A DNA stretch of 64,000 nt from Clostridia bacterium (GTDB lineage: Bacteria; Bacillota; Clostridia; Oscillospirales; Acutalibacteraceae): NCBI GenBank assembly GCA_017618135.1, contig JAFZUV010000017.1:1-64000 (forward strand), given 5' to 3'. The notes under the pieces are model-generated. The model searched no databases. It had not been told where the DNA came from and saw only the letters and a list, made by a program, of their open reading frames with translations. This document shows, piece after piece, positions 1 through 64,000 of the stretch. The position numbers were made by a program, and so were the translations under genes. Positions within the stretch are counted from its first letter, which is position 1. The number at the start of each line of letters is the position of its first letter.

Positions 1-33
1 AATATAATATTTTATTTTAGAGGTGGGATAGAA

Positions 34-1368
34 ATGGGAATAAACTCGATAAACGATGTCTGGAACGCGGTATGTGAAGAGTGCAAAAAAACAGTGTCCG
101 AAGTTGCGTTTGATACTTTTTTTAAATTTTTAACCCCCGTTAGTTTTGACAGTAATGAATTTGTTTTTTCAACCGAATCGGAATATCTTAAAACAACGGT
201 TGAAAACCTTTATAAAGACATTATTGAGTCCTCAATCAAAACGGTTTTGGGTATTCCTATAAAACCGGTATTTATAGTGGGAGAGGATGAGGAAAAAATA
301 AAAAAAGCCGAGCAAGAAAGCGAAGGGCTCACTTTTGAATCATTTTTTAACTTTGATAATTTTGTAGTAGGTCCATCAAATGAATTTGCTCACGCGGCAA
401 GTCTTGCCGTTGCGGATAACCCGAATATTATTTACAATCCTTTGGTTATTTACGGTCCTTCGGGTGTAGGTAAAACACATTTGCTTTTAGCAATAAAAAA
501 TCATATAAAACGCAATTTTCCACATAAAACGGTCGAATACACAAGATGTGAAGATTTTACAAATCAACTTATAAAATCTTTGCACGAAGGAAAACTCGGC
601 ATGGGAACTATAGATGATTTTCGTAACAAATTCAGAAATGTTGATGTTCTTCTTATAGACGATATTCATTTTATTGCCGGTAAAGAGCAAACGCAGGAAG
701 AATTTTTTAATACTTTTAACACCCTTTATCAAAATAATAAACAGATTGTTGTAACCCTCGACAGACCTTTAAAAGAAATTAAAACTCTTGATGACAGAAT
801 AAGGTCCAGACTTTCCGCAGGTCTTTTTGCAGATATATCTTCTCCCGATTTCGAAACAAGGGTGGGAATTATAAAGAAAAAAGCGGAGCAGTGCAGTATT
901 TCTCTTGATGAAAATATTGTTTATTATATTGCCGATAAAATTAAAAGTAATACAAGGCAGCTTGAAGGGGTTGTTAAAAAGCTCCAGGCATACATTTCAA
1001 TTCAAAAAAAGATTCCTTCTGTTGCAATAGCTCAGAATTTTATAAAAGATGTAATAGAAGATACAAAACCCGAACCTATAACCGTTGAAAAAATTATAGC
1101 GGAGGTAGCCCGTTCCTATAATATTTCAGAAAGTGATATTGTGTCAAACAAAAAAACCGCCAAGCTTGCTTTGGCCCGTCAGGTTGCAATGTACATAGCC
1201 AGAGAAACAACAGAGCTTTCTTATAAAGCAATTGGTGAAAAGTTCGGAAGAGATCATACTACCGTTTTATACAACTATAACAGGGTGGAAGAATTTTTAA
1301 AGGACAAGCCATATGAAAAAGAACTTGTAGACGATATTATTAAAAATCTTCAACGGGAAAGTTATTAA
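34..1368 (+). CDS. dnaA: Chromosomal replication initiator DnaA
   Basis: This is the AAA+ ATPase that binds DnaA boxes and melts the replication origin. Of the 444 residues, domain I/II covers about 1-100, the Walker A motif GPSGVGKT is at 141-148, Walker B LLIDD at 206-210, and the domain IV DNA-binding signature GRDHTTV at 405-411. The length is normal for the family. The ATG is preceded by a good ribosome site (agaggtggga). dnaN follows after an AT-rich 216-base gap, the usual Firmicutes origin order. Codon use is strongly A/T-ending, as in the next four genes but unlike gyrB onward. The identification is secure. Confidence 0.98.
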   Translation: MGINSINDVWNAVCEECKKTVSEVAFDTFFKFLTPVSFDSNEFVFSTESEYLKTTVENLYKDIIESSIKTVLGIPIKPVFIVGEDEEKIKKAEQESEGLTFESFFNFDNFVVGPSNEFAHAASLAVADNPNIIYNPLVIYGPSGVGKTHLLLAIKNHIKRNFPHKTVEYTRCEDFTNQLIKSLHEGKLGMGTIDDFRNKFRNVDVLLIDDIHFIAGKEQTQEEFFNTFNTLYQNNKQIVVTLDRPLKEIKTLDDRIRSRLSAGLFADISSPDFETRVGIIKKKAEQCSISLDENIVYYIADKIKSNTRQLEGVVKKLQAYISIQKKIPSVAIAQNFIKDVIEDTKPEPITVEKIIAEVARSYNISESDIVSNKKTAKLALARQVAMYIARETTELSYKAIGEKFGRDHTTVLYNYNRVEEFLKDKPYEKELVDDIIKNLQRESY

Positions 1369-1584
1369 CAATTTAACTTTAATTATTTTTGTTTTTTCAA
1401 CAATTTTAACTTTTTAAATTTTTTTAAAACTTTAATACACTTTTTATAAAAAATTTCATTAACATAAAAAATGCAGTTTTAATAAAGAAAAAGTATATTT
1501 TTCAACACTTTTAACCGTATTTAATATTACTGTTAAAAAAACAATATATTTTTTTTAATAAAAAAAACAAACGGAGGAAAAAAA
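1369..1584. other. AT-rich dnaA-dnaN intergenic region, probable part of oriC
   Basis: This 216-base gap is almost entirely A/T, as expected of a DNA-unwinding element. It holds two identical 9-mers TTTTCAACA (1394-1402 and 1499-1507), each two mismatches from the DnaA box TTATCCACA, and a TTATTAACA overlapping the dnaA stop. No perfect consensus box was seen. Firmicutes origins usually have box clusters on both sides of dnaA, and only 33 bases lie upstream here, so the main cluster may be outside the window. The dnaN promoter should also lie here; no convincing -35/-10 pair was picked. Confidence 0.5.
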
Positions 1585-2691
1585 ATGAAATTCACCGTAA
1601 GTAAGGATTCCTTTTTAGAAGCTGTTTTAAAACTTTTAAGAGTGGTAGGAGTAAAAAGTACTATGCCGGTTCTTGAGGGTATACTCTTATCGGCTAAAGA
1701 GGGAGAGGTAACACTCACTGCTTATAATCTTGAAATGGGTATGAAAAAAGAAATTTTCTGTGAATGTAAAGAAGAAGGAGAAATAGTTATTAAAGCCCGC
1801 CTTCTTTGTGATATTTTAAGGAGAATGGGAGGTTCACAGATAGAAATAGAAACAAATGAAAAACTTATGTGTTATATAAAAAGCGGAGAAACCGTATTTG
1901 ATATTATGGGAATGGAAGCTTCGGATTTTCCGGAAATGCCGACCGTAAACGAAGGCTCCGATATAATAATGAATTCAAATGTTCTTTGTGAAATGGTAAA
2001 AGGAACTATTTTTGCCGTTTCACAAATAGAGGGGAGCAGACCTATTTATACAGGACTTAATATTTCGATTGAAAACGGAATTTTACAGTTTGTAGCTATT
2101 GACGGATACAGATTAGCAATAAGAAAAGAAAAAACCGAAATAGAAAAAAATGTTAATTTTGTAGTTTCAGGAAAAGCAATAAGTGAAGTAATAAAGCTTG
2201 CGGAAGAATATCAGGAAGAAGTAAAAATAAAAATCGGTAGCCGTCTTATTTCTTTTGTTATAGGAGAATATGTTTTTATAGCCCGTCTTTTTGACGGAGA
2301 ATATGTTGATTATAAAAAGGTTTTGCCTGAAACATTCAAGCAATCTCTGAAAATAAATAAAAATGATTTATTAGATTCTGTAGAAAGAGTATCTCTTCTT
2401 ATAAATGACGCTTTTTCTACTCCTTTACGCCTTTTGCTTGATGAAAAGGAAGCAACACTCAGTTGTGCCACATCAATAGGAAGAGCAAAAGAAAACTTTA
2501 AAATAGATTTTGAAGGAAGTTCTTTTGAAATAGGTCTTAACAGCAGATATCTGCTTGAGGCATTAAAAGCGTGTGACGAAGAAAATATAAATATTAAATT
2601 TAACGGGCCCTCAGCAGCGGTTACTATAATGCCTGAAGAAGAAAAAAGTGAAAAATTCTTATATCTTATAATGCCTTTGAGGTTAAAATAA
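1585..2691 (+). CDS. dnaN: DNA polymerase III beta subunit (sliding clamp)
   Basis: DnaN forms the ring-shaped dimer that tethers DNA polymerase III to DNA. The 368-residue length is typical, with three clamp domains and the usual C-terminal ending (YLIMPLRLK, close to the family P-M-R-L). The start ATG follows a clear ribosome site (ggaggaaaaaaa). Its stop overlaps the yaaA start by one base, so the two are probably translationally coupled. The call rests on overall sequence character and on its place after dnaA. Confidence 0.97.
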   Translation: MKFTVSKDSFLEAVLKLLRVVGVKSTMPVLEGILLSAKEGEVTLTAYNLEMGMKKEIFCECKEEGEIVIKARLLCDILRRMGGSQIEIETNEKLMCYIKSGETVFDIMGMEASDFPEMPTVNEGSDIIMNSNVLCEMVKGTIFAVSQIEGSRPIYTGLNISIENGILQFVAIDGYRLAIRKEKTEIEKNVNFVVSGKAISEVIKLAEEYQEEVKIKIGSRLISFVIGEYVFIARLFDGEYVDYKKVLPETFKQSLKINKNDLLDSVERVSLLINDAFSTPLRLLLDEKEATLSCATSIGRAKENFKIDFEGSSFEIGLNSRYLLEALKACDEENINIKFNGPSAAVTIMPEEEKSEKFLYLIMPLRLK

Positions 2692-2909
2692 TGTCGGATA
2701 TTATCCTTATTAAAAGCGAATATATTAAACTTGACAGTGCGCTTAAAAAAGCCGGTTATGTTTCTACCGGCGGTCACGCTAAAATAGTTATTCAAAACGG
2801 AGAAGTAAAAGTAAACGGAGAAGTTTGTTATATGAGAGGTAAAAAACTGAAAAACGGAGACATTGCCGAGTTTGAAAAAAAGACTCTTTTTATAAAAAAT
2901 GCTTATTAA
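2691..2909 (+). CDS. yaaA: S4-domain RNA-binding protein YaaA
   Basis: This 72-residue protein has an S4-like core: an N-terminal IKLDSALKKAG segment, then GGHAKIVIQNGEVKVNGEV, the alpha-L RNA-binding motif. The family sits between dnaN and recF in most Firmicutes; its role is thought to be in ribosome or RNA biology but is not firmly assigned. It starts on the last base of the dnaN stop and ends 11 bases inside recF, so dnaN-yaaA-recF is a tightly packed run. Confidence 0.93.
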   Translation: MSDIILIKSEYIKLDSALKKAGYVSTGGHAKIVIQNGEVKVNGEVCYMRGKKLKNGDIAEFEKKTLFIKNAY

Positions 2910-3963
2910 AAATATAAAAATAAAAAACTTTCGCAACATCGAAAACGCAGAGCTTTCATTTGATGAAAAAATGAATGTAATAAGCGGTGAAAACGCGCAG
3001 GGAAAAACAAATATTATAGAGGCGCTTTGGCTTTTTTGCGGAGCTAAAAGCTTCAGAGGTGCGAAAGACGGTGAATTTCTCCGCTTTGGGCAAAAAAAAG
3101 GTTATATTGAAATAATTTTCATTTCCGGAGGAACGGAACACAACGCGAGAATAGAAGTAAGTGATAAAAAAACTTGTTATTTAGATTCAAACAGCATAAA
3201 GACAAGCGGAGAGTATGCCGGAGTTTTAAGAGAAGTTGTATTTTCTCCTTCCGACATAGCTTTAATAGACGGTGGGCCTGATAAAAGACGACGGTTTCTT
3301 GATATTTCAATAGGACAGCTTTATCCCGGTTATATATCTTTTTTAAAGGAGTATAACAGGTCTGTTTTGCAGCGTAACCGAATAATTAAGGAATTTAAAT
3401 ATGACCCGTCTGTTTCAATACTTTTAGATTCTTTTGAGGAAAAAATAGCGGCAAGCGGTGAAAAAATAATTGATTATCGCAAGAAATTTTTAGAAAAAAT
3501 AAATTCTCATCTGCCCGATATATTTTGGGGTCTTTCGGGAGAGAAGGAAAAAATAAAGTCCTTGTATGTCGCAAACGAAGAAAGTAGTATGCTTCTTGAA
3601 AGGCTTAAATATTTAAGAAAAGAAGATTCCCTGCTTGGTTTTACCTCAGTTGGCCCTCACAGGGACGATATAGAGTTTTTTATAAACGGTGTTTCGGCTA
3701 AAAATTACGGTTCTCAAGGGCAAAAACGAAGCGTTGCTATTTCTCTAAAGCTGGCAAGTCTTAATGTTATATATGAGTTATCGGGTGAATACCCGGTGTG
3801 CCTTTTGGATGATGTTATGAGTGAGCTTGATGAAAAAAGGCAGAAATATATATTAAATCATGTAAGAGAATGGCAAACCTTTATAACCTGTTGCGACCCC
3901 TCAAATGTTGAGAGGCTTTCAGGAGGAATAATATTTAATGTAAAGAACGGCGGCGTTGTCTGA
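2899..3963 (+). CDS. recF: DNA replication and repair protein RecF
   Basis: RecF is an SMC-like ATPase that helps load RecA at single-strand gaps. Visible motifs are the N-terminal IKNFRNIENAELSF segment, Walker A GENAQGKTN at about residue 32-40, the ABC-type signature region near YGSQGQKRSVAISLKLA, and Walker B VCLLDDVMSELD. The 354-residue length is normal. It overlaps yaaA by 11 bases and remB by one base (TGATG), consistent with a single transcript from the origin cluster. Confidence 0.97.
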   Translation: MLIKNIKIKNFRNIENAELSFDEKMNVISGENAQGKTNIIEALWLFCGAKSFRGAKDGEFLRFGQKKGYIEIIFISGGTEHNARIEVSDKKTCYLDSNSIKTSGEYAGVLREVVFSPSDIALIDGGPDKRRRFLDISIGQLYPGYISFLKEYNRSVLQRNRIIKEFKYDPSVSILLDSFEEKIAASGEKIIDYRKKFLEKINSHLPDIFWGLSGEKEKIKSLYVANEESSMLLERLKYLRKEDSLLGFTSVGPHRDDIEFFINGVSAKNYGSQGQKRSVAISLKLASLNVIYELSGEYPVCLLDDVMSELDEKRQKYILNHVREWQTFITCCDPSNVERLSGGIIFNVKNGGVV

Positions 3964-4226
3964 TGTATATACACTTAGGAAATAACACCGTAATAAAGAC
4001 AAAAGAAATAGTAGGAATATTTGATTTGGATAATACTACTGTTTCTGCAAGAACGAGAAAGTTTTTAAACAAAGCGGAAAAAAACAAAAATGTAATAGTT
4101 ACTTCAAATGAATTGCCGAAATCTTTTGTTGTAACAAGCAAAAAAAGAGGGGAAAACAAGATATACCTCTCACAGCTTTCCACTTTAACTCTGTGCAAAA
4201 GAAAAATGATATATAAAAACATATAA
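3963..4226 (+). CDS. remB: DUF370 protein, RemB-like extracellular matrix regulator
   Basis: This is an 87-residue DUF370 protein. The opening (MYIHLGNNTVIKTKEIVGIF) and the D-x-D/N core followed by a basic stretch are typical. In Bacillus the family includes RemA and RemB, DNA-binding regulators of biofilm matrix genes; the copy next to recF/gyrB is the RemB (YaaB) position. It starts on the recF stop codon. The C-terminus is basic (KRKMIYKNI). Family membership is secure; the regulatory target in this organism is unknown. Confidence 0.88.
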   Translation: MYIHLGNNTVIKTKEIVGIFDLDNTTVSARTRKFLNKAEKNKNVIVTSNELPKSFVVTSKKRGENKIYLSQLSTLTLCKRKMIYKNI

Positions 4227-4259
4227 AAACGGCTACTAAAAGAAAGGCGAGATAAAAAA

Positions 4260-6203
4260 ATGAGTGAGCAAACATCTTTACCGGTAATGGAAGCTTATAA
4301 CGAAAGCTCAATACAGGTTTTGGAGGGACTCGAAGCGGTAAGAAAACGACCGGGAATGTATATCGGTTCCACCGGAGAGCGGGGTCTCCACCATTTGGTT
4401 TATGAAATAGTGGACAACTCTATAGATGAGGCGCTGGCAGGTTATTGCAATAAGATCCTCGTAGAGCTTTTGGATGACGGCGTGGTAAGAGTGACGGATA
4501 ACGGTCGCGGAATACCGGTAGGTATGCATCCCCAAAAAAATATGCCGACGGTAAGCGTCGTTTTTACAATTCTTCACGCGGGCGGCAAATTCGGCGGCAG
4601 CGGATATAAAGTGTCCGGCGGATTGCACGGCGTCGGAGCTTCGGTTGTAAACGCGCTGTCATTATGGCTTGAGGTTGAGGTTCGTGACGGAAAACATATT
4701 TATCATCAGCGTTACGAAAAGGGAAATGTGGTAGACGACCTTAAGGTAATAGGGGATACCGAAGAAACCGGAACCACCGTGTCCTTTAAGCCCGATCCCT
4801 CGATTTTTACTGATACTACTCATTATGATTACGAAACACTGCTGACAAGGCTCCGCGAGCAGGCGTTTCTTAACGCGGGAATAAGAATAGTTTTAAAGGA
4901 TTTGCGCACCGATACCGAAACGCCTGACAGGGAGGACGATCTCTGCTTTGAAGGCGGAATTAAATCTTATGTTGAGTACATACTTGAAAAGAGCCGGAAG
5001 GACAGACTTAACAGCGAGGTAATATATCTTTCGGGTGACGGTAAAGATTCCACCGCCGAAATTGCTCTGCTCTGGAGTACCGGGTATGACGCTAAAATTC
5101 TTTCCTTTGCAAATACCATTCACACAGCGGACGGAGGCACGCACGAGTCCGCGTTTAAAACAAGCCTTGCCCGTGTTGTAAATAAGTACGGCAGAGCGTT
5201 TAAATTTTTAAAGGACGGCGACAACAACCTAAAAGGCGACGATATAAACGAGGGCCTTGTGGCGGTTGTAAGCGTTAAGCTGACCGACGCGCAGTTTGAA
5301 TCGCAAACTAAAGCAAAGCTCGGTAATACCGCTATCGGTACGCTTGTCAATAATATTGTTGCTGATAAAATGTACCACTATTTAGAAGATCATCCTGCGG
5401 AAGCTAAAATTATACTGGATAAGTCGATAGCCTCTTCAAACGCCCGTGAGGCCGCTCAAAAAGCGCGCGATTTACAGCGAAGCAAATCGGGGATAGGTTC
5501 TAAGGCGCGGATGCCGGAGAAACTTACAGACTGTATTTCAAGCGACCCTAGCAAGACTGAAATATTTATCGTCGAGGGAGATTCGGCGGGAGGCAGCGCG
5601 GTAGAGGGCAGAAATTCTACATATCAGGCTATTTTGCCGCTTTGGGGAAAAATGCTCAATGTTGAAAAGGCGCGGGCGGACAAGGTGTACGGTAACGATA
5701 AGCTTACCCCGGTTATAGTGGCGCTCGGCACAGGCATTGCCGAAAACTTTGATATAAGCAAGCTGCGTTACGATAAGGTTGTAATTATGGCGGATGCCGA
5801 TGTAGACGGTTCGCATATCAGAACGCTTCTGCTGACATTTTTCTTCCGCTATATGCCGGAACTGATAGAAACCGGTCATATATACCTTGCTCAACCGCCG
5901 CTTTACAGAGTTTCAAAGGGCAAACAGCACTTTGACGCGTTTACCGATGAAGAAAAAACCGAATACATAGAAAAGCTCGGCGGCAACGCTGATGTTCAAC
6001 GGTATAAAGGTCTTGGTGAGATGAACCCCGAACAGCTATGGGAAACCACGCTTGACCCCGAAAGCCGTACAATGCTCAGAGTTACTATGGCTGACGCGGC
6101 TCTTGCGGACGAAACATTCACTATACTTATGGGTGAAGAGGTCGAACCGCGCCGGAGATTTATTGAAGAGAACGCAATTTACGCTACCGATTTGGATATA
6201 TAA
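4260..6203 (+). CDS. gyrB: DNA gyrase subunit B
   Basis: GyrB is the ATPase half of DNA gyrase, which introduces negative supercoils. The 647 residues show the GHKL ATPase motifs (DNGRGIPV; GGLHGVGASVVNALS), the TOPRIM motifs (EGDSAGGSA; DADVDGSHIRTLLL) and the C-terminal RRRFIEENA tail. The usual PLRGK segment reads PLWGK here. The ATG is preceded by aaaggcgag. GC content and codon use rise sharply relative to the genes upstream. gyrA follows after 11 bases. Confidence 0.98.
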   Translation: MSEQTSLPVMEAYNESSIQVLEGLEAVRKRPGMYIGSTGERGLHHLVYEIVDNSIDEALAGYCNKILVELLDDGVVRVTDNGRGIPVGMHPQKNMPTVSVVFTILHAGGKFGGSGYKVSGGLHGVGASVVNALSLWLEVEVRDGKHIYHQRYEKGNVVDDLKVIGDTEETGTTVSFKPDPSIFTDTTHYDYETLLTRLREQAFLNAGIRIVLKDLRTDTETPDREDDLCFEGGIKSYVEYILEKSRKDRLNSEVIYLSGDGKDSTAEIALLWSTGYDAKILSFANTIHTADGGTHESAFKTSLARVVNKYGRAFKFLKDGDNNLKGDDINEGLVAVVSVKLTDAQFESQTKAKLGNTAIGTLVNNIVADKMYHYLEDHPAEAKIILDKSIASSNAREAAQKARDLQRSKSGIGSKARMPEKLTDCISSDPSKTEIFIVEGDSAGGSAVEGRNSTYQAILPLWGKMLNVEKARADKVYGNDKLTPVIVALGTGIAENFDISKLRYDKVVIMADADVDGSHIRTLLLTFFFRYMPELIETGHIYLAQPPLYRVSKGKQHFDAFTDEEKTEYIEKLGGNADVQRYKGLGEMNPEQLWETTLDPESRTMLRVTMADAALADETFTILMGEEVEPRRRFIEENAIYATDLDI

Positions 6204-6214
6204 GGAGTAAAGAA

Positions 6215-8767
6215 ATGGCTAAACAAGAAAATGTATATTGGCCCGAAAGCGAGCAAACGAATATTGTTCCTGTCGAGATTACAGACGAAGTAAAGCAGAG
6301 TATGCTGCAATATTCTATGTCGGTGCTTGTAGGCCGTGCCATACCCGATGTGCGCGACGGTCTTAAACCCGTTCACCGCAGAATACTTTATACTATGTAT
6401 GAAAAGGGATTGACTCCCGATAAAGCATACAGAAAATGTGCTGATACCGTAGGCGCGGTACTCGGTCAGTATCATCCGCACGGTGACGCAAGCGTGTATG
6501 ACGCAATGGTTCGTATGGCGCAGGACTTTTCTCTCCGTTATCCGCTTATAGACGGCCACGGTAACTTCGGTAATATTGACGGATACCCGCCGGCGGCATA
6601 CCGTTATACCGAGTCACGAATGAACAGACTCTCTCTCCATATGCTTGACGATATTGAAAAAGATACCGTCGATATGCTCCCTAACTACGATGACCGCTTA
6701 AAGGAGCCGGAGGTTTTGCCGGTTCGCTTTCCACAGCTTCTTGTAAACGGCTCTTCGGGTATTGCCGTTGGTATGGCTACCGAGATACCGCCTCATAATT
6801 TGGGCGAAGTGATAGACGCCATGTGTTGTCTTATTGACAATCCCGAAGCCGATATGCCGGAGCTCTGCTCTTACATTAAGGGACCGGATTTCCCCACCGG
6901 CGGAATAATTATGGGCAGAAGCGGTATACGGGCTGCATATGCTACCGGCAGAGGAAGAATAGTAGTACGCGGAAAAGCCGAGATAGAGGAGACAAGGAAC
7001 GGCAAATTCAGAATAGTTATAACCGAGCTTCCTTATAAGGTACGCAAAAAAGACCTTGTAAAACATATCTACGATCTGGCGAACGATAAGAAAATCGAGG
7101 GTATTGACGATGTTGTCGATTATTCGTCAAAGCGTGACGGCGGCATAAGAATTGTAGTTGACATAAAGCGTGATGCAAACGCTCAGGTGGTGCTCAACAA
7201 GCTCTATTCCTACACTTCCCTCCAGACCACCTTCGGCGCTATTCTCCTGGCGATTGTAGGCGGTAAGCCGCAGGTGTTAACGCTCAAAGAAATGCTTCAG
7301 AACAGCATTGACTTTCAGTGTGATATAATACGACGCAGAACTATATTCGATAGGAATAAAGCGGCTGAGAGAGCGCATATACTTGAAGGCTTAAAGGTTG
7401 CGCTTGATTACATTGACGAAGTAATAAAGATAATCAGAAATTCAAAAACCATACCCGAGAGTAAAGCCGCTCTGTCCGATAGATTCGGGCTTGACGATAT
7501 TCAGACCACCGCGATAGTACAGATGCCTCTCGGTCGTCTCGCAGGTATGGAAAAGCAAAAAATTCTCGATGAGCTTGACGAAAAACACGCATTTATCAAA
7601 GAGTGTGACGCCATACTCGCCGACCATTCAAAAATTCTTGATATTGTTAAGACTGACGCGCTTAATCTTCGCGACAAATATGCCGATACGCGCAGAACGG
7701 AAATTTCCGATGTCGCCGGCGAAGTTGATATAGAGGATTTGATACCGGAGGAGGAATGTGTAATAACCAAGTCTACGGCGGGTTACATAAAACGCTTACC
7801 GGCTGACACTTATAATGTACAGCACAGAGGCGGCAGGGGCATTACAGGTATGACTACGCGCGAAGAGGACAGCGTAGAGAATATGTTTGTATGCTCATCG
7901 CACGACAGGATAATGCTGTTCAGCAACTTAGGGCGCGTTTACAGGATAAAGGCGTATGAGATTCCCGAAAGCTCACGCACGGCGAAGGGTATGAATCTTA
8001 TAAATGTTATTCCGCTTATGCCCGATGAGAAGATAAGGGTTATTATTCCGGTTACGGCGGAGGACGAAGAGGAACGCTATATCTGTATGATAACAAAGAA
8101 AGGCATAGTAAAGAGAACCAGACTTTCAGACTTTAAGCATACAAGGCGGAACGGAATAATTGCGATTTCGATTGACGAGGGCGACGAGCTGGCGCTTGTT
8201 CGTATGACCGACGGCAGCGATAATCTGCTTGTCGCAACAAGAAACGGCAAGGCAATCAAATTTAATGAAGGTCAGGTTCGCTCGATGGGCAGAACGGCGC
8301 GAGGCGTCAGAGCGCTTAAGATGAGCGAGGACGATTTGGTAGTGGATATGGCGCTTTGTAAGGAAGATACGAGAATTCTCACCGTAACCGAGACCGGCTA
8401 TGGCAGAATAAGTCATATACAGAATTACCGTTTGCAGTCACGCGGCGGTAAAGGACTTATCAATTACCGCACCGATAAATACGGCAAGGTTGCCGCGGTA
8501 TTGCCTGTAGAAAAGGATGAGGATATTATAATGATAGCCTCAAACGGCATAATAATAAGGATATACGCGGGCGATATTTCCGAATTTGCCCGTCCGGCGA
8601 AGGGTGTAAGAGTTATGCGTGTAGCCGAGGGCGAGAGGATACTTTCTGTCGCCAAAGCCGAGCACGATGAGGAAGAGGTAAACGACGCTCCCGAAGCTGC
8701 CGACGCGGATTCGGGAATCGTAGAGCCGGAAGTGTCGGATGATGGTGAAAATGCCGCTGAGGAATAA
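6215..8767 (+). CDS. gyrA: DNA gyrase subunit A
   Basis: GyrA is the breakage-reunion subunit of gyrase. The 850 residues contain the catalytic tyrosine at Y131 (AAYRY), the quinolone-resistance segment HGDASVYD at about 89-96, and a C-terminal beta-pinwheel with the GyrA box QRGGRG-like segment (QHRGGRGITG). The residue equivalent to E. coli Ser83 is Ala92; the acidic residue equivalent to Asp87 is kept (D96). The C-terminal ~35 residues are an acidic tail. The gene is co-oriented with gyrB 11 bases upstream and probably cotranscribed. Confidence 0.98.
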   Translation: MAKQENVYWPESEQTNIVPVEITDEVKQSMLQYSMSVLVGRAIPDVRDGLKPVHRRILYTMYEKGLTPDKAYRKCADTVGAVLGQYHPHGDASVYDAMVRMAQDFSLRYPLIDGHGNFGNIDGYPPAAYRYTESRMNRLSLHMLDDIEKDTVDMLPNYDDRLKEPEVLPVRFPQLLVNGSSGIAVGMATEIPPHNLGEVIDAMCCLIDNPEADMPELCSYIKGPDFPTGGIIMGRSGIRAAYATGRGRIVVRGKAEIEETRNGKFRIVITELPYKVRKKDLVKHIYDLANDKKIEGIDDVVDYSSKRDGGIRIVVDIKRDANAQVVLNKLYSYTSLQTTFGAILLAIVGGKPQVLTLKEMLQNSIDFQCDIIRRRTIFDRNKAAERAHILEGLKVALDYIDEVIKIIRNSKTIPESKAALSDRFGLDDIQTTAIVQMPLGRLAGMEKQKILDELDEKHAFIKECDAILADHSKILDIVKTDALNLRDKYADTRRTEISDVAGEVDIEDLIPEEECVITKSTAGYIKRLPADTYNVQHRGGRGITGMTTREEDSVENMFVCSSHDRIMLFSNLGRVYRIKAYEIPESSRTAKGMNLINVIPLMPDEKIRVIIPVTAEDEEERYICMITKKGIVKRTRLSDFKHTRRNGIIAISIDEGDELALVRMTDGSDNLLVATRNGKAIKFNEGQVRSMGRTARGVRALKMSEDDLVVDMALCKEDTRILTVTETGYGRISHIQNYRLQSRGGKGLINYRTDKYGKVAAVLPVEKDEDIIMIASNGIIIRIYAGDISEFARPAKGVRVMRVAEGERILSVAKAEHDEEEVNDAPEAADADSGIVEPEVSDDGENAAEE

Positions 8768-8769
8768 AA

Positions 8770-9747
8770 ATGGATAATTATTACGACAATGGTTATATAG
8801 CCGGGCAAAATGAAAAGCGTGCAATATACCGCGCCGCCCGGGTGATAGCGGTTCCCGGAATACTGTTCTTTCTTGTCACCCGGTTCTGGGGAGAAATACT
8901 CCTGTTTTCGGGACAGAAGCTGGGATTTGCCCGGGAAAAAATAATAGAGGCGTTTAATGAACCGGCGGTTTTACAGGTCTTGCAGGCGGGACTTTCGCTC
9001 TTCCTTTTGACCGTACCGTTTATAGTGTGTGCTAAAATCGCCGAAGCCGATATATCAAAAATAACCGCGCTTAAAAAGCCGGAAGGAGACAACAGTTTTG
9101 TATATTTCCTGTTCGGACTCGGGTTTTGCGCCTTTGCAAATATAGCGGTAAGCTTTGCCGGCAGAATATTTGAAAGCTTCGGAATAGACTTTTCCGTGCC
9201 GGAGAGCGAGTACCCTCAGGGTGTTTTCGGATTTCTGCTGGTCGTTCTCTCAACAGCCGTTGTTCCGGCGCTTGTTGAGGAATTCGCGTTCAGGGGAATA
9301 GTATTCGGTATGTTAAAGCCGTTCGGAGAGGCTTTTGCGATTTTTGCGAGCGCGGCGGCTTTTGGAGTACTTCACGGAAACTTCGAACAAATGCCGTTTG
9401 CCTTTCTTGTGGGGCTGGCGCTCGGATTTGTACGGGCAAAAACCGATTCGCTTGTTATATGTATGGCTATTCACGCGGCAAACAATTTTATCGCCGTTTT
9501 GTCAAACTATATGACATTCGTACCCTCTGTACTCAGGAATATAATTTATACGGTATATGTTATGCTGGCGCTTACTCTTTCGGTTTTAGGCGTCGCCTAC
9601 TTAAAGCGCGGCGATGAATTTACCCTTAAGCGTGCAGATACCGCCAATACTACTAAAAAAGTATATGTTTATTTCTTCTTTTCCCCCGCCTTTATAATTT
9701 TTGTTATGCTCTTTTTATTCAGAGCAATTATGTACATTGTAGAATAA
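8770..9747 (+). CDS. CPBP-family intramembrane metalloprotease
   Basis: This 325-residue multi-pass membrane protein carries the motifs of the CPBP/Abi (CAAX-processing-like) protease family: EEFAFR at 170-175, a histidine at H202 (LHGNF), and HAANN with H235 and N239. These supply the glutamate and metal-ligand positions of the family. Members act within the membrane on small peptides or signalling substrates; the substrate here is unknown. It starts two bases after the gyrA stop, so it is probably read through from the gyrase operon. Confidence 0.9.
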   Translation: MDNYYDNGYIAGQNEKRAIYRAARVIAVPGILFFLVTRFWGEILLFSGQKLGFAREKIIEAFNEPAVLQVLQAGLSLFLLTVPFIVCAKIAEADISKITALKKPEGDNSFVYFLFGLGFCAFANIAVSFAGRIFESFGIDFSVPESEYPQGVFGFLLVVLSTAVVPALVEEFAFRGIVFGMLKPFGEAFAIFASAAAFGVLHGNFEQMPFAFLVGLALGFVRAKTDSLVICMAIHAANNFIAVLSNYMTFVPSVLRNIIYTVYVMLALTLSVLGVAYLKRGDEFTLKRADTANTTKKVYVYFFFSPAFIIFVMLFLFRAIMYIVE

Positions 9748-9764
9748 TTTTAAGGAGAATTATT

Positions 9765-10412
9765 ATGTTGAGACTTGAAAACTATGGATTTACCCCCGGC
9801 AGAATCACATCGTTTATCGTTTGCAGTGCGGTCGGTATAATTATTACCGCCGCTGTAGGAATACTGCTTTACTGCCTTTTCGGAACAGGGCTTGCAAGAA
9901 TTGCCAAAAAGAGAGGCGAGGAAAAAGAGTGGTACGCCTACCTGCCGCTTTTGCGCTATTATACGCTCGGCAAAATGGTAGGCGGCAGCGAGAAGATTAA
10001 AAAGATTTTTGCCTGCCTTCTGCCCTCTTTGTTTGCGGCTAAGTTTATCCTTTGCGTTATATCTGCCGCTCTTCTTACGCGCGGCGCGGCGAGTCTGCTT
10101 TTCGCGGCGGAGAACATCGAGGGAAGCGCCATAGACCTTACCGCGCTTGTAAGCTTCCCGATAGGATACTATATAGCTGCGCTGATAATTACGCTTATCG
10201 TATCGGCGGCGGCGAAAATCGTGTCGGCAATATGCTATTTCGGCGCTTTTAGAGACAAGGGTAATACACAGGCGGCAGTTTTCACCGTTTTAACCTTTAT
10301 TTGTTGTTCGCTCGGCGGCATATTCCTCTATGTCGCGTCTAAAGGGAACAGTGGTGAAAATACGGCGGATAAGGAGTCCGCGGAGGAAACAAAAGAGGGC
10401 GCTGACGAATAA
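9765..10412 (+). CDS. Hypothetical four-helix membrane protein
   Basis: This 215-residue protein is not recognised as a named family. It has about four hydrophobic segments (near residues 17-40, 78-105, 122-150 and 165-190), a short basic cytoplasmic stretch after the first helix (ARIAKKRGEEKEWYAYLP) that resembles the start of small DUF805-like or YIP1-like membrane proteins, and a highly charged acidic tail of about 25 residues. A clear ribosome site (aaggag) precedes the ATG, and tadA starts on the last base of its stop. Confidence 0.65.
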   Translation: MLRLENYGFTPGRITSFIVCSAVGIIITAAVGILLYCLFGTGLARIAKKRGEEKEWYAYLPLLRYYTLGKMVGGSEKIKKIFACLLPSLFAAKFILCVISAALLTRGAASLLFAAENIEGSAIDLTALVSFPIGYYIAALIITLIVSAAAKIVSAICYFGAFRDKGNTQAAVFTVLTFICCSLGGIFLYVASKGNSGENTADKESAEETKEGADE

Positions 10413-10852
10413 TGGACAGCCGCTTTATGGTGCACGCTGTTAAGCTTGCAAGGCGTGCCGAAAAAGAGGGCGAGGTGCCGGTTGGCGCCGTTATTGTAAA
10501 GGGCGGAAAGGTTATAGGCGAGGGCTATAACCGCCGTGAGGCGACCGGCAGGGCGCTATCCCACGCCGAGACAGAGGCGATAGAGGCGGCAAACCGGTTT
10601 TTGGGTGACTGGCGGCTTGATGACTGCAGTATATATGTCACTTTAGAGCCTTGTTTGATGTGTACGGGCGCTATCGCCGCCGCAAGAATAGGCGAAGTTG
10701 TGTTCGGCGCGTATGATACCGAACGGGGGTTCGTATGCAGTCGGGCCGATATCAATGCGCTGTCGGATAAAAAAATCACCGTCTTTGGCGGAATAAAGGA
10801 AGACGAGTGCAAAGGAATTCTTAATTCGTTTTTTAAAGGTAAGCTGAGATGA
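10412..10852 (+). CDS. tadA: tRNA adenosine(34) deaminase TadA
   Basis: TadA converts adenosine to inosine at the wobble position of tRNA-Arg(ACG). The 146 residues include the zinc and catalytic motif HAE (H51, E53) and the second zinc motif PCLMC (C81, C84), in normal spacing. The closing residues (NSFFKGKLR) fit the family C-terminus. It overlaps the previous gene by one base. The stop codon region is the first copy of the dispersed YRTCTGN heptamer repeat (reverse orientation, 10848-10871). Confidence 0.95.
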   Translation: MDSRFMVHAVKLARRAEKEGEVPVGAVIVKGGKVIGEGYNRREATGRALSHAETEAIEAANRFLGDWRLDDCSIYVTLEPCLMCTGAIAAARIGEVVFGAYDTERGFVCSRADINALSDKKITVFGGIKEDECKGILNSFFKGKLR

Positions 10853-10893
10853 CAGATTTCAGACAATATGAACGCCTGCGGCGCACTATATAA

Positions 10894-10914
10894 TATCTGC
10901 CGTATGACATCTGA
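10894..10914 (+). repeat. YRTCTGN heptamer repeat, three units
   Basis: Three in-phase heptamers TATCTGC-CGTATGA-CATCTGA, the second one degenerate. This belongs to the same dispersed family as the arrays at 11123, 15370, 20561 and 45646. Confidence 0.55.
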
Positions 10915-11016
10915 TTTGCGGCTTTAACGCGAATCATATAGGAGGACACCTATCTGCTCCTGCAAAACACAAGGTTTTGTTTGCGGGAGCGACGAACCGA
11001 AATAACAAACCCGCAT

Positions 11017-11050
11017 CTCGTCAGCTTATAACAGGTTATAAGTTGACGAG
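11017..11050. repeat. Intergenic palindrome sharing the core CGTCAACTTAT
   Basis: A 34-base near-perfect inverted repeat: CTCGTCAG-CTTATAAC, a two-base centre, GTTATAAG-TTGACGAG. A second palindrome with the same core lies at 16519-16556, also between genes that converge, which suggests a small repeat family with a transcript-end role. No run of T follows, so it is not a classical intrinsic terminator. Confidence 0.6.
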
Positions 11051-11091
11051 GATTGATTTGTGCGTTTTATAACAGACCTATAACAGTTCGA

Positions 11092-11120
11092 CCCGGCAAG
11101 GTTATCCTTGCCGGGCATAT
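11092..11120. terminator. Bidirectional terminator-like hairpin
   Basis: Perfect 10-bp arms CCCGGCAAGG and CCTTGCCGGG around a TTAT loop (11092-11115). There is no long T-run on either side. It lies between the convergent tadA and yfhO-like genes, where a shared transcript end is expected. Confidence 0.5.
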
Positions 11121-11122
11121 GC

Positions 11123-11150
11123 TGTCTGATGTCTGTCATCTGTCATCTGA
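11123..11150 (+). repeat. YRTCTGN heptamer repeat, four exact units
   Basis: Four contiguous heptamers TGTCTGA-TGTCTGT-CATCTGT-CATCTGA. The last two overlap the 3' end of the minus-strand gene that stops at 11136, so that protein's last residues (DDSDDR) are read from the repeat. Confidence 0.75.
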
Positions 11151-13733
11151 ATCGTCAAACGCGTTTAAGTTTATATCAAATCCTCCGTCCGTATTTTCGG
11201 GCGGTTTTCTGATAGTATTAACATCGATATCCAGTTTATCGAGCAAGGAAATATCGCCGGGCAAATCGTTAAGCTCTAAGTTTTCTCCTACCGTTTCGGC
11301 TATGTTTTCGGTTTTCCAACGGTTCAACAGCTTTTCGCCCTCGGGATAGCAGACATCGGTTTTGTGCCGGTTGCTGTAAATGCCGCAGACTATGAAGTAT
11401 ATGAGGAATATTATAATTGATATAAGACTTACACAGATGCCCGCGTCAAGGCCCGGGGTTTTGTAGGCAAATCTTATCACGCTGGTTCCGGCGTCCACCG
11501 GAACAGCCATAAAGCCTATATTGACCTTCTCTATTTCCACCGGCTTGCCGTCTACCGTGGCGGACCACCCTTTATCATAGGGAACAGAGAAGAAAACAAG
11601 CGACTTTTTGTTTCGGGCTACCGTGCAGGAAAAGCCGTGCCGGTCGGGGGTAAAGCGGTCGGCGCAGGACGCGCCGAGTGCCTGCGCGTCCGCCGAGAGG
11701 TCATCATCGTCAAAGACACGGTATCCGGTGCTTTCAATGTTTTCGAGAATATCGCCGTATTTCTTTATCTGCTTTTTGTCGAGCAGTATTGCCTTGAGCA
11801 TAAGCCGGGAGCGCAATTCACCGGTGAAATCTTCGGCGTACTCACGGGTCATATAATAGTCATACGAAAATCCATAGCCTACAAAATTTTGATTTTCAAA
11901 AATATGATAACCGCCGTCCGATTTAAGGTATTTATAACCGGGCATTTTGGTATTGCCCTGACTGTCGGAAAACTTCCGGAGCGTAGCGTCCGCAAGCAGA
12001 TATTTTACCGATAAGAGTGAGCGGAGAGCCGGGTATTCGGTGCCCGGACGGCTTGCCACGCTGCGTTCAATATCCATAAATTCATAAAAATCCGTAATTG
12101 AGCTTGGTACTACCGAATGAAATGCGTTTATTGACGGGAAACCCAAATACATAGCGGTATTATCCACGCCGTCATACACATCAATCCTGAAATCTCCGCT
12201 TTTCGGCAAATCGACTTCGCCTTCAATCAGGTGGTCAATCATAACCTCTTTAATTTCGTAGGAGTGAGAACGGCCGGTTGCTACAAAAACATTCGCGTAG
12301 AGTATCGAAATGATAAGCACGCAAGCTAATGAAGCGTTTAAAAACCGTTTAACGCTTTTGCGCCTGAGCCTTAAAAGCATGGCGAGAATTATTAAGGAAA
12401 GTATGGCTATCGCACAGCTTGAGGCAAAGCGGGCTATATATGTTGCCTGTTGTGGGTTTGTAAAAAGACCAAATATGATTTTTCCGTCTTTTTTCTGCGG
12501 AAAGAAACCGATTACAAGGGCGGTGGCTGCGGTTATACCGAGAGTCCAGGAAATGCCGTAGGACATATTTGCGCCGCTGTCCTCACACATAACGGCGGTC
12601 ATAAGGCACATAAGCAGTATCGGCATATAAAACCACCGCGCATAGTATGAGGTGTTAAAGGCGTAAAACGCGCTGTTGAGAACAGGAACCATAGCCATAA
12701 ATATACAAATGCCCACAACTCTTTTAAGCCAATGATTCTTCCGGGTTTTAAAAAAGGCGAAAACGCCGGTCATACTGTATAGCGGCAACCAGCCGCCGAG
12801 CGACGACCACTTTACATTTGCTTCCGGGAAAAAGACCGGTCTTGCAGGCAGGTCGGGCGGGAAGAAAAAGCACTCGAGGATATTCGGGTAAATGCTTTCC
12901 TTGCCATATACGATACCGCTCCAGCCTATAAGAAAATCGGTTATTCTGCCATTGCCGAGTATCGCAAGGACGGAGGGGATTATTATGACAGCAGACGAGC
13001 AAAAACCAACCGCCGCTTCAAACAACAGGGCAAAAAACGAGGACGTTTTAAGCTTTATACACCCCGAGAATACCCTGACAAAAAAGTATATTACCGAGAA
13101 CACCACCATACCGAAAAAGAAAAAGTAGTTGACCGCGGCGGCAAGCGCCACACAAACCGCAAAGACGCCTCTGCGTTTCTCGGTAAGCAGTAATTCAAGG
13201 CTTAAAAGCAGAAGAGGAAAAACAATAATCGCTTCGTGGAAGTGATTAAAGAATATATTGTAAACCGAAAATCCGGAGAAGGCGTAAAGAATTCCGCCTA
13301 AGGACGCCGCCTGCGGGGTCTTGGTAAACCGGCGTATATAGAAGTAAGCCGTAAGCGCGGCAAGTGCGAATTTTAAAATAAGCAGAGGTCCCATAAAATA
13401 CGGCACCCAGCTGTTGGGGAAAGGCAGGGTAAGCCAGAAAAACGGACTGCCTAAAAGGTAAAAAGTATAAGAGCCTATAAAATTTGCGCCCAGATCGGTG
13501 TTGAAGCTCCAGTAAACATTACCCTCTCTTACGGCCTTATGGCAAAGTTTATAAAAAGGGATTTGCTGAACATTAAAGTCTCCGAAAAAGGTGAAATACC
13601 CTTCGGACAGTATCATATAAGGTAAAAACACCGCCGCCGCGGCGAGAAGCGCCACTAAAAAAGTAAACGCGGCTTTTTCTTTTTGTTTTCCGAGCACCGA
13701 TACCTTTTCTTTAGAGAATAACACGCGGCGCAC
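11136..13733 (-). CDS. YfhO-family multi-pass membrane protein
   Basis: This 865-residue protein has an N-terminal half rich in transmembrane helices and a large C-terminal extracytoplasmic region followed by a last helix and a cytoplasmic tail. The opening after the first helix (FTFFGDFNVQQIPFYK, then SFNTDLGANFIGSYTFYLLGSPFFWL) is the YfhO signature. YfhO proteins are GT-C-like membrane proteins, in Bacillus and Listeria implicated in glycosylating lipoteichoic acid. The C-terminal ~70 residues after the last helix are acidic and low-complexity, and its final codons lie in a heptamer repeat. It is transcribed alone, convergent with tadA and divergent from yfbR. Confidence 0.88.
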   Translation of the reverse strand: MRRVLFSKEKVSVLGKQKEKAAFTFLVALLAAAAVFLPYMILSEGYFTFFGDFNVQQIPFYKLCHKAVREGNVYWSFNTDLGANFIGSYTFYLLGSPFFWLTLPFPNSWVPYFMGPLLILKFALAALTAYFYIRRFTKTPQAASLGGILYAFSGFSVYNIFFNHFHEAIIVFPLLLLSLELLLTEKRRGVFAVCVALAAAVNYFFFFGMVVFSVIYFFVRVFSGCIKLKTSSFFALLFEAAVGFCSSAVIIIPSVLAILGNGRITDFLIGWSGIVYGKESIYPNILECFFFPPDLPARPVFFPEANVKWSSLGGWLPLYSMTGVFAFFKTRKNHWLKRVVGICIFMAMVPVLNSAFYAFNTSYYARWFYMPILLMCLMTAVMCEDSGANMSYGISWTLGITAATALVIGFFPQKKDGKIIFGLFTNPQQATYIARFASSCAIAILSLIILAMLLRLRRKSVKRFLNASLACVLIISILYANVFVATGRSHSYEIKEVMIDHLIEGEVDLPKSGDFRIDVYDGVDNTAMYLGFPSINAFHSVVPSSITDFYEFMDIERSVASRPGTEYPALRSLLSVKYLLADATLRKFSDSQGNTKMPGYKYLKSDGGYHIFENQNFVGYGFSYDYYMTREYAEDFTGELRSRLMLKAILLDKKQIKKYGDILENIESTGYRVFDDDDLSADAQALGASCADRFTPDRHGFSCTVARNKKSLVFFSVPYDKGWSATVDGKPVEIEKVNIGFMAVPVDAGTSVIRFAYKTPGLDAGICVSLISIIIFLIYFIVCGIYSNRHKTDVCYPEGEKLLNRWKTENIAETVGENLELNDLPGDISLLDKLDIDVNTIRKPPENTDGGFDINLNAFDDSDDR

Positions 13734-13752
13734 CCCTTTTTTAATTTATTTA

Positions 13753-13780
13753 TTGATATTATACCAAAAAATGTTATAAT
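13753..13780 (+). promoter_or_regulatory. Promoter of yfbR
   Basis: TTGATA (13753-13758), 16-base spacer, TATAAT (13775-13780), 39 bases upstream of the yfbR start. Confidence 0.65.
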
Positions 13781-13819
13781 ATTCAATAAAGAGACAGAAA
13801 AAATAATCGGAGAAACAAT

Positions 13820-14401
13820 ATGAAAAGTCATTTTTACGCGATGCTGTCGCGGATGAAGAATATTTACCGTTGGGGACTTATGCGCAACACAAGAAACGAA
13901 AATTTAAGCGAGCACAGCTTGGAAGTAGCCGTTATCGCGCACGCTCTTGCGGTAATAAAAAACCGAAGACTTGGAGGCAGTGTTGACGCAAACGCCATAG
14001 CCGCCGCAGCACTTTTCCACGACACAAGCGAAATAATAACCGGCGATATGCCAACTCCCGTAAAGTATTATAACGCTGATATAAAATCGGCTTATAAGGA
14101 TATTGAGGGCGTGGCGAGAGAAAAGCTTATTTCTCTGCTTCCCGAAGATTTAAGAGATGATTATAAAAAGCTTTACAGTCCGGACACTCAGAGTGAAATA
14201 ATAATAAAGGCGGCGGATAAAATTTCCGCGCTTATAAAGTGCATAGAGGAGACAGTAAGCGGCAACCGCGAGTTTGAGGAGGCAAAAAAATCCACGCTTA
14301 AGGCGATTAAGGAAATGCGTTTGCCCGAAGCCGAGATTTTTTTAGACGAGTTTATCGATAGCTTTTATCTGCCTATTGATGATATGAAACAGAGAGATTG
14401 A
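13820..14401 (+). CDS. yfbR: 5'-deoxynucleotidase, YfbR-like HD-domain phosphohydrolase
   Basis: The 193-residue protein is very close in layout to E. coli YfbR, which dephosphorylates 2'-deoxyribonucleoside 5'-monophosphates. Shared features are the start (SHFYAMLSRMKNIYRWGLMRN), the SEHS motif with H32, the HD pair H67-D68, the TGDMPTPVKYYN segment and a later KAADK metal-ligand region. It would act in cytosolic dNMP turnover. The ATG follows atcggagaaacaat. The next gene begins about 20 bases after its stop, so the two are likely cotranscribed. Confidence 0.92.
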   Translation: MKSHFYAMLSRMKNIYRWGLMRNTRNENLSEHSLEVAVIAHALAVIKNRRLGGSVDANAIAAAALFHDTSEIITGDMPTPVKYYNADIKSAYKDIEGVAREKLISLLPEDLRDDYKKLYSPDTQSEIIIKAADKISALIKCIEETVSGNREFEEAKKSTLKAIKEMRLPEAEIFLDEFIDSFYLPIDDMKQRD

Positions 14402-14421
14402 ATAAAAGAGGGGGGCAAAAA

Positions 14422-15342
14422 ATGTATCCGATGTTGCTTTTATGCCATAGCGCTCAGGGAGAAGCGGCGTCAAAGACCTTCAGGATTCGGCGAGAATGTA
14501 CCGAAAAAGAAATTTATTTGCTTTCCGGCAGGGATAGCGGTGAAAGCGTCGTAAAAAACGGCGAGTTTAAAGGCGACGGTATAAACGAGGTGCTCAGCCG
14601 CCTTTCGGACAGTCTTCCGGCAAGGGCGTTGCCCATATATATAAAATTTATAAATACCGGGTCGCGCCTTCCCGTAAAGGTGTATCCCGACAGCGAATAT
14701 GCCGCACGGCACGGCTCGGGCACCGGCAAGGCTTCACTTATATATATTATCGAGGCTTCGGAAGGCGCCGAGATGATTTACGGCTTTTCACGCGCGGTAT
14801 CGTCGGAGGAGCTGAGGCGGAGAATGCTCGGAGGCTCGCTTTCGGCGGTGTGCAATTTTGTAAGCGCGCAAAAGGGCGATGTTTTCTTTGTTCCTCCCGG
14901 CGTGGTTTTTGCCGTGGGCGGCGGTATCTCGGCAATCGAAATTTCGATTAACAGCGACAGCGAATATATTATTTCCGATTACAACCGTTCGGGCGACGGC
15001 TCGCGGCCTTTTGAGCTAAATCGCGCTTTGGAGGTTGTAAATCCTCAAAAAATAAATATCGCCTACGGTAACACAGGCGACTTGACTCTATTTCCCTTCG
15101 GTACGGTGCGCGAGATTGGCAAAACGGATGAGTTTTCGGTTTGCGTTATGAATGTAGACGGGAATGTAGGAATTTACGAGGAAAAAGAATACTCTTCAAT
15201 TATAGCGGTTTCCGGCGAGGCGGATGCATCGTACCCCACAGGCACAATGCACATCAAGGAAGGCGACAGCGTTCTTTTGCCGCCGGGCGTAAAAATTCGC
15301 CTTTCCGGCAGGGCGGAAATATTATATACGAAATTCAAATAA
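14422..15342 (+). CDS. ManA-like cupin protein lacking the metal ligands
   Basis: The 306-residue protein has the layout of class I mannose-6-phosphate isomerases of the Bacillus type: the VKV-P-D-EYA strand, the GK....YII..-GAEMIYG segment, FFVPPG.VFAVG, IEISINSDS, and a C-terminal LLPPG cupin strand. The usual metal ligands are gone: the His of KVHPDD is Tyr88, the Glu of GKTECWYI is Ser105, and the His of G-T-x-H-A is Phe163. The N-terminal WGG segment is also missing. It is therefore probably not an active zinc isomerase. The start at 14422 was chosen because gagggggg precedes it; an in-frame TTG at 14398 is possible. Confidence 0.75.
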   Translation: MYPMLLLCHSAQGEAASKTFRIRRECTEKEIYLLSGRDSGESVVKNGEFKGDGINEVLSRLSDSLPARALPIYIKFINTGSRLPVKVYPDSEYAARHGSGTGKASLIYIIEASEGAEMIYGFSRAVSSEELRRRMLGGSLSAVCNFVSAQKGDVFFVPPGVVFAVGGGISAIEISINSDSEYIISDYNRSGDGSRPFELNRALEVVNPQKINIAYGNTGDLTLFPFGTVREIGKTDEFSVCVMNVDGNVGIYEEKEYSSIIAVSGEADASYPTGTMHIKEGDSVLLPPGVKIRLSGRAEILYTKFK

Positions 15343-15347
15343 AAAAC

Positions 15348-15370
15348 ACGGGCGGATAACATCCGCCCGT
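15348..15370 (-). terminator. Intrinsic terminator, mainly for the minus-strand 6S RNA
   Basis: Perfect 10-bp arms ACGGGCGGAT and ATCCGCCCGT with a three-base loop. On the minus strand the hairpin is followed by GTGTTTTTT, a proper T-run; on the plus strand no T-run follows, although it sits just after the ManA-like gene. Confidence 0.75.
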
Positions 15371-15418
15371 ATCTGTTATCTGATATCTGCCGTCTGCTGT
15401 CTGACATCTGACATCTGT
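15370..15418 (+). repeat. YRTCTGN heptamer repeat, seven contiguous units
   Basis: The longest array of the family: seven uninterrupted heptamers, TATCTGT, TATCTGA, TATCTGC, CGTCTGC, TGTCTGA, CATCTGA, CATCTGT, in perfect seven-base phase over 49 bases. It lies between the terminator and the 3' end of the 6S RNA, so it would be part of the 6S primary transcript. Confidence 0.85.
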
Positions 15419-15613
15419 CTTGTCCCGCCCTGCCGTAGCGGCTAAAGATAACCTGATTTAATTCAGGTGGGTACAAGCCGGACAGCTTCGTGCTCCCTTC
15501 TTCCGTAATCGGCACAGCCGCGGGAGGTCTGCAAGCCCACTGTCCGAGCAACAGTCCCTTTTAATACAATTGTAGGGTTATAAAAGCGCGGTTCGCGAAC
15601 AGCGCAGGACATG
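15415..15613 (-). ncRNA. ssrS: 6S RNA
   Basis: Read on the minus strand, this ~195-nt RNA has 6S architecture. The closing stem pairs UGUCCUGCGCUGUU (5', complement of 15598-15611) with GGCAGGGCGGGACA (3', complement of 15421-15434), 13 of 14 positions. UGUUCGC follows, as in E. coli 6S. The terminal stem pairs complements of 15540-15546 and 15479-15485 (CGGACAG/CUGUCCG). A small hairpin (complement of 15451-15468, ACCUGA/UCAGGU) sits on the 3' side of the central bubble, as in E. coli. 6S RNA binds sigma-A RNA polymerase and dampens transcription in slow growth. The exact ends are estimates. The TACCAT just upstream of the 5' end may be its -10 box. Confidence 0.82.
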
Positions 15614-15634
15614 GTATGGTAAAACTTCCTTTCT

Positions 15635-15660
15635 GCCTCCCTTGCTTAAAGGAGGGTGGC
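15635..15660. repeat. Short inverted repeat upstream of the 6S RNA
   Basis: GCCTCCCTT, a four-base centre, then AAAGGAGGGTGGC. It lies just upstream of the 6S 5' end on the minus strand, beside its presumed promoter. Nothing else is seen between it and the DUF1292 gene. Confidence 0.4.
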
Positions 15661-15726
15661 ACGGAAACGCCGCACCGGGATGAGCATCACAATTTCCCGC
15701 ATAAGTATTATATGCGTATTTACCGC

Positions 15727-16035
15727 CTATTCCTCGTCAATTTCAAAAAAGTTTTCAAGGCGGTCTATGAACGCGTCGGCTATTGTTTCGTACTCCTCGT
15801 CATCCTCAATTTCATAAAAGTACTCTTCCCCGTTTTCTTCACCGACCTTTACAATGACCAACTCGCCGGAATCGTCAAGAAACTTCTGCGGATCGTCATA
15901 GGTGGGAAGAAGAGCCAAGTACCGCGCTTCGTCGGTTTCGACAGCGTCGAGCACCTCAAAATTATACTCCTTGCCGTCGTCGTCGCTGAGGGTTATAAGA
16001 TCGGGGTTGTATTCACCGTTTTTTTCTTCAATCAT
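15727..16035 (-). CDS. DUF1292 family protein
   Basis: This very acidic 102-residue protein matches the DUF1292 pattern: an N-terminal ITLSDDDGKEYNFEVLDAVE strand set, then YLALLP and LVIVKVGEENGEEYFYEIEDDEEYETIADAF. The family is widespread in Firmicutes, often near yrzL/ruvX; its function is not known. The start at 16035 was chosen because ggaggcaacga precedes it. A longer frame to 16131 adds a hydrophobic segment but has no ribosome site. Confidence 0.85.
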   Translation of the reverse strand: MIEEKNGEYNPDLITLSDDDGKEYNFEVLDAVETDEARYLALLPTYDDPQKFLDDSGELVIVKVGEENGEEYFYEIEDDEEYETIADAFIDRLENFFEIDEE

Positions 16036-16195
16036 TTCGTTGCCTCCGTGAACTTTTTGCATTATTATTTTAACAAAAAGCATAAAAATAGTCAATAGCA
16101 CAGAAAAAACAAAAAAAGGAAATTGCTGCAAACCCCCGCGTTAAGGGCGTTACGGCACTTTTTATAAAATTTTTACAAAAATTATTAACTTTTGC

Positions 16196-16224
16196 TTGAC
16201 AAATTAGTTATTATGCAGTATAAT
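16196..16224 (+). promoter_or_regulatory. Consensus sigma-A promoter of the small transcript
   Basis: Perfect TTGACA (16196-16201), 17-base spacer, perfect TATAAT (16219-16224), preceded by A/T-rich sequence resembling an UP element. This is the strongest-looking promoter in the window, and no long gene follows it. Confidence 0.9.
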
Positions 16225-16250
16225 AAACGCAGAAAGAAAGAGGCGACCGG

Positions 16251-16301
16251 ATGAAGGAATGGATAGAAAGCCTTGAATTTCGAAAAAAGCGAAAGAGGTG
16301 A
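16251..16301 (+). CDS. Micro-ORF 1 of the repeat transcript (16 aa)
   Basis: The frame reads MKEWIESLEFRKKRKR, with AAGAGG seven to eight bases upstream of the ATG. It contains the heptamer A AAA AAG in frame (16283-16289), the classical bacterial -1 slippery site. A -1 shift there would replace the last residues by AKEVSPKNS and end at 16318, giving the same kind of tail as micro-ORFs 2 and 3. Translation and shifting are both unproven. Confidence 0.3.
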   Translation: MKEWIESLEFRKKRKR

Positions 16302-16326
16302 GTCCAAAGAACAGTTAAGTTTTTAC

Positions 16327-16368
16327 TTGAAGCGAAAATTTATGAAGGTGAGTCCGATGTACAATTAG
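16327..16368 (+). CDS. Micro-ORF 2 of the repeat transcript
   Basis: From a TTG at 16327 the frame reads MKRKFMKVSPMYN; an ATG at 16342 would give only MKVSPMYN, and an upstream TTG at 16273 would give 31 residues. No strong ribosome site marks any of the three. The tail KVSPMYN is almost identical to that of micro-ORF 3. Confidence 0.25.
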   Translation: MKRKFMKVSPMYN

Positions 16369-16405
16369 AAAATACCACAAAGCGAATTTTTAAGAGGCGA
16401 TAAAT

Positions 16406-16465
16406 ATGTTGATTTTTAGAACCCCAAAAAAATTCAATAATAAGGTGAATCCGATGTACAATTAA
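16406..16465 (+). CDS. Micro-ORF 3 of the repeat transcript (19 aa)
   Basis: The frame reads MLIFRTPKKFNNKVNPMYN, with AAGAGGCGA five bases before the ATG, the same ribosome-site sequence as micro-ORF 1. The peptide is basic with a hydrophobic start. The shared site and the shared tail argue that these repeats are under coding or RNA-structure constraint. Confidence 0.3.
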   Translation: MLIFRTPKKFNNKVNPMYN

Positions 16466-16470
16466 TATAA

Positions 16471-16500
16471 GGCCTCGCGGCAATGCCGCGAGGCCTTTTT
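16471..16500 (+). terminator. Intrinsic terminator of the small transcript
   Basis: GGCCTCGCGGC and GCCGCGAGGCC arms (16471-16495) followed immediately by TTTTT. It is a very stable GC-rich hairpin. Confidence 0.9.
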
Positions 16501-16518
16501 ATGTATATTCGGTTTGTG

Positions 16519-16556
16519 TTTCCCGTCAACTTATAAAGAGCATAAGTTGACGGGAA
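16519..16556. repeat. Intergenic palindrome, second copy of the CGTCAACTTAT family
   Basis: TTTCCCGTCAACTTAT, a short centre, then ATAAGTTGACGGGAAA. The core CGTCAACTTAT/ATAAGTTGACG is shared with the palindrome at 11017-11050. It lies between the convergent small transcript and spoVT and may mark the end of spoVT transcripts. Confidence 0.6.
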
Positions 16557-16562
16557 ATCATT

Positions 16563-17096
16563 TTATTCGGTCTGATTGCCTAAAAACTTTGCAGCCACGC
16601 CGGCAAGCTTTATATCGCTTTCAAACGGACGAACCGCCTTATCGTTTCTTAAGAACACAACGGAGCCGGTAATGTCGCCCGCCGAGATTATCGGAACGGC
16701 TATGCATATTTCATAATCGGCGCCTTGAAGGGCGTAGACAGTTTCGTTCGTTTCGCATATTCTGGTTTTGCGCTCCTCACAGATATTTTCAAGCTCGCGG
16801 CTCACCGCGCGGTCAATAACATCCTTTTTAGAAACTCCCGCCGCCGCAATACAGTGGTCACGGTCACATATAATAACCGAAAGGTTGGTACTGCCGGACA
16901 GCGCGTCCGCATATTCCGCCGCGAAGGTGGAAAGCTCGCCCATAGGTGAGTATTTCTTAAATACTACCTCTCCGCCCGTGCCGGTGTAAATTTCAAGAGG
17001 GTCGCCTTCCCTGATACGCATAGTGCGGCGAATTTCTTTGGGTATTACCACGCGACCCAAGTCGTCAATTCTTCTTACAATTCCTGTGGCTTTCAT
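16563..17096 (-). CDS. spoVT: Stage V sporulation protein T
   Basis: SpoVT is an AbrB-type transcription factor controlling late forespore genes. The 177 residues start with the SpoVT-AbrB swapped-hairpin DNA-binding domain (MKATGIVRRIDDLGRVVIPK through about residue 47), followed by a GAF-like sensor domain (about 55-175). The length matches SpoVT rather than the shorter AbrB. A good ribosome site (aaggagattt) precedes the ATG. Its presence indicates an endospore-forming lineage. Confidence 0.95.
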   Translation of the reverse strand: MKATGIVRRIDDLGRVVIPKEIRRTMRIREGDPLEIYTGTGGEVVFKKYSPMGELSTFAAEYADALSGSTNLSVIICDRDHCIAAAGVSKKDVIDRAVSRELENICEERKTRICETNETVYALQGADYEICIAVPIISAGDITGSVVFLRNDKAVRPFESDIKLAGVAAKFLGNQTE

Positions 17097-17220
17097 ATAA
17101 AAATCTCCTTGTTTTACAAATTTGTACCGTTAGTATCTGTAAGCTGAGGAGATTTATTCTAAAAACAAATTTAATTCATAACACGCTCCGATCCGGGCTT
17201 TGCCTTTATCAGAGAGGCAA

Positions 17221-17382
17221 TTAAACCTTGATTTCTCCGTGATTTTTTTCAAATTCCTCTATACAGTCGCGTACAAGTATAAGTATCTGACTGTTTGCCG
17301 ACCTGCCTTCATAATCCGCCACAACATGAATTTTGTTTAACATTTTTTCGTCAATTCGTACGGTTAAATGTTTTATAGCCAT
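17221..17382 (-). CDS. Small ribbon-helix-helix DNA-binding protein
   Basis: A 53-residue protein beginning MAIKHLTVRIDEKMLNKIHV and continuing to a SANSQILILVRDCIEEFE helix. A short N-terminal beta strand followed by two helices, with S-A-N-S-Q-I at the second helix start, is the pattern of Arc/MetJ-type ribbon-helix-helix repressors. An upstream gagg ribosome site supports the ATG. It lies upstream of spoVT on the same strand and may autoregulate. There is no toxin gene beside it, so an antitoxin role is not supported. Confidence 0.82.
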   Translation of the reverse strand: MAIKHLTVRIDEKMLNKIHVVADYEGRSANSQILILVRDCIEEFEKNHGEIKV

Positions 17383-17503
17383 ATTTTGACCTCGTTTCAA
17401 ATATAATATGACTTTATTTTATGTTCATCGTGTGTTATAATGTAAAACAGACTTCGAAATGCAGTCTAAATACGGTCTAAAAACAGTCAGAAAGGAACGC
17501 AAT

Positions 17504-17941
17504 ATGACTTGTACATTTTTCGGTCATACCTATCCGCCGGCGGGAACCAAAGAAAAAATCAGAAAAGCGGTAATCAATCTTATTGAAAATCATTCGGTTG
17601 ATATGTTTTATGTCGGAAATCATGGTTTTTTTGACGGTGAGGTCAGAGATGTTTTAATGGAGCTTTCGAAGACATATGATATTGATTATCGGGTTGTGCT
17701 CTCAAAAATACCGGGTGAAAACGAGCCTTTTCTTAAAAGCATAGAAGAGCATACCCTGGTGCCCGAAAGACTTGAGTTGATTTTGCCGAAATTCAGAATA
17801 ATACACCGTAACCGCTGGATGATAAAAAAATCAGATTATGTTATTACCTATATAGACGATCCTAACGGCCGCGGCGCCGCCAGATTTGCCGCCGAGGCGG
17901 AGCGGCGGGGCAAAAAAATAATAAAACTCGGAATGTTTTAA
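17504..17941 (+). CDS. SLOG-family (DUF1273/YpsA-like) protein
   Basis: This 145-residue protein resembles the SLOG superfamily, Rossmann-like proteins thought to bind nucleotide ligands. Visible features are the CTFFGHTYPP start, the FYVGNHGFFDGEVRDVL loop with a G-x-x-G-F-D-x-x-V-R pattern, and RNRWMIKKSDYVITYID followed by GGAAR-like GRGAARFAAEAERRGKKIIKL. The start at 17504 was chosen for its aaggaacgc ribosome site. The role in the cell is unknown; it stands alone between spoVT and the DUF2975 gene. Confidence 0.8.
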   Translation: MTCTFFGHTYPPAGTKEKIRKAVINLIENHSVDMFYVGNHGFFDGEVRDVLMELSKTYDIDYRVVLSKIPGENEPFLKSIEEHTLVPERLELILPKFRIIHRNRWMIKKSDYVITYIDDPNGRGAARFAAEAERRGKKIIKLGMF

Positions 17942-17996
17942 AAAATTACAGACAGCGGACGCCAATATTATATGTGACGCGCCTTGCCATAAACCC

Positions 17997-18025
17997 TTGA
18001 ATATTCAAGATGTTTGTTGTATAAT
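17997..18025 (+). promoter_or_regulatory. Promoter of the DUF2975-ACT-PFL run
   Basis: TTGAAT (17997-18002), 17-base spacer, TATAAT (18020-18025), 30 bases upstream of the next start codon. Confidence 0.7.
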
Positions 18026-18054
18026 ATGTTAATAAAAAAACGAGGGGTGTTTGT

Positions 18055-18516
18055 ATGCAGGGGTATAAAGTGGCGGTAAAGGCCTCGCTTTATATGGTTT
18101 ATGTGTTTGGCGCTGTGCTGATTGCGGTGTCGGTTGCTATGCCGTTTATGATAACCTGGTATGTAGAGGAGCGCGGCGGCGATGAAACCCTGCCGGCAAC
18201 TATTATGCTTACCTGTTATCCGTGTATACCTTTCGCGGCGACTATCCTAATATCCCTGAGACGGTTGCTGAAAAGTGTGCTTGGAGGTTTGATTCTCGGT
18301 GACAAAAACTTAAATCTTTTGCGGGTTACAACAATTTCCTGCTTTGCAATAACCGCCATAACATTGGCGGCGGGGCGGCAGTACAAACCCTTTTACATAA
18401 TTGCTTTATCAGCGGCGGCATGCGGTCTTACATTCTTTATTGTAAGAAGTCTTTTGGGAATACTGCTTAATGAAAGACGGGAAAAAGATTTAGCGGAAAT
18501 CGAGGAAGGATTATGA
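18055..18516 (+). CDS. DUF2975-like small membrane protein
   Basis: The 153-residue protein has four hydrophobic helices (about 11-33, 45-66, 88-103 and 113-133) and a charged C-terminal tail. The layout, with a short polar loop GDKNLNLLR before helix three, fits DUF2975 proteins, often found with small Xre-like regulators, which are absent here. Its stop overlaps the ACT gene start (ATGA), so the two are coupled. Function unknown. Confidence 0.65.
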   Translation: MQGYKVAVKASLYMVYVFGAVLIAVSVAMPFMITWYVEERGGDETLPATIMLTCYPCIPFAATILISLRRLLKSVLGGLILGDKNLNLLRVTTISCFAITAITLAAGRQYKPFYIIALSAAACGLTFFIVRSLLGILLNERREKDLAEIEEGL

Positions 18517-18785
18517 AAAAAACAGTAATTACAATAATCGGAAAAGACAACTTCGGAATAATTGCCGCGGCGAGCGCCATTTGTGCCGAGTGTAATGTAA
18601 ATATTATGGATATTACACAGTCGGTGCTTGACGATATGTTTGTAATGGTTATGCTTGCGGATATATCCAAGGCAAACTGCTCTTTTGGCGAGTTTTCTGA
18701 TAAAATGCGCGAGTTCGGCGGCAAATCGGCGCTGGATGTCCGTGTTATGCATGAGGATATTTTTAACTCAATGCACCGGATATAG
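18513..18785 (+). CDS. ACT-domain protein (UPF0237)
   Basis: This 90-residue protein is a single ACT domain plus a short tail: VITIIGKDNFGIIAAASAICAECNVNIMDITQSVLDDMFVMVM is the beta-alpha-beta core. ACT domains bind amino acids and act as regulatory sensors. The gene directly precedes the PFL-family gene, a pairing common in Firmicutes and methanogens. The start codon overlaps the upstream stop. Confidence 0.9.
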   Translation: MKKTVITIIGKDNFGIIAAASAICAECNVNIMDITQSVLDDMFVMVMLADISKANCSFGEFSDKMREFGGKSALDVRVMHEDIFNSMHRI

Positions 18786-18797
18786 CGAGGTCTGTTT

Positions 18798-20153
18798 ATG
18801 ATAAATTTGAAGGACATAATGGAAACCGTGACTATGATAAGTCACGAAAATCTTGATATTCGCACGATTACAATGGGGATATCTCTTCTCGACTGTGCTG
18901 ACAGCGATATTAAAAAATCATGCGAAAAAATATATGAGAAAATCACAAGAAAAGCAGGCAGGTTGGTGGCTGTCGGTGAAGAGATAGAAAAAGAGTACGG
19001 AATACCTATAATAAATAAGCGAATTTCGGTAACACCCGTTTCAATGCTTGCAGCCGTATCAGCAGGCAATCCGGTTGAGTACGCGAAAACGCTTCAGCGC
19101 GCCGCCGAAAGCACGGGTGTAAACTTTATAGGCGGTTATTCGGCATTGGTTCAAAAAGGCTTCGCGGCAGGTGACAGAGAGCTTATCGAGTCTATCCCGG
19201 AGGCGCTGGCGGTTACCGAGAATGTATGTGCGAGTATTAATATCGGTTCTACAAAGGCGGGTATAAATATGGACGCTGTAAGGCTTGCCGGCGAGGTGAT
19301 TCGCAAAGCTTCTCAGAAAACGGCTGAGCGTGACTGCATAGGCGCCGCCAAAATCGTTGTTTTCTGCAACGCGCCTGAGGATAATCCGTTTATGGCAGGC
19401 GCTTTTCACGGAGTAGGCGAACCGGATTGCGTTATAAATGTAGGCGTTTCGGGACCGGGCGTTGTAGCTTCGGCGCTTAAAAAGTGCAAGGGCGATTTAG
19501 GCGAGGTCGCAGAGGTTATCAAGCGCACCGCTTTTAAGATAACCAGAATGGGCCAGCTTGTCGGAACCGAGGCGTCGAAGAGACTTGGCGTTCCGTTCGG
19601 AATAGTGGATTTGTCTTTAGCGCCGACTCCCGCGGTGGGCGATTCGGTAGCTCATATACTTGAAGAAATGGGTCTTAGCGTTTGCGGTGCTCACGGTACA
19701 ACCGCGGCGTTGGCACTGCTTAACGACGCTGTGAAAAAAGGCGGTGTAATGGCGTCGTCCTCGGTAGGCGGGCTATCCGGCGCGTTTATTCCGGTGTCGG
19801 AGGACGCGGGAATGATTGCCGCGGCACGCTCCGGTGACCTCAGAATAGAAAAATTAGAGGCTATGACCGCTGTTTGCTCGGTGGGCCTTGATATGATAGT
19901 AATACCGGGCGATACTCCGGCAGAGGTCATATCGGCAATTATCGCGGATGAGGCGGCGATAGGAATGGTAAATTCCAAAACCACCGCCGTAAGAGTGATA
20001 CCGGCGATCGGAAAGCGCGAGGGCGAAGAGCTTAATTTCGGCGGTCTTTTAGGCGAGGGCCCGGTAATGCCGGTCAACCTTAAAAGCAGTCCTAAAAAAT
20101 TTATTGAACGCGGCGGAAGAATTCCGGCACCGCTGCAAAGCCTTAAAAACTAA
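18798..20153 (+). CDS. PFL-family protein (UPF0210/DUF711)
   Basis: The 451-residue protein belongs to the UPF0210 family, distantly related to pyruvate formate-lyase-type barrels, without a proven reaction. Family stretches include [20 protein letters not shown] near the start, the ATP/glycine-rich [19 protein letters not shown], and the C-terminal [15 protein letters not shown]. It is twelve bases downstream of the ACT gene, which may be its regulatory partner. No glycyl-radical motif of the true enzyme (RVSGY-like) was seen. Confidence 0.88.
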
Positions 20154-20183
20154 TCAAGCCCGCAAATAATACCCAATAAAAAC

Positions 20184-20212
20184 TTGACAACCGTTATATC
20201 GGGTGATATAAT
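20184..20212 (+). promoter_or_regulatory. Promoter of the asnS-asnA operon
   Basis: Perfect TTGACA (20184-20189), 17-base spacer, perfect TATAAT (20207-20212), directly upstream of the T-box leader. Confidence 0.9.
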
Positions 20213-20218
20213 CAAGCA

Positions 20219-20486
20219 TAATTAAAGGCAGTGACCAAGAGAAGTAACCGTTTTTACGGCGCAAAGTGAGCGGGGGACAGTGAGAACCCTGCCGCACGGA
20301 TACGGTGAATAACACTTGAAAGCCGCAATCCGAAAAAGAATAGCTTTAGTAGGTGCGCCGGGCTCGTCCCGTTACAGGCGATAGCAGTTTAGGCTGTAAG
20401 AGTGGCCAAATAGGCAAGTCGGGTGGCACCGCGAATAGAAATTTAACGCTATTCGTCCTGATAACAGGGCGAATAGCGATTTTTTG
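20219..20486 (+). promoter_or_regulatory. T-box riboswitch, asparagine-specific
   Basis: The leader senses uncharged tRNA and lets transcription proceed when the amino acid is scarce. The T-box sequence GGGTGGCACCGCG is at 20421-20433. The terminator hairpin CGCTATTCG...CGAATAGCG (20447-20479) is followed by ATTTTTT, and the antiterminator is formed by GCGAATAG pairing with CTATTCG. The K-turn/AG-bulge region and Stem I precede it. An AAC triplet at 20311-20313 in the Stem I specifier-loop position matches asparagine, in agreement with the downstream asnS and asnA. Confidence 0.93.
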
Positions 20487-20560
20487 TCCGATGCAGTCTT
20501 TTTATCAGACGAAAAACTGATAACGGGCAGTAAAAATTTATAAAAACATTATATGACTGA

Positions 20561-20588
20561 TACCTGATGTCTGTTGTCCGGTATCCGT
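20561..20588 (+). repeat. YRTCTGN heptamer repeat, four degenerate units
   Basis: TACCTGA-TGTCTGT-TGTCCGG-TATCCGT in seven-base phase. It sits between the T-box terminator and the asnS ribosome site, so it is part of the asnS leader mRNA. Confidence 0.55.
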
Positions 20589-20603
20589 GTTGGAGGGTTT
20601 GTT

Positions 20604-21980
20604 ATGCAGCATATTGACATTTATGAGATTATGACCGATACGGGGCTTATCGGCAAAAGCGTTACCGTTTGCGGTTGGGTACGCACCTCCCGAGATTCTA
20701 AAAATATGGCTTTTTTAGAGCTTAACGACGGTACTACTTTGGGGCATTTGCAAATAGTAATAGACAAGAGAACAATAAATGATATTTCCGAGTTTATGAA
20801 GCTCGGCACATCGCTTAAGGTTACAGGCGAACTTGTGAAATCAGTTGTCGCGGCGGACTCGGTAGAGGTAAACGCAAAAGAGATAACCGTGCTTGGTACC
20901 TGTCCCCCCGAGTATCCGCTTCAAAAAAAGAGGCATACGCTCGAATACCTTCGCTCAATTCCTGCGCTTCGCGTTCGCACTAACACTTTTAACGCGGTGT
21001 TCAGAGTGCGCTCGGTAGTATCGGCGGCAATTCACGAATACTTTACATCAAAGAGATTTACCTATGTGCATACGCCGCTTATCACCGCGTCTGACTGTGA
21101 GGGTGCCGGTGAAATGTTCAGAGTTACCACTCTCGGCTTTGCTCCCGAAATAAAATCGGAGGACGAATATGACGCCGCCGATTTCTTCGGTCGCCGCGCT
21201 GCGCTGTCGGTTTCAGGTCAGCTTGACGGTGAGGTTGCCGCTATGGCGTTTGGAAAGATTTACACCTTCGGTCCGTCCTTCAGAGCGGAGAAGAGCAACA
21301 CTCAGCGCCATGTTGCCGAGTTCTGGCATGTTGAACCGGAGGTGGCGTTTGCCGAGCTTCCCGATATTATGGAATTGGCACAGGGTCTTATTAAGCATAT
21401 CATCAGTTCGGTATTATCGAAATGTCCTCAAGAGATGAAATTTTTTGACGCTCATTTTGAAAAGGGACTGATTGATAAACTGACCTCTGTTCGTGATAAC
21501 GATTTTGCCGTTATGAGCTATACCGAGGCGATAGAAAAACTGGAGCAAAGCGGAAAAGAGTTTAAATTCCCTGTTTACTGGGGCTGTGACCTCGCAACGG
21601 AGCACGAACGCTATATTTCCGAGGAGATCTGCAAAAAGCCGGTTTTTCTGACCGACTATCCGAAAGAGATAAAGTCTTTCTATATGAAACAGAATGATGA
21701 CGGTAAAACCGTTGCCGCTACCGACCTTTTAGTGCCGGGCGTAGGTGAGATAATAGGCGGAAGTGAGAGAGAGGCAGACCTCGATAAGCTGCTTGCCGCT
21801 ATGCGTGAGCGCAAGATGAACCTTGATGAATACGGCGATTATATTGCTCTGCGCAAGTTCGGCTCGGTGCCGCACAGCGGATTCGGATTAGGTCTTGAGA
21901 GAATAATTATGTATGTAACGGGCGTTTCAAACATTCGTGATGTAATTCTTTATCCGAGAACCTTCGGCAATATTTATTAA
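20604..21980 (+). CDS. asnS: Asparaginyl-tRNA synthetase
   Basis: AsnS charges tRNA-Asn in the cytosol. The 458 residues contain the N-terminal OB-fold anticodon-binding domain (about 10-105, starting VCGWVRTSRDSKNMAFLELND), class II motif 2 (FRAEKSNTQRHVAEFWHVE) and motif 3 (GFGLGLERIIMYVTG). The start at 20604 was chosen for the ggagggttt ribosome site; the frame is open further upstream only through repeat sequence. It is regulated by the T-box immediately upstream and followed by asnA after 11 bases. Confidence 0.97.
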   Translation: MQHIDIYEIMTDTGLIGKSVTVCGWVRTSRDSKNMAFLELNDGTTLGHLQIVIDKRTINDISEFMKLGTSLKVTGELVKSVVAADSVEVNAKEITVLGTCPPEYPLQKKRHTLEYLRSIPALRVRTNTFNAVFRVRSVVSAAIHEYFTSKRFTYVHTPLITASDCEGAGEMFRVTTLGFAPEIKSEDEYDAADFFGRRAALSVSGQLDGEVAAMAFGKIYTFGPSFRAEKSNTQRHVAEFWHVEPEVAFAELPDIMELAQGLIKHIISSVLSKCPQEMKFFDAHFEKGLIDKLTSVRDNDFAVMSYTEAIEKLEQSGKEFKFPVYWGCDLATEHERYISEEICKKPVFLTDYPKEIKSFYMKQNDDGKTVAATDLLVPGVGEIIGGSEREADLDKLLAAMRERKMNLDEYGDYIALRKFGSVPHSGFGLGLERIIMYVTGVSNIRDVILYPRTFGNIY

Positions 21981-21991
21981 AGGATGATATT

Positions 21992-22975
21992 ATGTATAAA
22001 AGCAAACTGACAATACTTGAAACGCAGGCGGTTTTAAGATCGCTGAGGCATAAATTTGAGGAGTGCCTTTGTGACGCGCTCAATTTAAGCCGCGTGTCGG
22101 CTCCGCTTTTTGTAAAGAAAGGCAGCGGACTCAACGACGATTTAAACGGAGTTGAGCGCCCGGTCAATTTTGATATTTTACAGACCGGCGAAACGGTGGA
22201 AATAGTGCATTCGCTTGCGAAGTGGAAACGAATGGCGCTTTATAAGTACGGCTTTAATATGCATACCGGTCTTTATGCCGATATGAATGCTATTCGTCGT
22301 GACGAAGCGGTAGATAATATTCATTCGCTGTATGTTGACCAGTGGGACTGGGAAAAGGTGATATCCCGCGAGGACAGAAACGAAAATTATTTAAAGGATA
22401 CCGTGCGCCGCATATATGCCGCGGTACTGAGTACGGCGGATTACATAGAGCGTAAGTATCCGGTGCTTGATAATTATTTACCCAGAAATATTACCTTTGT
22501 AAGCACATATGAGCTTGAGGAGAGATATCCTGATTTAACGCCTAAACAGAGGGAAACAGCGGCGGCAAAGGAATACGGCGCAATATTCCTCACAAAAATC
22601 GGCGGCCGCCTTAAAAACGGTGAAAAGCATGACGGTCGCGCTCCCGATTATGACGATTGGGAATTAAACGGCGATATTATAGTTTACAACCGTGTTACCG
22701 ACTCAGCGTTTGAAATATCCTCAATGGGAATCAGGGTTGACGAAAAATCTCTTGTTTCACAGCTTGAGGCGGAAAACGCAACCGACCGGCTGAATCTGCC
22801 GTTCCATAAGGCGCTGTTAGAAGGTACGCTGCCGCTTACAATAGGCGGCGGCATAGGGCAGTCGCGGCTTTGTATGCTGTTGCTCGGTAAAGCGCATATA
22901 GGCGAGGTTCAAGCGTCTGTATGGCCTGAAGAGGAAATAGAAAGGTGCAAACAAAACGGAATAGAATTACTGTAA
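21992..22975 (+). CDS. asnA: Aspartate-ammonia ligase (asparagine synthetase A)
   Basis: AsnA makes asparagine from aspartate, ammonia and ATP. The 327 residues match the class II synthetase-like AsnA family, including FVKKGSGLNDDLNGVERPV, the AKWKR segment, IRRDE, VDQWDWEKVI, and GGGIGQSRLCMLLL at the C-terminus. It shares the asparagine T-box with asnS, so both the supply and the charging of asparagine respond to uncharged tRNA-Asn. Confidence 0.97.
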   Translation: MYKSKLTILETQAVLRSLRHKFEECLCDALNLSRVSAPLFVKKGSGLNDDLNGVERPVNFDILQTGETVEIVHSLAKWKRMALYKYGFNMHTGLYADMNAIRRDEAVDNIHSLYVDQWDWEKVISREDRNENYLKDTVRRIYAAVLSTADYIERKYPVLDNYLPRNITFVSTYELEERYPDLTPKQRETAAAKEYGAIFLTKIGGRLKNGEKHDGRAPDYDDWELNGDIIVYNRVTDSAFEISSMGIRVDEKSLVSQLEAENATDRLNLPFHKALLEGTLPLTIGGGIGQSRLCMLLLGKAHIGEVQASVWPEEEIERCKQNGIELL

Positions 22976-22981
22976 AAAACT

Positions 22982-23013
22982 ACCCGGCAGGATTGATGTC
23001 CTGCCGGGTTTTT
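22982..23013. terminator. Terminator between asnA and the glycosyltransferase
   Basis: ACCCGGCAGGA and TCCTGCCGGGT arms with a short loop, followed by TTTT on the plus strand. It lies between convergent genes. Confidence 0.85.
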
Positions 23014-23024
23014 AGTTTTTCTGT

Positions 23025-24677
23025 TTAGCGGTGAAGCAATTTTTTGATGATTTTTTTAGCTCCGCGAACGGGCTTTGTTATCTTCCAACTAAAGGAGTTA
23101 AGAACAAGCTGCAGCTCGTTTGAGGTAATATCAAGATCAAGTTGCGTTTTGTTTAATTCTTCGGTAAGGGCAATTCGCGTTCTTTCAAGTTCATTTGTAA
23201 GCGCAACGCGTGTTTCCTCAAGGCTTTTCGTCAGCTCATATTCGCGCGTTTGCCGGTCTGTAATCACATCGCGCAATTTGTCTGACGCCTCCTTTTGCGA
23301 TACGGAACCTATTGTTCCGCATATCTCTATTTCAGAGACGCTTCTGTCCGGAGGCGTTATTGTATAAGAGGGGTCGTCGGTATAGAACACATCCGTTCCG
23401 TCCGTATTGCTGTACTGTTCAAAAAGGCCTTCCGTGTTTGGTCTGAACTCGAGAGCTTCACCGTCACATATTACGCTGTCTAACTTCATCCGCACAAAGT
23501 TTGTCGCCGGGTCAAATCTGAGCGACGTCATCTTTTTATCGCCGAAAAGGCTTTTAATATCCGAAAACCTTAAGGTAAAACAACCGTTTAAATCAGGAAA
23601 AAATTCCGCGGCGATTGAATTCGCTTCGTCATATCCGTTACCGAAATCAAAATACATTTTTGAGCTGTATTGCTTCGCGGTACGCATCAAGCTGTTGTAC
23701 ACATAGGGTATATTTTCGGTTTCGTCATCACGGTAGCTTGTATCGTCATAACCGTAAAGCCCGGCTATTTCGGTTTTCTCTTCCGGATTATTAAGCATAC
23801 AGAAAAGCGTATTAAGCGCAAGCGTCTTTACCGAAGGACATTCAAGAGCCAGCATCATTCTTGAAAGAGCAAATTTTGTGTTGATTTTTCCGTTTACGGT
23901 ATATTTTTCCGCTTGTTCAGGAAAAGCGATCTTAAAATCCTCTTTACTTATGCGGAAGAAGAGTTCATATATCTGATACAACTCGTTGCTCATACGCATA
24001 AAATTCTTTATGCTTAAGGGACCGCTCATATTGTTTCCGTGCAGTCTTACATCTACCAGATTATCGTCTATAACAAAAACTTCGTTTTTAAGGAGCAGAC
24101 GGGTCCATTTATACATATCCTGAAGCGTCCACATACCGTGAGCTGTCGAGTAATAAGACTTATATGCGTCTCGTCTTATCAAAACGCTGGGGTTGCAAAA
24201 ACAGTTGCCGGCATAGAAAAAACGACAAAGCCACTCTTGTCTTTTTCTGTTTTTCACATCAAATAAATCAAAAATTTTTGCTTCCTCGCCGGTGTTGGGG
24301 TCGCCGTTTGCATCAATGAAATTTGCTTTGGTAAAGACGGCGGCGAAATCCGGATGATTATTGAGAAAGTCAACCTGCTTTTCCAACTTATCAGGCAACC
24401 AGCGGCAATCGGCGTCTGCTATGGCGATATATTCACCCTTCGCCAATTCGTTTATGAGGCTGAAGGCATACTCCTGCCCCATGTTTTTTTCGTTTCTTAT
24501 AACCGTCAGGCGCCCGTCATCAAACGAATTTAAGATTTGCAGAGACGAGTCCTCAGAACAGTCGTCAACCACAATGAGCTCAAGGTCTTTAAATGTCTGA
24601 GAAAGGACCGTCTCAACGCTTTCCCTTAAAAACGCCTCATAATTATACGATGTCAACAAAACCGAAACCTTTGGCAT
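23025..24677 (-). CDS. Family 2 glycosyltransferase with C-terminal coiled coil
   Basis: The N-terminal ~230 residues are a GT-A family 2 domain: VSVLLTSYNYEAFLRESVETVLSQ at the start, LIVVDDCSEDSS, and the DxD-type metal motif DAD at 88-90. The middle (about 330-470) is a beta-rich accessory region. Residues about 475-525 form a coiled coil with repeats of the type ETR-ALTNELERTRIALTEELN, and the protein ends in the basic segment NSFSWKITKPVRGAKKIIKKLL, common in glycan-polymer glycosyltransferases. It probably decorates a surface polysaccharide or glycolipid. It is 38 bases downstream of psd on the same strand. Confidence 0.85.
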   Translation of the reverse strand: MPKVSVLLTSYNYEAFLRESVETVLSQTFKDLELIVVDDCSEDSSLQILNSFDDGRLTVIRNEKNMGQEYAFSLINELAKGEYIAIADADCRWLPDKLEKQVDFLNNHPDFAAVFTKANFIDANGDPNTGEEAKIFDLFDVKNRKRQEWLCRFFYAGNCFCNPSVLIRRDAYKSYYSTAHGMWTLQDMYKWTRLLLKNEVFVIDDNLVDVRLHGNNMSGPLSIKNFMRMSNELYQIYELFFRISKEDFKIAFPEQAEKYTVNGKINTKFALSRMMLALECPSVKTLALNTLFCMLNNPEEKTEIAGLYGYDDTSYRDDETENIPYVYNSLMRTAKQYSSKMYFDFGNGYDEANSIAAEFFPDLNGCFTLRFSDIKSLFGDKKMTSLRFDPATNFVRMKLDSVICDGEALEFRPNTEGLFEQYSNTDGTDVFYTDDPSYTITPPDRSVSEIEICGTIGSVSQKEASDKLRDVITDRQTREYELTKSLEETRVALTNELERTRIALTEELNKTQLDLDITSNELQLVLNSFSWKITKPVRGAKKIIKKLLHR

Positions 24678-24715
24678 ATATTATCTCCTACTAATAAAGT
24701 CAGTCAAGCTTTCTG

Positions 24716-25570
24716 TTATATATTGCCCAATAAATTTTCCCCGAGTTTTACCGGAGTTTCAAATCCGTCGTCAGTGTTTTTTAAAAATTCGGGTGACGGC
24801 AATATGTTTCCTTTAGTCAGCAGTATTACGGTAGAGCCGCCGTAAAGGAACATCCCCTTTTCTTCGCCCTTTTTTACTCTTTTTACACCGTGCAGATTTT
24901 TTATCCTGCCCACCAGCATAGCCCCTACTTCAATTTGCACGATTTTGCCGAAAACATCGCTGTCTATAACGGTATACTCCCTTGAGTTTTCGCAGAAAAC
25001 AGAGGTGTGTTTTAAGGCTATCGGGCGCACGGTATGAAGTGTGCCGTTTATATGAATATTATCACCTTTTGTTCCCGAAGCCGGATAACAATACCGGTGA
25101 TAGTGATTTACGCAGAGGCGGAAAACATAAATATAGCCGCCTTCGAACTCATCGGCGAGAGCGTCGTTTTTAAGGAGCGAGCATACTGTATATTTGCTTT
25201 GCTTTATCGGATATATAGTGCCCGAGCTGATTTTGTAAACGCTTAAAAGTCCGTCGCACGGAGAAATCAATGCGTTTTCATCTCCGTCTATGGGGCGCAT
25301 ACCCGACTTGATTTTACGGCAGAAGCAATCGTTAAAGCAGGTGAAATTATCACTTTCATACTCGCTTAAATCAATGTTGTTGTTTTCTACAAACCGGTTT
25401 ATTAAAAGCTTTGAAAGGCGTGTGTTTAAAAAAGCGCCCACCGATTTCGATATCCATTTTGAGCGCAGCAGGCGAAGCAGTATTCGTCCAAGCGGGTTTT
25501 TGTACAGAAAGGTCAGCGCGCGACCGTCCTGTGGCTTTACCGGTTTGGGATTTCTCAGTACAGTGTTCAT
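24716..25570 (-). CDS. psd: Phosphatidylserine decarboxylase
   Basis: Psd makes phosphatidylethanolamine from phosphatidylserine at the membrane. The 284-residue proenzyme shows SPCDG (103-107), the NHYHRYCYP histidine segment (155-163) and the GGST self-cleavage motif (244-247), where Ser246 becomes the pyruvoyl group. GGST rather than LGST is the form usual in this Psd branch. The start at 25570 gives a 4-base ATGA overlap with the pssA stop; a longer frame to 25624 lies inside pssA and is unlikely. Confidence 0.93.
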   Translation of the reverse strand: MNTVLRNPKPVKPQDGRALTFLYKNPLGRILLRLLRSKWISKSVGAFLNTRLSKLLINRFVENNNIDLSEYESDNFTCFNDCFCRKIKSGMRPIDGDENALISPCDGLLSVYKISSGTIYPIKQSKYTVCSLLKNDALADEFEGGYIYVFRLCVNHYHRYCYPASGTKGDNIHINGTLHTVRPIALKHTSVFCENSREYTVIDSDVFGKIVQIEVGAMLVGRIKNLHGVKRVKKGEEKGMFLYGGSTVILLTKGNILPSPEFLKNTDDGFETPVKLGENLLGNI

Positions 25571-26238
25571 TTCGCAAGCAGTTTGAACAAGATTAAAGCC
25601 ACAAATTCCGCGGCACCGAGGCATATCATTATCAGTATTCCCCTTAGACCGGGTTTTGTAACCTTGATTTTTGAAACAAATAAAACGCCCACAAAAAGCA
25701 TAGTGGCAAAGTAAAGCGGGGTGATGTCGGTCGGGAGAAAATAACGAACAAGCAGCACTAACGGGAAAATGAGCGCCGCCGATGTTACGGGCAGTCCTAC
25801 ATACGATTTGCGGTCGCCGTTATCCGACGCCTGTCGATTCTCCTCTAAAACATTGAAGTATGCAAGGCGTATCATCGCCATAAGTACATAAAAGGCAATT
25901 ACCGCGAAAATAAGCACGGTATATGAACGGGGAAAGACTTTGCTTTCAAGTGATAATCTGCGGAACAAAGCGGCGCCGATGCTTGCCGGCAGTACGCCGA
26001 ACGCAACGAGGTCCGAGAGAGAATCTATTTGTATGCCGAATTTTTTTTGCGATTCGGTGCGATTTTGCTTTGTGCGGGCGACCTTGCCGTCAAAAGCGTC
26101 GCAAAGACCGCTTAAAAGCAAGAAAAACGCGCCGTAGAACGGATGACCCATATCCGAGAGACTGATCATAATCCCCGTCACACCCGACACGAGAGAAATA
26201 TAGGTCAAAACAACTGTATAATCATAAAAACCTATCAA
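25567..26238 (-). CDS. pssA: CDP-diacylglycerol-serine O-phosphatidyltransferase
   Basis: PssA joins serine to CDP-diacylglycerol, giving the substrate of the next gene product. The 223-residue membrane protein has the full CDP-alcohol phosphotransferase motif: D47, D50-G51, A54-R55, G68, D72 and D76, in the standard spacing. Six or so hydrophobic helices follow. The assignment to serine as acceptor rests on the overlap with psd. Confidence 0.93.
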   Translation of the reverse strand: MIGFYDYTVVLTYISLVSGVTGIMISLSDMGHPFYGAFFLLLSGLCDAFDGKVARTKQNRTESQKKFGIQIDSLSDLVAFGVLPASIGAALFRRLSLESKVFPRSYTVLIFAVIAFYVLMAMIRLAYFNVLEENRQASDNGDRKSYVGLPVTSAALIFPLVLLVRYFLPTDITPLYFATMLFVGVLFVSKIKVTKPGLRGILIMICLGAAEFVALILFKLLAK

Positions 26239-26268
26239 AAGAATGTCCCCTTGTAATTGTTTTTATAA

Positions 26269-26297
26269 ATTATACTACAACAAGAGAAAAAACGCAA
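26269..26297 (-). promoter_or_regulatory. Promoter of the pssA-psd-glycosyltransferase run
   Basis: On the minus strand TTGCGT (complement of 26292-26297), 17-base spacer, TATAAT (complement of 26269-26274), about 30 bases before pssA. Confidence 0.7.
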
Positions 26298-26436
26298 CAT
26301 ATTCCGTGAAAATATTCACCATATAACTATATCTTCCAAAAACAGGAAAGATAAATCATAATACCTTATCAAAAACTTTGTTGGGTTTGCACAAAAATAT
26401 CTGTAAAATTTCATTAAAAATATAAGAAGTTTTTTC

Positions 26437-26465
26437 TTGCAATTAGGGGGTTGGTATGATAAAAT
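26437..26465 (+). promoter_or_regulatory. Promoter of the S10 ribosomal superoperon
   Basis: TTGCAA (26437-26442), 17-base spacer, TAAAAT (26460-26465), the only good promoter upstream of rpsJ. Confidence 0.75.
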
Positions 26466-26471
26466 TGTCAG

Positions 26472-26741
26472 GCACGCAATGGGAAAATTGCGTAAACATG
26501 CGTTGATGCGGGAGGTGGCCGACTGCCGGGTCGGGAAATTTCCGCGGAGTATGTCCGATTTTAAACCGGGCGAAAGTATTTGGAGGCGTTTCGGTACTTG
26601 CGAACCGATTGCGCCGCGGCGGAGCGATCCGCTGCTCCGGATTTGCTGTGACCCCAGCAATTACCGGTATTTATATTGTGCCAAGCGTGAACGCACGGCA
26701 CGGTGTAAGTTTTGCCCACCAACTTAAAGGAGGGATTTCAC
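26472..26741 (+). promoter_or_regulatory. Long GC-rich 5' leader of rpsJ
   Basis: About 270 bases lie between the promoter and the rpsJ start. The segment is richer in G/C than the surrounding intergenic DNA and holds several short complementary stretches, for example GACTGCCGGGTCGG and CGCGGCGGAGCGATCCGC. A frame of 96 codons is open through it but has no ribosome site or protein-like composition. Ribosomal operons of Firmicutes often carry regulatory leaders, usually binding L4, S8 or similar proteins; which one would act here cannot be told by reading. Confidence 0.5.
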
Positions 26742-27053
26742 ATGGCAGTGAAAGAAAAAATCCGAATTCGAGTAAAAGGTTATGATCACGCGCTTGTCGA
26801 CCAGTCCGCTGAGAAGATAGTGGAAACCGCTAAACGCACAGGTGCAAGGGTATCCGGTCCCGTGCCGCTGCCCACCGAGAAGGAAATCGTAACAATTCTC
26901 CGTGCAGTTCATAAGTATAAGGACAGCCGCGAGCAGTTCGAGAGTAGGACACACAAAAGGCTTATTGATGTTATACGCCCCTCAAACAAGACCGTTGAGG
27001 CGTTATCATCCTTAGAGCTCCCCGCCGGTGTGGAAATTGAGATTAAGCTTTAA
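26742..27053 (+). CDS. rpsJ: 30S ribosomal protein S10
   Basis: The 103-residue S10 is also the NusE antitermination factor. It shows [18 protein letters not shown] at the start, [10 protein letters not shown] and [11 protein letters not shown]. The start at 26742 was chosen because aaaggaggg precedes it by seven bases. It opens the S10 operon in the normal order. Confidence 0.97.
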
Positions 27054-27146
27054 TCTATAATATATTTTCCTATTATATATAAAGCTTATCCGCACCGCAG
27101 GTCAAGTCAGCACAGCTGACCAATAACCGAATTGGAGGAAAACAAA

Positions 27147-27779
27147 ATGAAAAAAGGAATCGTTGGCAAAAAGCTCGGTATGACCCAGCTTTTTGATGAA
27201 AACGGAAATGTCGTTCCGGTAACCGTTATTGAAGCGGGTCCTTGCGTAGTTGCGCAGAAAAAGACGACCGAGAACGACGGTTACGAGGCAGTTCAGATAG
27301 GCTTCGGCGATCTGAAGGCTTCAAAGGTTACGAAGCCCATGAAGGGACACTTTGCAAAAGGCGATGTTGCTCCTAAAAAGGTTCTTCGCGAGCTTCGTCT
27401 TGAGGATACGGGCAGCTTGAATGTCGGTGATATTATTAAGGCTGATGTTTTTGCAGAGGGCGAAGCGGTAGATGTAAGAGGCACATCTAAAGGTAAAGGC
27501 TATGCCGGCACTATCAAGCGCTGGAACTTCGGCCGCCTTAAAGAGAGCCACGGTACCGGTCCTGTTCACCGCCACGGCGGCTCGCTCGGCGCCTGCTCAA
27601 GCCCTTCAAGAGTATTTAAGGGCAAGAAGATGGCGGGTCACCTCGGTAACGAGCGCGTGACAGTTCAGAACTTAAATGTTGTTAAGGTTGACGCGGAAAA
27701 GAATATCATAGCGGTCAAGGGTGCCGTTCCCGGCCCCAAAGGCGGAATTGTTGTTCTTTTCGACAGTGTTAAAGCTTAA
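27147..27779 (+). CDS. rplC: 50S ribosomal protein L3
   Basis: L3 is a primary binder of 23S rRNA. The 210 residues begin [20 protein letters not shown], with the conserved [15 protein letters not shown] loop extending to the peptidyl transferase centre. The start at 27147 is supported by ttggaggaaaac. The 93-base gap after rpsJ holds a small GGTCA...TGACC hairpin. Confidence 0.97.
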
Positions 27780-27796
27780 GGGAAGGAGTGTTTAGT

Positions 27797-28420
27797 ATGC
27801 CGAAATTAACAGTTGTTGATATGACGGGTAAAAAGGGCGGCAGCATTACTCTTGCCGACAGTGTTTTCGGGATTACTCCGAACGCGGTAGTTATGCACGC
27901 GGCGGTTGTAAACTATCTCGCTAACCAGCGTCAGGGCACACAGTCCACTCTTACCCGCACAGAGGTTTCCGGCGGCGGCAGAAAGCCCTGGAGGCAAAAA
28001 GGTACAGGTCATGCGCGCCAGGGCTCTATAAGAGCTCCTCAGTGGAGACACGGCGGTATTGCGCACGGACCGAAGCCGAGAGATTATTCTTATTCGCTTA
28101 ACAAGAAAGTAAGAAGGCTTGCGCTTAAGTCGGCTCTTTCTGATAAGGTTTTGTCCAAAGACCTTATAGTACTCAGCGAGTTTAAAATTGATGAGTACAA
28201 GACAAAGACGGCGGCAGAGTGCTTAAAGGCGATAGGCGCTGATAAGAAGGTGCTTGTAGTGCTTGACAGCAACAATCCGTTTGCCGTAAAGAGCCTTGCT
28301 AACATTAAGGGTGCCAAAGCGGCTCTTGTTAACACGATTAACGCTTATGACATCATTAACGCCGACAAGCTTGTCATAGTTAAAGGTGCTGTAAAGCAGA
28401 TTGAGGAGGTGTACGCATAA
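27797..28420 (+). CDS. rplD: 50S ribosomal protein L4
   Basis: The 207-residue L4 has the typical long basic loop TEVSGGGRKPWRQKGTGHARQGSIRAPQWRHGG that lines the exit tunnel. The start at 27797 was chosen over the GTG at 27788 because the ribosome site ggaagg would be only one base from the latter. Its stop overlaps the rplW start by one base. Confidence 0.97.
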   Translation: MPKLTVVDMTGKKGGSITLADSVFGITPNAVVMHAAVVNYLANQRQGTQSTLTRTEVSGGGRKPWRQKGTGHARQGSIRAPQWRHGGIAHGPKPRDYSYSLNKKVRRLALKSALSDKVLSKDLIVLSEFKIDEYKTKTAAECLKAIGADKKVLVVLDSNNPFAVKSLANIKGAKAALVNTINAYDIINADKLVIVKGAVKQIEEVYA

Positions 28421-28713
28421 TGAAGGTGGCTCAGGATATTATTCTCGAACCGGTTATAACCGAAAAGAGCATGGCCGGAATTGCGAATAAAAAATACACC
28501 TTTAAGGTTGCGAAGGACGCTAACAAGCTCGAAATCGCAGACGCGGTAGAGCAGCTCTTCAAAGTAACCGTTGCCAAGGTCAACACCGTAAGTATGCGCG
28601 GCAAGAAAAGAAGAATGGGTCGTTACGAAGGCAAAACTCCCTCCTGGAAGAAAGCTATCGTAACACTTAAGAAAGATTCTAAGACAATCGAGTTCTTTGA
28701 TGGTCTTGCTTAA
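28420..28713 (+). CDS. rplW: 50S ribosomal protein L23
   Basis: The 97-residue L23 sits at the tunnel exit and docks SRP and trigger factor. The pattern PVITEKSMAGIANKKYTFKVAKDANKLEIADAVEQLF followed by KVNTVSMRGKKRRMGR is standard. Start and upstream stop overlap (TAATG). Confidence 0.97.
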   Translation: MKVAQDIILEPVITEKSMAGIANKKYTFKVAKDANKLEIADAVEQLFKVTVAKVNTVSMRGKKRRMGRYEGKTPSWKKAIVTLKKDSKTIEFFDGLA

Positions 28714-28780
28714 GAAAAAAGCATACGGTGATGTATGAAGTGTATTACTTCGCTAAGCCAAAATAGGAGAGTGAAAACAA

Positions 28781-29608
28781 ATGGCAATTAAGCATTATAA
28801 GCCGACAACCAACGGCCGCCGTAACATGACTACCATGGATTATTCCTGTTTGTCAAAGGTGGCGCCCGAGAGAAGTCTGCTAAGCCCCATAAAAAACAAT
28901 GCCGGTCGCAACAGCTACGGCCGCATAACCGTTCGTCATCGTGGCGGCGGAAACCGCAGAAAGTACAGGATCATAGATTTCAAGAGGGAGAAATTGGGTA
29001 TAGCCGCCGAGGTTTTAACCATTGAATACGATCCGAACCGTTCTGCGTTTATAGCCCTCGTACAGTATGAGGACGGCGAGAAGAGATACATCTTAGCTCC
29101 TCAGGACCTGAAAGTGGGCGATAAGGTAGTAAGCGGCCCTGACGCCGACATTAAACCCGGCAACGCGTTACCGCTTACCAATATACCCGTAGGTACTTTT
29201 GTTCATAATGTTGAGCTTTACCCCGGCAAGGGAGCACAGCTTGCCCGTTCAGCCGGCAATATGGCTCAGCTTATGGCCAGGGAAAACGGCATGGCGCTCT
29301 TGCGTCTCCCCTCAGGTGAGCTTCGCAATGTGCCTGAAGCCTGTATGGCGACAGTAGGCGTTGTTTCGAATCCCGAGCACGCAAACATCAATTACGGCAA
29401 GGCCGGCAGAAAGCGTCATATGGGTTGGCGTCCTACAGTCCGCGGTTCTGTAATGAACCCGAATGACCACCCGCACGGCGGTGGTGAGGGTAAGTCGCCT
29501 ATCGGCCGTCCCGGACCTGTTACCCCCTGGGGTAAACCTACACTCGGTTATAAGACCCGCAAGAAGAATAAGGCGAGCGATAAGTATATCGTGAAACGCC
29601 GTAAGTAA
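28781..29608 (+). CDS. rplB: 50S ribosomal protein L2
   Basis: The 275-residue L2 lies near the peptidyl transferase centre. Conserved segments include [20 protein letters not shown] and the C-terminal [19 protein letters not shown], which carries the essential histidine. The ribosome site is taggaga. The 67-base gap before it shows nothing notable. Confidence 0.98.
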
Positions 29609-29631
29609 GTGGGACGAAAGGAGAATTCATA

Positions 29632-29910
29632 ATGGGAAGAAGCGTTAAAAAAGGACCTTATGTGCAACCTGTTTTGCTCAAAAGAGTCGAAGAAATGAAT
29701 AAGTCCGGTGAAAAGCGCGTGCTTAAAACCTGGAGCCGTTCATCAACCATATTCCCCGATTTCGTCGGACACACTTTTGCGGTACATGACGGACGCAAGC
29801 ATGTTCCGGTATATGTAACAGAGGATATGGTTGGTCACAAGCTCGGTGAGTTTGCGCCTACACGGACATTTAAAGGCCACGCCGGCGCTAAGACCACCGG
29901 CGCTAAATAA
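29632..29910 (+). CDS. rpsS: 30S ribosomal protein S19
   Basis: The 92-residue S19 of the small-subunit head begins [23 protein letters not shown] and contains the conserved [29 protein letters not shown]. It follows rplB by 23 bases with an aaggag site. Confidence 0.97.
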
Positions 29911-29933
29911 GCAAGTGAGAGGAGAGTTTAACT

Positions 29934-30269
29934 ATGGAAGCAAGGGCAATACTTAAATATGCCCGTATTTCACCCCGTAAGGTGAATATAGTCCTGGATC
30001 TTATCAGAAATCAGGATGCTGAAAAAGCTATGGCTATTCTGAAGTTTACTCCTAAGGCTGCTTGCGAGTATTTAGAGAAGCTGCTTAAATCAGCAATGGC
30101 GAATGCCGAAAATAAAAATATGGACACTAAAAACTTATATGTTGCGGAATGCTTTGTATGCCCGGGTCCGACGCTTAAGAGAATAAGGGCAAAGGATCAC
30201 GGCAGAGCACACCGGATACTCAAGAGAACAAGTCATATGACTATTGTTCTTAAAGAGCGTGAGATTTAA
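29934..30269 (+). CDS. rplV: 50S ribosomal protein L22
   Basis: The 111-residue L22 extends into the exit tunnel; the SPRKVNIVLDLIRN start and the beta-hairpin region VCPGPTLKRIRAKDHGRAHRILKRTSH are standard. Its position between S19 and S3 is canonical. Confidence 0.97.
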   Translation: MEARAILKYARISPRKVNIVLDLIRNQDAEKAMAILKFTPKAACEYLEKLLKSAMANAENKNMDTKNLYVAECFVCPGPTLKRIRAKDHGRAHRILKRTSHMTIVLKEREI

Positions 30270-30286
30270 GAAAGGGAGGTTAAGTT

Positions 30287-30952
30287 ATGGGTCAGAAAGT
30301 TAATCCTCACGGTTATCGTGTAGGTATCATCAAAAACTGGGACTCTCGTTGGTTTGTATCCGACAATGCCTTTGGCGATTCGTTGGTTGAAGACTACAAC
30401 CTCCGCAAATACCTTAAGAAGACTTTGTTCTCGGCGGGTATTGCCAAAGTGGAAATCGAACGCGACGACAAGAGAGTACGACTTCACATTCATTGCGGTA
30501 AGCCCGGTATGGTAATAGGCAGAAACGGCGCCGAAATTGAAAAGCTCAAGGCACGCTGTCAGGAAATGCTCGGCAAACCGGTAATTATCAACATTGTGGA
30601 GATCAAAAATCCCGACGCGAGTGCTCAGCTCGTTGCCGAAAACATCGCGGCTCAGCTCGAAAAGCGTGTTTCTTTCAGAAGAGCTATGAAGTTATCAATA
30701 GGCAGAGCAATGCGCTTAGGCGTTAAGGGTATCAAAACTCAGGTTTCAGGCCGATTGGGCGGTGCGGAAATCGCGAGAAGCGAACAGTATCACGAGGGTA
30801 CTATTCCGCTTCAGACGCTCAGAGCCGATATTGACTACGGTTTTGCCGAGGCGAAGACAACCTACGGTATTATCGGCGTTAAGGTCTGGATTTACAAAGG
30901 CGAAGTTCTTAATGAGAACCGTCGTACTAACAGAAGAGGAGGCGCACGCTGA
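30287..30952 (+). CDS. rpsC: 30S ribosomal protein S3
   Basis: The 221-residue S3 forms part of the mRNA entry helicase. It carries a KH domain with the [12 protein letters not shown] GxxG loop and the C-terminal signature [15 protein letters not shown]. The stop overlaps the rplP start (TGATG). Confidence 0.98.
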
Positions 30953-31374
30953 TGTTAATGCCTAAACGCGTTAAATTCCGCCGCGTTCAACGCGGAAGAA
31001 TGACCGGCACCGCTACCCGCGGTACCACGATCACTCACGGAGAATTCGGTCTTAAGGCCTTAGAGCCGGCGTGGATCACCTCAAACCAGATAGAAGCCGC
31101 CCGTGTAGCAATGACTCGTTACATCAAGCGCGGCGGTCAGGTTTGGATAAAAATATTTCCCGATAAGCCGGTAACACAGAAGCCTGCCGGCGTTCGAATG
31201 GGCTCCGGTAAAGGCGCTCCCGAATATTGGGTTGCGGTAGTTAAGCCGGAACGCATAATGTTCGAGATCGGCGGCGTATCAGAGGAGCTTGCCCGTGAGG
31301 CTATGCGTCTTGCGGCAAACAAACTTCCCATTAAGTGCAAGTTTGTTACAAAAGAGATGGGCGGTGAGCAGTAA
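30952..31374 (+). CDS. rplP: 50S ribosomal protein L16
   Basis: The 140-residue L16 contacts the A-site tRNA elbow. It begins [15 protein letters not shown], the usual start, so the ATG overlapping the rpsC stop is kept rather than the ATG six bases later. Conserved [21 protein letters not shown] follows. Confidence 0.97.
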
Positions 31375-31580
31375 TGAACGCAAAGGAAATCAGAGAAAAT
31401 TCAATGTCTGAGCTTAACGATAAGCTTGCGGATTTAAAGGATGAGCTTTATAAGCTTCGTTTCCAGCACGCGATCAATCAGCTCGACAACCCAAAACGCA
31501 TTTCAGCCGTTAAAAAGGATATCGCTCGCGTTAAGACCATTATCCGCGAAAACGAAATCAAAGACGGCAAGACTGCTTGA
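31374..31580 (+). CDS. rpmC: 50S ribosomal protein L29
   Basis: The 68-residue two-helix L29 near the tunnel exit; [22 protein letters not shown] and the [18 protein letters not shown] helix are typical. It overlaps rplP by one base. Confidence 0.96.
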
Positions 31581-31595
31581 GGGAGGTAAAGTCAA

Positions 31596-31853
31596 ATGAT
31601 AGAGAGAAACCTTCGTAAAACAAGAGTGGGCAGAGTTGTAAGCGACAAGATGGATAAAACCGTTGTAGTTGCTATTGAGGACAATGTAAAGCACCCTCTA
31701 TATAAGAAGATTATCAAAAACACAATCAGACTTAAGGCTCATGATGAAGACAATGCCTGCCGTACAGGCGACAGAGTGCTCATTATGGAAACGAGACCGC
31801 TCTCAAAGCAAAAGAGATGGCGCGTTGCCGAAATAGTTGAGAAGGCTAAGTAA
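31596..31853 (+). CDS. rpsQ: 30S ribosomal protein S17
   Basis: The 85-residue S17 is an OB-fold protein. It shows [22 protein letters not shown] and the [20 protein letters not shown] end. A gggaggt ribosome site precedes it. Confidence 0.97.
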
Positions 31854-31871
31854 ACTAAGGAGGAAAACACT

Positions 31872-32240
31872 GTGATACAACAACAGAGTTACCTCAAGGT
31901 TGCCGACAACACAGGTGCAAAGGAAATTATGTGTATCCGTGTTCTTGGAGGCTCCAAAAGGAGGTATGCCAACATCGGCGATGTGATCGTTGCTTCGGTT
32001 AAAAAAGCCACCCCCGGTGGTACCGTTAAAAAGGGCGATGTAGTAAGAGCTGTTGTGGTTCGTTCCGCAAAAGGTCTGCGCCGTAATGATGGCACTTATA
32101 TAAGATTTGATGAAAACGCTGCTGTTCTTATCCGTGAAGATAAGAACCCGAGAGGAACCCGTATTTTCGGGCCGGTAGCCCGCGAGCTTCGCGATAAGGA
32201 ATATACAAAGATTCTGTCGCTTGCTCCGGAAGTACTTTAA
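31872..32240 (+). CDS. rplN: 50S ribosomal protein L14
   Basis: The 122-residue L14 starts at a GTG (31872) after aaggagg; no in-frame ATG is near, and the sequence after it ([26 protein letters not shown]) is the conserved N-terminus. L14 forms intersubunit bridge B8. Confidence 0.97.
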
Positions 32241-32256
32241 TGGGAGGAAAGCGAGT

Positions 32257-32580
32257 ATGAGTAAGCTTCACATTAAAACCGGCGATACCGTAAAGCTTCT
32301 TACCGGCGATAAGGCGGATAGAGGCAAGACCGGTAAGGTTCTTGAAGTAAGTCCCAAAGAGGGCAAGGTAATCGTTGAAGGTCTTAACAAGGTTAAAAAG
32401 CATGTTAAGCCGAGAAAAGCAGGCGATCCGTCCGGCATAATCGAGACCGAGAGCGCAATCTACGCAAATAAGGTTCAGCTTGTTTGTCCAAAGTGCTCAA
32501 AGGCTACAAGAGTAGGCGTTAAGATTTATGAAGACGGTAAAAAAGACCGCGTTTGCAAAAAATGCGGCGAGACTTTTTAA
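32257..32580 (+). CDS. rplX: 50S ribosomal protein L24, zinc-motif form
   Basis: The 107-residue L24 begins MSKLHIKTGDTVKLLTGDKADRGKTGKV, the KOW motif. The C-terminal part has two CxxC pairs (CPKCSKATRVG and CKKCGETF), a zinc-binding form of L24. The start at 32257 was chosen for the gggaggaaag site. Confidence 0.96.
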   Translation: MSKLHIKTGDTVKLLTGDKADRGKTGKVLEVSPKEGKVIVEGLNKVKKHVKPRKAGDPSGIIETESAIYANKVQLVCPKCSKATRVGVKIYEDGKKDRVCKKCGETF

Positions 32581-32598
32581 GATTAGGAGGAACATGAC

Positions 32599-33138
32599 AT
32601 GTCAACGCTGGCAAACGAATATAAAAATTCGATAGCTCCCGCATTGATGACCAAATTTGGCTATAAGAGTGTTATGCAAATTCCTAAGCTTGAAAAGGTC
32701 ATAATCAATGTAGGCTGCGGCGAGGCGAAGGAGAACGCTAAGGTTATCGATTCGGTTATCGCCGATTTAGGTCTTATCACCGGTCAGAAAGCTGTTGTCT
32801 GCCGCGCTAAAAAATCGGTTGCGAACTTTAAGCTTCGCGAAGGTATGCCGATTGGCGCGAAGGTAACGCTTCGCGGCGAAAGAATGTACGAATTTATCGA
32901 AAGGCTCTTTTCCGCCGCGCTTCCGCGTGTGCGTGACTTCAGAGGAATTAACCCCGATTCCTTCGACGGCCGCGGCAATTATGCCATAGGCGTAAAGGAA
33001 CAGCTTATTTTCCCTGAGATTGAGTACGATAAAATTGATAAGGTGCGCGGTATGGATATTATTATTGTTACCACCGCAAACACCGATGAAGAGGCTCGCG
33101 AGTTGTTAACTCTTATGGGCGCTCCGTTTGCAAGATAA
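32599..33138 (+). CDS. rplE: 50S ribosomal protein L5
   Basis: The 179-residue L5 binds 5S rRNA. Conserved features are [53 protein letters not shown] and the [22 protein letters not shown] segment. Confidence 0.97.
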
Positions 33139-33148
33139 GGAGGCAATT

Positions 33149-33334
33149 ATGGCTAAAACATCTATGAAAGTAAGGCAGGCTCGTCCCGCCAAGTTTTCAA
33201 CAAGACAGTACAACAGATGCAAAATCTGTGGCCGCCCCCACGCTTATCTTCGCAAGTACGGTATCTGCCGTATTTGCTTCAGGGAGCTCGCCTACAAGGG
33301 TGAGATTCCGGGAGTTAAGAAGGCAAGCTGGTAA
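33149..33334 (+). CDS. rpsN: 30S ribosomal protein S14, zinc (type Z) form
   Basis: The 61-residue type Z S14 carries four cysteines in two CxxC pairs (CKIC and CRIC), binding zinc. The start at 33149 follows aaggaggc; an upstream in-frame codon at 33128 lies inside rplE and is unlikely. The short zinc form is typical of Firmicutes. Confidence 0.96.
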
Positions 33335-33382
33335 GGCTATTGTATAAATATGTGATCAGTTCACATTAAGGAGGTTTACGGT

Positions 33383-33781
33383 ATGCAAATCACCGATACT
33401 ATTGCCGATATGCTGACGCGTATCCGTAACGCATCTGCGGCAAAACATGATTCGGTAGATGTACCGGCGTCCAAAGTAAAAAAGGCAATTGCCCAGATTT
33501 TGCTTGACGAGGGTTACATCACGAGCTTCACCGTTATAGACGACGGTAAGCAGGGCGTAATTCACATTGTGTTGAAGTACGGTCCGAACAAGGCTCAAAC
33601 CATAACAGGCATTCGTCGTGTTTCAAAACCGGGTTTGAGAATCTACACAAATGTAGAGGATATGCCGAAGGTAATTAGAGGCCTCGGCGTAGCAATCCTT
33701 TCCACCTCTAAGGGAATTATGACAGATAAGCAGGCACGCCGCGAAAATGTCGGCGGAGAAGTCCTCGCTTTCGTGTGGTAA
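33383..33781 (+). CDS. rpsH: 30S ribosomal protein S8
   Basis: The 132-residue S8 binds the central 16S domain and often represses the spc operon. It starts [18 protein letters not shown] and ends with the conserved [26 protein letters not shown]. Confidence 0.97.
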
Positions 33782-33795
33782 GAGGAGGAAAAGAT

Positions 33796-34344
33796 ATGTC
33801 AAGAATAGGAAAGATGCCGGTAGCAATTCCGGCGGGTGTCGATGTTAAGCTCGACGGTAATCATATCACGGTAAAAGGTCCAAAGGGCGAACTCGCTTAC
33901 GATTTTAACCCTGAAATCTCTGTAGAGGTAAAGGGCGCCGAGGTAGTGGTTACAAGACCGAGCGACGACAAGATACATCGCTCACTTCACGGTCTGACCC
34001 GTACCCTTATAGCCAATATGGTGACAGGCGTTACGGAGGGCTACTCTAAAACACTCGAGGTAAACGGCGTAGGTTACCGTGCGCAGAAGCAGGGAAAAGA
34101 CCTCGTTATGAACCTCGGTTACTCTCATCAGGTTGTCGTTCCTGAGATTGAGGGTATAAAGATAGAAGTTCCGTCTGCTAACCAGATAGTTATCAGCGGT
34201 ACAAATAAGCAACTGGTAGGCCAGTTTGCGGCAGAGGTTCGCGCTAAGCGTCCGCCGGAGCCTTATAAGGGCAAAGGTATCAAATATGCCGATGAGCATA
34301 TTCGCCGCAAAGAAGGTAAAGCTGCCAAGGGCGCAAAGGCTTAG
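33796..34344 (+). CDS. rplF: 50S ribosomal protein L6
   Basis: The 182-residue L6 begins [21 protein letters not shown] and has the conserved [27 protein letters not shown] end near the sarcin-ricin loop. The start at 33796 follows gaggaggaaaag. Confidence 0.97.
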
Positions 34345-34362
34345 TAAAGGAGTGTATGAAAA

Positions 34363-34722
34363 ATGGTTAGCAAAACTAACAGCAACAAAGCGCGTCTTAA
34401 ACGCCATGCTCGTGTGCGTTCCAAGATCACCGGTACTGCCCAAAGACCGCGTCTTGATGTTTTCCGCTCCAATACAAACATCTACGCTCAGCTTATAGAT
34501 GACGAAAAGGGTGTCACAATAGTTTCAGCCGCTTCAAATGAAAAAGATTTCGGTGTTTCCGGCGGCAACTGTGAAGGCGCCCGTAAGGTAGGGAAACTCA
34601 TAGCGGAACGTGCCAAGAAGAAAAAAATATCCGAGGTTGTGTTTGACCGCGGAGGCTACATTTATCACGGCCGTGTCAAGGAACTTGCCGAAGGTGCCCG
34701 TGAGGGCGGCCTCAAATTTTAA
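34363..34722 (+). CDS. rplR: 50S ribosomal protein L18
   Basis: The 119-residue L18 binds 5S rRNA with L5. It shows [27 protein letters not shown] and the [26 protein letters not shown] end. Confidence 0.97.
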
Positions 34723-34739
34723 GAAGGAGGAGAATACTT

Positions 34740-35243
34740 TTGGCTACAAATATTGACGCTTCAAAATTAGATTTACAAGAGCGCGTTGTATCAATAAACC
34801 GCGTTTCAAAAACCGTTAAGGGCGGTCGCATTATGAAGTTTGCCGCTTTGGTTGTCGTCGGTGACGGCGAAGGCGTTGTAGGCTACGGTCTCGGCAAAGC
34901 GGGCGAAGTTCCGGATGCTATCCGCAAGGGTATTGAGGACGCTAAGAAAAATCTCATTAAGGTTTCTCTTCGCGGCACTACCATTCCCCATGAAGTTATC
35001 GGTGAATTCGGCGCAGGCCGCGTGCTTTTAAAGCCGGCGGCTCCCGGTACCGGCGTTATCGCCGGCGGCGCTGTTCGTGCGGTAGTTGAAACAGTTGGTA
35101 TTAAGGATATCCGTACGAAGGAGCTTCGTTCAAACAATCCTTGCAATGTAGTTCGCGCAACGATTGAAGGACTTAAGTCTTTACGCGATTTAGAGCAGGT
35201 AGCTCAGGTTCGCGGTAAAGATCCTAAGGAAATAATAGGTTAA
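34740..35243 (+). CDS. rpsE: 30S ribosomal protein S5
   Basis: The 167-residue S5 takes part in decoding fidelity. It starts at a TTG (34740) after aagaaggaggag; no better ATG exists. The conserved [23 protein letters not shown] and [25 protein letters not shown] are present. Confidence 0.96.
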
Positions 35244-35257
35244 GGAGGAGCAGCACT

Positions 35258-35458
35258 ATGGCTACGAAGAAAAAGGCTGCCGGCCTTACTGTAAAACTTA
35301 TAAAGAGCACAATTGGTTCTAAAAAGGACCAGATTGCTACGGTTAAAGCACTCGGCCTTAACAAGCTCGGCGACACATCGGTTCAGCCCGATAATGCGCA
35401 GACGAGGGGCAAGATAAACAAGGTGTCTCACCTGGTTACTATCGTAGAAGGCAAGTAA
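35258..35458 (+). CDS. rpmD: 50S ribosomal protein L30
   Basis: The 66-residue L30 has TVKLIKSTIGSKKDQIATVKALGLNKLGD and ends with KINKVSHLVTIVEGK, the single-domain bacterial form. Confidence 0.96.
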   Translation: MATKKKAAGLTVKLIKSTIGSKKDQIATVKALGLNKLGDTSVQPDNAQTRGKINKVSHLVTIVEGK

Positions 35459-35510
35459 TTAAACCGTAAAAAGCGGTAATCCGCTAAATTGCAAGGAGGT
35501 GCAAACAACA

Positions 35511-35951
35511 ATGAAATTGCATGAATTGTCTCCGGCTGAGGGCTCTAAAAGAGAGGCTAAGCGTATAGGCAGAGGTCACGGTTCGGGCAATGGCAAAACC
35601 GCAGGTAAGGGCCATAAAGGTCAGAAGGCGCGTGCGGGTCACGGTATGAGACCGGGCTTTGAAGGCGGTCAGATGCCGCTTCAACGCCGTGTGCCGAAGC
35701 GTGGGTTTAATAATATTTTTGCCCAAGAGTGGTGCGCAGTCAATGTTGGCTCTCTCGAGGTTTTCGAGGAGGGCGCTACGGTTGACGCCGCAGCTTTGGC
35801 AGAAAAGAAAATTATAAGAAAAACAGGTCTTCCCGTGAAGGTTCTCGGAAACGGAAAAATATCCAAAAACCTCACGGTTAAGCTCAACGCATTTTCAGCT
35901 TCCGCCGCGGAGAAAATCGTAGCGGCAGGCGGAAAGGCTGAGGTGATCTGA
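35511..35951 (+). CDS. rplO: 50S ribosomal protein L15
   Basis: The 146-residue L15 opens [22 protein letters not shown] and has the glycine-rich [18 protein letters not shown] stretch. The start at 35511 follows gcaaggaggt; its stop overlaps the secY start. Confidence 0.97.
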
Positions 35952-37231
35952 TGCTTGAAATCTTAAAGAACGCATGGAAGGTAAAAGAGCTTCGCAACAA
36001 GATACTTTTTACCGTGTTCATAATTGCCGTTTTCCGCATAGGTTCGGTAATTCCGGTTCCCTATGTTGATGTTACCGCTCTTAAAGCGGCTAATGAGTCG
36101 GGTGCGACAAGCGACTTTTTCAGTTACCTGTCAATACTTACCGGCGGCGGTCTTGAGTACGGCGCGATATTTGCGATGTCGGTTACCCCGTACATTAACT
36201 CTTCAATTATCATCCAGCTTTTATGCGTAGCCATTCCGGCGCTTGAGCGTCTTTCAAAGGAAGGCGAGGAGGGCCAGAAGAAGCTGGCTGCCATAACAAG
36301 ATACGCAACGGTTGTTCTGGCGCTCATTCAGGGTGTCGCGTACTTCTTCTATTTAAAGGGAAGCAGCTTCTTAAGCGTGTCGGGCGGCGCAACGGTATTT
36401 GCCGCGTTTGTAATCGTTTTATCGTTTACCGCGGGCAGCGCGCTTGTTATGTGGCTCGGTGAGCAGATAGATGTTAAGGGTATCGGGAACGGTATTTCAA
36501 TACTTTTGTTTGCAGGTATAATTTCCCGCGGTCCACAGGCGTTCCGTATGCTCTATGTTTATTGGAAAGAGTACGACCGTCAGGCGGCGGTTATAGGAAT
36601 AGTTTTGATATTCCTTGCCGTTATAGCGTTCATCGTTTGGATGACCAACGCGGAACGCAGGATACCGGTTCAGTACGCTAAGCGCGTTGTGGGAAATAAA
36701 ATGTACGGCGGGCAGAACACGCATATTCCGATAAAGGTAAATATGTCGGGTGTTATGCCGATAATCTTTGCTTCATCTATCCTTATGGTTCCCACTATGA
36801 TTTTAGGGTTTATGAGGAACACCGAAACATCATTTGCAAAGGCGCTGTCGCTTTTCAGTACACGCGGTGTTTTCTATGCGATAATTTACTTCATTTTGAT
36901 TATCGCTTTCGCGTACTTCTATGCTACTATCCAGTTTAATCCGATAGAAATGGCAAACAATCTCCGTAAAAACGGCGGTGCTGTTCCGGGCATTCGTCCG
37001 GGCAAGCCGACATCGGACTTTATTGCCAAAATACTTTCGAGAATTACCCTTTTAGGCGCTGTGTTCTTGAGTGTTGTCGCAATACTGCCTATTATTGTAG
37101 GTAATGTAGGCGGAATAAACATTTCGCTCGGCGGTACATCGGTACTGATTATGGTCGGCGTTGCTCTCGAGACGGTTCAGAATCTTGAATCGCAGATGAT
37201 GATGCGCCACTATAAGGGATTCCTTGACTAA
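35951..37231 (+). CDS. secY: Protein translocase subunit SecY
   Basis: The 426-residue SecY is the ten-helix channel of the Sec translocon. The N-terminal RNKILFTVFIIAVFRIGSVIPVPYVD, the MSVTPYINSSIIIQLL segment and the cytoplasmic loop RKNGGAVPGIRPGKPTSDF are clear. It is coupled to rplO by a one-base overlap and followed by adk, the usual arrangement. Confidence 0.98.
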   Translation: MLEILKNAWKVKELRNKILFTVFIIAVFRIGSVIPVPYVDVTALKAANESGATSDFFSYLSILTGGGLEYGAIFAMSVTPYINSSIIIQLLCVAIPALERLSKEGEEGQKKLAAITRYATVVLALIQGVAYFFYLKGSSFLSVSGGATVFAAFVIVLSFTAGSALVMWLGEQIDVKGIGNGISILLFAGIISRGPQAFRMLYVYWKEYDRQAAVIGIVLIFLAVIAFIVWMTNAERRIPVQYAKRVVGNKMYGGQNTHIPIKVNMSGVMPIIFASSILMVPTMILGFMRNTETSFAKALSLFSTRGVFYAIIYFILIIAFAYFYATIQFNPIEMANNLRKNGGAVPGIRPGKPTSDFIAKILSRITLLGAVFLSVVAILPIIVGNVGGINISLGGTSVLIMVGVALETVQNLESQMMMRHYKGFLD

Positions 37232-37244
37232 TCGGAGAATTATT

Positions 37245-37880
37245 ATGAAACTGATATTATTAGGTGCTCCGGGTGCCGGCAAAGGCACTCAGGCGGAATT
37301 GATTTCCGAAAAATACAACATCCCCACCATTTCGACGGGCAACATTATCCGTGCCGCTTTAAAAGAAGGTACGGAGATGGGGCTTAAGGCTAAAGAGTAT
37401 ACCGAGCGCGGCGAGCTTGTACCCGACGAGGTCGTAATAGGCATAATCGAGGAACGCTTAGAGCTTCCCGACTGTAAAAACGGCTTTATTTTAGACGGTT
37501 TTCCGCGCACGATACCTCAGGCTGAGGCACTTGATAAAATGGGCATTACGGTCGACGCGGCGCTCTCCATCGAAGTTGATGACAGCGAGATAGTAAAGCG
37601 TATGTCGGGCAGAAGAGTATGCCATAAGTGCGGCGCAAGTTTTCATACCGAGTTTAAGAAGCCCAAAAAGGACGGTATATGCGATGCTTGCGGCGATGAG
37701 CTTATTATCCGTAAGGATGACGAGGCGCAAACAGTGCTTAACAGGCTCCAGGTTTTCCATGAGCAGACCGAGCCGCTTAAAAGCTATTACGAAGCACAGG
37801 GCAGGCTCATTGAGGTAGAGGGTCAGGACAAGGTCAGCGACACTACGGCGCTGGTAATGGCCGCGCTCTCTAAGATATAA
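37245..37880 (+). CDS. adk: Adenylate kinase
   Basis: Adk interconverts ATP, ADP and AMP. The 211 residues begin MKLILLGAPGAGKGTQAE with the P-loop at 7-15, then GFPRT, and a LID domain with CHKC and CDAC pairs for structural zinc, as in Gram-positive long-form kinases. The start at 37245 was chosen for the cggaga site. Confidence 0.97.
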   Translation: MKLILLGAPGAGKGTQAELISEKYNIPTISTGNIIRAALKEGTEMGLKAKEYTERGELVPDEVVIGIIEERLELPDCKNGFILDGFPRTIPQAEALDKMGITVDAALSIEVDDSEIVKRMSGRRVCHKCGASFHTEFKKPKKDGICDACGDELIIRKDDEAQTVLNRLQVFHEQTEPLKSYYEAQGRLIEVEGQDKVSDTTALVMAALSKI

Positions 37881-37881
37881 A

Positions 37882-38631
37882 ATGGTGGTTTTAAAAACCG
37901 GTCGCGAGCTTTCCGTTATGAGGGAGGCTTGCAGGATATCGGCAGGAGCATTGAAAGCGGCAGGCGACGCGGTCGAGCCGGGCATTACAACAGCCGAGCT
38001 TGACAGTATAGCCGAGAAGTATATTTTAAGTCAGGGCGGAGTTCCTAATTTTAAAAATTACGAAGGCTATCCCGCCACAGCCTGCATATCAATCAACAAC
38101 GAAGTTATCCACGGAATACCTTCAAACAGGCGAAAAATCGAGGCAGGGGACATTGTTTCCATTGACCTCGGCGCAAAATTTGAAGGGTACCATGGCGATA
38201 ATGCCGCCACATTTGCCTGCGGCGATATATCCAAGCAGGCAAAGCGGCTGATGGAAGTAACGCGTGAAAGCCTTTATAAAGGTATAGCGGCGGCGCTTCC
38301 GGGCGGCAGGATCGGGGATATATCCCACACGGTACAATCTTTTGTGGAAGCGCAGGGCTTCAGTGTGGTAAGAGAATTTGTCGGTCACGGCATCGGCACT
38401 CATCTGCACGAGGCGCCCGAAGTGCCGAATTTCGGAGTCGCGGGACACGGAATGAGGTTGGCTTCCGGAATGACCTTGGCCATTGAACCCATGGTTAACG
38501 CCGGCAATTACGGCGTCAAGGTCTTGCCGGACGGATGGACGGTTTTAACTAAAGACGGTTCTCTTTCGGCTCATTTCGAGCATACTGTGGTAATAACGCC
38601 GGACGGTCCTAAAATTATGACTGTGGCGTAG
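37882..38631 (+). CDS. map: Methionine aminopeptidase, type I
   Basis: Map removes the initiator methionine. The 249 residues show HGIP (H77), the metal ligands D95 and D106 in IDLGAKFEGYHGDN, GHGIGTHLHEAPEVPNFG, and the glutamates in LAIEPM and HFEHTVVIT. It starts one base after the adk stop. There is no N-terminal SH3-type extension. Confidence 0.97.
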   Translation: MVVLKTGRELSVMREACRISAGALKAAGDAVEPGITTAELDSIAEKYILSQGGVPNFKNYEGYPATACISINNEVIHGIPSNRRKIEAGDIVSIDLGAKFEGYHGDNAATFACGDISKQAKRLMEVTRESLYKGIAAALPGGRIGDISHTVQSFVEAQGFSVVREFVGHGIGTHLHEAPEVPNFGVAGHGMRLASGMTLAIEPMVNAGNYGVKVLPDGWTVLTKDGSLSAHFEHTVVITPDGPKIMTVA

Positions 38632-38733
38632 AGGTATGTACAGCCGATTGAATTGCGGTCGGGGATGTGAAGTGTGCATCATAGCCCCGACAAAGGCTAT
38701 AAGCGTTCATAAAAGCAATCTTGGAGGAAAATT

Positions 38734-38952
38734 ATGTCAAAATCAGATATGATAGAGCTTGAAGGCACAGTTGTTGAGTCAATGCCCAACGCAATGTTTA
38801 AGGTGGAGATTAAAGGCGGTCACCAGATACTTGCCCATATTTCCGGCAAACTCCGTATGAATTTTATACGCATTCTGCCCGGTGATAAGGTAACGGTGGA
38901 AATGTCGCCTTATGATCTTTCCAAGGGACGCATAACATGGCGTTCAAAGTAG
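38734..38952 (+). CDS. infA: Translation initiation factor IF-1
   Basis: The 72-residue OB-fold IF-1 ([20 protein letters not shown] and the [15 protein letters not shown] end) is full length. A ttggaggaaa site precedes it. The 102 bases between map and infA hold no gene. Confidence 0.97.
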
Positions 38953-38992
38953 ACTTTGGTCTAACAGATAAATTTTAGGAGGTATAATCCAA

Positions 38993-39106
38993 ATGAAAGT
39001 CAGACCTTCTGTAAAAAAGATTTGCGAAAAATGTAAAATCATTAAACGCAAAGGTAAAGTAATGGTTATTTGCGACAACCCGAAGCATAAGCAGCGTCAG
39101 GGTTAA
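38993..39106 (+). CDS. rpmJ: 50S ribosomal protein L36, zinc form
   Basis: A 37-residue protein [20 protein letters not shown] continuing to [12 protein letters not shown], with the C-x2-C, C and H ligands of zinc-binding (C+) L36. The ribosome site ttaggaggtat precedes it. Its position between infA and rpsM is canonical. Confidence 0.97.
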
Positions 39107-39131
39107 AAGAAAATGGAGGTGCTAATCATTT

Positions 39132-39500
39132 ATGGCACGAATTGCTGGTGTTGATCTGCCTAATGAAAAGCGGGTCGAAATAGGACTCACTTACATTTAC
39201 GGCATAGGTCTTACAACATCCAAAAAGATTTTAAGCGAAACCGGTGTTGACCCCGATGTTCGCGTTAAGGATCTTACAGACGAGGATATATCAAAGCTTC
39301 GTGAGTATATCGACCACAACCTTCAGGTTGAAGGTGACCGTCGCCGTACCGTAGCTCTCGATATCAAGCGTCTTATCGAAATCGGCAGTTATCGCGGTCT
39401 TCGTCACCGCAAGGGTCTTCCCGTAAGAGGTCAGCGCTCCAAGACCAATGCGCGTACCCGCAAAGGTCCGAAGAGAACAATTGCCAACAAGAAGAAATAA
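39132..39500 (+). CDS. rpsM: 30S ribosomal protein S13
   Basis: The 122-residue S13 opens [21 protein letters not shown] and has the conserved [26 protein letters not shown] tail that contacts P-site tRNA and S19. Confidence 0.98.
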
Positions 39501-39514
39501 GGAGGTAAGAACTA

Positions 39515-39910
39515 ATGGCTACTGCCAGAAAAGGCGGCGTACGCCGTCGTCGTGAAAAAAAGAACATTGAACGCGGTGCGGCTCATATTCAGTCTACCTT
39601 CAACAACACGATAGTTACCATAACCGATACTCAGGGCAACGCTCTTTCATGGGCTTCTGCCGGTGAGATGGGCTTCAGAGGTTCAAAGAAGTCTACGCCC
39701 TTCGCGGCGCAGAGCGCGGCTGAGCTTGCCGCTAAGAACGCCATGGAGCACGGTCTTAAAACTGTCGAAGTTTATGTTAAAGGCCCCGGCGCCGGTCGTG
39801 AAGCCGCTATCCGTGCTTTGCAGTCGGCAGGACTTGAGGTAAGTATGATAAAAGATGTTACCCCGATCCCGCACAACGGTTGCCGTCCGCCGAAGCGCAG
39901 ACGCGTATAA
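39515..39910 (+). CDS. rpsK: 30S ribosomal protein S11
   Basis: The 131-residue S11 forms the platform near the Shine-Dalgarno helix. It shows [22 protein letters not shown] and ends in the conserved [15 protein letters not shown]. Confidence 0.98.
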
Positions 39911-39932
39911 TCAGAAAGTAGAGGTGTAAAAG

Positions 39933-40559
39933 ATGGCAAGATATACCGGTGCAGTGTGCAGACTTTGCCGCCGCGAGGGGAAAAAGCTTTTCCTTAAAGG
40001 CGAGCGCTGCTATTCCGAAAAGTGTTCAATAAACCAGCGCAGCTATGCGCCCGGTCAGCATGGACAGGGTAGAAAGAAGTCATCAGAATACGGCTTGCAG
40101 CTTCGCGCTAAGCAGACCGCAAGGCGTTTTTACGGTGTTCAGGAAGGACAATTCCGCCATTATTTTGAGGTTGCCGAAAGAAAACAGGGCATTACCGGTG
40201 ATAATCTGCTCCGTATTTTAGAGAGCAGACTCGACAATGTAGTTTACAGAGCCGGATTTGCATCCAGCCGCGCAGAGGCGCGTCAGCTCGTAGGTCACGG
40301 TCATTTTGAAGTGAACGGTCACAGGGTTGATATTGCTTCCTACCTTTTAAAGGCAGGCGATGAGATAGCGGTTTGCGAAAAAGCAAGAGGCTTTGAAAAG
40401 ATGAAAGCTGTCATTGAGGCAAACGGCGCTCGTCCTGTAGCCGAGTGGCTTTCGGTTGACCGCGAGAGGATGACGGTTAAGGTTGTGTCTCTCCCCGAGC
40501 GCGACCAGATTGAAGCTCCTGTCGAAGAGCAGCTCATAGTCGAATTCTATTCAAGGTAA
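39933..40559 (+). CDS. rpsD: 30S ribosomal protein S4, zinc form
   Basis: The 208-residue S4 nucleates 30S assembly. The N-terminus carries a four-cysteine zinc knuckle (CRLC, then C27 and C32 in GERCYSEKC), and the S4 domain follows ([34 protein letters not shown]). It lies between rpsK and rpoA, the Firmicutes alpha-operon variant that includes S4. Confidence 0.98.
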
Positions 40560-40633
40560 CAGTTGTATTTTTATCCTGCCTTACGCACCGCGGCGGGATA
40601 AGTATAAATATCGGTGCGAGAAGGAGCTTTTAA

Positions 40634-41584
40634 ATGTTAGAAATTGAAAAGCCCAGAATTGAAACGCTCGAATTATCAAGTGACGGAAAATACGGCAAAT
40701 TCGTAATGGAACCGCTGGAGCGCGGTTACGCTACTACGCTTGGCAACAGTATGAGAAGAGTGTTGCTTTCTACTCTTCCCGGCGTTGCCATAACAAGCGT
40801 TAAGATTGACGGTGTGGTTCATGAATTCTCCACCATTCCCGGTGTGAAAGAGGATGTAACCGAGATAGTTCTTAACCTTAAAGGCGTAATAGCCAAGCTT
40901 CATTCGGAAACGCCTAAGCGGATTTATATCGAGGCGGCGGGTCCCGGAGTTGTCACAGCCGCCGATATTAAGGCTGATTTCGAGGTTGAAATTCTTAATC
41001 CCGACCTTTATATAGCGACTCTTGATGAGGGCGCCCGTCTCAATATGGAGATGACGCTTGATAAGGGCAGAGGCTATGTATCGGCGGAGCAGAACAAACC
41101 GGCTCAGAGTATAATCGGCGTTATTCCGATAGACTCTATTTATACTCCGGTTTTAAAGGCAAACTTTAATGTTGACAATACGCGCGTAGGTAATGTTGTT
41201 GATAAAAATAAGCTTACATTGGAGGTATGGACCGACGGTTCTATCGCCGCTAATGAGGCGGTATCGCTTTCAGCGAAGATTTTAATAGAACACTTTGAGT
41301 TGTTCCTTGATCTTGCCGAAGGTGTGAGCGAAACAGGCAGCATTATGGCTGAGAAGAACGACAGTGAGAAAGAAAAGGCGCTCGATCTTACGATTGATGA
41401 GCTTGACCTCTCGGTTCGCAGCTTCAACTGCTTAAAGCGTGCGGGTATTAATACGGTTGAAGATCTTACCAACAAGTCTGAAGAAGATATGATGAAGGTC
41501 AGAAATCTCGGCCGCAAATCTCTCGAAGAGGTTATCGCCAAGCTTGCTTCATTTGGCTTTGGTCTCAAGAAAGATGATGAATAA
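40634..41584 (+). CDS. rpoA: RNA polymerase alpha subunit
   Basis: The 316-residue alpha has the N-terminal assembly domain ([28 protein letters not shown]) and the C-terminal helix-hairpin-helix domain ([22 protein letters not shown]). A hairpin with ATCCTGCC and GGCGGGAT arms in the 74-base gap before it could tune its expression. Confidence 0.98.
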
Positions 41585-41653
41585 GAATAACGCAAAGTCC
41601 GTCCGTTTAAAGCGGAGCCGGAACGGTCGTTATAATTAAAGGAGTGAAAGTGT

Positions 41654-41995
41654 ATGCCGGGAACAAGAAAACTCGGAAGACCTGCCGACCACAGAACCGC
41701 AATGCTTCGCGCAATGGTCACCTATCTGCTCGAAAACGGCAAGATAGAGACTACCGTGACGCGTGCGAAAGAAGTCAGGTCAATGACAGAGAAATATATT
41801 ACACTCGCGAAAGCAAACAATCTGCACAGTCGCCGCCAGGCAATGGCGTTTATTACTAAGGAGTCGGTAGTTGCTAAGCTCTTTAACGAGATTGCTCCTA
41901 AGTATGCGGATGTAAACGGCGGTTACTGCCGTATTACAAAAACAGGCCCTCGCCGCGGTGACGCCGCAGAGATGGCAATAATCGAGTTAATTTAA
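41654..41995 (+). CDS. rplQ: 50S ribosomal protein L17
   Basis: The 113-residue L17 begins [29 protein letters not shown] and ends with the conserved [22 protein letters not shown]. It is the last gene of the superoperon. Confidence 0.97.
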
Positions 41996-42081
41996 TTCTC
42001 ATGAGCGTTAGTGCTCACATCTTCAATAGCGGTATTGCCGATTCCGAAGAAACAGCTCTTCGGGAAAATGTGTGTACTAAT

Positions 42082-42115
42082 AATCGCCGTCGCCGAAAGG
42101 TGGCGGCGATTTTCA
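42082..42115 (+). terminator. Terminator of the ribosomal superoperon
   Basis: AATCGCC(GT)CGCC and GG(T)GGCGGCGATT arms around a GAAA-type loop, followed by TTTTC. It closes the transcript about 90 bases after rplQ. Confidence 0.8.
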
Positions 42116-42173
42116 TCTGGTAAAACTTACAATAAAAACCACAAAAAAATAACAAAAAAAAGCAAAATTTTAG

Positions 42174-42202
42174 TATACAAATCTTTGTATATTGTGTATA
42201 AT
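42174..42202 (+). promoter_or_regulatory. Promoter with overlapping palindromic operator, dockerin gene
   Basis: The 18-bp perfect palindrome TATACAAATCTTTGTATA (42174-42191) overlaps a possible -35 hexamer TATACA and the spacer; TATAAT is at 42197-42202, 17 bases after the hexamer. A dimeric regulator bound here would block the promoter. Confidence 0.6.
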
Positions 42203-42289
42203 TGTTTTGAAGATTCTGCAAAGCCGTTTTTGCATATTGCTAATATGGTTGAAAGCTGCAGATTTTACAGAAAAGAAAGGAAAATGATT

Positions 42290-45200
42290 ATGTTTTCAAG
42301 AAAATCATTAAGAGGCGTAAAGAAGCTCGGCGCGGTAATTTTGAGCGTGTGTATGATAGTGTCGCTCTTTACCGGTTTCAGCATTTCAAGTGCCACAGAG
42401 CCTGTCGAAACCGTTGACGCGATTTTTATCGGGAAAACAGGAGCCGAGAGGCAGGCTGCCACATTTATTCCGGTAGATATTGCCGAAGAGGGCAACGATA
42501 CTGAAGAGGGCAACGCCTTAGAGGGTGAAAATCATTTCAAACTGATTTTTGATTGTAAAATGCTTTCGGGCACCAAGCCGATAATAGGAGTTTTGCGCGT
42601 GAGAAACTCTGAAGGCGACCCGAGTGGCAGTGCCAATGCGGTGTTCAGCGAGCCCGAATGGTGTGATAACAGCACGGTTACGGTTGAAGACGGTGTATGC
42701 ACCGCTGATATAACTGTTGTGTTTGACAAAAGGCGCAATCCTAACGGCGAAGGTTTCCGTTCGTTCTATATTGTGATAGGCAACTCCTATTTTGACGGTA
42801 CGACGACCACCGCCGGTGATTTTGACGACTCATTTATTATGAGTAATCCAACGCTTTATTATATGGATGAAGGCGAAATAATCGATGAGAACCTTCTGCC
42901 TGAGTTTAATGCTTCAAGCATCAACTTCAACGGAACATATTTCTTCAGAAGTGAAAACGGCGACCAGTGGGATTCTCTGCTCGGCTCGAGCGCAATGCAG
43001 TGGCACGTTCTCGCCTCACCCGCATATGTTAAGCAGGTGAAGGTTCCGGCGGATTTCAACACTTCAGCCGGTTATTCCGCTGAAAGCTTTGTAAAATATG
43101 AGGCAACGGATTTTACGCGCGAGTATTATACAAACGAAAGCTATCCGGATACATATTTCGCAAAGATCCGGAACAGTGCTGACGCGGGCTTTGAAATCAT
43201 TAACGATATAAACAAGAAAATGGTGATTATAGAAGCCAACCACGAGGGCGAAGAAGATGTAATTGCTGACGAAACCATACCGCAGCTTAACAAGGCCGGC
43301 AACATATTCCTTCCGATATCTCTCGGTCAGTATACGCTGCAGGGCGGCGCGACAACCGATAAAAATGTTATCCTCAAGGTTACCTTCAAGGCTGACAGGC
43401 TTGAAGGTGACGCGGCTCCGGTGCTCGGCAGAATAGTAGGTAAGAAAAGCGGCACCAGCGGCAGAGGCTCACAGGGCTGGGGCCTGTCAACAAATAATGT
43501 TCGCAACGCGGCGTATTATAAGAATTATAAGAGAAGCGACAACGGCGGCGGTGTGAGACCGCAGTGTACATATGATCCCGAAACCGGCGAATTTGTCGGT
43601 TGGGTGGGTATGAGCACATCCAATAACGGCAACGCTACCCGCTGGGGAACCAACGAGGTTTTGACAATAGGTAACGCCGAACATGTTTATGAGGAAGGCA
43701 AATTCGATTCAACCAGCTTTAATTCCTCGTTCGCAATCAGCGATATAAAGGTTGACCTTTATGATGTAAGCGTATCGGATAATGTTCATACGGTTACGGA
43801 TTTGATAGCTGAGGATATAGCTCCGCAGTTATATGCCGAAACGGTTGACGATACTTCCAACTGGGCATATCAGTATAACGGCAGCGCGTCAAACCATGAT
43901 CATGATCCTATCCGTGCCAGCCAGTACAAATGGAGCGTTGACGGCTGTACAGGTATGGTACACGCTGAAGATCTCACCTCCTGCATAAAGGAAAATCACA
44001 AATTAACCTACCATGCGGCAGAGGCGAACACATGTGAGTATTGGGAATGCTCTTGCGGCAAAACCTTTGCAGATAGCTTTGCTAAAACAGAAATAACCGA
44101 CACTTCGGCTGCAAAGCAGGCAATTAAAATCGCTGCTTCAGAGCATCCGGCAAGCGCGTTTACAACGGTTAAGCTTGCGGGCTTTAACGGTTGTCAGTGG
44201 TATAGGTTTACTTGCAAGGTAAAACGCACGGGAGAAAAAGATCCGGAGGTATCAACGCTGTATGCGAAATATAACGGAACGAATGCTTGCGAAGCCACAG
44301 CCGGTGGCGATAACGCGGTTATAGAATCCTCCTATGATCCGGAAACGGGTGTTCTTACCGGATACATTATGGGTTGGTTGCCGCCGGATCCCGGAAAGAC
44401 CGACCACTATAATATGAAGACCAGATATCCGTATCTTCGCTATAACCCGATTTCCGGCGCTAACATAGCGATACTTATCGGCAACGGCCACTATGTGGGA
44501 GACGGCGGTTACGTCGGGGATAGTGTTGATACCGAAATTACAATAGGCGAGCCTGAGCTTTACAAGGTAAACTGCATCACATATGATGCCTCCGCGGTTG
44601 ATGAAGCGAAGGCGGCGGAAAATATCGGCGATAACCTTATCGCTCCTATCACGGATAAGACGGTTAAATTCGAAAACGAATATGTAGCGACCTGGAATAA
44701 CGGAAACAACCCGCTTGCCGCTCCTATGGGTAAATGGTACAGCGTCGGTACAGACAAAGAAAATGTTACCGCCAAGAATATACCGGATAATTATTTCTCG
44801 CCCGATTATGTTGAGTGTAATCACGCAACAACCCATGTTGTAGCGGCAGTAGCATCTACTTGCCATACTCAGGGTCACGCCGCATACACCGTTTGCGATA
44901 ATTGCAGCGAGGTAGTATCCGGCTCGGATGCGGCTTTACCGCTTGACCCGGATAATCACGACGGCGGCACATATAAGAAGGGCGGAGTTGCTCCGACTTG
45001 CATTGCTGACGGCAAAGAGGATGACACATACTGCTCCGGCTGTGACGAAATAATAACACCGGGCGCTGTCATTCCTGCGACAGGCGAACATACAACAGGG
45101 GATTGGAATACTAATGAGACATCCCACTGGCATATCTGCACAGTATGCCAGCAGGAGGTTGACAAGGCTGACCACACCTGGACCTGGCAGGTAGTAACGC

Positions 45201-45490
45201 CGGCGACAACCGAGGTGGAAGGCGTTGAAAAAGAGGTTTGCGCCGTATGCGGATATGCGACCGGCAAGACTCAGCCGATACCCGTAATCGGTGCTCATAC
45301 GCCCGGCGATATAAACGGCGACGGCGCTGTTGACAACAGAGACCTTGCAAGACTCTTCCAGAAGCTTTCAGGTTTGGATGTCAGTGTAAACGAATACGCG
45401 CTCGATGTAAACGGCGACGGCGCGGTAAACAACCAGGATATTGCAAGACTCTTTAAGTTCCTTTCGGGCTGGGAAGTATCGATATTCTAA
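42290..45490 (+). CDS. Secreted dockerin-containing protein with three related modules
   Basis: The 1066-residue protein starts with a signal peptide (SRKSLRGVKKLGAVILSVCM and a hydrophobic stretch to about residue 35). Three modules of some 230-280 residues follow, at roughly 37-265, 330-570 and 610-840; each has a Y-D-P-E-T-G-x-x-x-G or related segment, a P-x-LY strand, then a W-rich part ending in V-P-A-D-F or I-P-D-N-Y-F type sequence. Residues about 843-1000 are a CxxC-rich region with H-x-x-C spacing. The last 64 residues are a type I dockerin with two calcium loops (DINGDGAVDNRDLARLF and DVNGDGAVNNQDIARLF). A dockerin docks to a cohesin on a scaffoldin. No catalytic domain is recognised. 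The start at 42290 fits gaaagg; an ATG at 42284 is too close to it. Confidence 0.85.
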   Translation: MFSRKSLRGVKKLGAVILSVCMIVSLFTGFSISSATEPVETVDAIFIGKTGAERQAATFIPVDIAEEGNDTEEGNALEGENHFKLIFDCKMLSGTKPIIGVLRVRNSEGDPSGSANAVFSEPEWCDNSTVTVEDGVCTADITVVFDKRRNPNGEGFRSFYIVIGNSYFDGTTTTAGDFDDSFIMSNPTLYYMDEGEIIDENLLPEFNASSINFNGTYFFRSENGDQWDSLLGSSAMQWHVLASPAYVKQVKVPADFNTSAGYSAESFVKYEATDFTREYYTNESYPDTYFAKIRNSADAGFEIINDINKKMVIIEANHEGEEDVIADETIPQLNKAGNIFLPISLGQYTLQGGATTDKNVILKVTFKADRLEGDAAPVLGRIVGKKSGTSGRGSQGWGLSTNNVRNAAYYKNYKRSDNGGGVRPQCTYDPETGEFVGWVGMSTSNNGNATRWGTNEVLTIGNAEHVYEEGKFDSTSFNSSFAISDIKVDLYDVSVSDNVHTVTDLIAEDIAPQLYAETVDDTSNWAYQYNGSASNHDHDPIRASQYKWSVDGCTGMVHAEDLTSCIKENHKLTYHAAEANTCEYWECSCGKTFADSFAKTEITDTSAAKQAIKIAASEHPASAFTTVKLAGFNGCQWYRFTCKVKRTGEKDPEVSTLYAKYNGTNACEATAGGDNAVIESSYDPETGVLTGYIMGWLPPDPGKTDHYNMKTRYPYLRYNPISGANIAILIGNGHYVGDGGYVGDSVDTEITIGEPELYKVNCITYDASAVDEAKAAENIGDNLIAPITDKTVKFENEYVATWNNGNNPLAAPMGKWYSVGTDKENVTAKNIPDNYFSPDYVECNHATTHVVAAVASTCHTQGHAAYTVCDNCSEVVSGSDAALPLDPDNHDGGTYKKGGVAPTCIADGKEDDTYCSGCDEIITPGAVIPATGEHTTGDWNTNETSHWHICTVCQQEVDKADHTWTWQVVTPATTEVEGVEKEVCAVCGYATGKTQPIPVIGAHTPGDINGDGAVDNRDLARLFQKLSGLDVSVNEYALDVNGDGAVNNQDIARLFKFLSGWEVSIF

Positions 45491-45511
45491 AGCATAAAAT
45501 GAGTAATGCAA

Positions 45512-45545
45512 GGGGACGGTTCATAGCGAACCGTCCCCTTTTTTG
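45512..45545 (+). terminator. Terminator of the dockerin gene
   Basis: Perfect 11-bp arms GGGGACGGTTC and GAACCGTCCCC, five-base loop, then a seven-base T-run. Confidence 0.92.
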
Positions 45546-45614
45546 TTATTTGTTATGCCGACCGATGACATACAATATATACAATAACAATGCGAAAGCA
45601 AGAATGATTTATAG

Positions 45615-45642
45615 GGAACGACCGTTGAGTCGTTCCTTTTTT
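45615..45642 (+). terminator. Second intrinsic terminator
   Basis: GGAACGAC and GTCGTTCC arms with a six-base loop, followed by TTTTTT. Two terminators in a row insulate the phage-like cassette from upstream transcription. Confidence 0.88.
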
Positions 45643-45645
45643 ATA

Positions 45646-45666
45646 CATCTGTTATCTGATATCTGA
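45646..45666 (+). repeat. YRTCTGN heptamer repeat, three units
   Basis: CATCTGT-TATCTGA-TATCTGA, exact heptamers, between the second terminator and the first phage-like gene. Confidence 0.7.
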
Positions 45667-45678
45667 ATTGTCCTTGAA

Positions 45679-45713
45679 TGTCGCAAATTAAGACCTTATG
45701 GTTATTCGCGACA
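45679..45713 (+). promoter_or_regulatory. Inverted repeat immediately before the phage-like cassette
   Basis: TGTCGC (45679-45684) and GCGACA (45708-45713) are perfect arms, with further partial pairing inside (AAT/ATT and ACC/GGT), so the leader can fold into a long hairpin that ends at the ribosome site aggaggga. It may be an operator or a translation control element. A weak promoter TTGAAT-17-TATGGT overlaps it. Confidence 0.45.
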
Positions 45714-45726
45714 GGAGGGATACCGG

Positions 45727-45999
45727 ATGTTAAATGATAGTGGCGCGCTGTCGGGCGCCTTAATGGCGCTGCTTAAAGAAAAATTGCCGCCGGCGGAAGC
45801 ACAGTCGCTTAAAGACGAAGGGTTCAACATAAAAAGACCCACAAGAGAAACAGTGTTGGCGATAGCAATTTACAAAAAAGCGGTATCCGGCGACCTTTCT
45901 GCCATTAAGGAGCTGAGAAATATACTGTCGGGAGGAACCGAAAAGGCAGACAGCAAGGCGGTGATAATTATTGACGATATCGGAGCAAAAGGTATCTGA
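45727..45999 (+). CDS. Putative small terminase subunit
   Basis: This 90-residue protein is called from its position directly before the large terminase and from the segment ETVLAIAIYKKAVSGDLSAIKELRNIL, which resembles the region of phage small terminases just before their C-terminus. A helix-turn-helix DNA-binding part is not obvious, so the protein may be shortened. The ribosome site is aggaggga. It overlaps the large subunit frame by 29 bases. Confidence 0.55.
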   Translation: MLNDSGALSGALMALLKEKLPPAEAQSLKDEGFNIKRPTRETVLAIAIYKKAVSGDLSAIKELRNILSGGTEKADSKAVIIIDDIGAKGI

Positions 46000-47266
46000 A
46001 ATCATAGGCGGAGGATATGACGAGTTTTGGAACTGTACTACCCGTTACAGAGTTTTAAAAGGCGGCAAGGCCTCAAAAAAGAGCAGTACCGCCGCGCTCA
46101 ATTTTATCTTCCGGCTTATGAAATATCCAAAGGCTAATCTGCTGGTTGTACGACGCGTTATGAACACTCACCGCGACAGCACCTTTGCACAGCTATCTTG
46201 GGCACAATCGCGGCTCGGTGTTTCGCACCTCTGGAGCAACACGGTATCCCCTATGGAAATGTGCTTTTTACCTACGGGACAAAAAATCCTTTTTCGCGGC
46301 TTTGACGATGTTTTAAAGCTGGCTTCAGCTACCGTATCATCGGGTGTTTTAAATTTTGTCTGGATAGAAGAAGCGTTTGAAATAGAACGCGAGGCGGATT
46401 TTGATAAGCTTGACTTATCAGTACCGCGAGGCAAAACGCCGCAGGGAATATTCAAGCAGACAACGCTCACATTTAACCCGTGGAGCGCAACTCACTGGCT
46501 TAAAAAAAGATTTTTTGATGTCCCGTCGCCCGAGGTGAGCACATTTACCGCAAACTACAAATGCAACGAGTTTTTAGACAGTACCGACTTAGCGGTTTTT
46601 TCCCGTATGGAAAAAACCAATCGCCGCAAGTATGAGGTTGCGGCTCTCGGCAACTGGGGTATATCCGAAGGACTGGTTTTTGAAAACTGGCAAGTGGCGG
46701 CTTTGGATATACCAAGCACTGAAAGCTATATGTGGAAGGATTTTTTCGGTCTCGATTACGGCTACACAAACGACCCTACGGCATTCATCGCGTTTAAGGT
46801 GAACCCCGTAAAACGCGAAATTTACATCTATGACGAGATTTACAGAAAGCGAATGCTCAATCGGGATATAGCCGCAGAGATAATTCGCCGCGGTTTTGCA
46901 AAGGAGCGTATCAGAGCTGACAGCGCGGAACCGAAGTCAAACGACGACCTTAAAAGAATGGGGATATCAAGGATATGCCCTTCTCAAAAAGGCAGGGACA
47001 GCATACTTCACGGAATTGCCGAAATAAGCGAATATAAGATTTATGTCAATCCCATATGCACAAACACTATTTATGAGCTTTCAAACTATGTCTATGAGGA
47101 CAAGCCCTCCGCCACCGGACAAATAATGCCGGCTGACCGCAACAACCACTTGTGCGACGCTATGCGTTATGCCTTTTGTGATGTAAAGTTTTTTAAACCT
47201 TTAAGCGATACCGAGCCCATACGCGCCCCGTATAAACCGGATATATTCGGCTCGGATTTCAAATAG
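45971..47266 (+). CDS. Phage terminase large subunit (PBSX-like)
   Basis: The large subunit is the ATP-driven DNA-packaging motor and nuclease. The 431 residues show an adapted Walker A KGGKASKKS (about 30-39), Walker B WIEEA (131-135), and the RNase H-like nuclease acids D262 (LDYGYTND), D317 (RADSAEPKS) and D396 (HLCDAMRY). All key residues are kept, so the enzyme looks functional. The best start is a TTG at 45971 inside the previous gene; no ATG occurs in frame before the conserved region. Confidence 0.9.
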   Translation: MTISEQKVSEIIGGGYDEFWNCTTRYRVLKGGKASKKSSTAALNFIFRLMKYPKANLLVVRRVMNTHRDSTFAQLSWAQSRLGVSHLWSNTVSPMEMCFLPTGQKILFRGFDDVLKLASATVSSGVLNFVWIEEAFEIEREADFDKLDLSVPRGKTPQGIFKQTTLTFNPWSATHWLKKRFFDVPSPEVSTFTANYKCNEFLDSTDLAVFSRMEKTNRRKYEVAALGNWGISEGLVFENWQVAALDIPSTESYMWKDFFGLDYGYTNDPTAFIAFKVNPVKREIYIYDEIYRKRMLNRDIAAEIIRRGFAKERIRADSAEPKSNDDLKRMGISRICPSQKGRDSILHGIAEISEYKIYVNPICTNTIYELSNYVYEDKPSATGQIMPADRNNHLCDAMRYAFCDVKFFKPLSDTEPIRAPYKPDIFGSDFK

Positions 47267-47280
47267 GAAAAGGAGAGAAT

Positions 47281-47454
47281 ATGACTATTGCTGCAGCACT
47301 GCTTGCCGGCGGAGCCGTATTTTTTGCGGGCTTTTGTCTTGGGTGCTTTCCGCCCGTAAGACCAAGCGCCTTAAAGAGACGCTCGTCATTTTCGGCACAG
47401 CAGAACAAACTTCTTGAAAACTTTTTAAACTATAACGGTGAAATTATGCCGTGA
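47281..47454 (+). CDS. Small phage-cassette membrane protein
   Basis: A 57-residue frame with an aaaggagag ribosome site. It has one N-terminal transmembrane helix (AAALLAGGAVFFAGFCLGCF), a basic stretch (KRRSS), and an ending QQNKLLENFLNYNGEIMP. It is too hydrophobic and short for a named function; a holin or membrane-anchoring role is conceivable but not shown. Confidence 0.7.
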   Translation: MTIAAALLAGGAVFFAGFCLGCFPPVRPSALKRRSSFSAQQNKLLENFLNYNGEIMP

Positions 47455-47465
47455 AAGGAAATCAT

Positions 47466-48098
47466 ATGGAAGAAAACAATATTTCCGCCAAACCAGAGGC
47501 GGGGGTAGAAGCTGATACTGTCGCCGCAGGCGAAAACCAAACGCCAAAAGAAGAAAACGAGATTTTAATACCCGTTAAATTTAATAAAGAAATAAAAGAG
47601 TTAAACGCAAAGCAGGCGGCGACTCTTGCTCAAAAGGGCATGAAATTCGAGATGATCGAGGATGATTACAACAAGCTTCGGCAAATGGCATTAAAGGGTG
47701 GTATGAGCGTACCGCAGTACATAAATGAACTACAAAAAAAGCAAGCAGAGGAACGCAGAACAGCGCTTATTGCCGAGTGTGGAGGAAACGAGGCGCTCGC
47801 AGACCGCGTTTTAGAGCTTGAAGATACAAAACCCGAGAATGACGACCTCGATGAATTGCGGGAGTATTTCCCAACAGTTAAAAGCCTTGACGATCTGCCG
47901 AGAGCTGTGGTTGAAAGCGCGCGGCTTAAGGGCGAAAACCTACTAAACGCCTATCTTAAGTTCCGCTTTATAAAGCAGCGGCAGAAGGCGCAGGAAAGCC
48001 TTTTTGAGCGTAACGCAAGTCAAGCGAGCGTCGGCTCGCTTAAAAACCCGGAAAGCGCCGCTGACGATACTTTTATAAAGGCGCTTTGGGGAAAGTGA
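47466..48098 (+). CDS. Putative capsid scaffolding protein
   Basis: This 210-residue, highly charged, largely helical protein lies directly before the capsid gene, where phage scaffolds are found. It has an acidic, disordered N-terminus, a helical middle (EIKELNAKQAATLAQKGMKFEMIEDDYNKLRQ) and a basic C-terminal portion (KFRFIKQRQKAQE), the usual scaffold layout. The sequence family was not recognised. The start at 47466 follows aaggaaat. Confidence 0.6.
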   Translation: MEENNISAKPEAGVEADTVAAGENQTPKEENEILIPVKFNKEIKELNAKQAATLAQKGMKFEMIEDDYNKLRQMALKGGMSVPQYINELQKKQAEERRTALIAECGGNEALADRVLELEDTKPENDDLDELREYFPTVKSLDDLPRAVVESARLKGENLLNAYLKFRFIKQRQKAQESLFERNASQASVGSLKNPESAADDTFIKALWGK

Positions 48099-48120
48099 TT
48101 AAATACACAGGAGGATAATT

Positions 48121-49299
48121 ATGCCAGTAAATTCACTTGAAAACGCAAAAAGATATTCGGACGAACTCGATAAGATGTTTGCGCAAAAGAGCGTGACCGG
48201 CTTTTTTGCGGACAATGCTCTGACCACCAAGTTCGTAGGAGCAAAAACGGTTATTATACCCGATATTAACTTCCAGGGTCTTGCCGACTATGACCGCGAC
48301 ACAGGTTTTACACGAGGTGCGATTACGGTAAGTAATACTTCTTACACTATGGCTATGGACCGTGCGCGTTCACTTCAGATAGACCGTGAGGACCTCGATG
48401 AAACGGGCATAGCTTCACTCGCCGGAAAGATTTTAGGCGAATATGTAAGGACAAAAGTGGTACCGGAATGTGACGCGTATGTAATTTCAAAGCTCGCTGG
48501 TCTCGCCGCAACCCGCGCAAATACGGTTGCGGGCGATGTAACAAAGCCCTTTGAGGCGCTTAGCGACCTTATTAACGAGGTTCGTGCAAACGCGGGTTTT
48601 GACGAAGAGCTTGTAGCTTTCATTGACAGTCGTATGTACGCCCTTCTCATGAACTCAAACGAGATCTCCCGTATGATTACTGTTTCGGATTTTAAACAGG
48701 GAGATATCAACCTGAGAGTTCAGTCGTTAAACGGCGTTGCAATTATACCGGTAGTAAGCGAAAGAATGAAAACCGCTTACACATTCAACAATACAACCGC
48801 CGGCGGATTTTCTCCGGCTGCAGGCGCTAAGAGCGTTTATATGCTCGTTTGCCCGAAATCCGGCGCACACCTTGTTAAGAAAACCGAACAGATGAGAATT
48901 TTCACCCCCGAACAGAATGTTGACGCTGACGCGTACAAATTCGATTATCGCATTTACTATGATGTATTCGTTCAGAAGAGCGGTCTCGACTCTGTTTGGG
49001 CATGGATAGCGCCTTCGGTTACCATAAGCAGTCAGCCGGCAAACGCCAGCAAGACCGCCGGTTCTATTTCAGGCAACATTTCGGTAACCGCAACCGCTTC
49101 TTCGGGTACACTCTCTTATCAGTGGTATTCCTGTGCCGATACTCAAAAGAATTCCGCCGTTAAGATCGCCGGCAAAACCTCGGCTTCTATGGCTATACCT
49201 ACCGACCTTACGGCAGGAAGCTATTATTACTTTGTCAAGCTTAAGGTTGACGGCATAGACGCAACAGAATCAAATGTAGCCACCGTTACGGTATCTTAA
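48121..49299 (+). CDS. Phage major capsid protein with C-terminal Ig-like domain
   Basis: The 392-residue protein is called a capsid from its place after the scaffold and from HK97-fold-type segments (MALTTKF-like NALTTKFVGAKTVIIPDI; TVSNTSYTMAMDRARSLQIDREDLDETG; SRMYALLMNSNEI). Residues about 298-392 form an Ig-like beta domain (ITISSQPANASKTAG-type start, TLSYQWYSC, then YYYFVKLKVDGIDATESNVATVTV), as displayed on some phage capsid surfaces. A tight hairpin follows the stop. Confidence 0.82.
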   Translation: MPVNSLENAKRYSDELDKMFAQKSVTGFFADNALTTKFVGAKTVIIPDINFQGLADYDRDTGFTRGAITVSNTSYTMAMDRARSLQIDREDLDETGIASLAGKILGEYVRTKVVPECDAYVISKLAGLAATRANTVAGDVTKPFEALSDLINEVRANAGFDEELVAFIDSRMYALLMNSNEISRMITVSDFKQGDINLRVQSLNGVAIIPVVSERMKTAYTFNNTTAGGFSPAAGAKSVYMLVCPKSGAHLVKKTEQMRIFTPEQNVDADAYKFDYRIYYDVFVQKSGLDSVWAWIAPSVTISSQPANASKTAGSISGNISVTATASSGTLSYQWYSCADTQKNSAVKIAGKTSASMAIPTDLTAGSYYYFVKLKVDGIDATESNVATVTVS

Positions 49300-49316
49300 G
49301 GCACTATAAGAAAGTC

Positions 49317-49338
49317 GAAGCCGGCTTTCGCCGGCTTC
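49317..49338 (+). terminator. Hairpin between capsid and portal genes
   Basis: Perfect 9-bp arms GAAGCCGGC and GCCGGCTTC with a TTTC loop, without a T-run. It probably stabilises the capsid mRNA or partly ends transcription so that capsid is made in excess of portal. Confidence 0.6.
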
Positions 49339-49365
49339 GGCCTACCTACAAAAAGGGAGGAAGCT

Positions 49366-50967
49366 ATGCAAACTGAAGTTACCGCCATCTTTGAAGAATA
49401 CAATAAAGCAAAGGATTATAAAGAGTCTCTCGGAGAGAAAGGGCTTTTTGAGCAAGGCAAAATCAACGAGCGTTTTTACGCCGGCAATCAATGGTATGGC
49501 GTAAACAGCTCAAACGACCGTCCTCTCGTACGCCATAACATAATAAAGCGGATCGGCGACTTTAAAATGTCACAGACGCTGTCCGACGATTACGGCGTAA
49601 GCTTTTTCACAGAGGGCGTATCTCAAACAAAAGACGGCGTCAACGCGTTTAAGGACTTTAAGAAAAAAATAAAAGATGACAGCTTTAGCTTTACCGGCAA
49701 TGTTACCGAAAAAGAAATCTTTGCTGTTTGTAAGGCTCTGTCAGAGCATTATAGGACTACCGCCGAGCGGGTAGATATAAAATCGCTTTGCGCGAGGATA
49801 CTCCGAAACGCCTACATAAACGGCGCCGGTGTGCTTTACACATATTTTGACGGTTCCGGTTTTTCAGCAACCGATTTTACCGGCGAAAGAGTAAAGGGCG
49901 ATATAAAATGCGAGGTTTTGAAAATAAGCGATGTCTGCTTTGCGGACGGCTCTGACACCGACATTCAGTCTCAGCCTTATATCATTCTTGCCTCAAGTCG
50001 TGATAAACAGGAGATTTTAAGGCAAGCGGATATTTACGGCACAACCGATTCGGTAGAACGCGCACAGCCTGAAAGCTCGGGCAAAATTCTGGTCCTCACA
50101 AAGCTTTATAAGCAATACGATAAAAACGGTACGAGCGTTAAATGTATTACAGTCACAAACGGTGGTGTACTGCGCCGGGAATTTGATACTAAACTGCATT
50201 TATATCCAATATCGGTATTTCGCTTCGGAGAGGGTGAAAACTCTGCCTACGGCGAAAGCGAAATAACCTATTTAATACCCAATCAGATAGCCGTAAACCG
50301 GATGATAACGGCAAATGTATGGTCGAGCATAGCCGCTGGAATGCCGCTTATGCTTATAAACGGCGATATCGTATCCGGAGATATAACAAACGACCCCGGT
50401 CAGATAATAAAAATTTACGGCACGGGTGACGATGTCGCAAATGCCGTAAAATTCGTCAGTCCTCCGGATTTTTCAACCTTTCAGAACAACGCGGTTGACA
50501 ACCTCATTTATAACACTCTGACTCAAAGCGGAGCGGGACCTGCGATACTCGGTGACGAGCAGGCGCAGAACGCGAGCGCCATAGACAAGCTGCAAAGCGC
50601 CGCGCTTGTACCGATCAGCATAATAAAGAACAGATACCGTGAATTTTTAAGGACAACCGCTCTTATATGGGCGGACTTCTGGCTCAATTACTACTTAAAG
50701 CGCAGAATACGGATAGAAGATGAGGACGGAATTTGGTATTTTCCGTTTGAGGCTACAAGATACAAGGACGTTGATTTTTCCGTCAAAACCGACATCATTG
50801 AAGCCCGGGCTTTTACAAACAAAGAGAAAATCGCCATGCTTGACAGTCTGTTCGACCGCGGAATTATCAATAAGGAACAGTATTTGTCGCGCCTGCCGGA
50901 GTCGCTTATTGACCAAAGAGCCGAGCTTTTAGAACAAGTAAAGGAGAACAGCAATGAGAGCAAGTGA
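49366..50967 (+). CDS. Phage portal protein
   Basis: The 533-residue protein has the features of a podo/sipho portal: an N-terminal KGLFEQGKINERFYAGNQWYGV region, RPLVRHNIIKRIGDFKMSQ, a long middle, and a helical C-terminus with QLQSAALVPISIIKNRYREFLRTTALIWADFWL-like wing/stem helices. It would form the dodecameric DNA gate. A gggaggaag site precedes the ATG, and the next gene starts 14 bases before its stop. The gene lies after the capsid gene, not before. Confidence 0.8.
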   Translation: MQTEVTAIFEEYNKAKDYKESLGEKGLFEQGKINERFYAGNQWYGVNSSNDRPLVRHNIIKRIGDFKMSQTLSDDYGVSFFTEGVSQTKDGVNAFKDFKKKIKDDSFSFTGNVTEKEIFAVCKALSEHYRTTAERVDIKSLCARILRNAYINGAGVLYTYFDGSGFSATDFTGERVKGDIKCEVLKISDVCFADGSDTDIQSQPYIILASSRDKQEILRQADIYGTTDSVERAQPESSGKILVLTKLYKQYDKNGTSVKCITVTNGGVLRREFDTKLHLYPISVFRFGEGENSAYGESEITYLIPNQIAVNRMITANVWSSIAAGMPLMLINGDIVSGDITNDPGQIIKIYGTGDDVANAVKFVSPPDFSTFQNNAVDNLIYNTLTQSGAGPAILGDEQAQNASAIDKLQSAALVPISIIKNRYREFLRTTALIWADFWLNYYLKRRIRIEDEDGIWYFPFEATRYKDVDFSVKTDIIEARAFTNKEKIAMLDSLFDRGIINKEQYLSRLPESLIDQRAELLEQVKENSNESK

Positions 50968-51304
50968 TATATTTAAACGCGCAATGCGGCTCTGCGGAAT
51001 AAGTGAAGAGGTATTGGATGAAAACGACCTTACGGATCTTCACGCACGCGCCCTTGACGCAATAAATACGGCGCTTTTCGACCTTTGCGGGGTGGAGGGG
51101 GTTTCTTCTTTGTCAGACCTTAAAGACATTCCTGCAAAAACAGCCGACGCAGTCGTTTACGGTACAGCTATGCTTTTAAGTCTCGCTTACGGCGATACCG
51201 ATAAATCGTCTCTGTTTTCCTCTGTTTTCAACCAAAAGCGTGCCGCAATAAAATCGAACATATCGAAAATTGCGGATGTTCTGCCGAGAACGGAGGCGAT
51301 ATAG
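50954..51304 (+). CDS. Putative head-tail adaptor protein
   Basis: The 116-residue, mostly helical protein begins MRASDIFKRAMRLCGISEEV and follows the portal, overlapping it, which is the place of head-completion adaptors. No family signature was recognised. The stop overlaps the next start (TAGTG). Confidence 0.55.
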   Translation: MRASDIFKRAMRLCGISEEVLDENDLTDLHARALDAINTALFDLCGVEGVSSLSDLKDIPAKTADAVVYGTAMLLSLAYGDTDKSSLFSSVFNQKRAAIKSNISKIADVLPRTEAI

Positions 51305-53409
51305 TGAAATATCCCGCGTTGAAAAATCAGGCGAGCGGTGAAGTGAAAACCTTTACCGTAGCCGCTTTTGACAGAGGAATAAATACCGAAAACGGAACCT
51401 ATGCCACAGACGACAGCACTTTGCTGGATTGTAATAATATGAGCGCAAAGCAAGGTATGATAAGAACAAGAAACGGCTTTTGCGCAAAACAGGAAAGCGT
51501 TATATCGCTCGGCGAGGACGAAGACACGGTTTATCTGCCGTTTACGGTAACCGATACCGTTTATTATAAAAACGCGGTGCCGTGCAATCTCGCGTACAGC
51601 TGTTTTGGAAGTAACATTGAGGCTCGCCTTAAATTTTATCTTACCGACAGTAACGGTAATATTTCACCCGCCGGAGAAATATACATCCATAGGGTAGATT
51701 ACAAAACCTTTTATGTGCCCGGGAATGTGTTTTTTACTGTTGCCGATAAAATAAGAGGGTGCGGCGTTTTCGCGTATGTTGCGAGAAATTCGACAGAAGA
51801 TTCAATTTATGAAATATATGAGGCGGACGCGACCTTTTCACAATGGGACTGCGTAAACGATTTAATTTACACTCCCACCGTCCGCCTTTACGGCAGAGGT
51901 GAACGCTATGACCAGGCAAAAGGATATACCAATCTTAATTATCCTGAACCGCAAAGACTTGAGGAGTTAAACCTGTTAGGCGGAAATTACAAGTGCTATT
52001 TTACTTCAGACGGTCTCTCGTCTATATTTCGCCTTCCCTACGGCAATATAGACCCTTTATCAATAGTGCGATGCAGGTTTTACTCATCTTCCGAAGCTTA
52101 TACAGAGTGGATTGTATCCCAGTATTCATATTACGATACTAAAACGATAGACGGTGTAAGCGTATCGCTTCTGCTTGACCGCACACTCGGAATAATCAGC
52201 TTTATAAGCGGTCAGGAATATTATGCTATGCCCGTTACCAACTGCAAGCTCAATAATATAATGGTTTCCGCCAGCACCACAGACGACAACGCACGGTCCT
52301 GTATCATTTCATCCGCGGGTACGGTGATGCTTGACAACCGACTGTATTATTACGGAAATCAAAAGAAACAAAACTGCATATACTGCGCTAAACTGACTAA
52401 TCCGCTTTACATTCCGCAAAGTTCAAGACTATACCTTGGAGACGCAACTACTCCGGTCACCTCGCTTAAGGTGCAAAACGGCAAGCTTATCGCCTTTAAA
52501 AGCGGAGAAACCTACCGGGTAATTACTTCATATAAAGACGATGTCATTCAAAAGGAAGCCGTTTTGCCCGAAAGCACGGTTTATGTTCGCGGCGACACAT
52601 TAAGCGCACAAACCATAGACAACACCATAGGATGTACCGAGAATAAAACAATTTGTCTTTGCGGAAGCCGCCTTGTATGGCTCGGAAGCGACCGTCGCGT
52701 TTACGCTCTGGCTACTACTACATACGGCAATACCACCAATATATACTGCGTATCAAGACCGGTAAGCGACAAAATGGAGAGCACAAATCCGGGAGAATCA
52801 CCCGTCTTTGCCGCTACCAAAGACGGTAACTATATGCTCTTTTTAGGCAACACGGTATTTGTGATGAATTACAGAGTACGGGGATTCGGGTATTCAAGCA
52901 CATATTATGCGCAGGACGATCTGATAAAAAGCCCGGCATGGTATATATGGAAAACGCCTGCCGATGCGGCGTTTTACGGAAGCGTTCAAACCGCGTCCGA
53001 TACGCTGATACTTTCGTCTTTTAAGAACGGAGAGGCGTTTTATATCGCAAATATTTCCGGCTGCTCGGATGTTTTGTTAAAATATGAAAACAGACAGGAA
53101 ACGGCGTTTACCGTTCCGGTAGAATCGGGTATTACCACAAAAACTTTTGATATAGGCGATAAAAGCAGGCGAAAGCGCATTGACAGCATATTTATAAGCG
53201 GAGATTGCCCGGGAAGCATCACATTAGATGTCTTTGACGGCAAAAAGAAGCATTCGCGCAGCATTATACTAAAGCAAAGCGGCGATTTTTTAAGGCTCCC
53301 AACCACACTGCAGTTTTGCGAAAAATTATCACTTGGCATTTCATCAAAAAATCCGTTTAGCATAAGAAGTATAATAATTAAATACAAATTACTCGCGCAC
53401 AAAGGATGA
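51304..53409 (+). CDS. Large phage structural protein, probably tail or connector
   Basis: The 701-residue, beta-rich protein opens with VAAFDRGINTENGTYATDDSTLLDCNNMSAKQGMIRTRNGF, a segment common in phage tail-hub/stabilisation proteins (a G-I-N-T ... N-M ... R-x-G-F pattern). The rest alternates short beta strands, consistent with propeller-like repeats. It starts with GTG overlapping the adaptor stop. It may be a short-tail component; no tape measure or tail fibre is present. Confidence 0.6.
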   Translation: MKYPALKNQASGEVKTFTVAAFDRGINTENGTYATDDSTLLDCNNMSAKQGMIRTRNGFCAKQESVISLGEDEDTVYLPFTVTDTVYYKNAVPCNLAYSCFGSNIEARLKFYLTDSNGNISPAGEIYIHRVDYKTFYVPGNVFFTVADKIRGCGVFAYVARNSTEDSIYEIYEADATFSQWDCVNDLIYTPTVRLYGRGERYDQAKGYTNLNYPEPQRLEELNLLGGNYKCYFTSDGLSSIFRLPYGNIDPLSIVRCRFYSSSEAYTEWIVSQYSYYDTKTIDGVSVSLLLDRTLGIISFISGQEYYAMPVTNCKLNNIMVSASTTDDNARSCIISSAGTVMLDNRLYYYGNQKKQNCIYCAKLTNPLYIPQSSRLYLGDATTPVTSLKVQNGKLIAFKSGETYRVITSYKDDVIQKEAVLPESTVYVRGDTLSAQTIDNTIGCTENKTICLCGSRLVWLGSDRRVYALATTTYGNTTNIYCVSRPVSDKMESTNPGESPVFAATKDGNYMLFLGNTVFVMNYRVRGFGYSSTYYAQDDLIKSPAWYIWKTPADAAFYGSVQTASDTLILSSFKNGEAFYIANISGCSDVLLKYENRQETAFTVPVESGITTKTFDIGDKSRRKRIDSIFISGDCPGSITLDVFDGKKKHSRSIILKQSGDFLRLPTTLQFCEKLSLGISSKNPFSIRSIIIKYKLLAHKG

Positions 53410-53414
53410 ATTAT

Positions 53415-54494
53415 ATGAAAAAAGCCGTTGTTATAATATTGGCGTTTGTTGTACTTACATGTTCCTGCACGGCGAAAGGCAGGTCTAAGGCAATAAAGCC
53501 TTCCGCCATATCCAAGCAAAGAATTGTCGGAGTATGGATAAGCTGTTATGAGCTTGGCGGTATGCTGGATCGCGGAAACTTTAAAGAGGAGTTTTCCCTA
53601 GTCGCCGAAAACCTTCACAGCTTAAACATAGGTGATGCGTTTATTCATGTGCGCGCTTTCGGTGATTCGCTTTTCAAATCGGAATATTACCCTGAAAACA
53701 CAAAAGTCTCGCGCTACGATTTTGATGTACTAAAATCTATGATAGACGAATTAACGCGCTATAACATCCGTTTTCACGCTTGGATAAACCCTTTTCGTAC
53801 ACAGGACGGCTCCTTTAGTAACCCGGCGGATATCACGGTCAGAAAAAACATACTTTCAGGCGTGCGTGAGATTGTAAAAAAATATGATGTCGCGGGAATA
53901 CATTTTGACGATTACTTTTACCCGTCGGCAAACGATAATATTGACGCACAGTCCTTTTCTGAATATACGGAGGCATCCGACTCGGCAATAACACTGACGG
54001 AATACAGAAGGGCAAACATAACTTCACTTATGTTCGAGGTGAAAAATGCTGTAAAACACATAAATCCCGACATTATTTTCAGCGTAAGTCCTGCCGCGGA
54101 TATAAAAAAGAATGCGGCAGAAGCCTTTGCCGATATCGCCTACTGGTGTAAAAACGGTGCAGTGGACTGGATAATCCCCCAGCTCTATTTCGGCTTTGAT
54201 TACCCGAAGGAGGAATATAAATTTGATAATCTGCTCAGCGTTTGGAGACGCTTGCCGCGAAAAAAAGATGTTGAAATGATTATAGGCTTGCCTTCGTATA
54301 AACTCGGTACCGATACCCCGCCGGACAACATAGAATGGGTAGCCGGAACCGATATTCTCGCGCGGCAGGTAAAAAAGGTTTTATCAAACAACGATTTATC
54401 CGGCGTGTGCTTTTTCTCTTATTCCTCGCTCTTTTGCGAGGATGACCTCCATAAGCAATCTCTCGCTCTCATTAAAAAGGCCCTTGCCGCATAA
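53415..54494 (+). CDS. GHL10-type glycoside hydrolase-like lipoprotein
   Basis: The 359-residue protein begins with a signal peptide (MKKAVVIILAFVVLTCSCTA); CSC after V-L-T is a weak lipobox. The rest matches the GHL10/YngK family, a TIM barrel: VGVWISCYELGG, NIGDAFIHVRAFGDSLFKSEYYP, FHAWINPFRTQ, AGIHFDDYFYPS, IFSVSPA and WIIPQLYFGF. Family members are thought to act on cell-wall or polysaccharide glycans. The start at 53415 follows aaagga; an ATG at 53406 overlaps the stop of the phage-like gene, so it is translated from the cassette transcript. Confidence 0.85.
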   Translation: MKKAVVIILAFVVLTCSCTAKGRSKAIKPSAISKQRIVGVWISCYELGGMLDRGNFKEEFSLVAENLHSLNIGDAFIHVRAFGDSLFKSEYYPENTKVSRYDFDVLKSMIDELTRYNIRFHAWINPFRTQDGSFSNPADITVRKNILSGVREIVKKYDVAGIHFDDYFYPSANDNIDAQSFSEYTEASDSAITLTEYRRANITSLMFEVKNAVKHINPDIIFSVSPAADIKKNAAEAFADIAYWCKNGAVDWIIPQLYFGFDYPKEEYKFDNLLSVWRRLPRKKDVEMIIGLPSYKLGTDTPPDNIEWVAGTDILARQVKKVLSNNDLSGVCFFSYSSLFCEDDLHKQSLALIKKALAA

Positions 54495-54496
54495 AA

Positions 54497-54535
54497 CAAA
54501 TATCCACCCGAATAGCGGGTGGATATTTGTTTTAT
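54497..54535. terminator. Bidirectional terminator
   Basis: CAAATATCCACCCG and CGGGTGGATATTTG arms, five-base loop, then TTTTA on the plus strand. It lies between the convergent GHL10 gene and acpP. Confidence 0.85.
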
Positions 54536-54550
54536 GATATAGTAATAAAA

Positions 54551-54781
54551 TCAATTCATATTCTCTTGAATATAGTCAACAACGCTGCCGACTGTTTTTA
54601 AGCTTTCTATCTTTTCATCGGGAATTTCAACATCGAACTCATCCTCAATAGACATTAACAGCTCTACAACATCAAGACTATCCGCCCCGAGATCTTCGGC
54701 AATATCGGTTTCCATAGTAATAAGCTCGGGCTTTACTTCAAGCTGTTCGCTTAAAATTGTTTTTATTGATTCAAAAACCAT
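54551..54781 (-). CDS. acpP: Acyl carrier protein
   Basis: The 76-residue acidic ACP carries fatty-acyl intermediates on a phosphopantetheine arm attached to Ser35 in ADSLDVVEL. The flanking helices (FESIKTILSEQLEV; DEKIESLKTVGSVVDYIQ) are typical. No other fatty-acid genes adjoin. Promoter on the minus strand: TTGACA (complement of 54839-54844), 17 bases, TATTAT (complement of 54816-54821). Confidence 0.96.
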   Translation of the reverse strand: MVFESIKTILSEQLEVKPELITMETDIAEDLGADSLDVVELLMSIEDEFDVEIPDEKIESLKTVGSVVDYIQENMN

Positions 54782-54815
54782 AAAGAGATTACCTCCAAAG
54801 AATTCTTATATAAAA

Positions 54816-54844
54816 ATAATATGTTTTGTGCCGCCATTTGTCAA
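54816..54844 (-). promoter_or_regulatory. Promoter of acpP
   Basis: Minus-strand TTGACA, 17-base spacer, TATTAT, about 35 bases before the acpP start. Confidence 0.8.
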
Positions 54845-54882
54845 TAGTTTTTTTGCAAAAAAGATTATACCCTAAAAAAATC

Positions 54883-54910
54883 TTGACTTATTGTTTTTTT
54901 AGAGTATAAT
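54883..54910 (+). promoter_or_regulatory. Promoter of the tRNA-Gln gene
   Basis: TTGACT (54883-54888), 16-base spacer, TATAAT (54905-54910), 25 bases before the tRNA. Confidence 0.8.
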
Positions 54911-54934
54911 TATTACTGCGACAATAAAATATAT

Positions 54935-55008
54935 TGGGGAATTGTGTAACGGTAGCACGACAGACTCTGACTCTGTTTGTTGGGGTTCGAATCCCTATTC
55001 CCCAGCCA
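54935..55008 (+). tRNA. tRNA-Gln (anticodon CUG)
   Basis: A full cloverleaf: acceptor stem TGGGGAA/TTCCCCA, discriminator G and encoded CCA; anticodon stem ACAGA/TCTGT with loop CTCTGAC, giving anticodon CTG; T-arm with GGTTCGAATCC. It reads CAG codons. The gene is single, with its own promoter and terminator. Confidence 0.95.
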
Positions 55009-55042
55009 GCAAAAGGCACTTGCAAAAGCAAGTGCCTTTTGC
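55009..55042 (+). terminator. Hairpin after tRNA-Gln
   Basis: Perfect 15-bp arms GCAAAAGGCACTTGC and GCAAGTGCCTTTTGC with an AAAA loop, immediately after the CCA end. The T-stretch is inside the 3' arm. Confidence 0.75.
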
Positions 55043-55046
55043 AATT

Positions 55047-55304
55047 ATATCCGTTCCTATTGGAACGTATGATATACGCCTTCGGCGTATGAAGGAACGG
55101 ATATTATATCATGCTTGCGAAGCAAGTATATCATATCGCTTTTCGCGTCAGCAAAAAATATCGTGTTTGCCGAAGACAAACATATCGCATCGAGCGAAGC
55201 GAGAAATGTGCGATCGCTTTGAAAGAACCGAAAGAGGACTTGCCGCAAGGCTTGTGCGGTTGGTAATAATCGAGGAAAGAGATATATTTTATAAAAGAAA
55301 ATAA
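55047..55304. repeat. Block of nested inverted repeats
   Basis: The block has outer arms ATATCCGTTCC (55047-55057) and GGAACGGATAT (55094-55104), which compete with a local hairpin CGTTCC/GGAACG (55052-55067). Inside are ATACGCC/GGCGTAT (55074-55090), then CTTGC-GAA-GCAAG (55113-55125), GTTTG/CAAAC near 55155-55175, and several GAGCGAAGCGAG-type short palindromes. No protein-like frame fits. It looks like a short repetitive element of the kind scattered in Clostridia genomes. Confidence 0.55.
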
Positions 55305-55307
55305 ATT

Positions 55308-55351
55308 TTCGGCAGATTTTGGAAACAACCCAAGATATGCCGAAGTTTTTT
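55308..55351 (+). terminator. Terminator-like hairpin
   Basis: TTCGGCA (55308-55314) and TGCCGAA (55338-55344) arms followed by GTTTTTTA, at the end of the inverted-repeat block. Confidence 0.6.
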
Positions 55352-55392
55352 ATTGCTAAATTAAGTGAGATGGATTATGTCCGTACGGCTTG

Positions 55393-55620
55393 CTAAAACG
55401 ATACCGTTTCGGGGGCGGCGGTGAAGGACGAGAAGGTGGCGGTTTCGGATACAGAGTTCGTTTCGTTTACTGAAGCAATATACTTTTCAAATAGTTCAAG
55501 TTGTTTAGCGTTGAGTTCGTTTTCGAGTGTTTCCCTGTTTTTTGATACAAGGCGAAGCAGGTTTTTATATTCCGCATTGCCCTCAATGTAGGTTTCGACC
55601 GGGCGGATATTGCCGACCAC
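55393..55620 (-). pseudogene. Fragment of a small hypothetical protein (DUF6809-like)
   Basis: The 75-residue frame has the central helices of a small conserved Clostridia protein (GNIRPVETYIEGNAEYKNLL, then ELNAKQLELFEKYIASVNE). The usual N-terminal start and the C-terminal G-F-x-L-G segment are missing: the frame begins at an in-frame GTG after a stop and ends in an unrelated tail. It is probably a decayed gene. Confidence 0.45.
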
Positions 55621-55792
55621 ACAACTAAAATATCAAGGAGGTCTTAATCGTGAAAAAAAGATGCGGGAGAAATCCTACGGAAACGCAATTTTTTGTTAAG
55701 TTCAAAAAAGCCGGGCACTGTGCTCGATTGTTTCCTTCCCGAAAAGTGATTGGTGTAAATTATTACGATCGACCCTCTTGTGCCGCGCTTTC

Positions 55793-56545
55793 TCAGTTGC
55801 TGTTTAACCCTTTTACAGTCTCGTTTAAAACCTCGCCTATGCTGTCTCTGAAAACGAGGGCGGCTCTGCGGTCGTACTGCGTTTCCTCGCGGTTTATAAG
55901 CACTATATTCTCTCCTGTAAAATATCTTATAAAATCAGCCGCGGGATACACCGCAAGAGATGTTCCGCCTATTATAAGCAGGTCGGCGGACGAAATTGCC
56001 CTTATCGCAGAAGTTATCACCTGTTCATTAAGCGGCTCCTCATAGAGAACGACAGCCGGCTTAATCACACGGTTGCATTTCTCACATAACGGAACCTTTC
56101 CGCACAGCGCCTTTATCTGTTCGTATGTTGCTTCCGTTTTACAGGACGGGCAGAAGTGCTTAAGCACGGTTCCGTGAAGCTCTATTACATTTTTACTTCC
56201 CGCGCGCTGGTGCAGTCCGTCAATATTTTGGGTTACAACCGCCTTAAGCCTTCCCACCTTTTCAAGCTGCGCCAGCGCAAAATGCGCGCGGTTAGGCTCA
56301 ACCGTGTTATTAAGAAAATAATTGTAGTAAAAATCATAGAAAATATCGGGATGCGCCTCAAAAAAGCTTCTGCTGAGTATGGTCTCCGGCGACACTCCGT
56401 ATTGCTTTACAGTTTTATAAAGTCCGTCCTCACTCCGATAGTCTTTAAGACCACTCTCGGTAGAAACGCCGGCGCCGCCGAAAAAAACAATGTTTTTACT
56501 GTCCTTAATCAACTTTGCAAACCTTGAAATTCTATTTTCCTCCAT
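55793..56545 (-). CDS. cobB: NAD-dependent protein deacylase (sirtuin)
   Basis: Sirtuins remove acyl groups from lysines using NAD. The 250 residues show GAGVSTESGLKDYR, QNIDGLHQRAG, the catalytic histidine in ELHGTV, a CPSC...CEKC zinc knuckle and GTSLAVYPAA. The start at 56545 follows aaaggtgac; a longer frame to 56608 has no ribosome site. Promoter on the minus strand: TTGACA (complement of 56632-56637), 17 bases, TATGAT (complement of 56609-56614). Confidence 0.94.
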   Translation of the reverse strand: MEENRISRFAKLIKDSKNIVFFGGAGVSTESGLKDYRSEDGLYKTVKQYGVSPETILSRSFFEAHPDIFYDFYYNYFLNNTVEPNRAHFALAQLEKVGRLKAVVTQNIDGLHQRAGSKNVIELHGTVLKHFCPSCKTEATYEQIKALCGKVPLCEKCNRVIKPAVVLYEEPLNEQVITSAIRAISSADLLIIGGTSLAVYPAADFIRYFTGENIVLINREETQYDRRAALVFRDSIGEVLNETVKGLNSN

Positions 56546-56608
56546 AAAAGTCACCTTTTTACAAACGGTTTGTTTTTTGCTGTTACTTTTCGCTTTCCTC
56601 AAGTACAA

Positions 56609-56637
56609 ATCATATCATTAAAGCGGCGGTATGTCAA
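56609..56637 (-). promoter_or_regulatory. Promoter of the sirtuin gene
   Basis: Minus-strand TTGACA, 17-base spacer, TATGAT. Confidence 0.75.
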
Positions 56638-56680
56638 CCGTGCCGGTCGAGAGGTGGGATTTTAACTTTTGTATGCGTAC

Positions 56681-56709
56681 TTGAAAAAGCGGAGGTGTTG
56701 TGTTATATT
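56681..56709 (+). promoter_or_regulatory. Promoter of the GGDEF-like gene
   Basis: TTGAAA (56681-56686), 17-base spacer, TATATT (56704-56709), 32 bases before the start. Confidence 0.65.
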
Positions 56710-56741
56710 ATATTTCATAGTAGAAAGCAAAGGAGAAATGT

Positions 56742-57896
56742 ATGTATTATTCAAGTTTCGGATTGCTGTCGCTGATTATAACCCTGTTTGTAAATTATAG
56801 CCTTTTAACGCCCGGAACACAGGCAAAGCAATCGCCCTGCGGCAAAAATCACAAACGGTTTCTGTGCGGGGTTTTAGTTTACTATGCGGTTGATATTCTG
56901 TGGGGGATTTTTTATCATATCCGCATAATACCCCTTATGTACGCGGATACCTTGCTTTGTTTTTTGGCGGCGACATTGTCAGTGATACTTTGGACGAAAT
57001 ATGTTGTTGAGTATATTAACAAAAACAGCATTATAAACACCGTTCTTACCTTTGCCGGACGGGGAATACTTGCGTTTGAGATTATAGCCCTTTTTGTAAA
57101 CTTCTTTACTCCGTTTGTATTTGTGTTTGATGTATATAAGTCTTACTATCCCACAGGTGCAAGATACATAATTTTCTCGGCTCAGACGGCGCTTTTCCTT
57201 GCAACCGCCGTTTATTCGCTTATTGCTTCTTTTAAATCAGAGGGTGTGCAAAAGCAAAAAAGGAGAGCTGTTTTTGTAGCCGGCAGTGTGCTGACGATGT
57301 TTATGCTTTTTCAAACGATTTTTCCGTTTCATCCGTACTATTCTATCGGCTGTCTTATCGCAACGGGTATTATATATGCTTCTTCCGCCGGCCAAGGAAG
57401 GGATACAGACATTCAAAAAACATTCAAAATTGAAATGGCACTCGCTGATATTAAAAGCAAAAATGAATATGAGCAGAAGTCAGAAACAATTACCGATAAG
57501 ATAAAAAGCGGCTTTGCCGCCGATTTTGCCATAGCGGTATTTGATTTAAGCGCAGTTAAAAACATAAGTGACTATATGACCGAGTCATACATGATAATAC
57601 ACCGTCATTTTTCAAACAGCACGGTTTACAATAACGGCGATGACGGGCTTGTGATTATTCTTGAAAGCGAAGACTACAACAATATGACGGAGATTTCAAG
57701 GTTGTTTGATAAAGAGATAGAAAAAAATCAGGATAGCGGAAACCCTTTGATTATAGCAAGCGGAATAGCCGAATACCGCTCCGATGAAGACGCTGATTTT
57801 AAATCGGTATATGAGCGTGCAGAACAAAAAATGTATGACCGGAAAAGGTATCTCGAAGAAAACTCGCAGTTTATTGACTTTTGTATAGACGATTAA
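56742..57896 (+). CDS. Membrane protein with a degenerate GGDEF domain
   Basis: The 384 residues form about seven N-terminal helices (to about 220), a MASE-like membrane part, followed by a cytoplasmic domain of GGDEF layout. The active-site position reads VYNNGDDGLVIIL instead of R-x-GGDEF-x-x-x-L, and the metal-binding start is AVFDLSAVKNISDY, where a D-x-D is expected. It is unlikely to make cyclic-di-GMP and may act as a sensor or binding protein. Transcribed alone. Confidence 0.75.
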   Translation: MYYSSFGLLSLIITLFVNYSLLTPGTQAKQSPCGKNHKRFLCGVLVYYAVDILWGIFYHIRIIPLMYADTLLCFLAATLSVILWTKYVVEYINKNSIINTVLTFAGRGILAFEIIALFVNFFTPFVFVFDVYKSYYPTGARYIIFSAQTALFLATAVYSLIASFKSEGVQKQKRRAVFVAGSVLTMFMLFQTIFPFHPYYSIGCLIATGIIYASSAGQGRDTDIQKTFKIEMALADIKSKNEYEQKSETITDKIKSGFAADFAIAVFDLSAVKNISDYMTESYMIIHRHFSNSTVYNNGDDGLVIILESEDYNNMTEISRLFDKEIEKNQDSGNPLIIASGIAEYRSDEDADFKSVYERAEQKMYDRKRYLEENSQFIDFCIDD

Positions 57897-57900
57897 AAGC

Positions 57901-57916
57901 CTTAAGCATGCTTAAG
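57901..57916. repeat. Perfect 16-bp palindrome
   Basis: CTTAAGCATGCTTAAG, just after the GGDEF-like gene and abutting the next hairpin. It may be part of the transcript-end structure or a protein site. Confidence 0.5.
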
Positions 57917-57955
57917 CAAAACACCCCGTCAGGTTTAACTGATGGGGTGTTTTGC
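57916..57955. terminator. Bidirectional terminator before nagB
   Basis: GCAAAACACCCCGTCAG and CTGATGGGGTGTTTTGC arms around a short loop. On both strands a T-rich run is carried by the arms. It separates convergent genes. Confidence 0.8.
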
Positions 57956-57970
57956 TGCTTTTTCAGAATA

Positions 57971-58702
57971 TCAATACTTATATCCTATTTTATCGGCCAG
58001 GTCCTTGTCGAGAATTACTGTGGCGTCTCTGTGCATACGCATAAATGTACAGGGACATTTAGGATCAAGCTTGTCGTTTATAAGAAGCCTGGTCATAGCG
58101 TCGCGCTTGTCGCCGTTTACTATCATTAAAAGCTTTTTAGCTCTCATAATGTTGCCCATACCCATTGTAAAGGCATAGCGCGGAACCTCATCACGCGAAG
58201 CAAAAAATCTGGCGTTTGCGTCAATGGTGGACTCGTCAAGGACCTCTTTGTGAGCGCCGTCATAAAGCACCTCGCCCGGCTCGTTAAAGCCCAAATGACC
58301 GTCAGGTCCTACGCCTAAAACCTGAATTTCAATATCGGTCTTATCGAGAACGGCGTTAAATTCCTTAAGGTTTTCTTCCGCATCGCCCACACCCTTTGCA
58401 ACATAGGTGTTAGCCTTGTCAATGTTAATGTGATTGAAAAGATTATCATCCATAAAGTAGCGATAACTCTGATCATGTGTGGGTTCAAGACCTACATACT
58501 CATCAAGATTTACAGAGTGGATTTTTGAGAAGTCAAGTCCCTCCTCTTTGCACCTGCGTGCAAGCTCCTTATACATACCCACAGGGCTTGACCCGGTTGC
58601 AAGACCTAATGTGCAGGTGGGGTTTTCGCGAACTGTTTTCTCAATAATATCCGCACCGGCTTTGCTTACCTCTTCATAATTTTTGCAAACGATTACTTTC
58701 AT
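57971..58702 (-). CDS. nagB: Glucosamine-6-phosphate deaminase
   Basis: NagB converts glucosamine-6-phosphate to fructose-6-phosphate and ammonia. The 243 residues show GLATGSSPVGMY, NLDEYVG with D67/E68, and GPDGHLGFNEPG with the catalytic H136 and E141. It is the last gene of a three-gene minus-strand run with glmM, so synthesis and breakdown of amino sugars share a transcript. Confidence 0.96.
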   Translation of the reverse strand: MKVIVCKNYEEVSKAGADIIEKTVRENPTCTLGLATGSSPVGMYKELARRCKEEGLDFSKIHSVNLDEYVGLEPTHDQSYRYFMDDNLFNHINIDKANTYVAKGVGDAEENLKEFNAVLDKTDIEIQVLGVGPDGHLGFNEPGEVLYDGAHKEVLDESTIDANARFFASRDEVPRYAFTMGMGNIMRAKKLLMIVNGDKRDAMTRLLINDKLDPKCPCTFMRMHRDATVILDKDLADKIGYKY

Positions 58703-58718
58703 TTTAACTTACCTCTTT

Positions 58719-59381
58719 TTAATACTTTTTAACTATATTGTCCTTGTCCTTATAAATGCTGTCGGGCGGTACAACGCCCCGTACACAGGACAGAGGATAT
58801 ATATTAGTGCGTCTGCCGATAACAACCCCGGGGTTAAGTACGCTGCCGCAGCCTATATCCGCGTAATCGCCGAGCATTGCACCCACTTTTCTGCGGCCGG
58901 TCTCAATCAGCTCACCCTCGTTCTTTATAACTACATTCTTGTTATCCGCCTTAACATTGCTCGTAATACTTCCGGCGCCCATATGAGCATGGAAGCCCAA
59001 AATTGCATCGCCAACATAATTGTAATGCGGCACCTGAACATTGTCAAATATGATAACATTCTTAATCTCTGTCGAATTGCCGACAACGCAGTTATCGCCT
59101 ATAAGCGCACTGCCTCTTATAAACGCACATTGGCGCACCTGCGTATTATGACCGATAATGCAGGGACCGGCAATATAAGCGGTATTGAAAACCGTAGCGT
59201 TTTTAGCTATCCACACATCTTCGGCGGGATGGTCGTATTCGTCCGCCGGCAGGGTTTTTCCGATTTCTGAAATCAAATCGGATATTCCCGCAAGCGCCTC
59301 CCAGGGATATGTGAACTGCTCTAAATACTTCGCAGCCTTAGTATGAGTTAAATCGTAAAGGTCCTTAATTTTTACATCCAT
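58719..59381 (-). CDS. Left-handed beta-helix acyltransferase-like protein
   Basis: The 220-residue protein consists of an N-terminal helical segment and hexapeptide repeats (for example ATVFNTAYIAGPCIIGHNTQV, ALIGDNCVVGNS, VGAMLGDYADIGCGSVLNPGVVIG), giving a trimeric left-handed beta-helix. Its motifs (NYVGDAILGFHAHMGAGSITSN) resemble the C-terminal acetyltransferase part of GlmU. Its place between glmM and nagB suggests a glucosamine-1-phosphate acyltransferase, with no uridylyltransferase domain. It abuts glmM. Confidence 0.82.
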   Translation of the reverse strand: MDVKIKDLYDLTHTKAAKYLEQFTYPWEALAGISDLISEIGKTLPADEYDHPAEDVWIAKNATVFNTAYIAGPCIIGHNTQVRQCAFIRGSALIGDNCVVGNSTEIKNVIIFDNVQVPHYNYVGDAILGFHAHMGAGSITSNVKADNKNVVIKNEGELIETGRRKVGAMLGDYADIGCGSVLNPGVVIGRRTNIYPLSCVRGVVPPDSIYKDKDNIVKKY

Positions 59382-60745
59382 TATTTTTTCACCTCTATTA
59401 AATGTCCGGACTCATCCATAGCTTTAATTATCGCATTTACATGCTCCTCACACTCGCTGTTGCTTCCCGCCTCGCTCATGACGCGCAGCACCGGTTCTGT
59501 GCCGCTCTTGCGGAGAAGAACCCTTCCGTTATCGCCAAGATTTGCTGTCGCCTTATCTACCGCCGCCTGTACTGCCGGATCGTTAATGGTTTTATCCTTA
59601 TCATCAACCTTAACATTTTTAAGCACCTGAGGGTACATCTCGCACTTGGCGGCTAAAACACTGAGCGGCAACTGAGTATCGATAAGCACTCCCATCAGCA
59701 CTACGGCTGTAAGCAGTCCGTCGCCGGTGTGAGCATACTTGCGGAAAATTATATGACCCGACTGCTCACCCCCGATAAGATGATCGTTTGCTTTCATATT
59801 CTCATATACATATCGGTCGCCCACCGCTGTTTTCTCGTAACCGATTCCCTCGCGGTCAAGCGCCTTATAAAGCCCGAAATTTGACATAATCGTCGTAACA
59901 ACCGTGTTAGACGGCAATCGGCCGCGCTCTTTTAAGTATTTAGCGCAGATATACATAATTTTATCGCCGTTGACAAGCTTGCCGTTTTCATCAACCGCGA
60001 GGCAACGGTCGGCGTCACCGTCAAATGCAAAGCCGACATCAAGCTTGTTTTCTTTTACAAAATCCATAAGTCCCTCAGGATGCGTTGAGCCGCAAGCCGC
60101 GTTGATATTGAATCCGTTAGGCTCGGCGTTTATTACATTTACTTTAGCGCCCAGCGCCTCAAACACGCTTCTTCCTATCATCCAGGAGGAACCGTTTGAG
60201 CAATCTATAGCTATCCTGTGCTTTTCAAACGAGCGGGTGGCAATACCGGTAAGAAAACCGATATAACGGTTGCGGCCTGTATAATAGTCAATCGTTTTGC
60301 CTATTTTATAGCCGGTAGCAAAAGGAAGCTCGGGTATTTCCCCGTCTATATACCGCTCTATTTCATCCTGCACAGCGTCGTCCGCTTTTTCGCCCTCATG
60401 GTTCATAAGCTTTATTCCGTTGTCCGAGAAGGGATTGTGTGAGGCGCTTATCATAACGCCGCAGTTAAAACCTTCCGTATAGGTAATATAACTTACGCAA
60501 GGAGTGGTGGTAACATGTAAAAGATATGCGTCCGCACCGGAAGATACAATTCCCGAAGCCAAAGCGTTCTCATACATATAAGATGAGCGGCGCGTATCCT
60601 TGCCGATTACTATTTTTGCGTCGCCGTTTTTGCTGTTTTCTTTATAATACCAGCCAAGATAGCGACCTATTTTGAATGCGTGTTCCGCTGTAAGGTCAAC
60701 GCCTGCCTTGCCGCGAAAGCCGTCAGTACCAAAATATTTTCCCAT
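59381..60745 (-). CDS. glmM: Phosphoglucosamine mutase
   Basis: GlmM interconverts glucosamine-6- and glucosamine-1-phosphate, for UDP-GlcNAc and cell wall. The 454 residues begin MGKYFGTDGFRGKAGVDLT; the phosphoserine is S102 in MISASHNP, the metal loop is AFDGDADRC, and the sugar-binding loop is GGEQSGHIIF. The full four-domain length is present. The upstream region has a promoter between two palindromes. Confidence 0.95.
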   Translation of the reverse strand: MGKYFGTDGFRGKAGVDLTAEHAFKIGRYLGWYYKENSKNGDAKIVIGKDTRRSSYMYENALASGIVSSGADAYLLHVTTTPCVSYITYTEGFNCGVMISASHNPFSDNGIKLMNHEGEKADDAVQDEIERYIDGEIPELPFATGYKIGKTIDYYTGRNRYIGFLTGIATRSFEKHRIAIDCSNGSSWMIGRSVFEALGAKVNVINAEPNGFNINAACGSTHPEGLMDFVKENKLDVGFAFDGDADRCLAVDENGKLVNGDKIMYICAKYLKERGRLPSNTVVTTIMSNFGLYKALDREGIGYEKTAVGDRYVYENMKANDHLIGGEQSGHIIFRKYAHTGDGLLTAVVLMGVLIDTQLPLSVLAAKCEMYPQVLKNVKVDDKDKTINDPAVQAAVDKATANLGDNGRVLLRKSGTEPVLRVMSEAGSNSECEEHVNAIIKAMDESGHLIEVKK

Positions 60746-60789
60746 GCTTTAAATCTCCCTTTCAAAAACCTTTAAATCATAGCACGCAG

Positions 60790-60804
60790 TGTCAATCTTT
60801 GACA
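60790..60804. promoter_or_regulatory. Operator-like palindrome 2, TGTCAA-N3-TTGACA
   Basis: TGTCAATCTTTGACA, 6-bp perfect arms with a three-base centre. It lies about +18 from the predicted transcription start of the glmM operon. Confidence 0.6.
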
Positions 60805-60821
60805 ATAAGCCCACCACAACA

Positions 60822-60850
60822 ATATTACCACACCTGATTTGCCGCGTCAA
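60822..60850 (-). promoter_or_regulatory. Promoter of the glmM operon
   Basis: Minus-strand TTGACG (complement of 60845-60850), 17-base spacer, TAATAT (complement of 60822-60827), between the two palindromes. Confidence 0.65.
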
Positions 60851-60859
60851 CTGTTTTTT

Positions 60860-60878
60860 AATGTCAAAATTTGACATT
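60860..60878. promoter_or_regulatory. Operator-like palindrome 1, TGTCAA-N3-TTGACA
   Basis: AATGTCAAAATTTGACATT, a perfect 19-bp palindrome around one base, containing TGTCAA-AAT-TTGACA. It lies upstream of the -35 box, 72 bases centre to centre from palindrome 2. Confidence 0.65.
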
Positions 60879-60916
60879 CATCAAAAGCGGTTGAGTTTTT
60901 TATCCTGACGGTAAAA

Positions 60917-61819
60917 TTAAAGTATGGCGCAAACAGTCAGCATTTCGCGTGCTTTTAAGTATATTTCGCGCGCTTGTGCTATCGGAAGTGGATTTTTGCC
61001 TCTGCCAAGCTCAACAGTAAAGCCGGGACGGTTAAAGGTCATACAAAACCAATCCTTAAACCCACCGCCTGACGCTATACCCGTAGGCACATCGAGAGCG
61101 TATGAGCCGGTCGCCGCAAGAATTTTTGCCATCTGCCGGTTTCGTTTAAGGCAATAATCCTTATATCCCCAATATATTACTTCGCCCTGTGCGTGAAGAG
61201 CGCATACAAGGCTTAAGTTCTCGTTTTTACAAAGGGAAACCATTGCCGCCGTTTCAGGCTCGCTTTCGGGGCGGTCTCCGCCAAACCGGGTAGGTCCGGG
61301 CACATATATTCCCGCCTCACGCTCGCGCTGCTTTACCCCGGCAAAATCGGCGTTAAAATTATGATTTATATCAACTCCGCGCAGATTTGCGTTCCACCTG
61401 TTAAAATCGCCGCCGCACTGTTTTGTTATCTCGCCGGCCCTTTTCCCCGCCGCCGCGGCACCTAAAATGGATATGTCGCAGCCGTCCGGGTTTACCCGAG
61501 GTACGAATATAACGCCTCTGCTGCTCAGCGCCTTTCTAATATTTATACCGTCTACCGCAGAGTTGTTTTGATAGGCGTACGCCATATCCTCCAAGAGCAT
61601 AAGCGATATGTTGGTTGTTATGTGCTCGCTGCCGTGAAACGCGGCGGCAAAAAGCGCGGAGCTATCACCCCCGGGCAATTTAAGAGCGATAATATTTTTT
61701 CCCGAAACGCTCTTGCCTATTACAGTTTTTTCGAGAAACGGATATTTTTGACACATCAGGGTTATAGCTTCCGTCAAATCCCGGTATGTATATTTTTCAC
61801 TTCTTATAATCCTTGTCAT
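60917..61819 (-). CDS. M14-family zinc carboxypeptidase
   Basis: The 300-residue protein has the M14 layout: zinc ligands H62 and E65 in FHGSEH, H209 in LHAQGE, and catalytic E270 in TVELGRG. The substrate-binding segment is GVDINHNFNADF, with His where many M14 peptidases have Arg; this is a known variant of the family related to gamma-D-glutamyl-diamino acid peptidases, which trim cell-wall peptides. No signal peptide is visible, so the enzyme is probably cytosolic. It is divergent from the Nudix gene. Confidence 0.87.
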   Translation of the reverse strand: MTRIIRSEKYTYRDLTEAITLMCQKYPFLEKTVIGKSVSGKNIIALKLPGGDSSALFAAAFHGSEHITTNISLMLLEDMAYAYQNNSAVDGINIRKALSSRGVIFVPRVNPDGCDISILGAAAAGKRAGEITKQCGGDFNRWNANLRGVDINHNFNADFAGVKQREREAGIYVPGPTRFGGDRPESEPETAAMVSLCKNENLSLVCALHAQGEVIYWGYKDYCLKRNRQMAKILAATGSYALDVPTGIASGGGFKDWFCMTFNRPGFTVELGRGKNPLPIAQAREIYLKAREMLTVCAIL

Positions 61820-61841
61820 TTTTTACACCACCTGTTATAAT
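61813..61841 (+). promoter_or_regulatory. Promoter of the Nudix gene
   Basis: TTGTCA (61813-61818), 17-base spacer, TATAAT (61836-61841). The -35 box overlaps the start of the divergent carboxypeptidase gene. Confidence 0.75.
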
Positions 61842-61875
61842 ACTGTTTAAGTATATTACGGAGGGCACGGTATTT

Positions 61876-62442
61876 ATGAACACTACTGAAAACCAAAAAA
61901 GCTCAAGGTATGTTTACAACGGAGCAATTATAAATCTGCGGCTCGACCGGGCTGTTCTGCCCAACGGGAAAACCGCAAGCAGAGAGGTCGTAGAGCACCC
62001 GGGCGGCGTGGGGGTTTTGCCGATAGATGAAAACGGCGATTGCCTGCTTGTAAGGCAATTTCGCTACCCTTACATGGAAGAAACGCTGGAAATACCGGCA
62101 GGAAAGCGTGATAAGGAGGGTGACAACGACCCTATCGTCTGCGGCAAGCGTGAGCTTAAAGAGGAAACCGGCGCTCAAGCCGGCGATTATATATCGCTCG
62201 GCACTCTTTATCCGTCTCCGGGGTATACAAATGAAGTAATACATATCTATTTGGCTTTAAATCTGACCTTCGGAGAGTCCTCACCCGACGAAGACGAGTT
62301 TATCAATGTTTGTCGGATGCCTATTGACCGGGCGGCTCAAATGGTTATGTCGGGCGATATTCCGGATTCAAAAACACAAATTGCCATACTTAAAGCAAAA
62401 ATGCTTTTGGAAAGCGGAAAAATACCGTTGACAAACCGATAA
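61876..62442 (+). CDS. Nudix hydrolase, ADP-ribose pyrophosphatase-like
   Basis: The 188-residue protein has the layout of bacterial ADP-ribose pyrophosphatases (NudF): VVEHPGGVGVLPIDENG, LVRQFRYPYMEETLEIPAGK, the Nudix box ending RELKEETG (92-99), and YPSPGYTNEVIHIYLA. The first glutamate of the box is displaced by one residue. It would cleave ADP-ribose to AMP and ribose-5-phosphate. The start at 61876 follows acggagggc. Confidence 0.92.
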   Translation: MNTTENQKSSRYVYNGAIINLRLDRAVLPNGKTASREVVEHPGGVGVLPIDENGDCLLVRQFRYPYMEETLEIPAGKRDKEGDNDPIVCGKRELKEETGAQAGDYISLGTLYPSPGYTNEVIHIYLALNLTFGESSPDEDEFINVCRMPIDRAAQMVMSGDIPDSKTQIAILKAKMLLESGKIPLTNR

Positions 62443-62455
62443 TTAGGTATATAAT
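62428..62455 (+). promoter_or_regulatory. Promoter of the folT operon
   Basis: TTGACA (62428-62433), 16-base spacer, TATAAT (62450-62455). It overlaps the end of the Nudix gene and starts the THF riboswitch RNA. Confidence 0.85.
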
Positions 62456-62462
62456 ATAAAAA

Positions 62463-62562
62463 AACAGAGTAGATGCCGTCGCGTAAAGTGCCGTGGGGAC
62501 GGGGAGTTGCCTTGCGGACGAAGCGAAGTGTTCGCGCGGTGGCGGCATTGCATCCCGCTGGC
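62463..62562 (+). promoter_or_regulatory. THF (tetrahydrofolate) riboswitch
   Basis: The aptamer carries the class signature: GAGTAGATGCC with GCGTAAAGTGCC in the first half, and GCGCGGTGGCGGCATTGCATCCCGC in the second, pairing GATGCC with GGCATT and forming the three-way fold. It senses reduced folates and lowers expression of folate uptake genes. It lies directly upstream of folT-folC, as known for this class. Confidence 0.92.
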
Positions 62563-62578
62563 GAATAATAGAAGAATG

Positions 62579-62614
62579 CCTCCTATTATCTGTTGGTAAG
62601 GATGATAGGAGGTT
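62579..62614 (+). promoter_or_regulatory. Expression platform hairpin over the folT ribosome site
   Basis: CCTCCTAT (from 62579) can pair with ATAGGAGG (ending near 62614), which contains the folT ribosome site (ggagg). The riboswitch therefore probably controls translation; the short TTTT that follows would make a weak terminator. Confidence 0.7.
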
Positions 62615-62620
62615 TTAATT

Positions 62621-63187
62621 ATGTTAAAAAAGCAAAACATTATAATCGCCGTATGCGTTTCGGCGGTGATGGTATCTTTGGAAATCGTACTCAATCGGTT
62701 TTGCTCAATAAATACGATGGGTCTTAAAATCGGATTTGCCTTTATTCCGCCGACCTTTGCGGCTATTCTTTTGGGTCCCGCCTGGGGCGCGGCGGTATAC
62801 GCCGTGTCTGACCTTTTAGGCGCGCTTCTTTTTCCGATAGGTCCTTATCATCCCGGATTTACTGTTTGCGCGGCGCTTATGGGCGTATGCGCCGGATTGT
62901 TTTTATCAAGCAATCCGGTTAACGCCGGTCGTATAAGCTTTTTTTGCAACATACTTCCCTGTGTGCTTATAAACTGCATAGTAATAGGACTGTTTATCAA
63001 CACCGCGTGGGTGAGTATGCTTTACGGCAAAAAAACATATTTCGGCTGGTTTTTATATAGGCTTAGCGAGTATGCCGTTTTAATTCCCGTGCAGTTAATA
63101 ATTATACCTATTCTGATAGGAATTGCAGGCAGACTGAAAAAATCAGGGCTTTTGCCCGGAGGTTTCAAAGAAGAAAATGACATATAG
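62621..63187 (+). CDS. folT: Folate ECF transporter substrate-binding subunit
   Basis: FolT is the membrane subunit that binds folate and docks to the energy-coupling (EcfAAT) module. The 188-residue protein has six helices and typical segments (MVSLEIVLNRFCSINTMGLKIGFAFIPPTFAAILLGPAWGAAVYAVSDLLGALLFPIGPYHPGF). It is under the THF riboswitch. Its last 11 bases overlap folC. Confidence 0.93.
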   Translation: MLKKQNIIIAVCVSAVMVSLEIVLNRFCSINTMGLKIGFAFIPPTFAAILLGPAWGAAVYAVSDLLGALLFPIGPYHPGFTVCAALMGVCAGLFLSSNPVNAGRISFFCNILPCVLINCIVIGLFINTAWVSMLYGKKTYFGWFLYRLSEYAVLIPVQLIIIPILIGIAGRLKKSGLLPGGFKEENDI

Positions 63188-64000
63188 AGAAGCTCTCGAA
63201 TACATACATTCGCGCGAAGCTTTCGGCAGTCGTCCGGGGCTTGACAGAATAAAACGCCTTTGCGAACTGCTCGGCAATCCGCAGAATAACACCGGATTTG
63301 TCCATATAGCCGGAACTAACGGCAAAGGCTCCGTATGCGCAATGCTATCTTCAATTCTGCGCTGCGCCGGATTGCGCGTGGGGCTTTACACCTCGCCTTA
63401 TATATCTTTTTTTGAGGAACGAATAAAAATAAACGGTGAGCCAATCTCAAAAGAAAGGCTCGCCGAAATAATTGAAAAGGTTAAAATTTTTGCCGATAAA
63501 ACAGGCGAAGAGATAACCGAGTTTGAAGTTATAACCGCCGCGGCATTTGTCTGTTTTTCGGAAGAAAAATGCGATATTGCGGTGCTTGAAACAGGGCTTG
63601 GCGGCAGGCTTGACGCCACAAACATAATAAATAGCCCTCTGCTTTCGGTAATAACAGGGATAGCCCTTGACCATACCGCGGTTTTAGGTGAAACCGTCGA
63701 AAAAATCGCATACGAAAAAGGCGGAATAATTAAAGAGGGTTGTCCGGTCGTAATAGCCGCCTGTCCTGCCGGAGCAAAAAAGGTTTTAAAGAACATTTCA
63801 AGTAATATGAACGCCCCGCTTACAGAAGCGGATTATCGAAGAATAACAAACAAACGGTTTTCGCCTTACGGCGCCGGTATTTGTGTAAAGCCATACGGCG
63901 ATATAGAATTATCACTTGCAGGCATTTATCAGACGGATAACGCCGCAGTGGCAATAACGGCGGCGGAAGCTTTAAAAAACGCCGGTATCCCCGTCGATAA
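63177..64000 (+). CDS. folC: Folylpolyglutamate synthase (partial at right edge)
   Basis: FolC adds glutamate residues to folates, keeping them in the cell. The first 274 residues are visible: RPGLDRIKRLCELLGNPQ, the P-loop GTNGKGS (46-52), TSPYISFFEERIKING, and VLETGLGGRLDATN, followed by DHTAVLG. The frame stays open to the end of the window, so the gene is cut by the edge. It overlaps folT by 11 bases and shares the THF riboswitch. Confidence 0.95.
   Translation, partial: MTYREALEYIHSREAFGSRPGLDRIKRLCELLGNPQNNTGFVHIAGTNGKGSVCAMLSSILRCAGLRVGLYTSPYISFFEERIKINGEPISKERLAEIIEKVKIFADKTGEEITEFEVITAAAFVCFSEEKCDIAVLETGLGGRLDATNIINSPLLSVITGIALDHTAVLGETVEKIAYEKGGIIKEGCPVVIAACPAGAKKVLKNISSNMNAPLTEADYRRITNKRFSPYGAGICVKPYGDIELSLAGIYQTDNAAVAITAAEALKNAGIPVD

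What the first reader, a model, noticed from the sequence alone, without database searches (positions are those of the whole stretch)
16196..16500. Strongly promoted ~270-nt transcript with three repeats ending in micro-ORF tails VxPxxx
Seen: a perfect sigma-A promoter, a strong terminator and no long ORF, but three copies of a ~21-base repeat. Each copy, in its own frame, encodes a V(S/N)P tail then stop: VSPKNS, VSPMYN, VNPMYN. Two of the frames begin with ATG after the same ribosome site AAGAGGCGA. Repetition of both the translation start signal and the peptide tail points to a tiny-peptide family or a repeat-based RNA. I know no matching RNA or peptide family. Inference: an undescribed signal-peptide array, toxin-like peptides, or an sRNA with repeated binding sites.
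Basis: partly seen in the sequence, partly recalled or inferred. Interest (0 to 1): 0.78.

Follow-up and report, generated by a model that had tools for sequence, protein, structure and literature searches.

The report
Tandem mini-ORF RNA gene of Clostridia
A short, strongly promoted gene in gut Clostridia appears to make an RNA that is a row of ribosome landing sites, most followed almost at once by a stop codon; it is kept across relatives, matches no RNA family in the library searched, and its function is unknown.

Summary
Window 16196-16500 is a free-standing unit: 12/12 promoter and 13-bp terminator, purine-rich, no ORF above 31 aa on its strand, no Rfam match. It is near-universal in its genus: 60 of 70 genomes at E<=2.3e-12, 38 of 39 good ones (34 training genomes included). 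Related elements occur in other families and in three genomes outside the order. The repeat is not a V(S/N)P peptide tail but a ribosome-start module, GGUGA-NNCC-R-AUG, with a stop after 2-3 codons in 84 of 109 AUG copies. Five 16S-tail-complementary sites lie 46-58 nt apart in the window RNA; none of 500 shuffles has five. In relatives, longer micro-ORFs show synonymous change. In other groups the last stop codon overlaps the terminator stem in 40 of 40 distinct elements. Downstream genes are not conserved, so it is no leader of one gene. Most likely it works by engaging ribosomes; expression, translation and function are inferred. Against a pure ORF reading: AAG replaces AUG in 18 of 127 copies.

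The parts
16176..16195 (+). AT-rich, partly palindromic block just upstream of the -35 box (genus consensus nAAAAGTTATnAACTTTTnC)
   Evidence: alignment A6 of 34 loci; role as UP element or operator is inference
16196..16224 (+). sigma-A type promoter TTGACA-17-TATAAT
   Evidence: 12 of 12 consensus matches; both boxes invariant in 34 aligned genus loci, which had however been chosen by a promoter pattern
16238..16301 (+). ribosome site AAGAGGCGA + ORF1, ATG 16251, 16 aa MKEWIESLEFRKKRKR; at the place of the PP peptide ORF of most relatives
   Evidence: sequence; 16S-tail-complementary site at 16235/16236; relatives
16297..16318 (+). repeat copy 1, GGTGAGTCC-A-AAG-AAC-AGT-TAA: start module with AAG in place of ATG; strongest 16S-tail complementarity of the RNA (-17.1 kcal/mol)
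16347..16368 (+). repeat copy 2, GGTGAGTCC-G-ATG-TAC-AAT-TAG: mini-ORF MYN
16392..16465 (+). ribosome site AAGAGGCGA + ORF4, ATG 16406, 19 aa MLIFRTPKKFNNKVNPMYN, reading in frame through copy 3; at the place of the 9-aa K-ended ORF of relatives (homology by position, inferred)
   Evidence: sequence; relatives
16444..16465 (+). repeat copy 3, GGTGAATCC-G-ATG-TAC-AAT-TAA: mini-ORF MYN ending 3 nt before the terminator stem
16469..16500 (+). intrinsic terminator, 13-bp stem and T tract
   Evidence: two-sided changes in 4 of its 10 consensus pairs among 6 close relatives

Best explanation
A core, independently transcribed RNA gene. Its transcript is a purine-rich array of ribosome-binding sites at ~50-nt pitch with little conserved structure besides the terminator. 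Most sites open a minimal ORF (AUG, 1-2 more codons, stop); in relatives one or two open a conserved micro-ORF of about 9-13 codons. I think it works by being loaded with ribosomes: 30S subunits bind the strong SD modules, start, stop almost at once and are kept nearby. The product would then be the ribosome-covered RNA itself: a stable RNA that takes up or reports translation capacity, with the micropeptides as a by-product or second output. Shown: anatomy, conservation, spacing, early in-frame stops, synonymous change in the longer micro-ORFs. Inferred: expression, translation, and any effect on the ribosome pool.
For: Conservation: 60 of 70 genus genomes at E<=2.3e-12, one such place each, 38 of 39 good genomes (34 of the 60 trained the model, so 26 of the 36 others). 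Early stops: in-frame stop within 4 codons in 78% of 109 AUG copies against 39% and 17% in the other two frames. Spacing of successive copies: 75 spacings, none below 46 nt; 33 at 46-58, 25 at 95-123, 10 at 143-172, 7 elsewhere. 16S-tail-complementary sites: 4.38 per 275 nt against 1.22 in shuffles; 78 of 176 spacings are 46-60 nt (44%) against 13% in shuffles; window 5 sites against 1.35, 0 of 500 shuffles reach 5. Copies pair with the tail at least as well as gene SDs at the median (-11.2 kcal/mol for AUG copies against -9.8 for 47 gene proxies, each taken at its best start; some genes are stronger, down to -19.0). Micro-ORFs change synonymously: second Pro codon CCG12/CCA10/CCT18/CCC3 in 43 of 52 loci (PP was a search criterion); Lys5 AAG34/AAA6 in 40 of 40 last ORFs. 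In the window's clade 1 of 25 consensus pairs outside the terminator has a two-sided change. No conserved downstream gene. Precedent in passages of PMC8708949: with a strong SD before a minigene the ribosome restarts without leaving, and ribosomes bound at a mini-ORF can protect a transcript.
Against: 18 of 127 copies carry AAG, not a known start codon, where AUG is expected; in the family search 10 genomes carry AAG in an otherwise exact copy and none carries ACG or AGG, so AAG looks selected and translation does not explain it. CC at -3,-2 is kept by eye even when SD spacing changes, and no initiation rule known to me explains it. Passages of PMC8708949 report that two-codon minigenes with a strong SD are the most toxic to the cell, so a strongly expressed array should be costly. 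Conservation of nonapeptide and PP residues suggests that peptide sequence matters too. Many other-group elements have a long variable middle with few modules, and 22 of 44 carry a covarying hairpin, which a pure ribosome array does not need. By the energy measure 38 of 176 site spacings are below 46 nt. The single-sequence fold of the window transcript is more stable than all 200 shuffles (z -3.5). The 16S tail was recalled, not read: no 16S gene is in this assembly. No expression data.
Confidence: 0.42

Rival explanations
1. It is a messenger for micropeptides. The real products are the 9-aa K-ended peptide (MLD[INT]K..[QE]K in other groups, MIVRK..IK in the genus) and the 10-14-aa PP peptide; the minimal ORFs only load ribosomes and protect the RNA.
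For: Synonymous third-position change with constant residues; the shortest element read, L123, has only MYR and MIEPKNSEK before its terminator; K-ended last ORFs are found outside the order too (MSEPKNEQK from TTG, MTLDIKSEQK; read by eye).
Against: The window's own clade has neither peptide in canonical form; PP, Leu2 and Asp3 were partly selected by my search patterns; most cistrons are 2-3 codons, too short for a functional peptide; the K-ended ORF was not found in 25 of 52 genus loci by my pattern.
Confidence: 0.25
2. It is a sponge. The repeat GGUGANNCCRAWG is a binding site for an RNA-binding protein or a C-rich small RNA; resemblance to start sites is how the partner is titrated away from real mRNAs.
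For: AAG copies keep the motif without a start codon; CC is kept next to the AWG whatever the SD spacing (by eye); repeated sites in an RNA with little conserved structure.
Against: Early in-frame stops and a copy spacing never below 46 nt are not needed for a sponge. In the own genome the pattern (both strands, <=3 mismatches) occurs outside the element only twice, in what look like coding stretches, so no set of target mRNAs and no complementary small RNA was found at this stringency.
Confidence: 0.17
3. It is a decoy for the 16S rRNA 3' end: 30S subunits are held by extended complementarity (up to 14 predicted pairs) without starting translation, much as 6S RNA holds RNA polymerase.
For: First copies in 32 aligned elements pair with the recalled 16S tail at median -14.3 kcal/mol, best -19.2; AAG copies in the genus have median -12.3, the window AAG copy -17.1.
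Against: 84 of 109 AUG copies end in a stop after 2-3 codons; micro-ORFs change synonymously. In one group a UCCGACC stretch that could pair with 16S pairs inside the RNA in the predicted consensus fold.
Confidence: 0.1
4. It is a cis-acting leader or attenuator: translation of the last ORF opens the terminator and lets polymerase into a downstream gene.
For: The last stop codon overlaps the terminator stem in 40 of 40 distinct other-group elements, wholly inside it in 38; mini-ORFs in leaders are known regulators (PMC8708949 passages).
Against: Downstream genes are on either strand (19 of 50 co-directional in the genus; 29 of 45 in other groups) and of many kinds (largest downstream cluster 4 of 50); in the window the next ORF is convergent.
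Confidence: 0.04

Closest known systems
Regulatory minigenes and two-codon mini-ORFs (axe-txe, LEE1/LEE4 leaders, B. subtilis ycbK: passages of PMC8708949; lambda bar minigenes recalled)
   Same: SD followed by AUG, one to a few codons and a stop; reported effects include restarting ribosomes and transcript protection.
   Different: In those passages they sit in or before a gene that they control in cis; here several in a row form a free-standing unit with its own terminator and no conserved downstream gene.
Stab-SD type 5' stabilisers of Bacillus mRNAs (recalled; search listing only)
   Same: A strong SD-like sequence close to the predicted 5' end of the RNA.
   Different: Repeated along the RNA at ~50-nt pitch, with mini-ORFs and no long coding region.
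6S RNA (RF00013)
   Same: A free-standing RNA gene; by analogy a mimic of a landing site (promoter there, start sites here). A 6S gene lies within about 1.3 kb of the element in the window and in 4 of 18 related loci scanned.
   Different: The element does not match the 6S model; the window's 6S is a separate gene at 15418-15613, minus strand.
Dual-function small RNAs (RNAIII/hld, SR1/SR1P, SgrS/SgrT; recalled)
   Same: Own promoter and terminator, small ORF inside.
   Different: No single small protein but a series of ORFs, most of them 2-3 codons; no conserved target-pairing stretch identified.

Membership tests
Any described Rfam family | covariance-model score above the family's gathering score | tested here: not met
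   window: 5 matches, none at the element; below threshold, lowest E-value at 16100-16560 is 0.047; 18 related loci: only RNase P, 6S and tRNA, none at the element
Regulatory minigene | SD + start codon + very few codons + stop | tested here: met
   84 of 109 AUG copies have 2 or 3 codons; the 18 AAG copies lack a known start codon
Regulatory minigene | lies in the leader of a gene that it controls in cis | tested here: not met
   no conserved or consistently co-directional downstream gene
Regulatory minigene | is translated | not testable with these tools
   needs ribosome profiling or reporter fusions; early-stop and codon statistics are indirect
6S RNA | match to RF00013 | tested here: not met
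   the window's 6S match is 15418-15613, minus strand, not the element
Leader-peptide attenuator | conserved regulated gene downstream, same strand | tested here: not met
Dual-function small RNA | own promoter and terminator | tested here: met
   by sequence only
Dual-function small RNA | one small-protein ORF plus a conserved base-pairing region | tested here: inconclusive
   longest ORF on the strand 31 aa from a TTG, 19 aa from an ATG; target pairing not searched beyond
Type I toxin peptide | short hydrophobic, membrane-seeking peptide (recalled definition) | tested here: inconclusive
   by reading, most encoded peptides are charged (MKEWIESLEFRKKRKR, MLDIKSEQK, MIVRKPLIK); a few are partly hydrophobic (L020 MIAFIFKFKNKF)
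Stab-SD stabiliser | binding of 30S near the 5' end lengthens RNA half-life | not testable with these tools
   SD-like sites lie near the predicted 5' end in the 32 aligned elements; half-life cannot be measured here

The most novel reading that the evidence does not exclude
A new kind of bacterial RNA gene, present in at least two orders of Clostridia, whose conserved content is an array of translation start sites: a translated, nearly protein-free RNA that acts on or senses the ribosome pool, as 6S RNA does for RNA polymerase.
Probability: 0.4. Interest if true: 0.87.

Novelty: categorically new. Interest (0 to 1): 0.75.

Why it matters
A gene found in 38 of 39 good genomes of its genus, in several families of a major gut order and in a few genomes outside it, which no family of Rfam 15 covers and whose ORFs are too short for ordinary gene calling, would be missing from the parts list of common gut bacteria. 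If the ribosome reading is right, bacteria keep a dedicated RNA that engages ribosomes on ORFs too short to make protein, which makes the role of minimal ORFs in translation control testable in cultured species such as Oscillibacter valericigenes and Merdimmobilis hominis.

Tried and rejected
Known RNA: Rfam at gathering and relaxed thresholds gave nothing at the element. Leader of spoVT or another gene: rejected by neighbours. V(S/N)P peptide family: rejected; the tails follow from the start-module sequence. Phage origin: one exact pattern scan of the viral contigs (AAGGGTGAGTCCRATGTACA, the other-group form, not the window's) found nothing; weak evidence. Prevalence in the order by model R1: 365 of 395 genomes had a match at E<=0.01, but the listed hits near 1e-5 mostly cover only the promoter half of the model, so I count only the 49 of 395 at E<=1e-7 (training sequences included); not all 49 were read. 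Of the 30 loci fetched there and scanned by script, 17 did not meet my anchor pattern; of the 13 that did, 11 show an ORF ending at a terminator, one terminator pick was wrong (L250, whose last ORF is seen as L239) and one is unclear (L274). Conserved fold of one other group: 12 of 93 pairs with a two-sided change but an unfavourable covariation term, not claimed.

Paper searches, judged from listings, showed no description of such an element in the open-access library; of papers I saw passages of one, PMC8708949.

Dropped rows and circularity: one search gave 61 loci, one search kept the 52 with a promoter matching TTGACA. PP was a search criterion (9 of 52 loci lack it). Leu2 and Asp3 were forced by the pattern, and its stem search looked only from 12 nt before to 30 nt after the stop; 47 rows gave 40 distinct last ORFs; two of the 40 stop codons overlap the stem only partly. 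Hairpins were picked for the loop and at least 3 pairs, so leans to pairing; the rows are not all distinct, and recounts 22 of 44 distinct elements (0 of 44 for the reversed sequences). Alignment A1 held one wrongly oriented row and was replaced by A2. Of the 35 family genomes at least one hit (L095) lies in coding-looking DNA; they were not all read. L290, a second hit in G916, was not seen: one search printed the wrong stretch.

Full report
WHAT IS THERE. The reported stretch is a compact transcription unit by sequence. A 12-of-12 promoter lies at 16196-16224 and a 13-bp terminator at 16469-16497. The longest ORF on this strand inside the unit is 31 aa from a TTG and 19 aa from an ATG. The unit is rich in purines (0.64; 8 of 1276 window tiles reach this on either strand). 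Three repeat copies are at 16295-16317, 16345-16367 and 16442-16464. GGTGARTCC occurs in the window only here (3 matches; shuffle mean 0.40; 1 of 100 shuffles has 3). In the own genome the 17-mer GGTGAGTCCRATGTACA with up to 3 mismatches has five hits, three of them these copies; the other two lie in what look like coding stretches. No Rfam family matches.

HOW CONSERVED. DNA search: 36 of 70 genomes of the genus. Pattern with up to 2 mismatches: 55 of 70 genomes, against 7 hits in all for the reversed pattern. A sequence-only model of the first 155 positions (34 training loci): 60 of 70 genomes at E<=2.3e-12, one such place each, 38 of 39 good genomes, and 26 of the 36 genomes outside the training set. 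In the family, 35 of 300 sampled genomes, of 23 of 135 genera, hold the pattern with at most 1 mismatch, reversed control 0. In the order, 17 of 245 genomes hold a longer pattern, control 0, and a model of the promoter plus first module hits 49 of 395 genomes at E<=1e-7, in nine families (training sequences included, weaker hits not counted). In the class, 6 of 293 genomes at E<=1e-7, three of them outside the order: two show the whole anatomy by eye (L286, L287), the third two start modules (L288). That scan also returned records of unrelated phyla (Streptomyces, Mycobacterium and others); in the 80 loci most of these hold a single copy and no promoter by my pattern, and I treat them as chance.

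ANATOMY IN RELATIVES. In the genus the usual order is: promoter; ORF1 at about +24 to +30 (for example MKELTPPERFLK; 10-14 aa in most); a module at about +84 (often AUG AAG UAA); one or more further modules; ORF4 with SD GGTGA (9 aa, for example MIVRKPLIK); a module about 48 nt after its start. The window's clade (L003-L008) lacks the PP peptide; most of its members have AAG modules early in the RNA instead. In other genera and families the RNA starts with a module a few bases after the predicted start (AGAAAGGGUGAGUCCAAUGUACARGUAA and the like), has a middle of variable length, and ends in a K-ended ORF such as MLDIKSEQK. In 40 distinct last ORFs of this form the stop codon overlaps the 5' arm of the terminator stem in all 40 and lies wholly inside it in 38. 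I treat these as one family because the promoter-module junction, internal modules in several of them and the K-ended ORF agree; homology of the last ORFs is inference.

WHY START SITES. Of 127 module copies in 52 genus loci, 109 have AUG and 18 AAG. In frame, 84 of 109 have exactly 2 or 3 codons; a stop comes within 4 codons in 78%, against 39% and 17% in the other frames. Successive copies are never closer than 46 nt in 75 spacings. Sites complementary to the 16S tail number 4.38 per 275 nt against 1.22 in dinucleotide shuffles, and 78 of their 176 spacings are 46-60 nt (44%, shuffles 13%); 38 of the 176 are below 46 nt. The window RNA has five sites (16236, 16294, 16344, 16390, 16441); no shuffle of 500 has five. 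The tail sequence was recalled: this assembly has no 16S gene. The longer micro-ORFs look translated: the second Pro of ORF1 uses four codons in 43 loci, Val3 of ORF4 four codons in 14 of 27 and Arg4 AGA9/AGG8 in 17 of 27 nine-codon ORFs, Lys5 of the last ORF AAG34/AAA6.

WHY NOT A LEADER. Upstream ORFs are mostly divergent (42 of 52; four of the rest look like antisense readings of one gene) and fall in a few clusters; downstream ORFs are of many kinds and on either strand (19 of 50 co-directional; 29 of 45 in other groups).

MECHANISM. Evenly spaced, strong start signals with near-immediate stops suggest an RNA built to be occupied by ribosomes. Passages of PMC8708949 report that a strong SD before a minigene lets the ribosome restart without leaving, and that ribosomes bound at a mini-ORF can protect a transcript; I extend this, by inference, to an array. 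The same passages report that such minigenes are toxic when overexpressed, which counts against a strongly expressed array. What the cell gains is unknown: a sink or gauge of translation capacity is my first guess (0.42), a micropeptide messenger second (0.25), a sponge third (0.17).

WHAT DOES NOT FIT. AAG stands for AUG in 18 of 127 genus copies and in 10 genomes of the family search, where no C or G was seen at that base. CC next to the start codon looks constant even where the SD has moved. A covarying hairpin YCYC-RCUUAY-GRGR occurs in 22 of 44 distinct other-group elements, 0 of 44 in reversed controls. The single-sequence fold of the window RNA is more stable than 200 of 200 shuffles. 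These may point to a bound factor or to structure that I have not resolved.

NOVELTY. No Rfam match, nothing in the paper listings searched, and the minigenes in the passages read act in cis on a gene. I rate it categorically new, with the caution that no expression or function is shown and that most subscription journals were not searched.

Noticed in passing
window 15418-15613 (-); L086 46-246, L092 96-288, L168 585-781, L188 7474-7669: A 6S RNA gene lies near the element in the window and in 4 of 18 related loci scanned; in many genus loci the upstream neighbour differs, so the link is not universal.
   Followed up: partly
L280, L281 (one genome, G738), L282, L284, L219: Several whole copies of the element in tandem, or on both strands, in one genome.
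   Followed up: partly
L114, L124, L138, L149, L178 and others, mostly 71-104 nt before the last ORF: Hairpin YCYC-RCUUAY-GRGR with two-sided changes in all 5 pairs of 13 distinct sequences; 22 of 44 distinct elements, 0 of 44 reversed controls; not seen in the window element.
   Followed up: partly
L127, L107: A single GGAGGTGAGTCCAATGTACA(A/G)TTAA mini-ORF directly before a terminator-like hairpin and ahead of another gene, a different setting, perhaps phage-like.
   Followed up: no
L106, L148, L162, L172: Single modules a short way upstream of longer genes, as if used as minimal upstream ORFs.
   Followed up: no
window 16518-16558: 17-pair inverted repeat between the element and the convergent ORF at 16563-17096, perhaps a terminator of one or both.
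   Followed up: no
window 20222-20463, 62463-62562, 26495-26573: T-box leader, THF riboswitch and S10-Clostridia leader by Rfam.
   Followed up: no
genus loci, directly upstream of the -35 box: Near-palindrome AAAAGTT-ATn-AACTTTT in the consensus before TTGACA; UP element or operator unknown.
   Followed up: no
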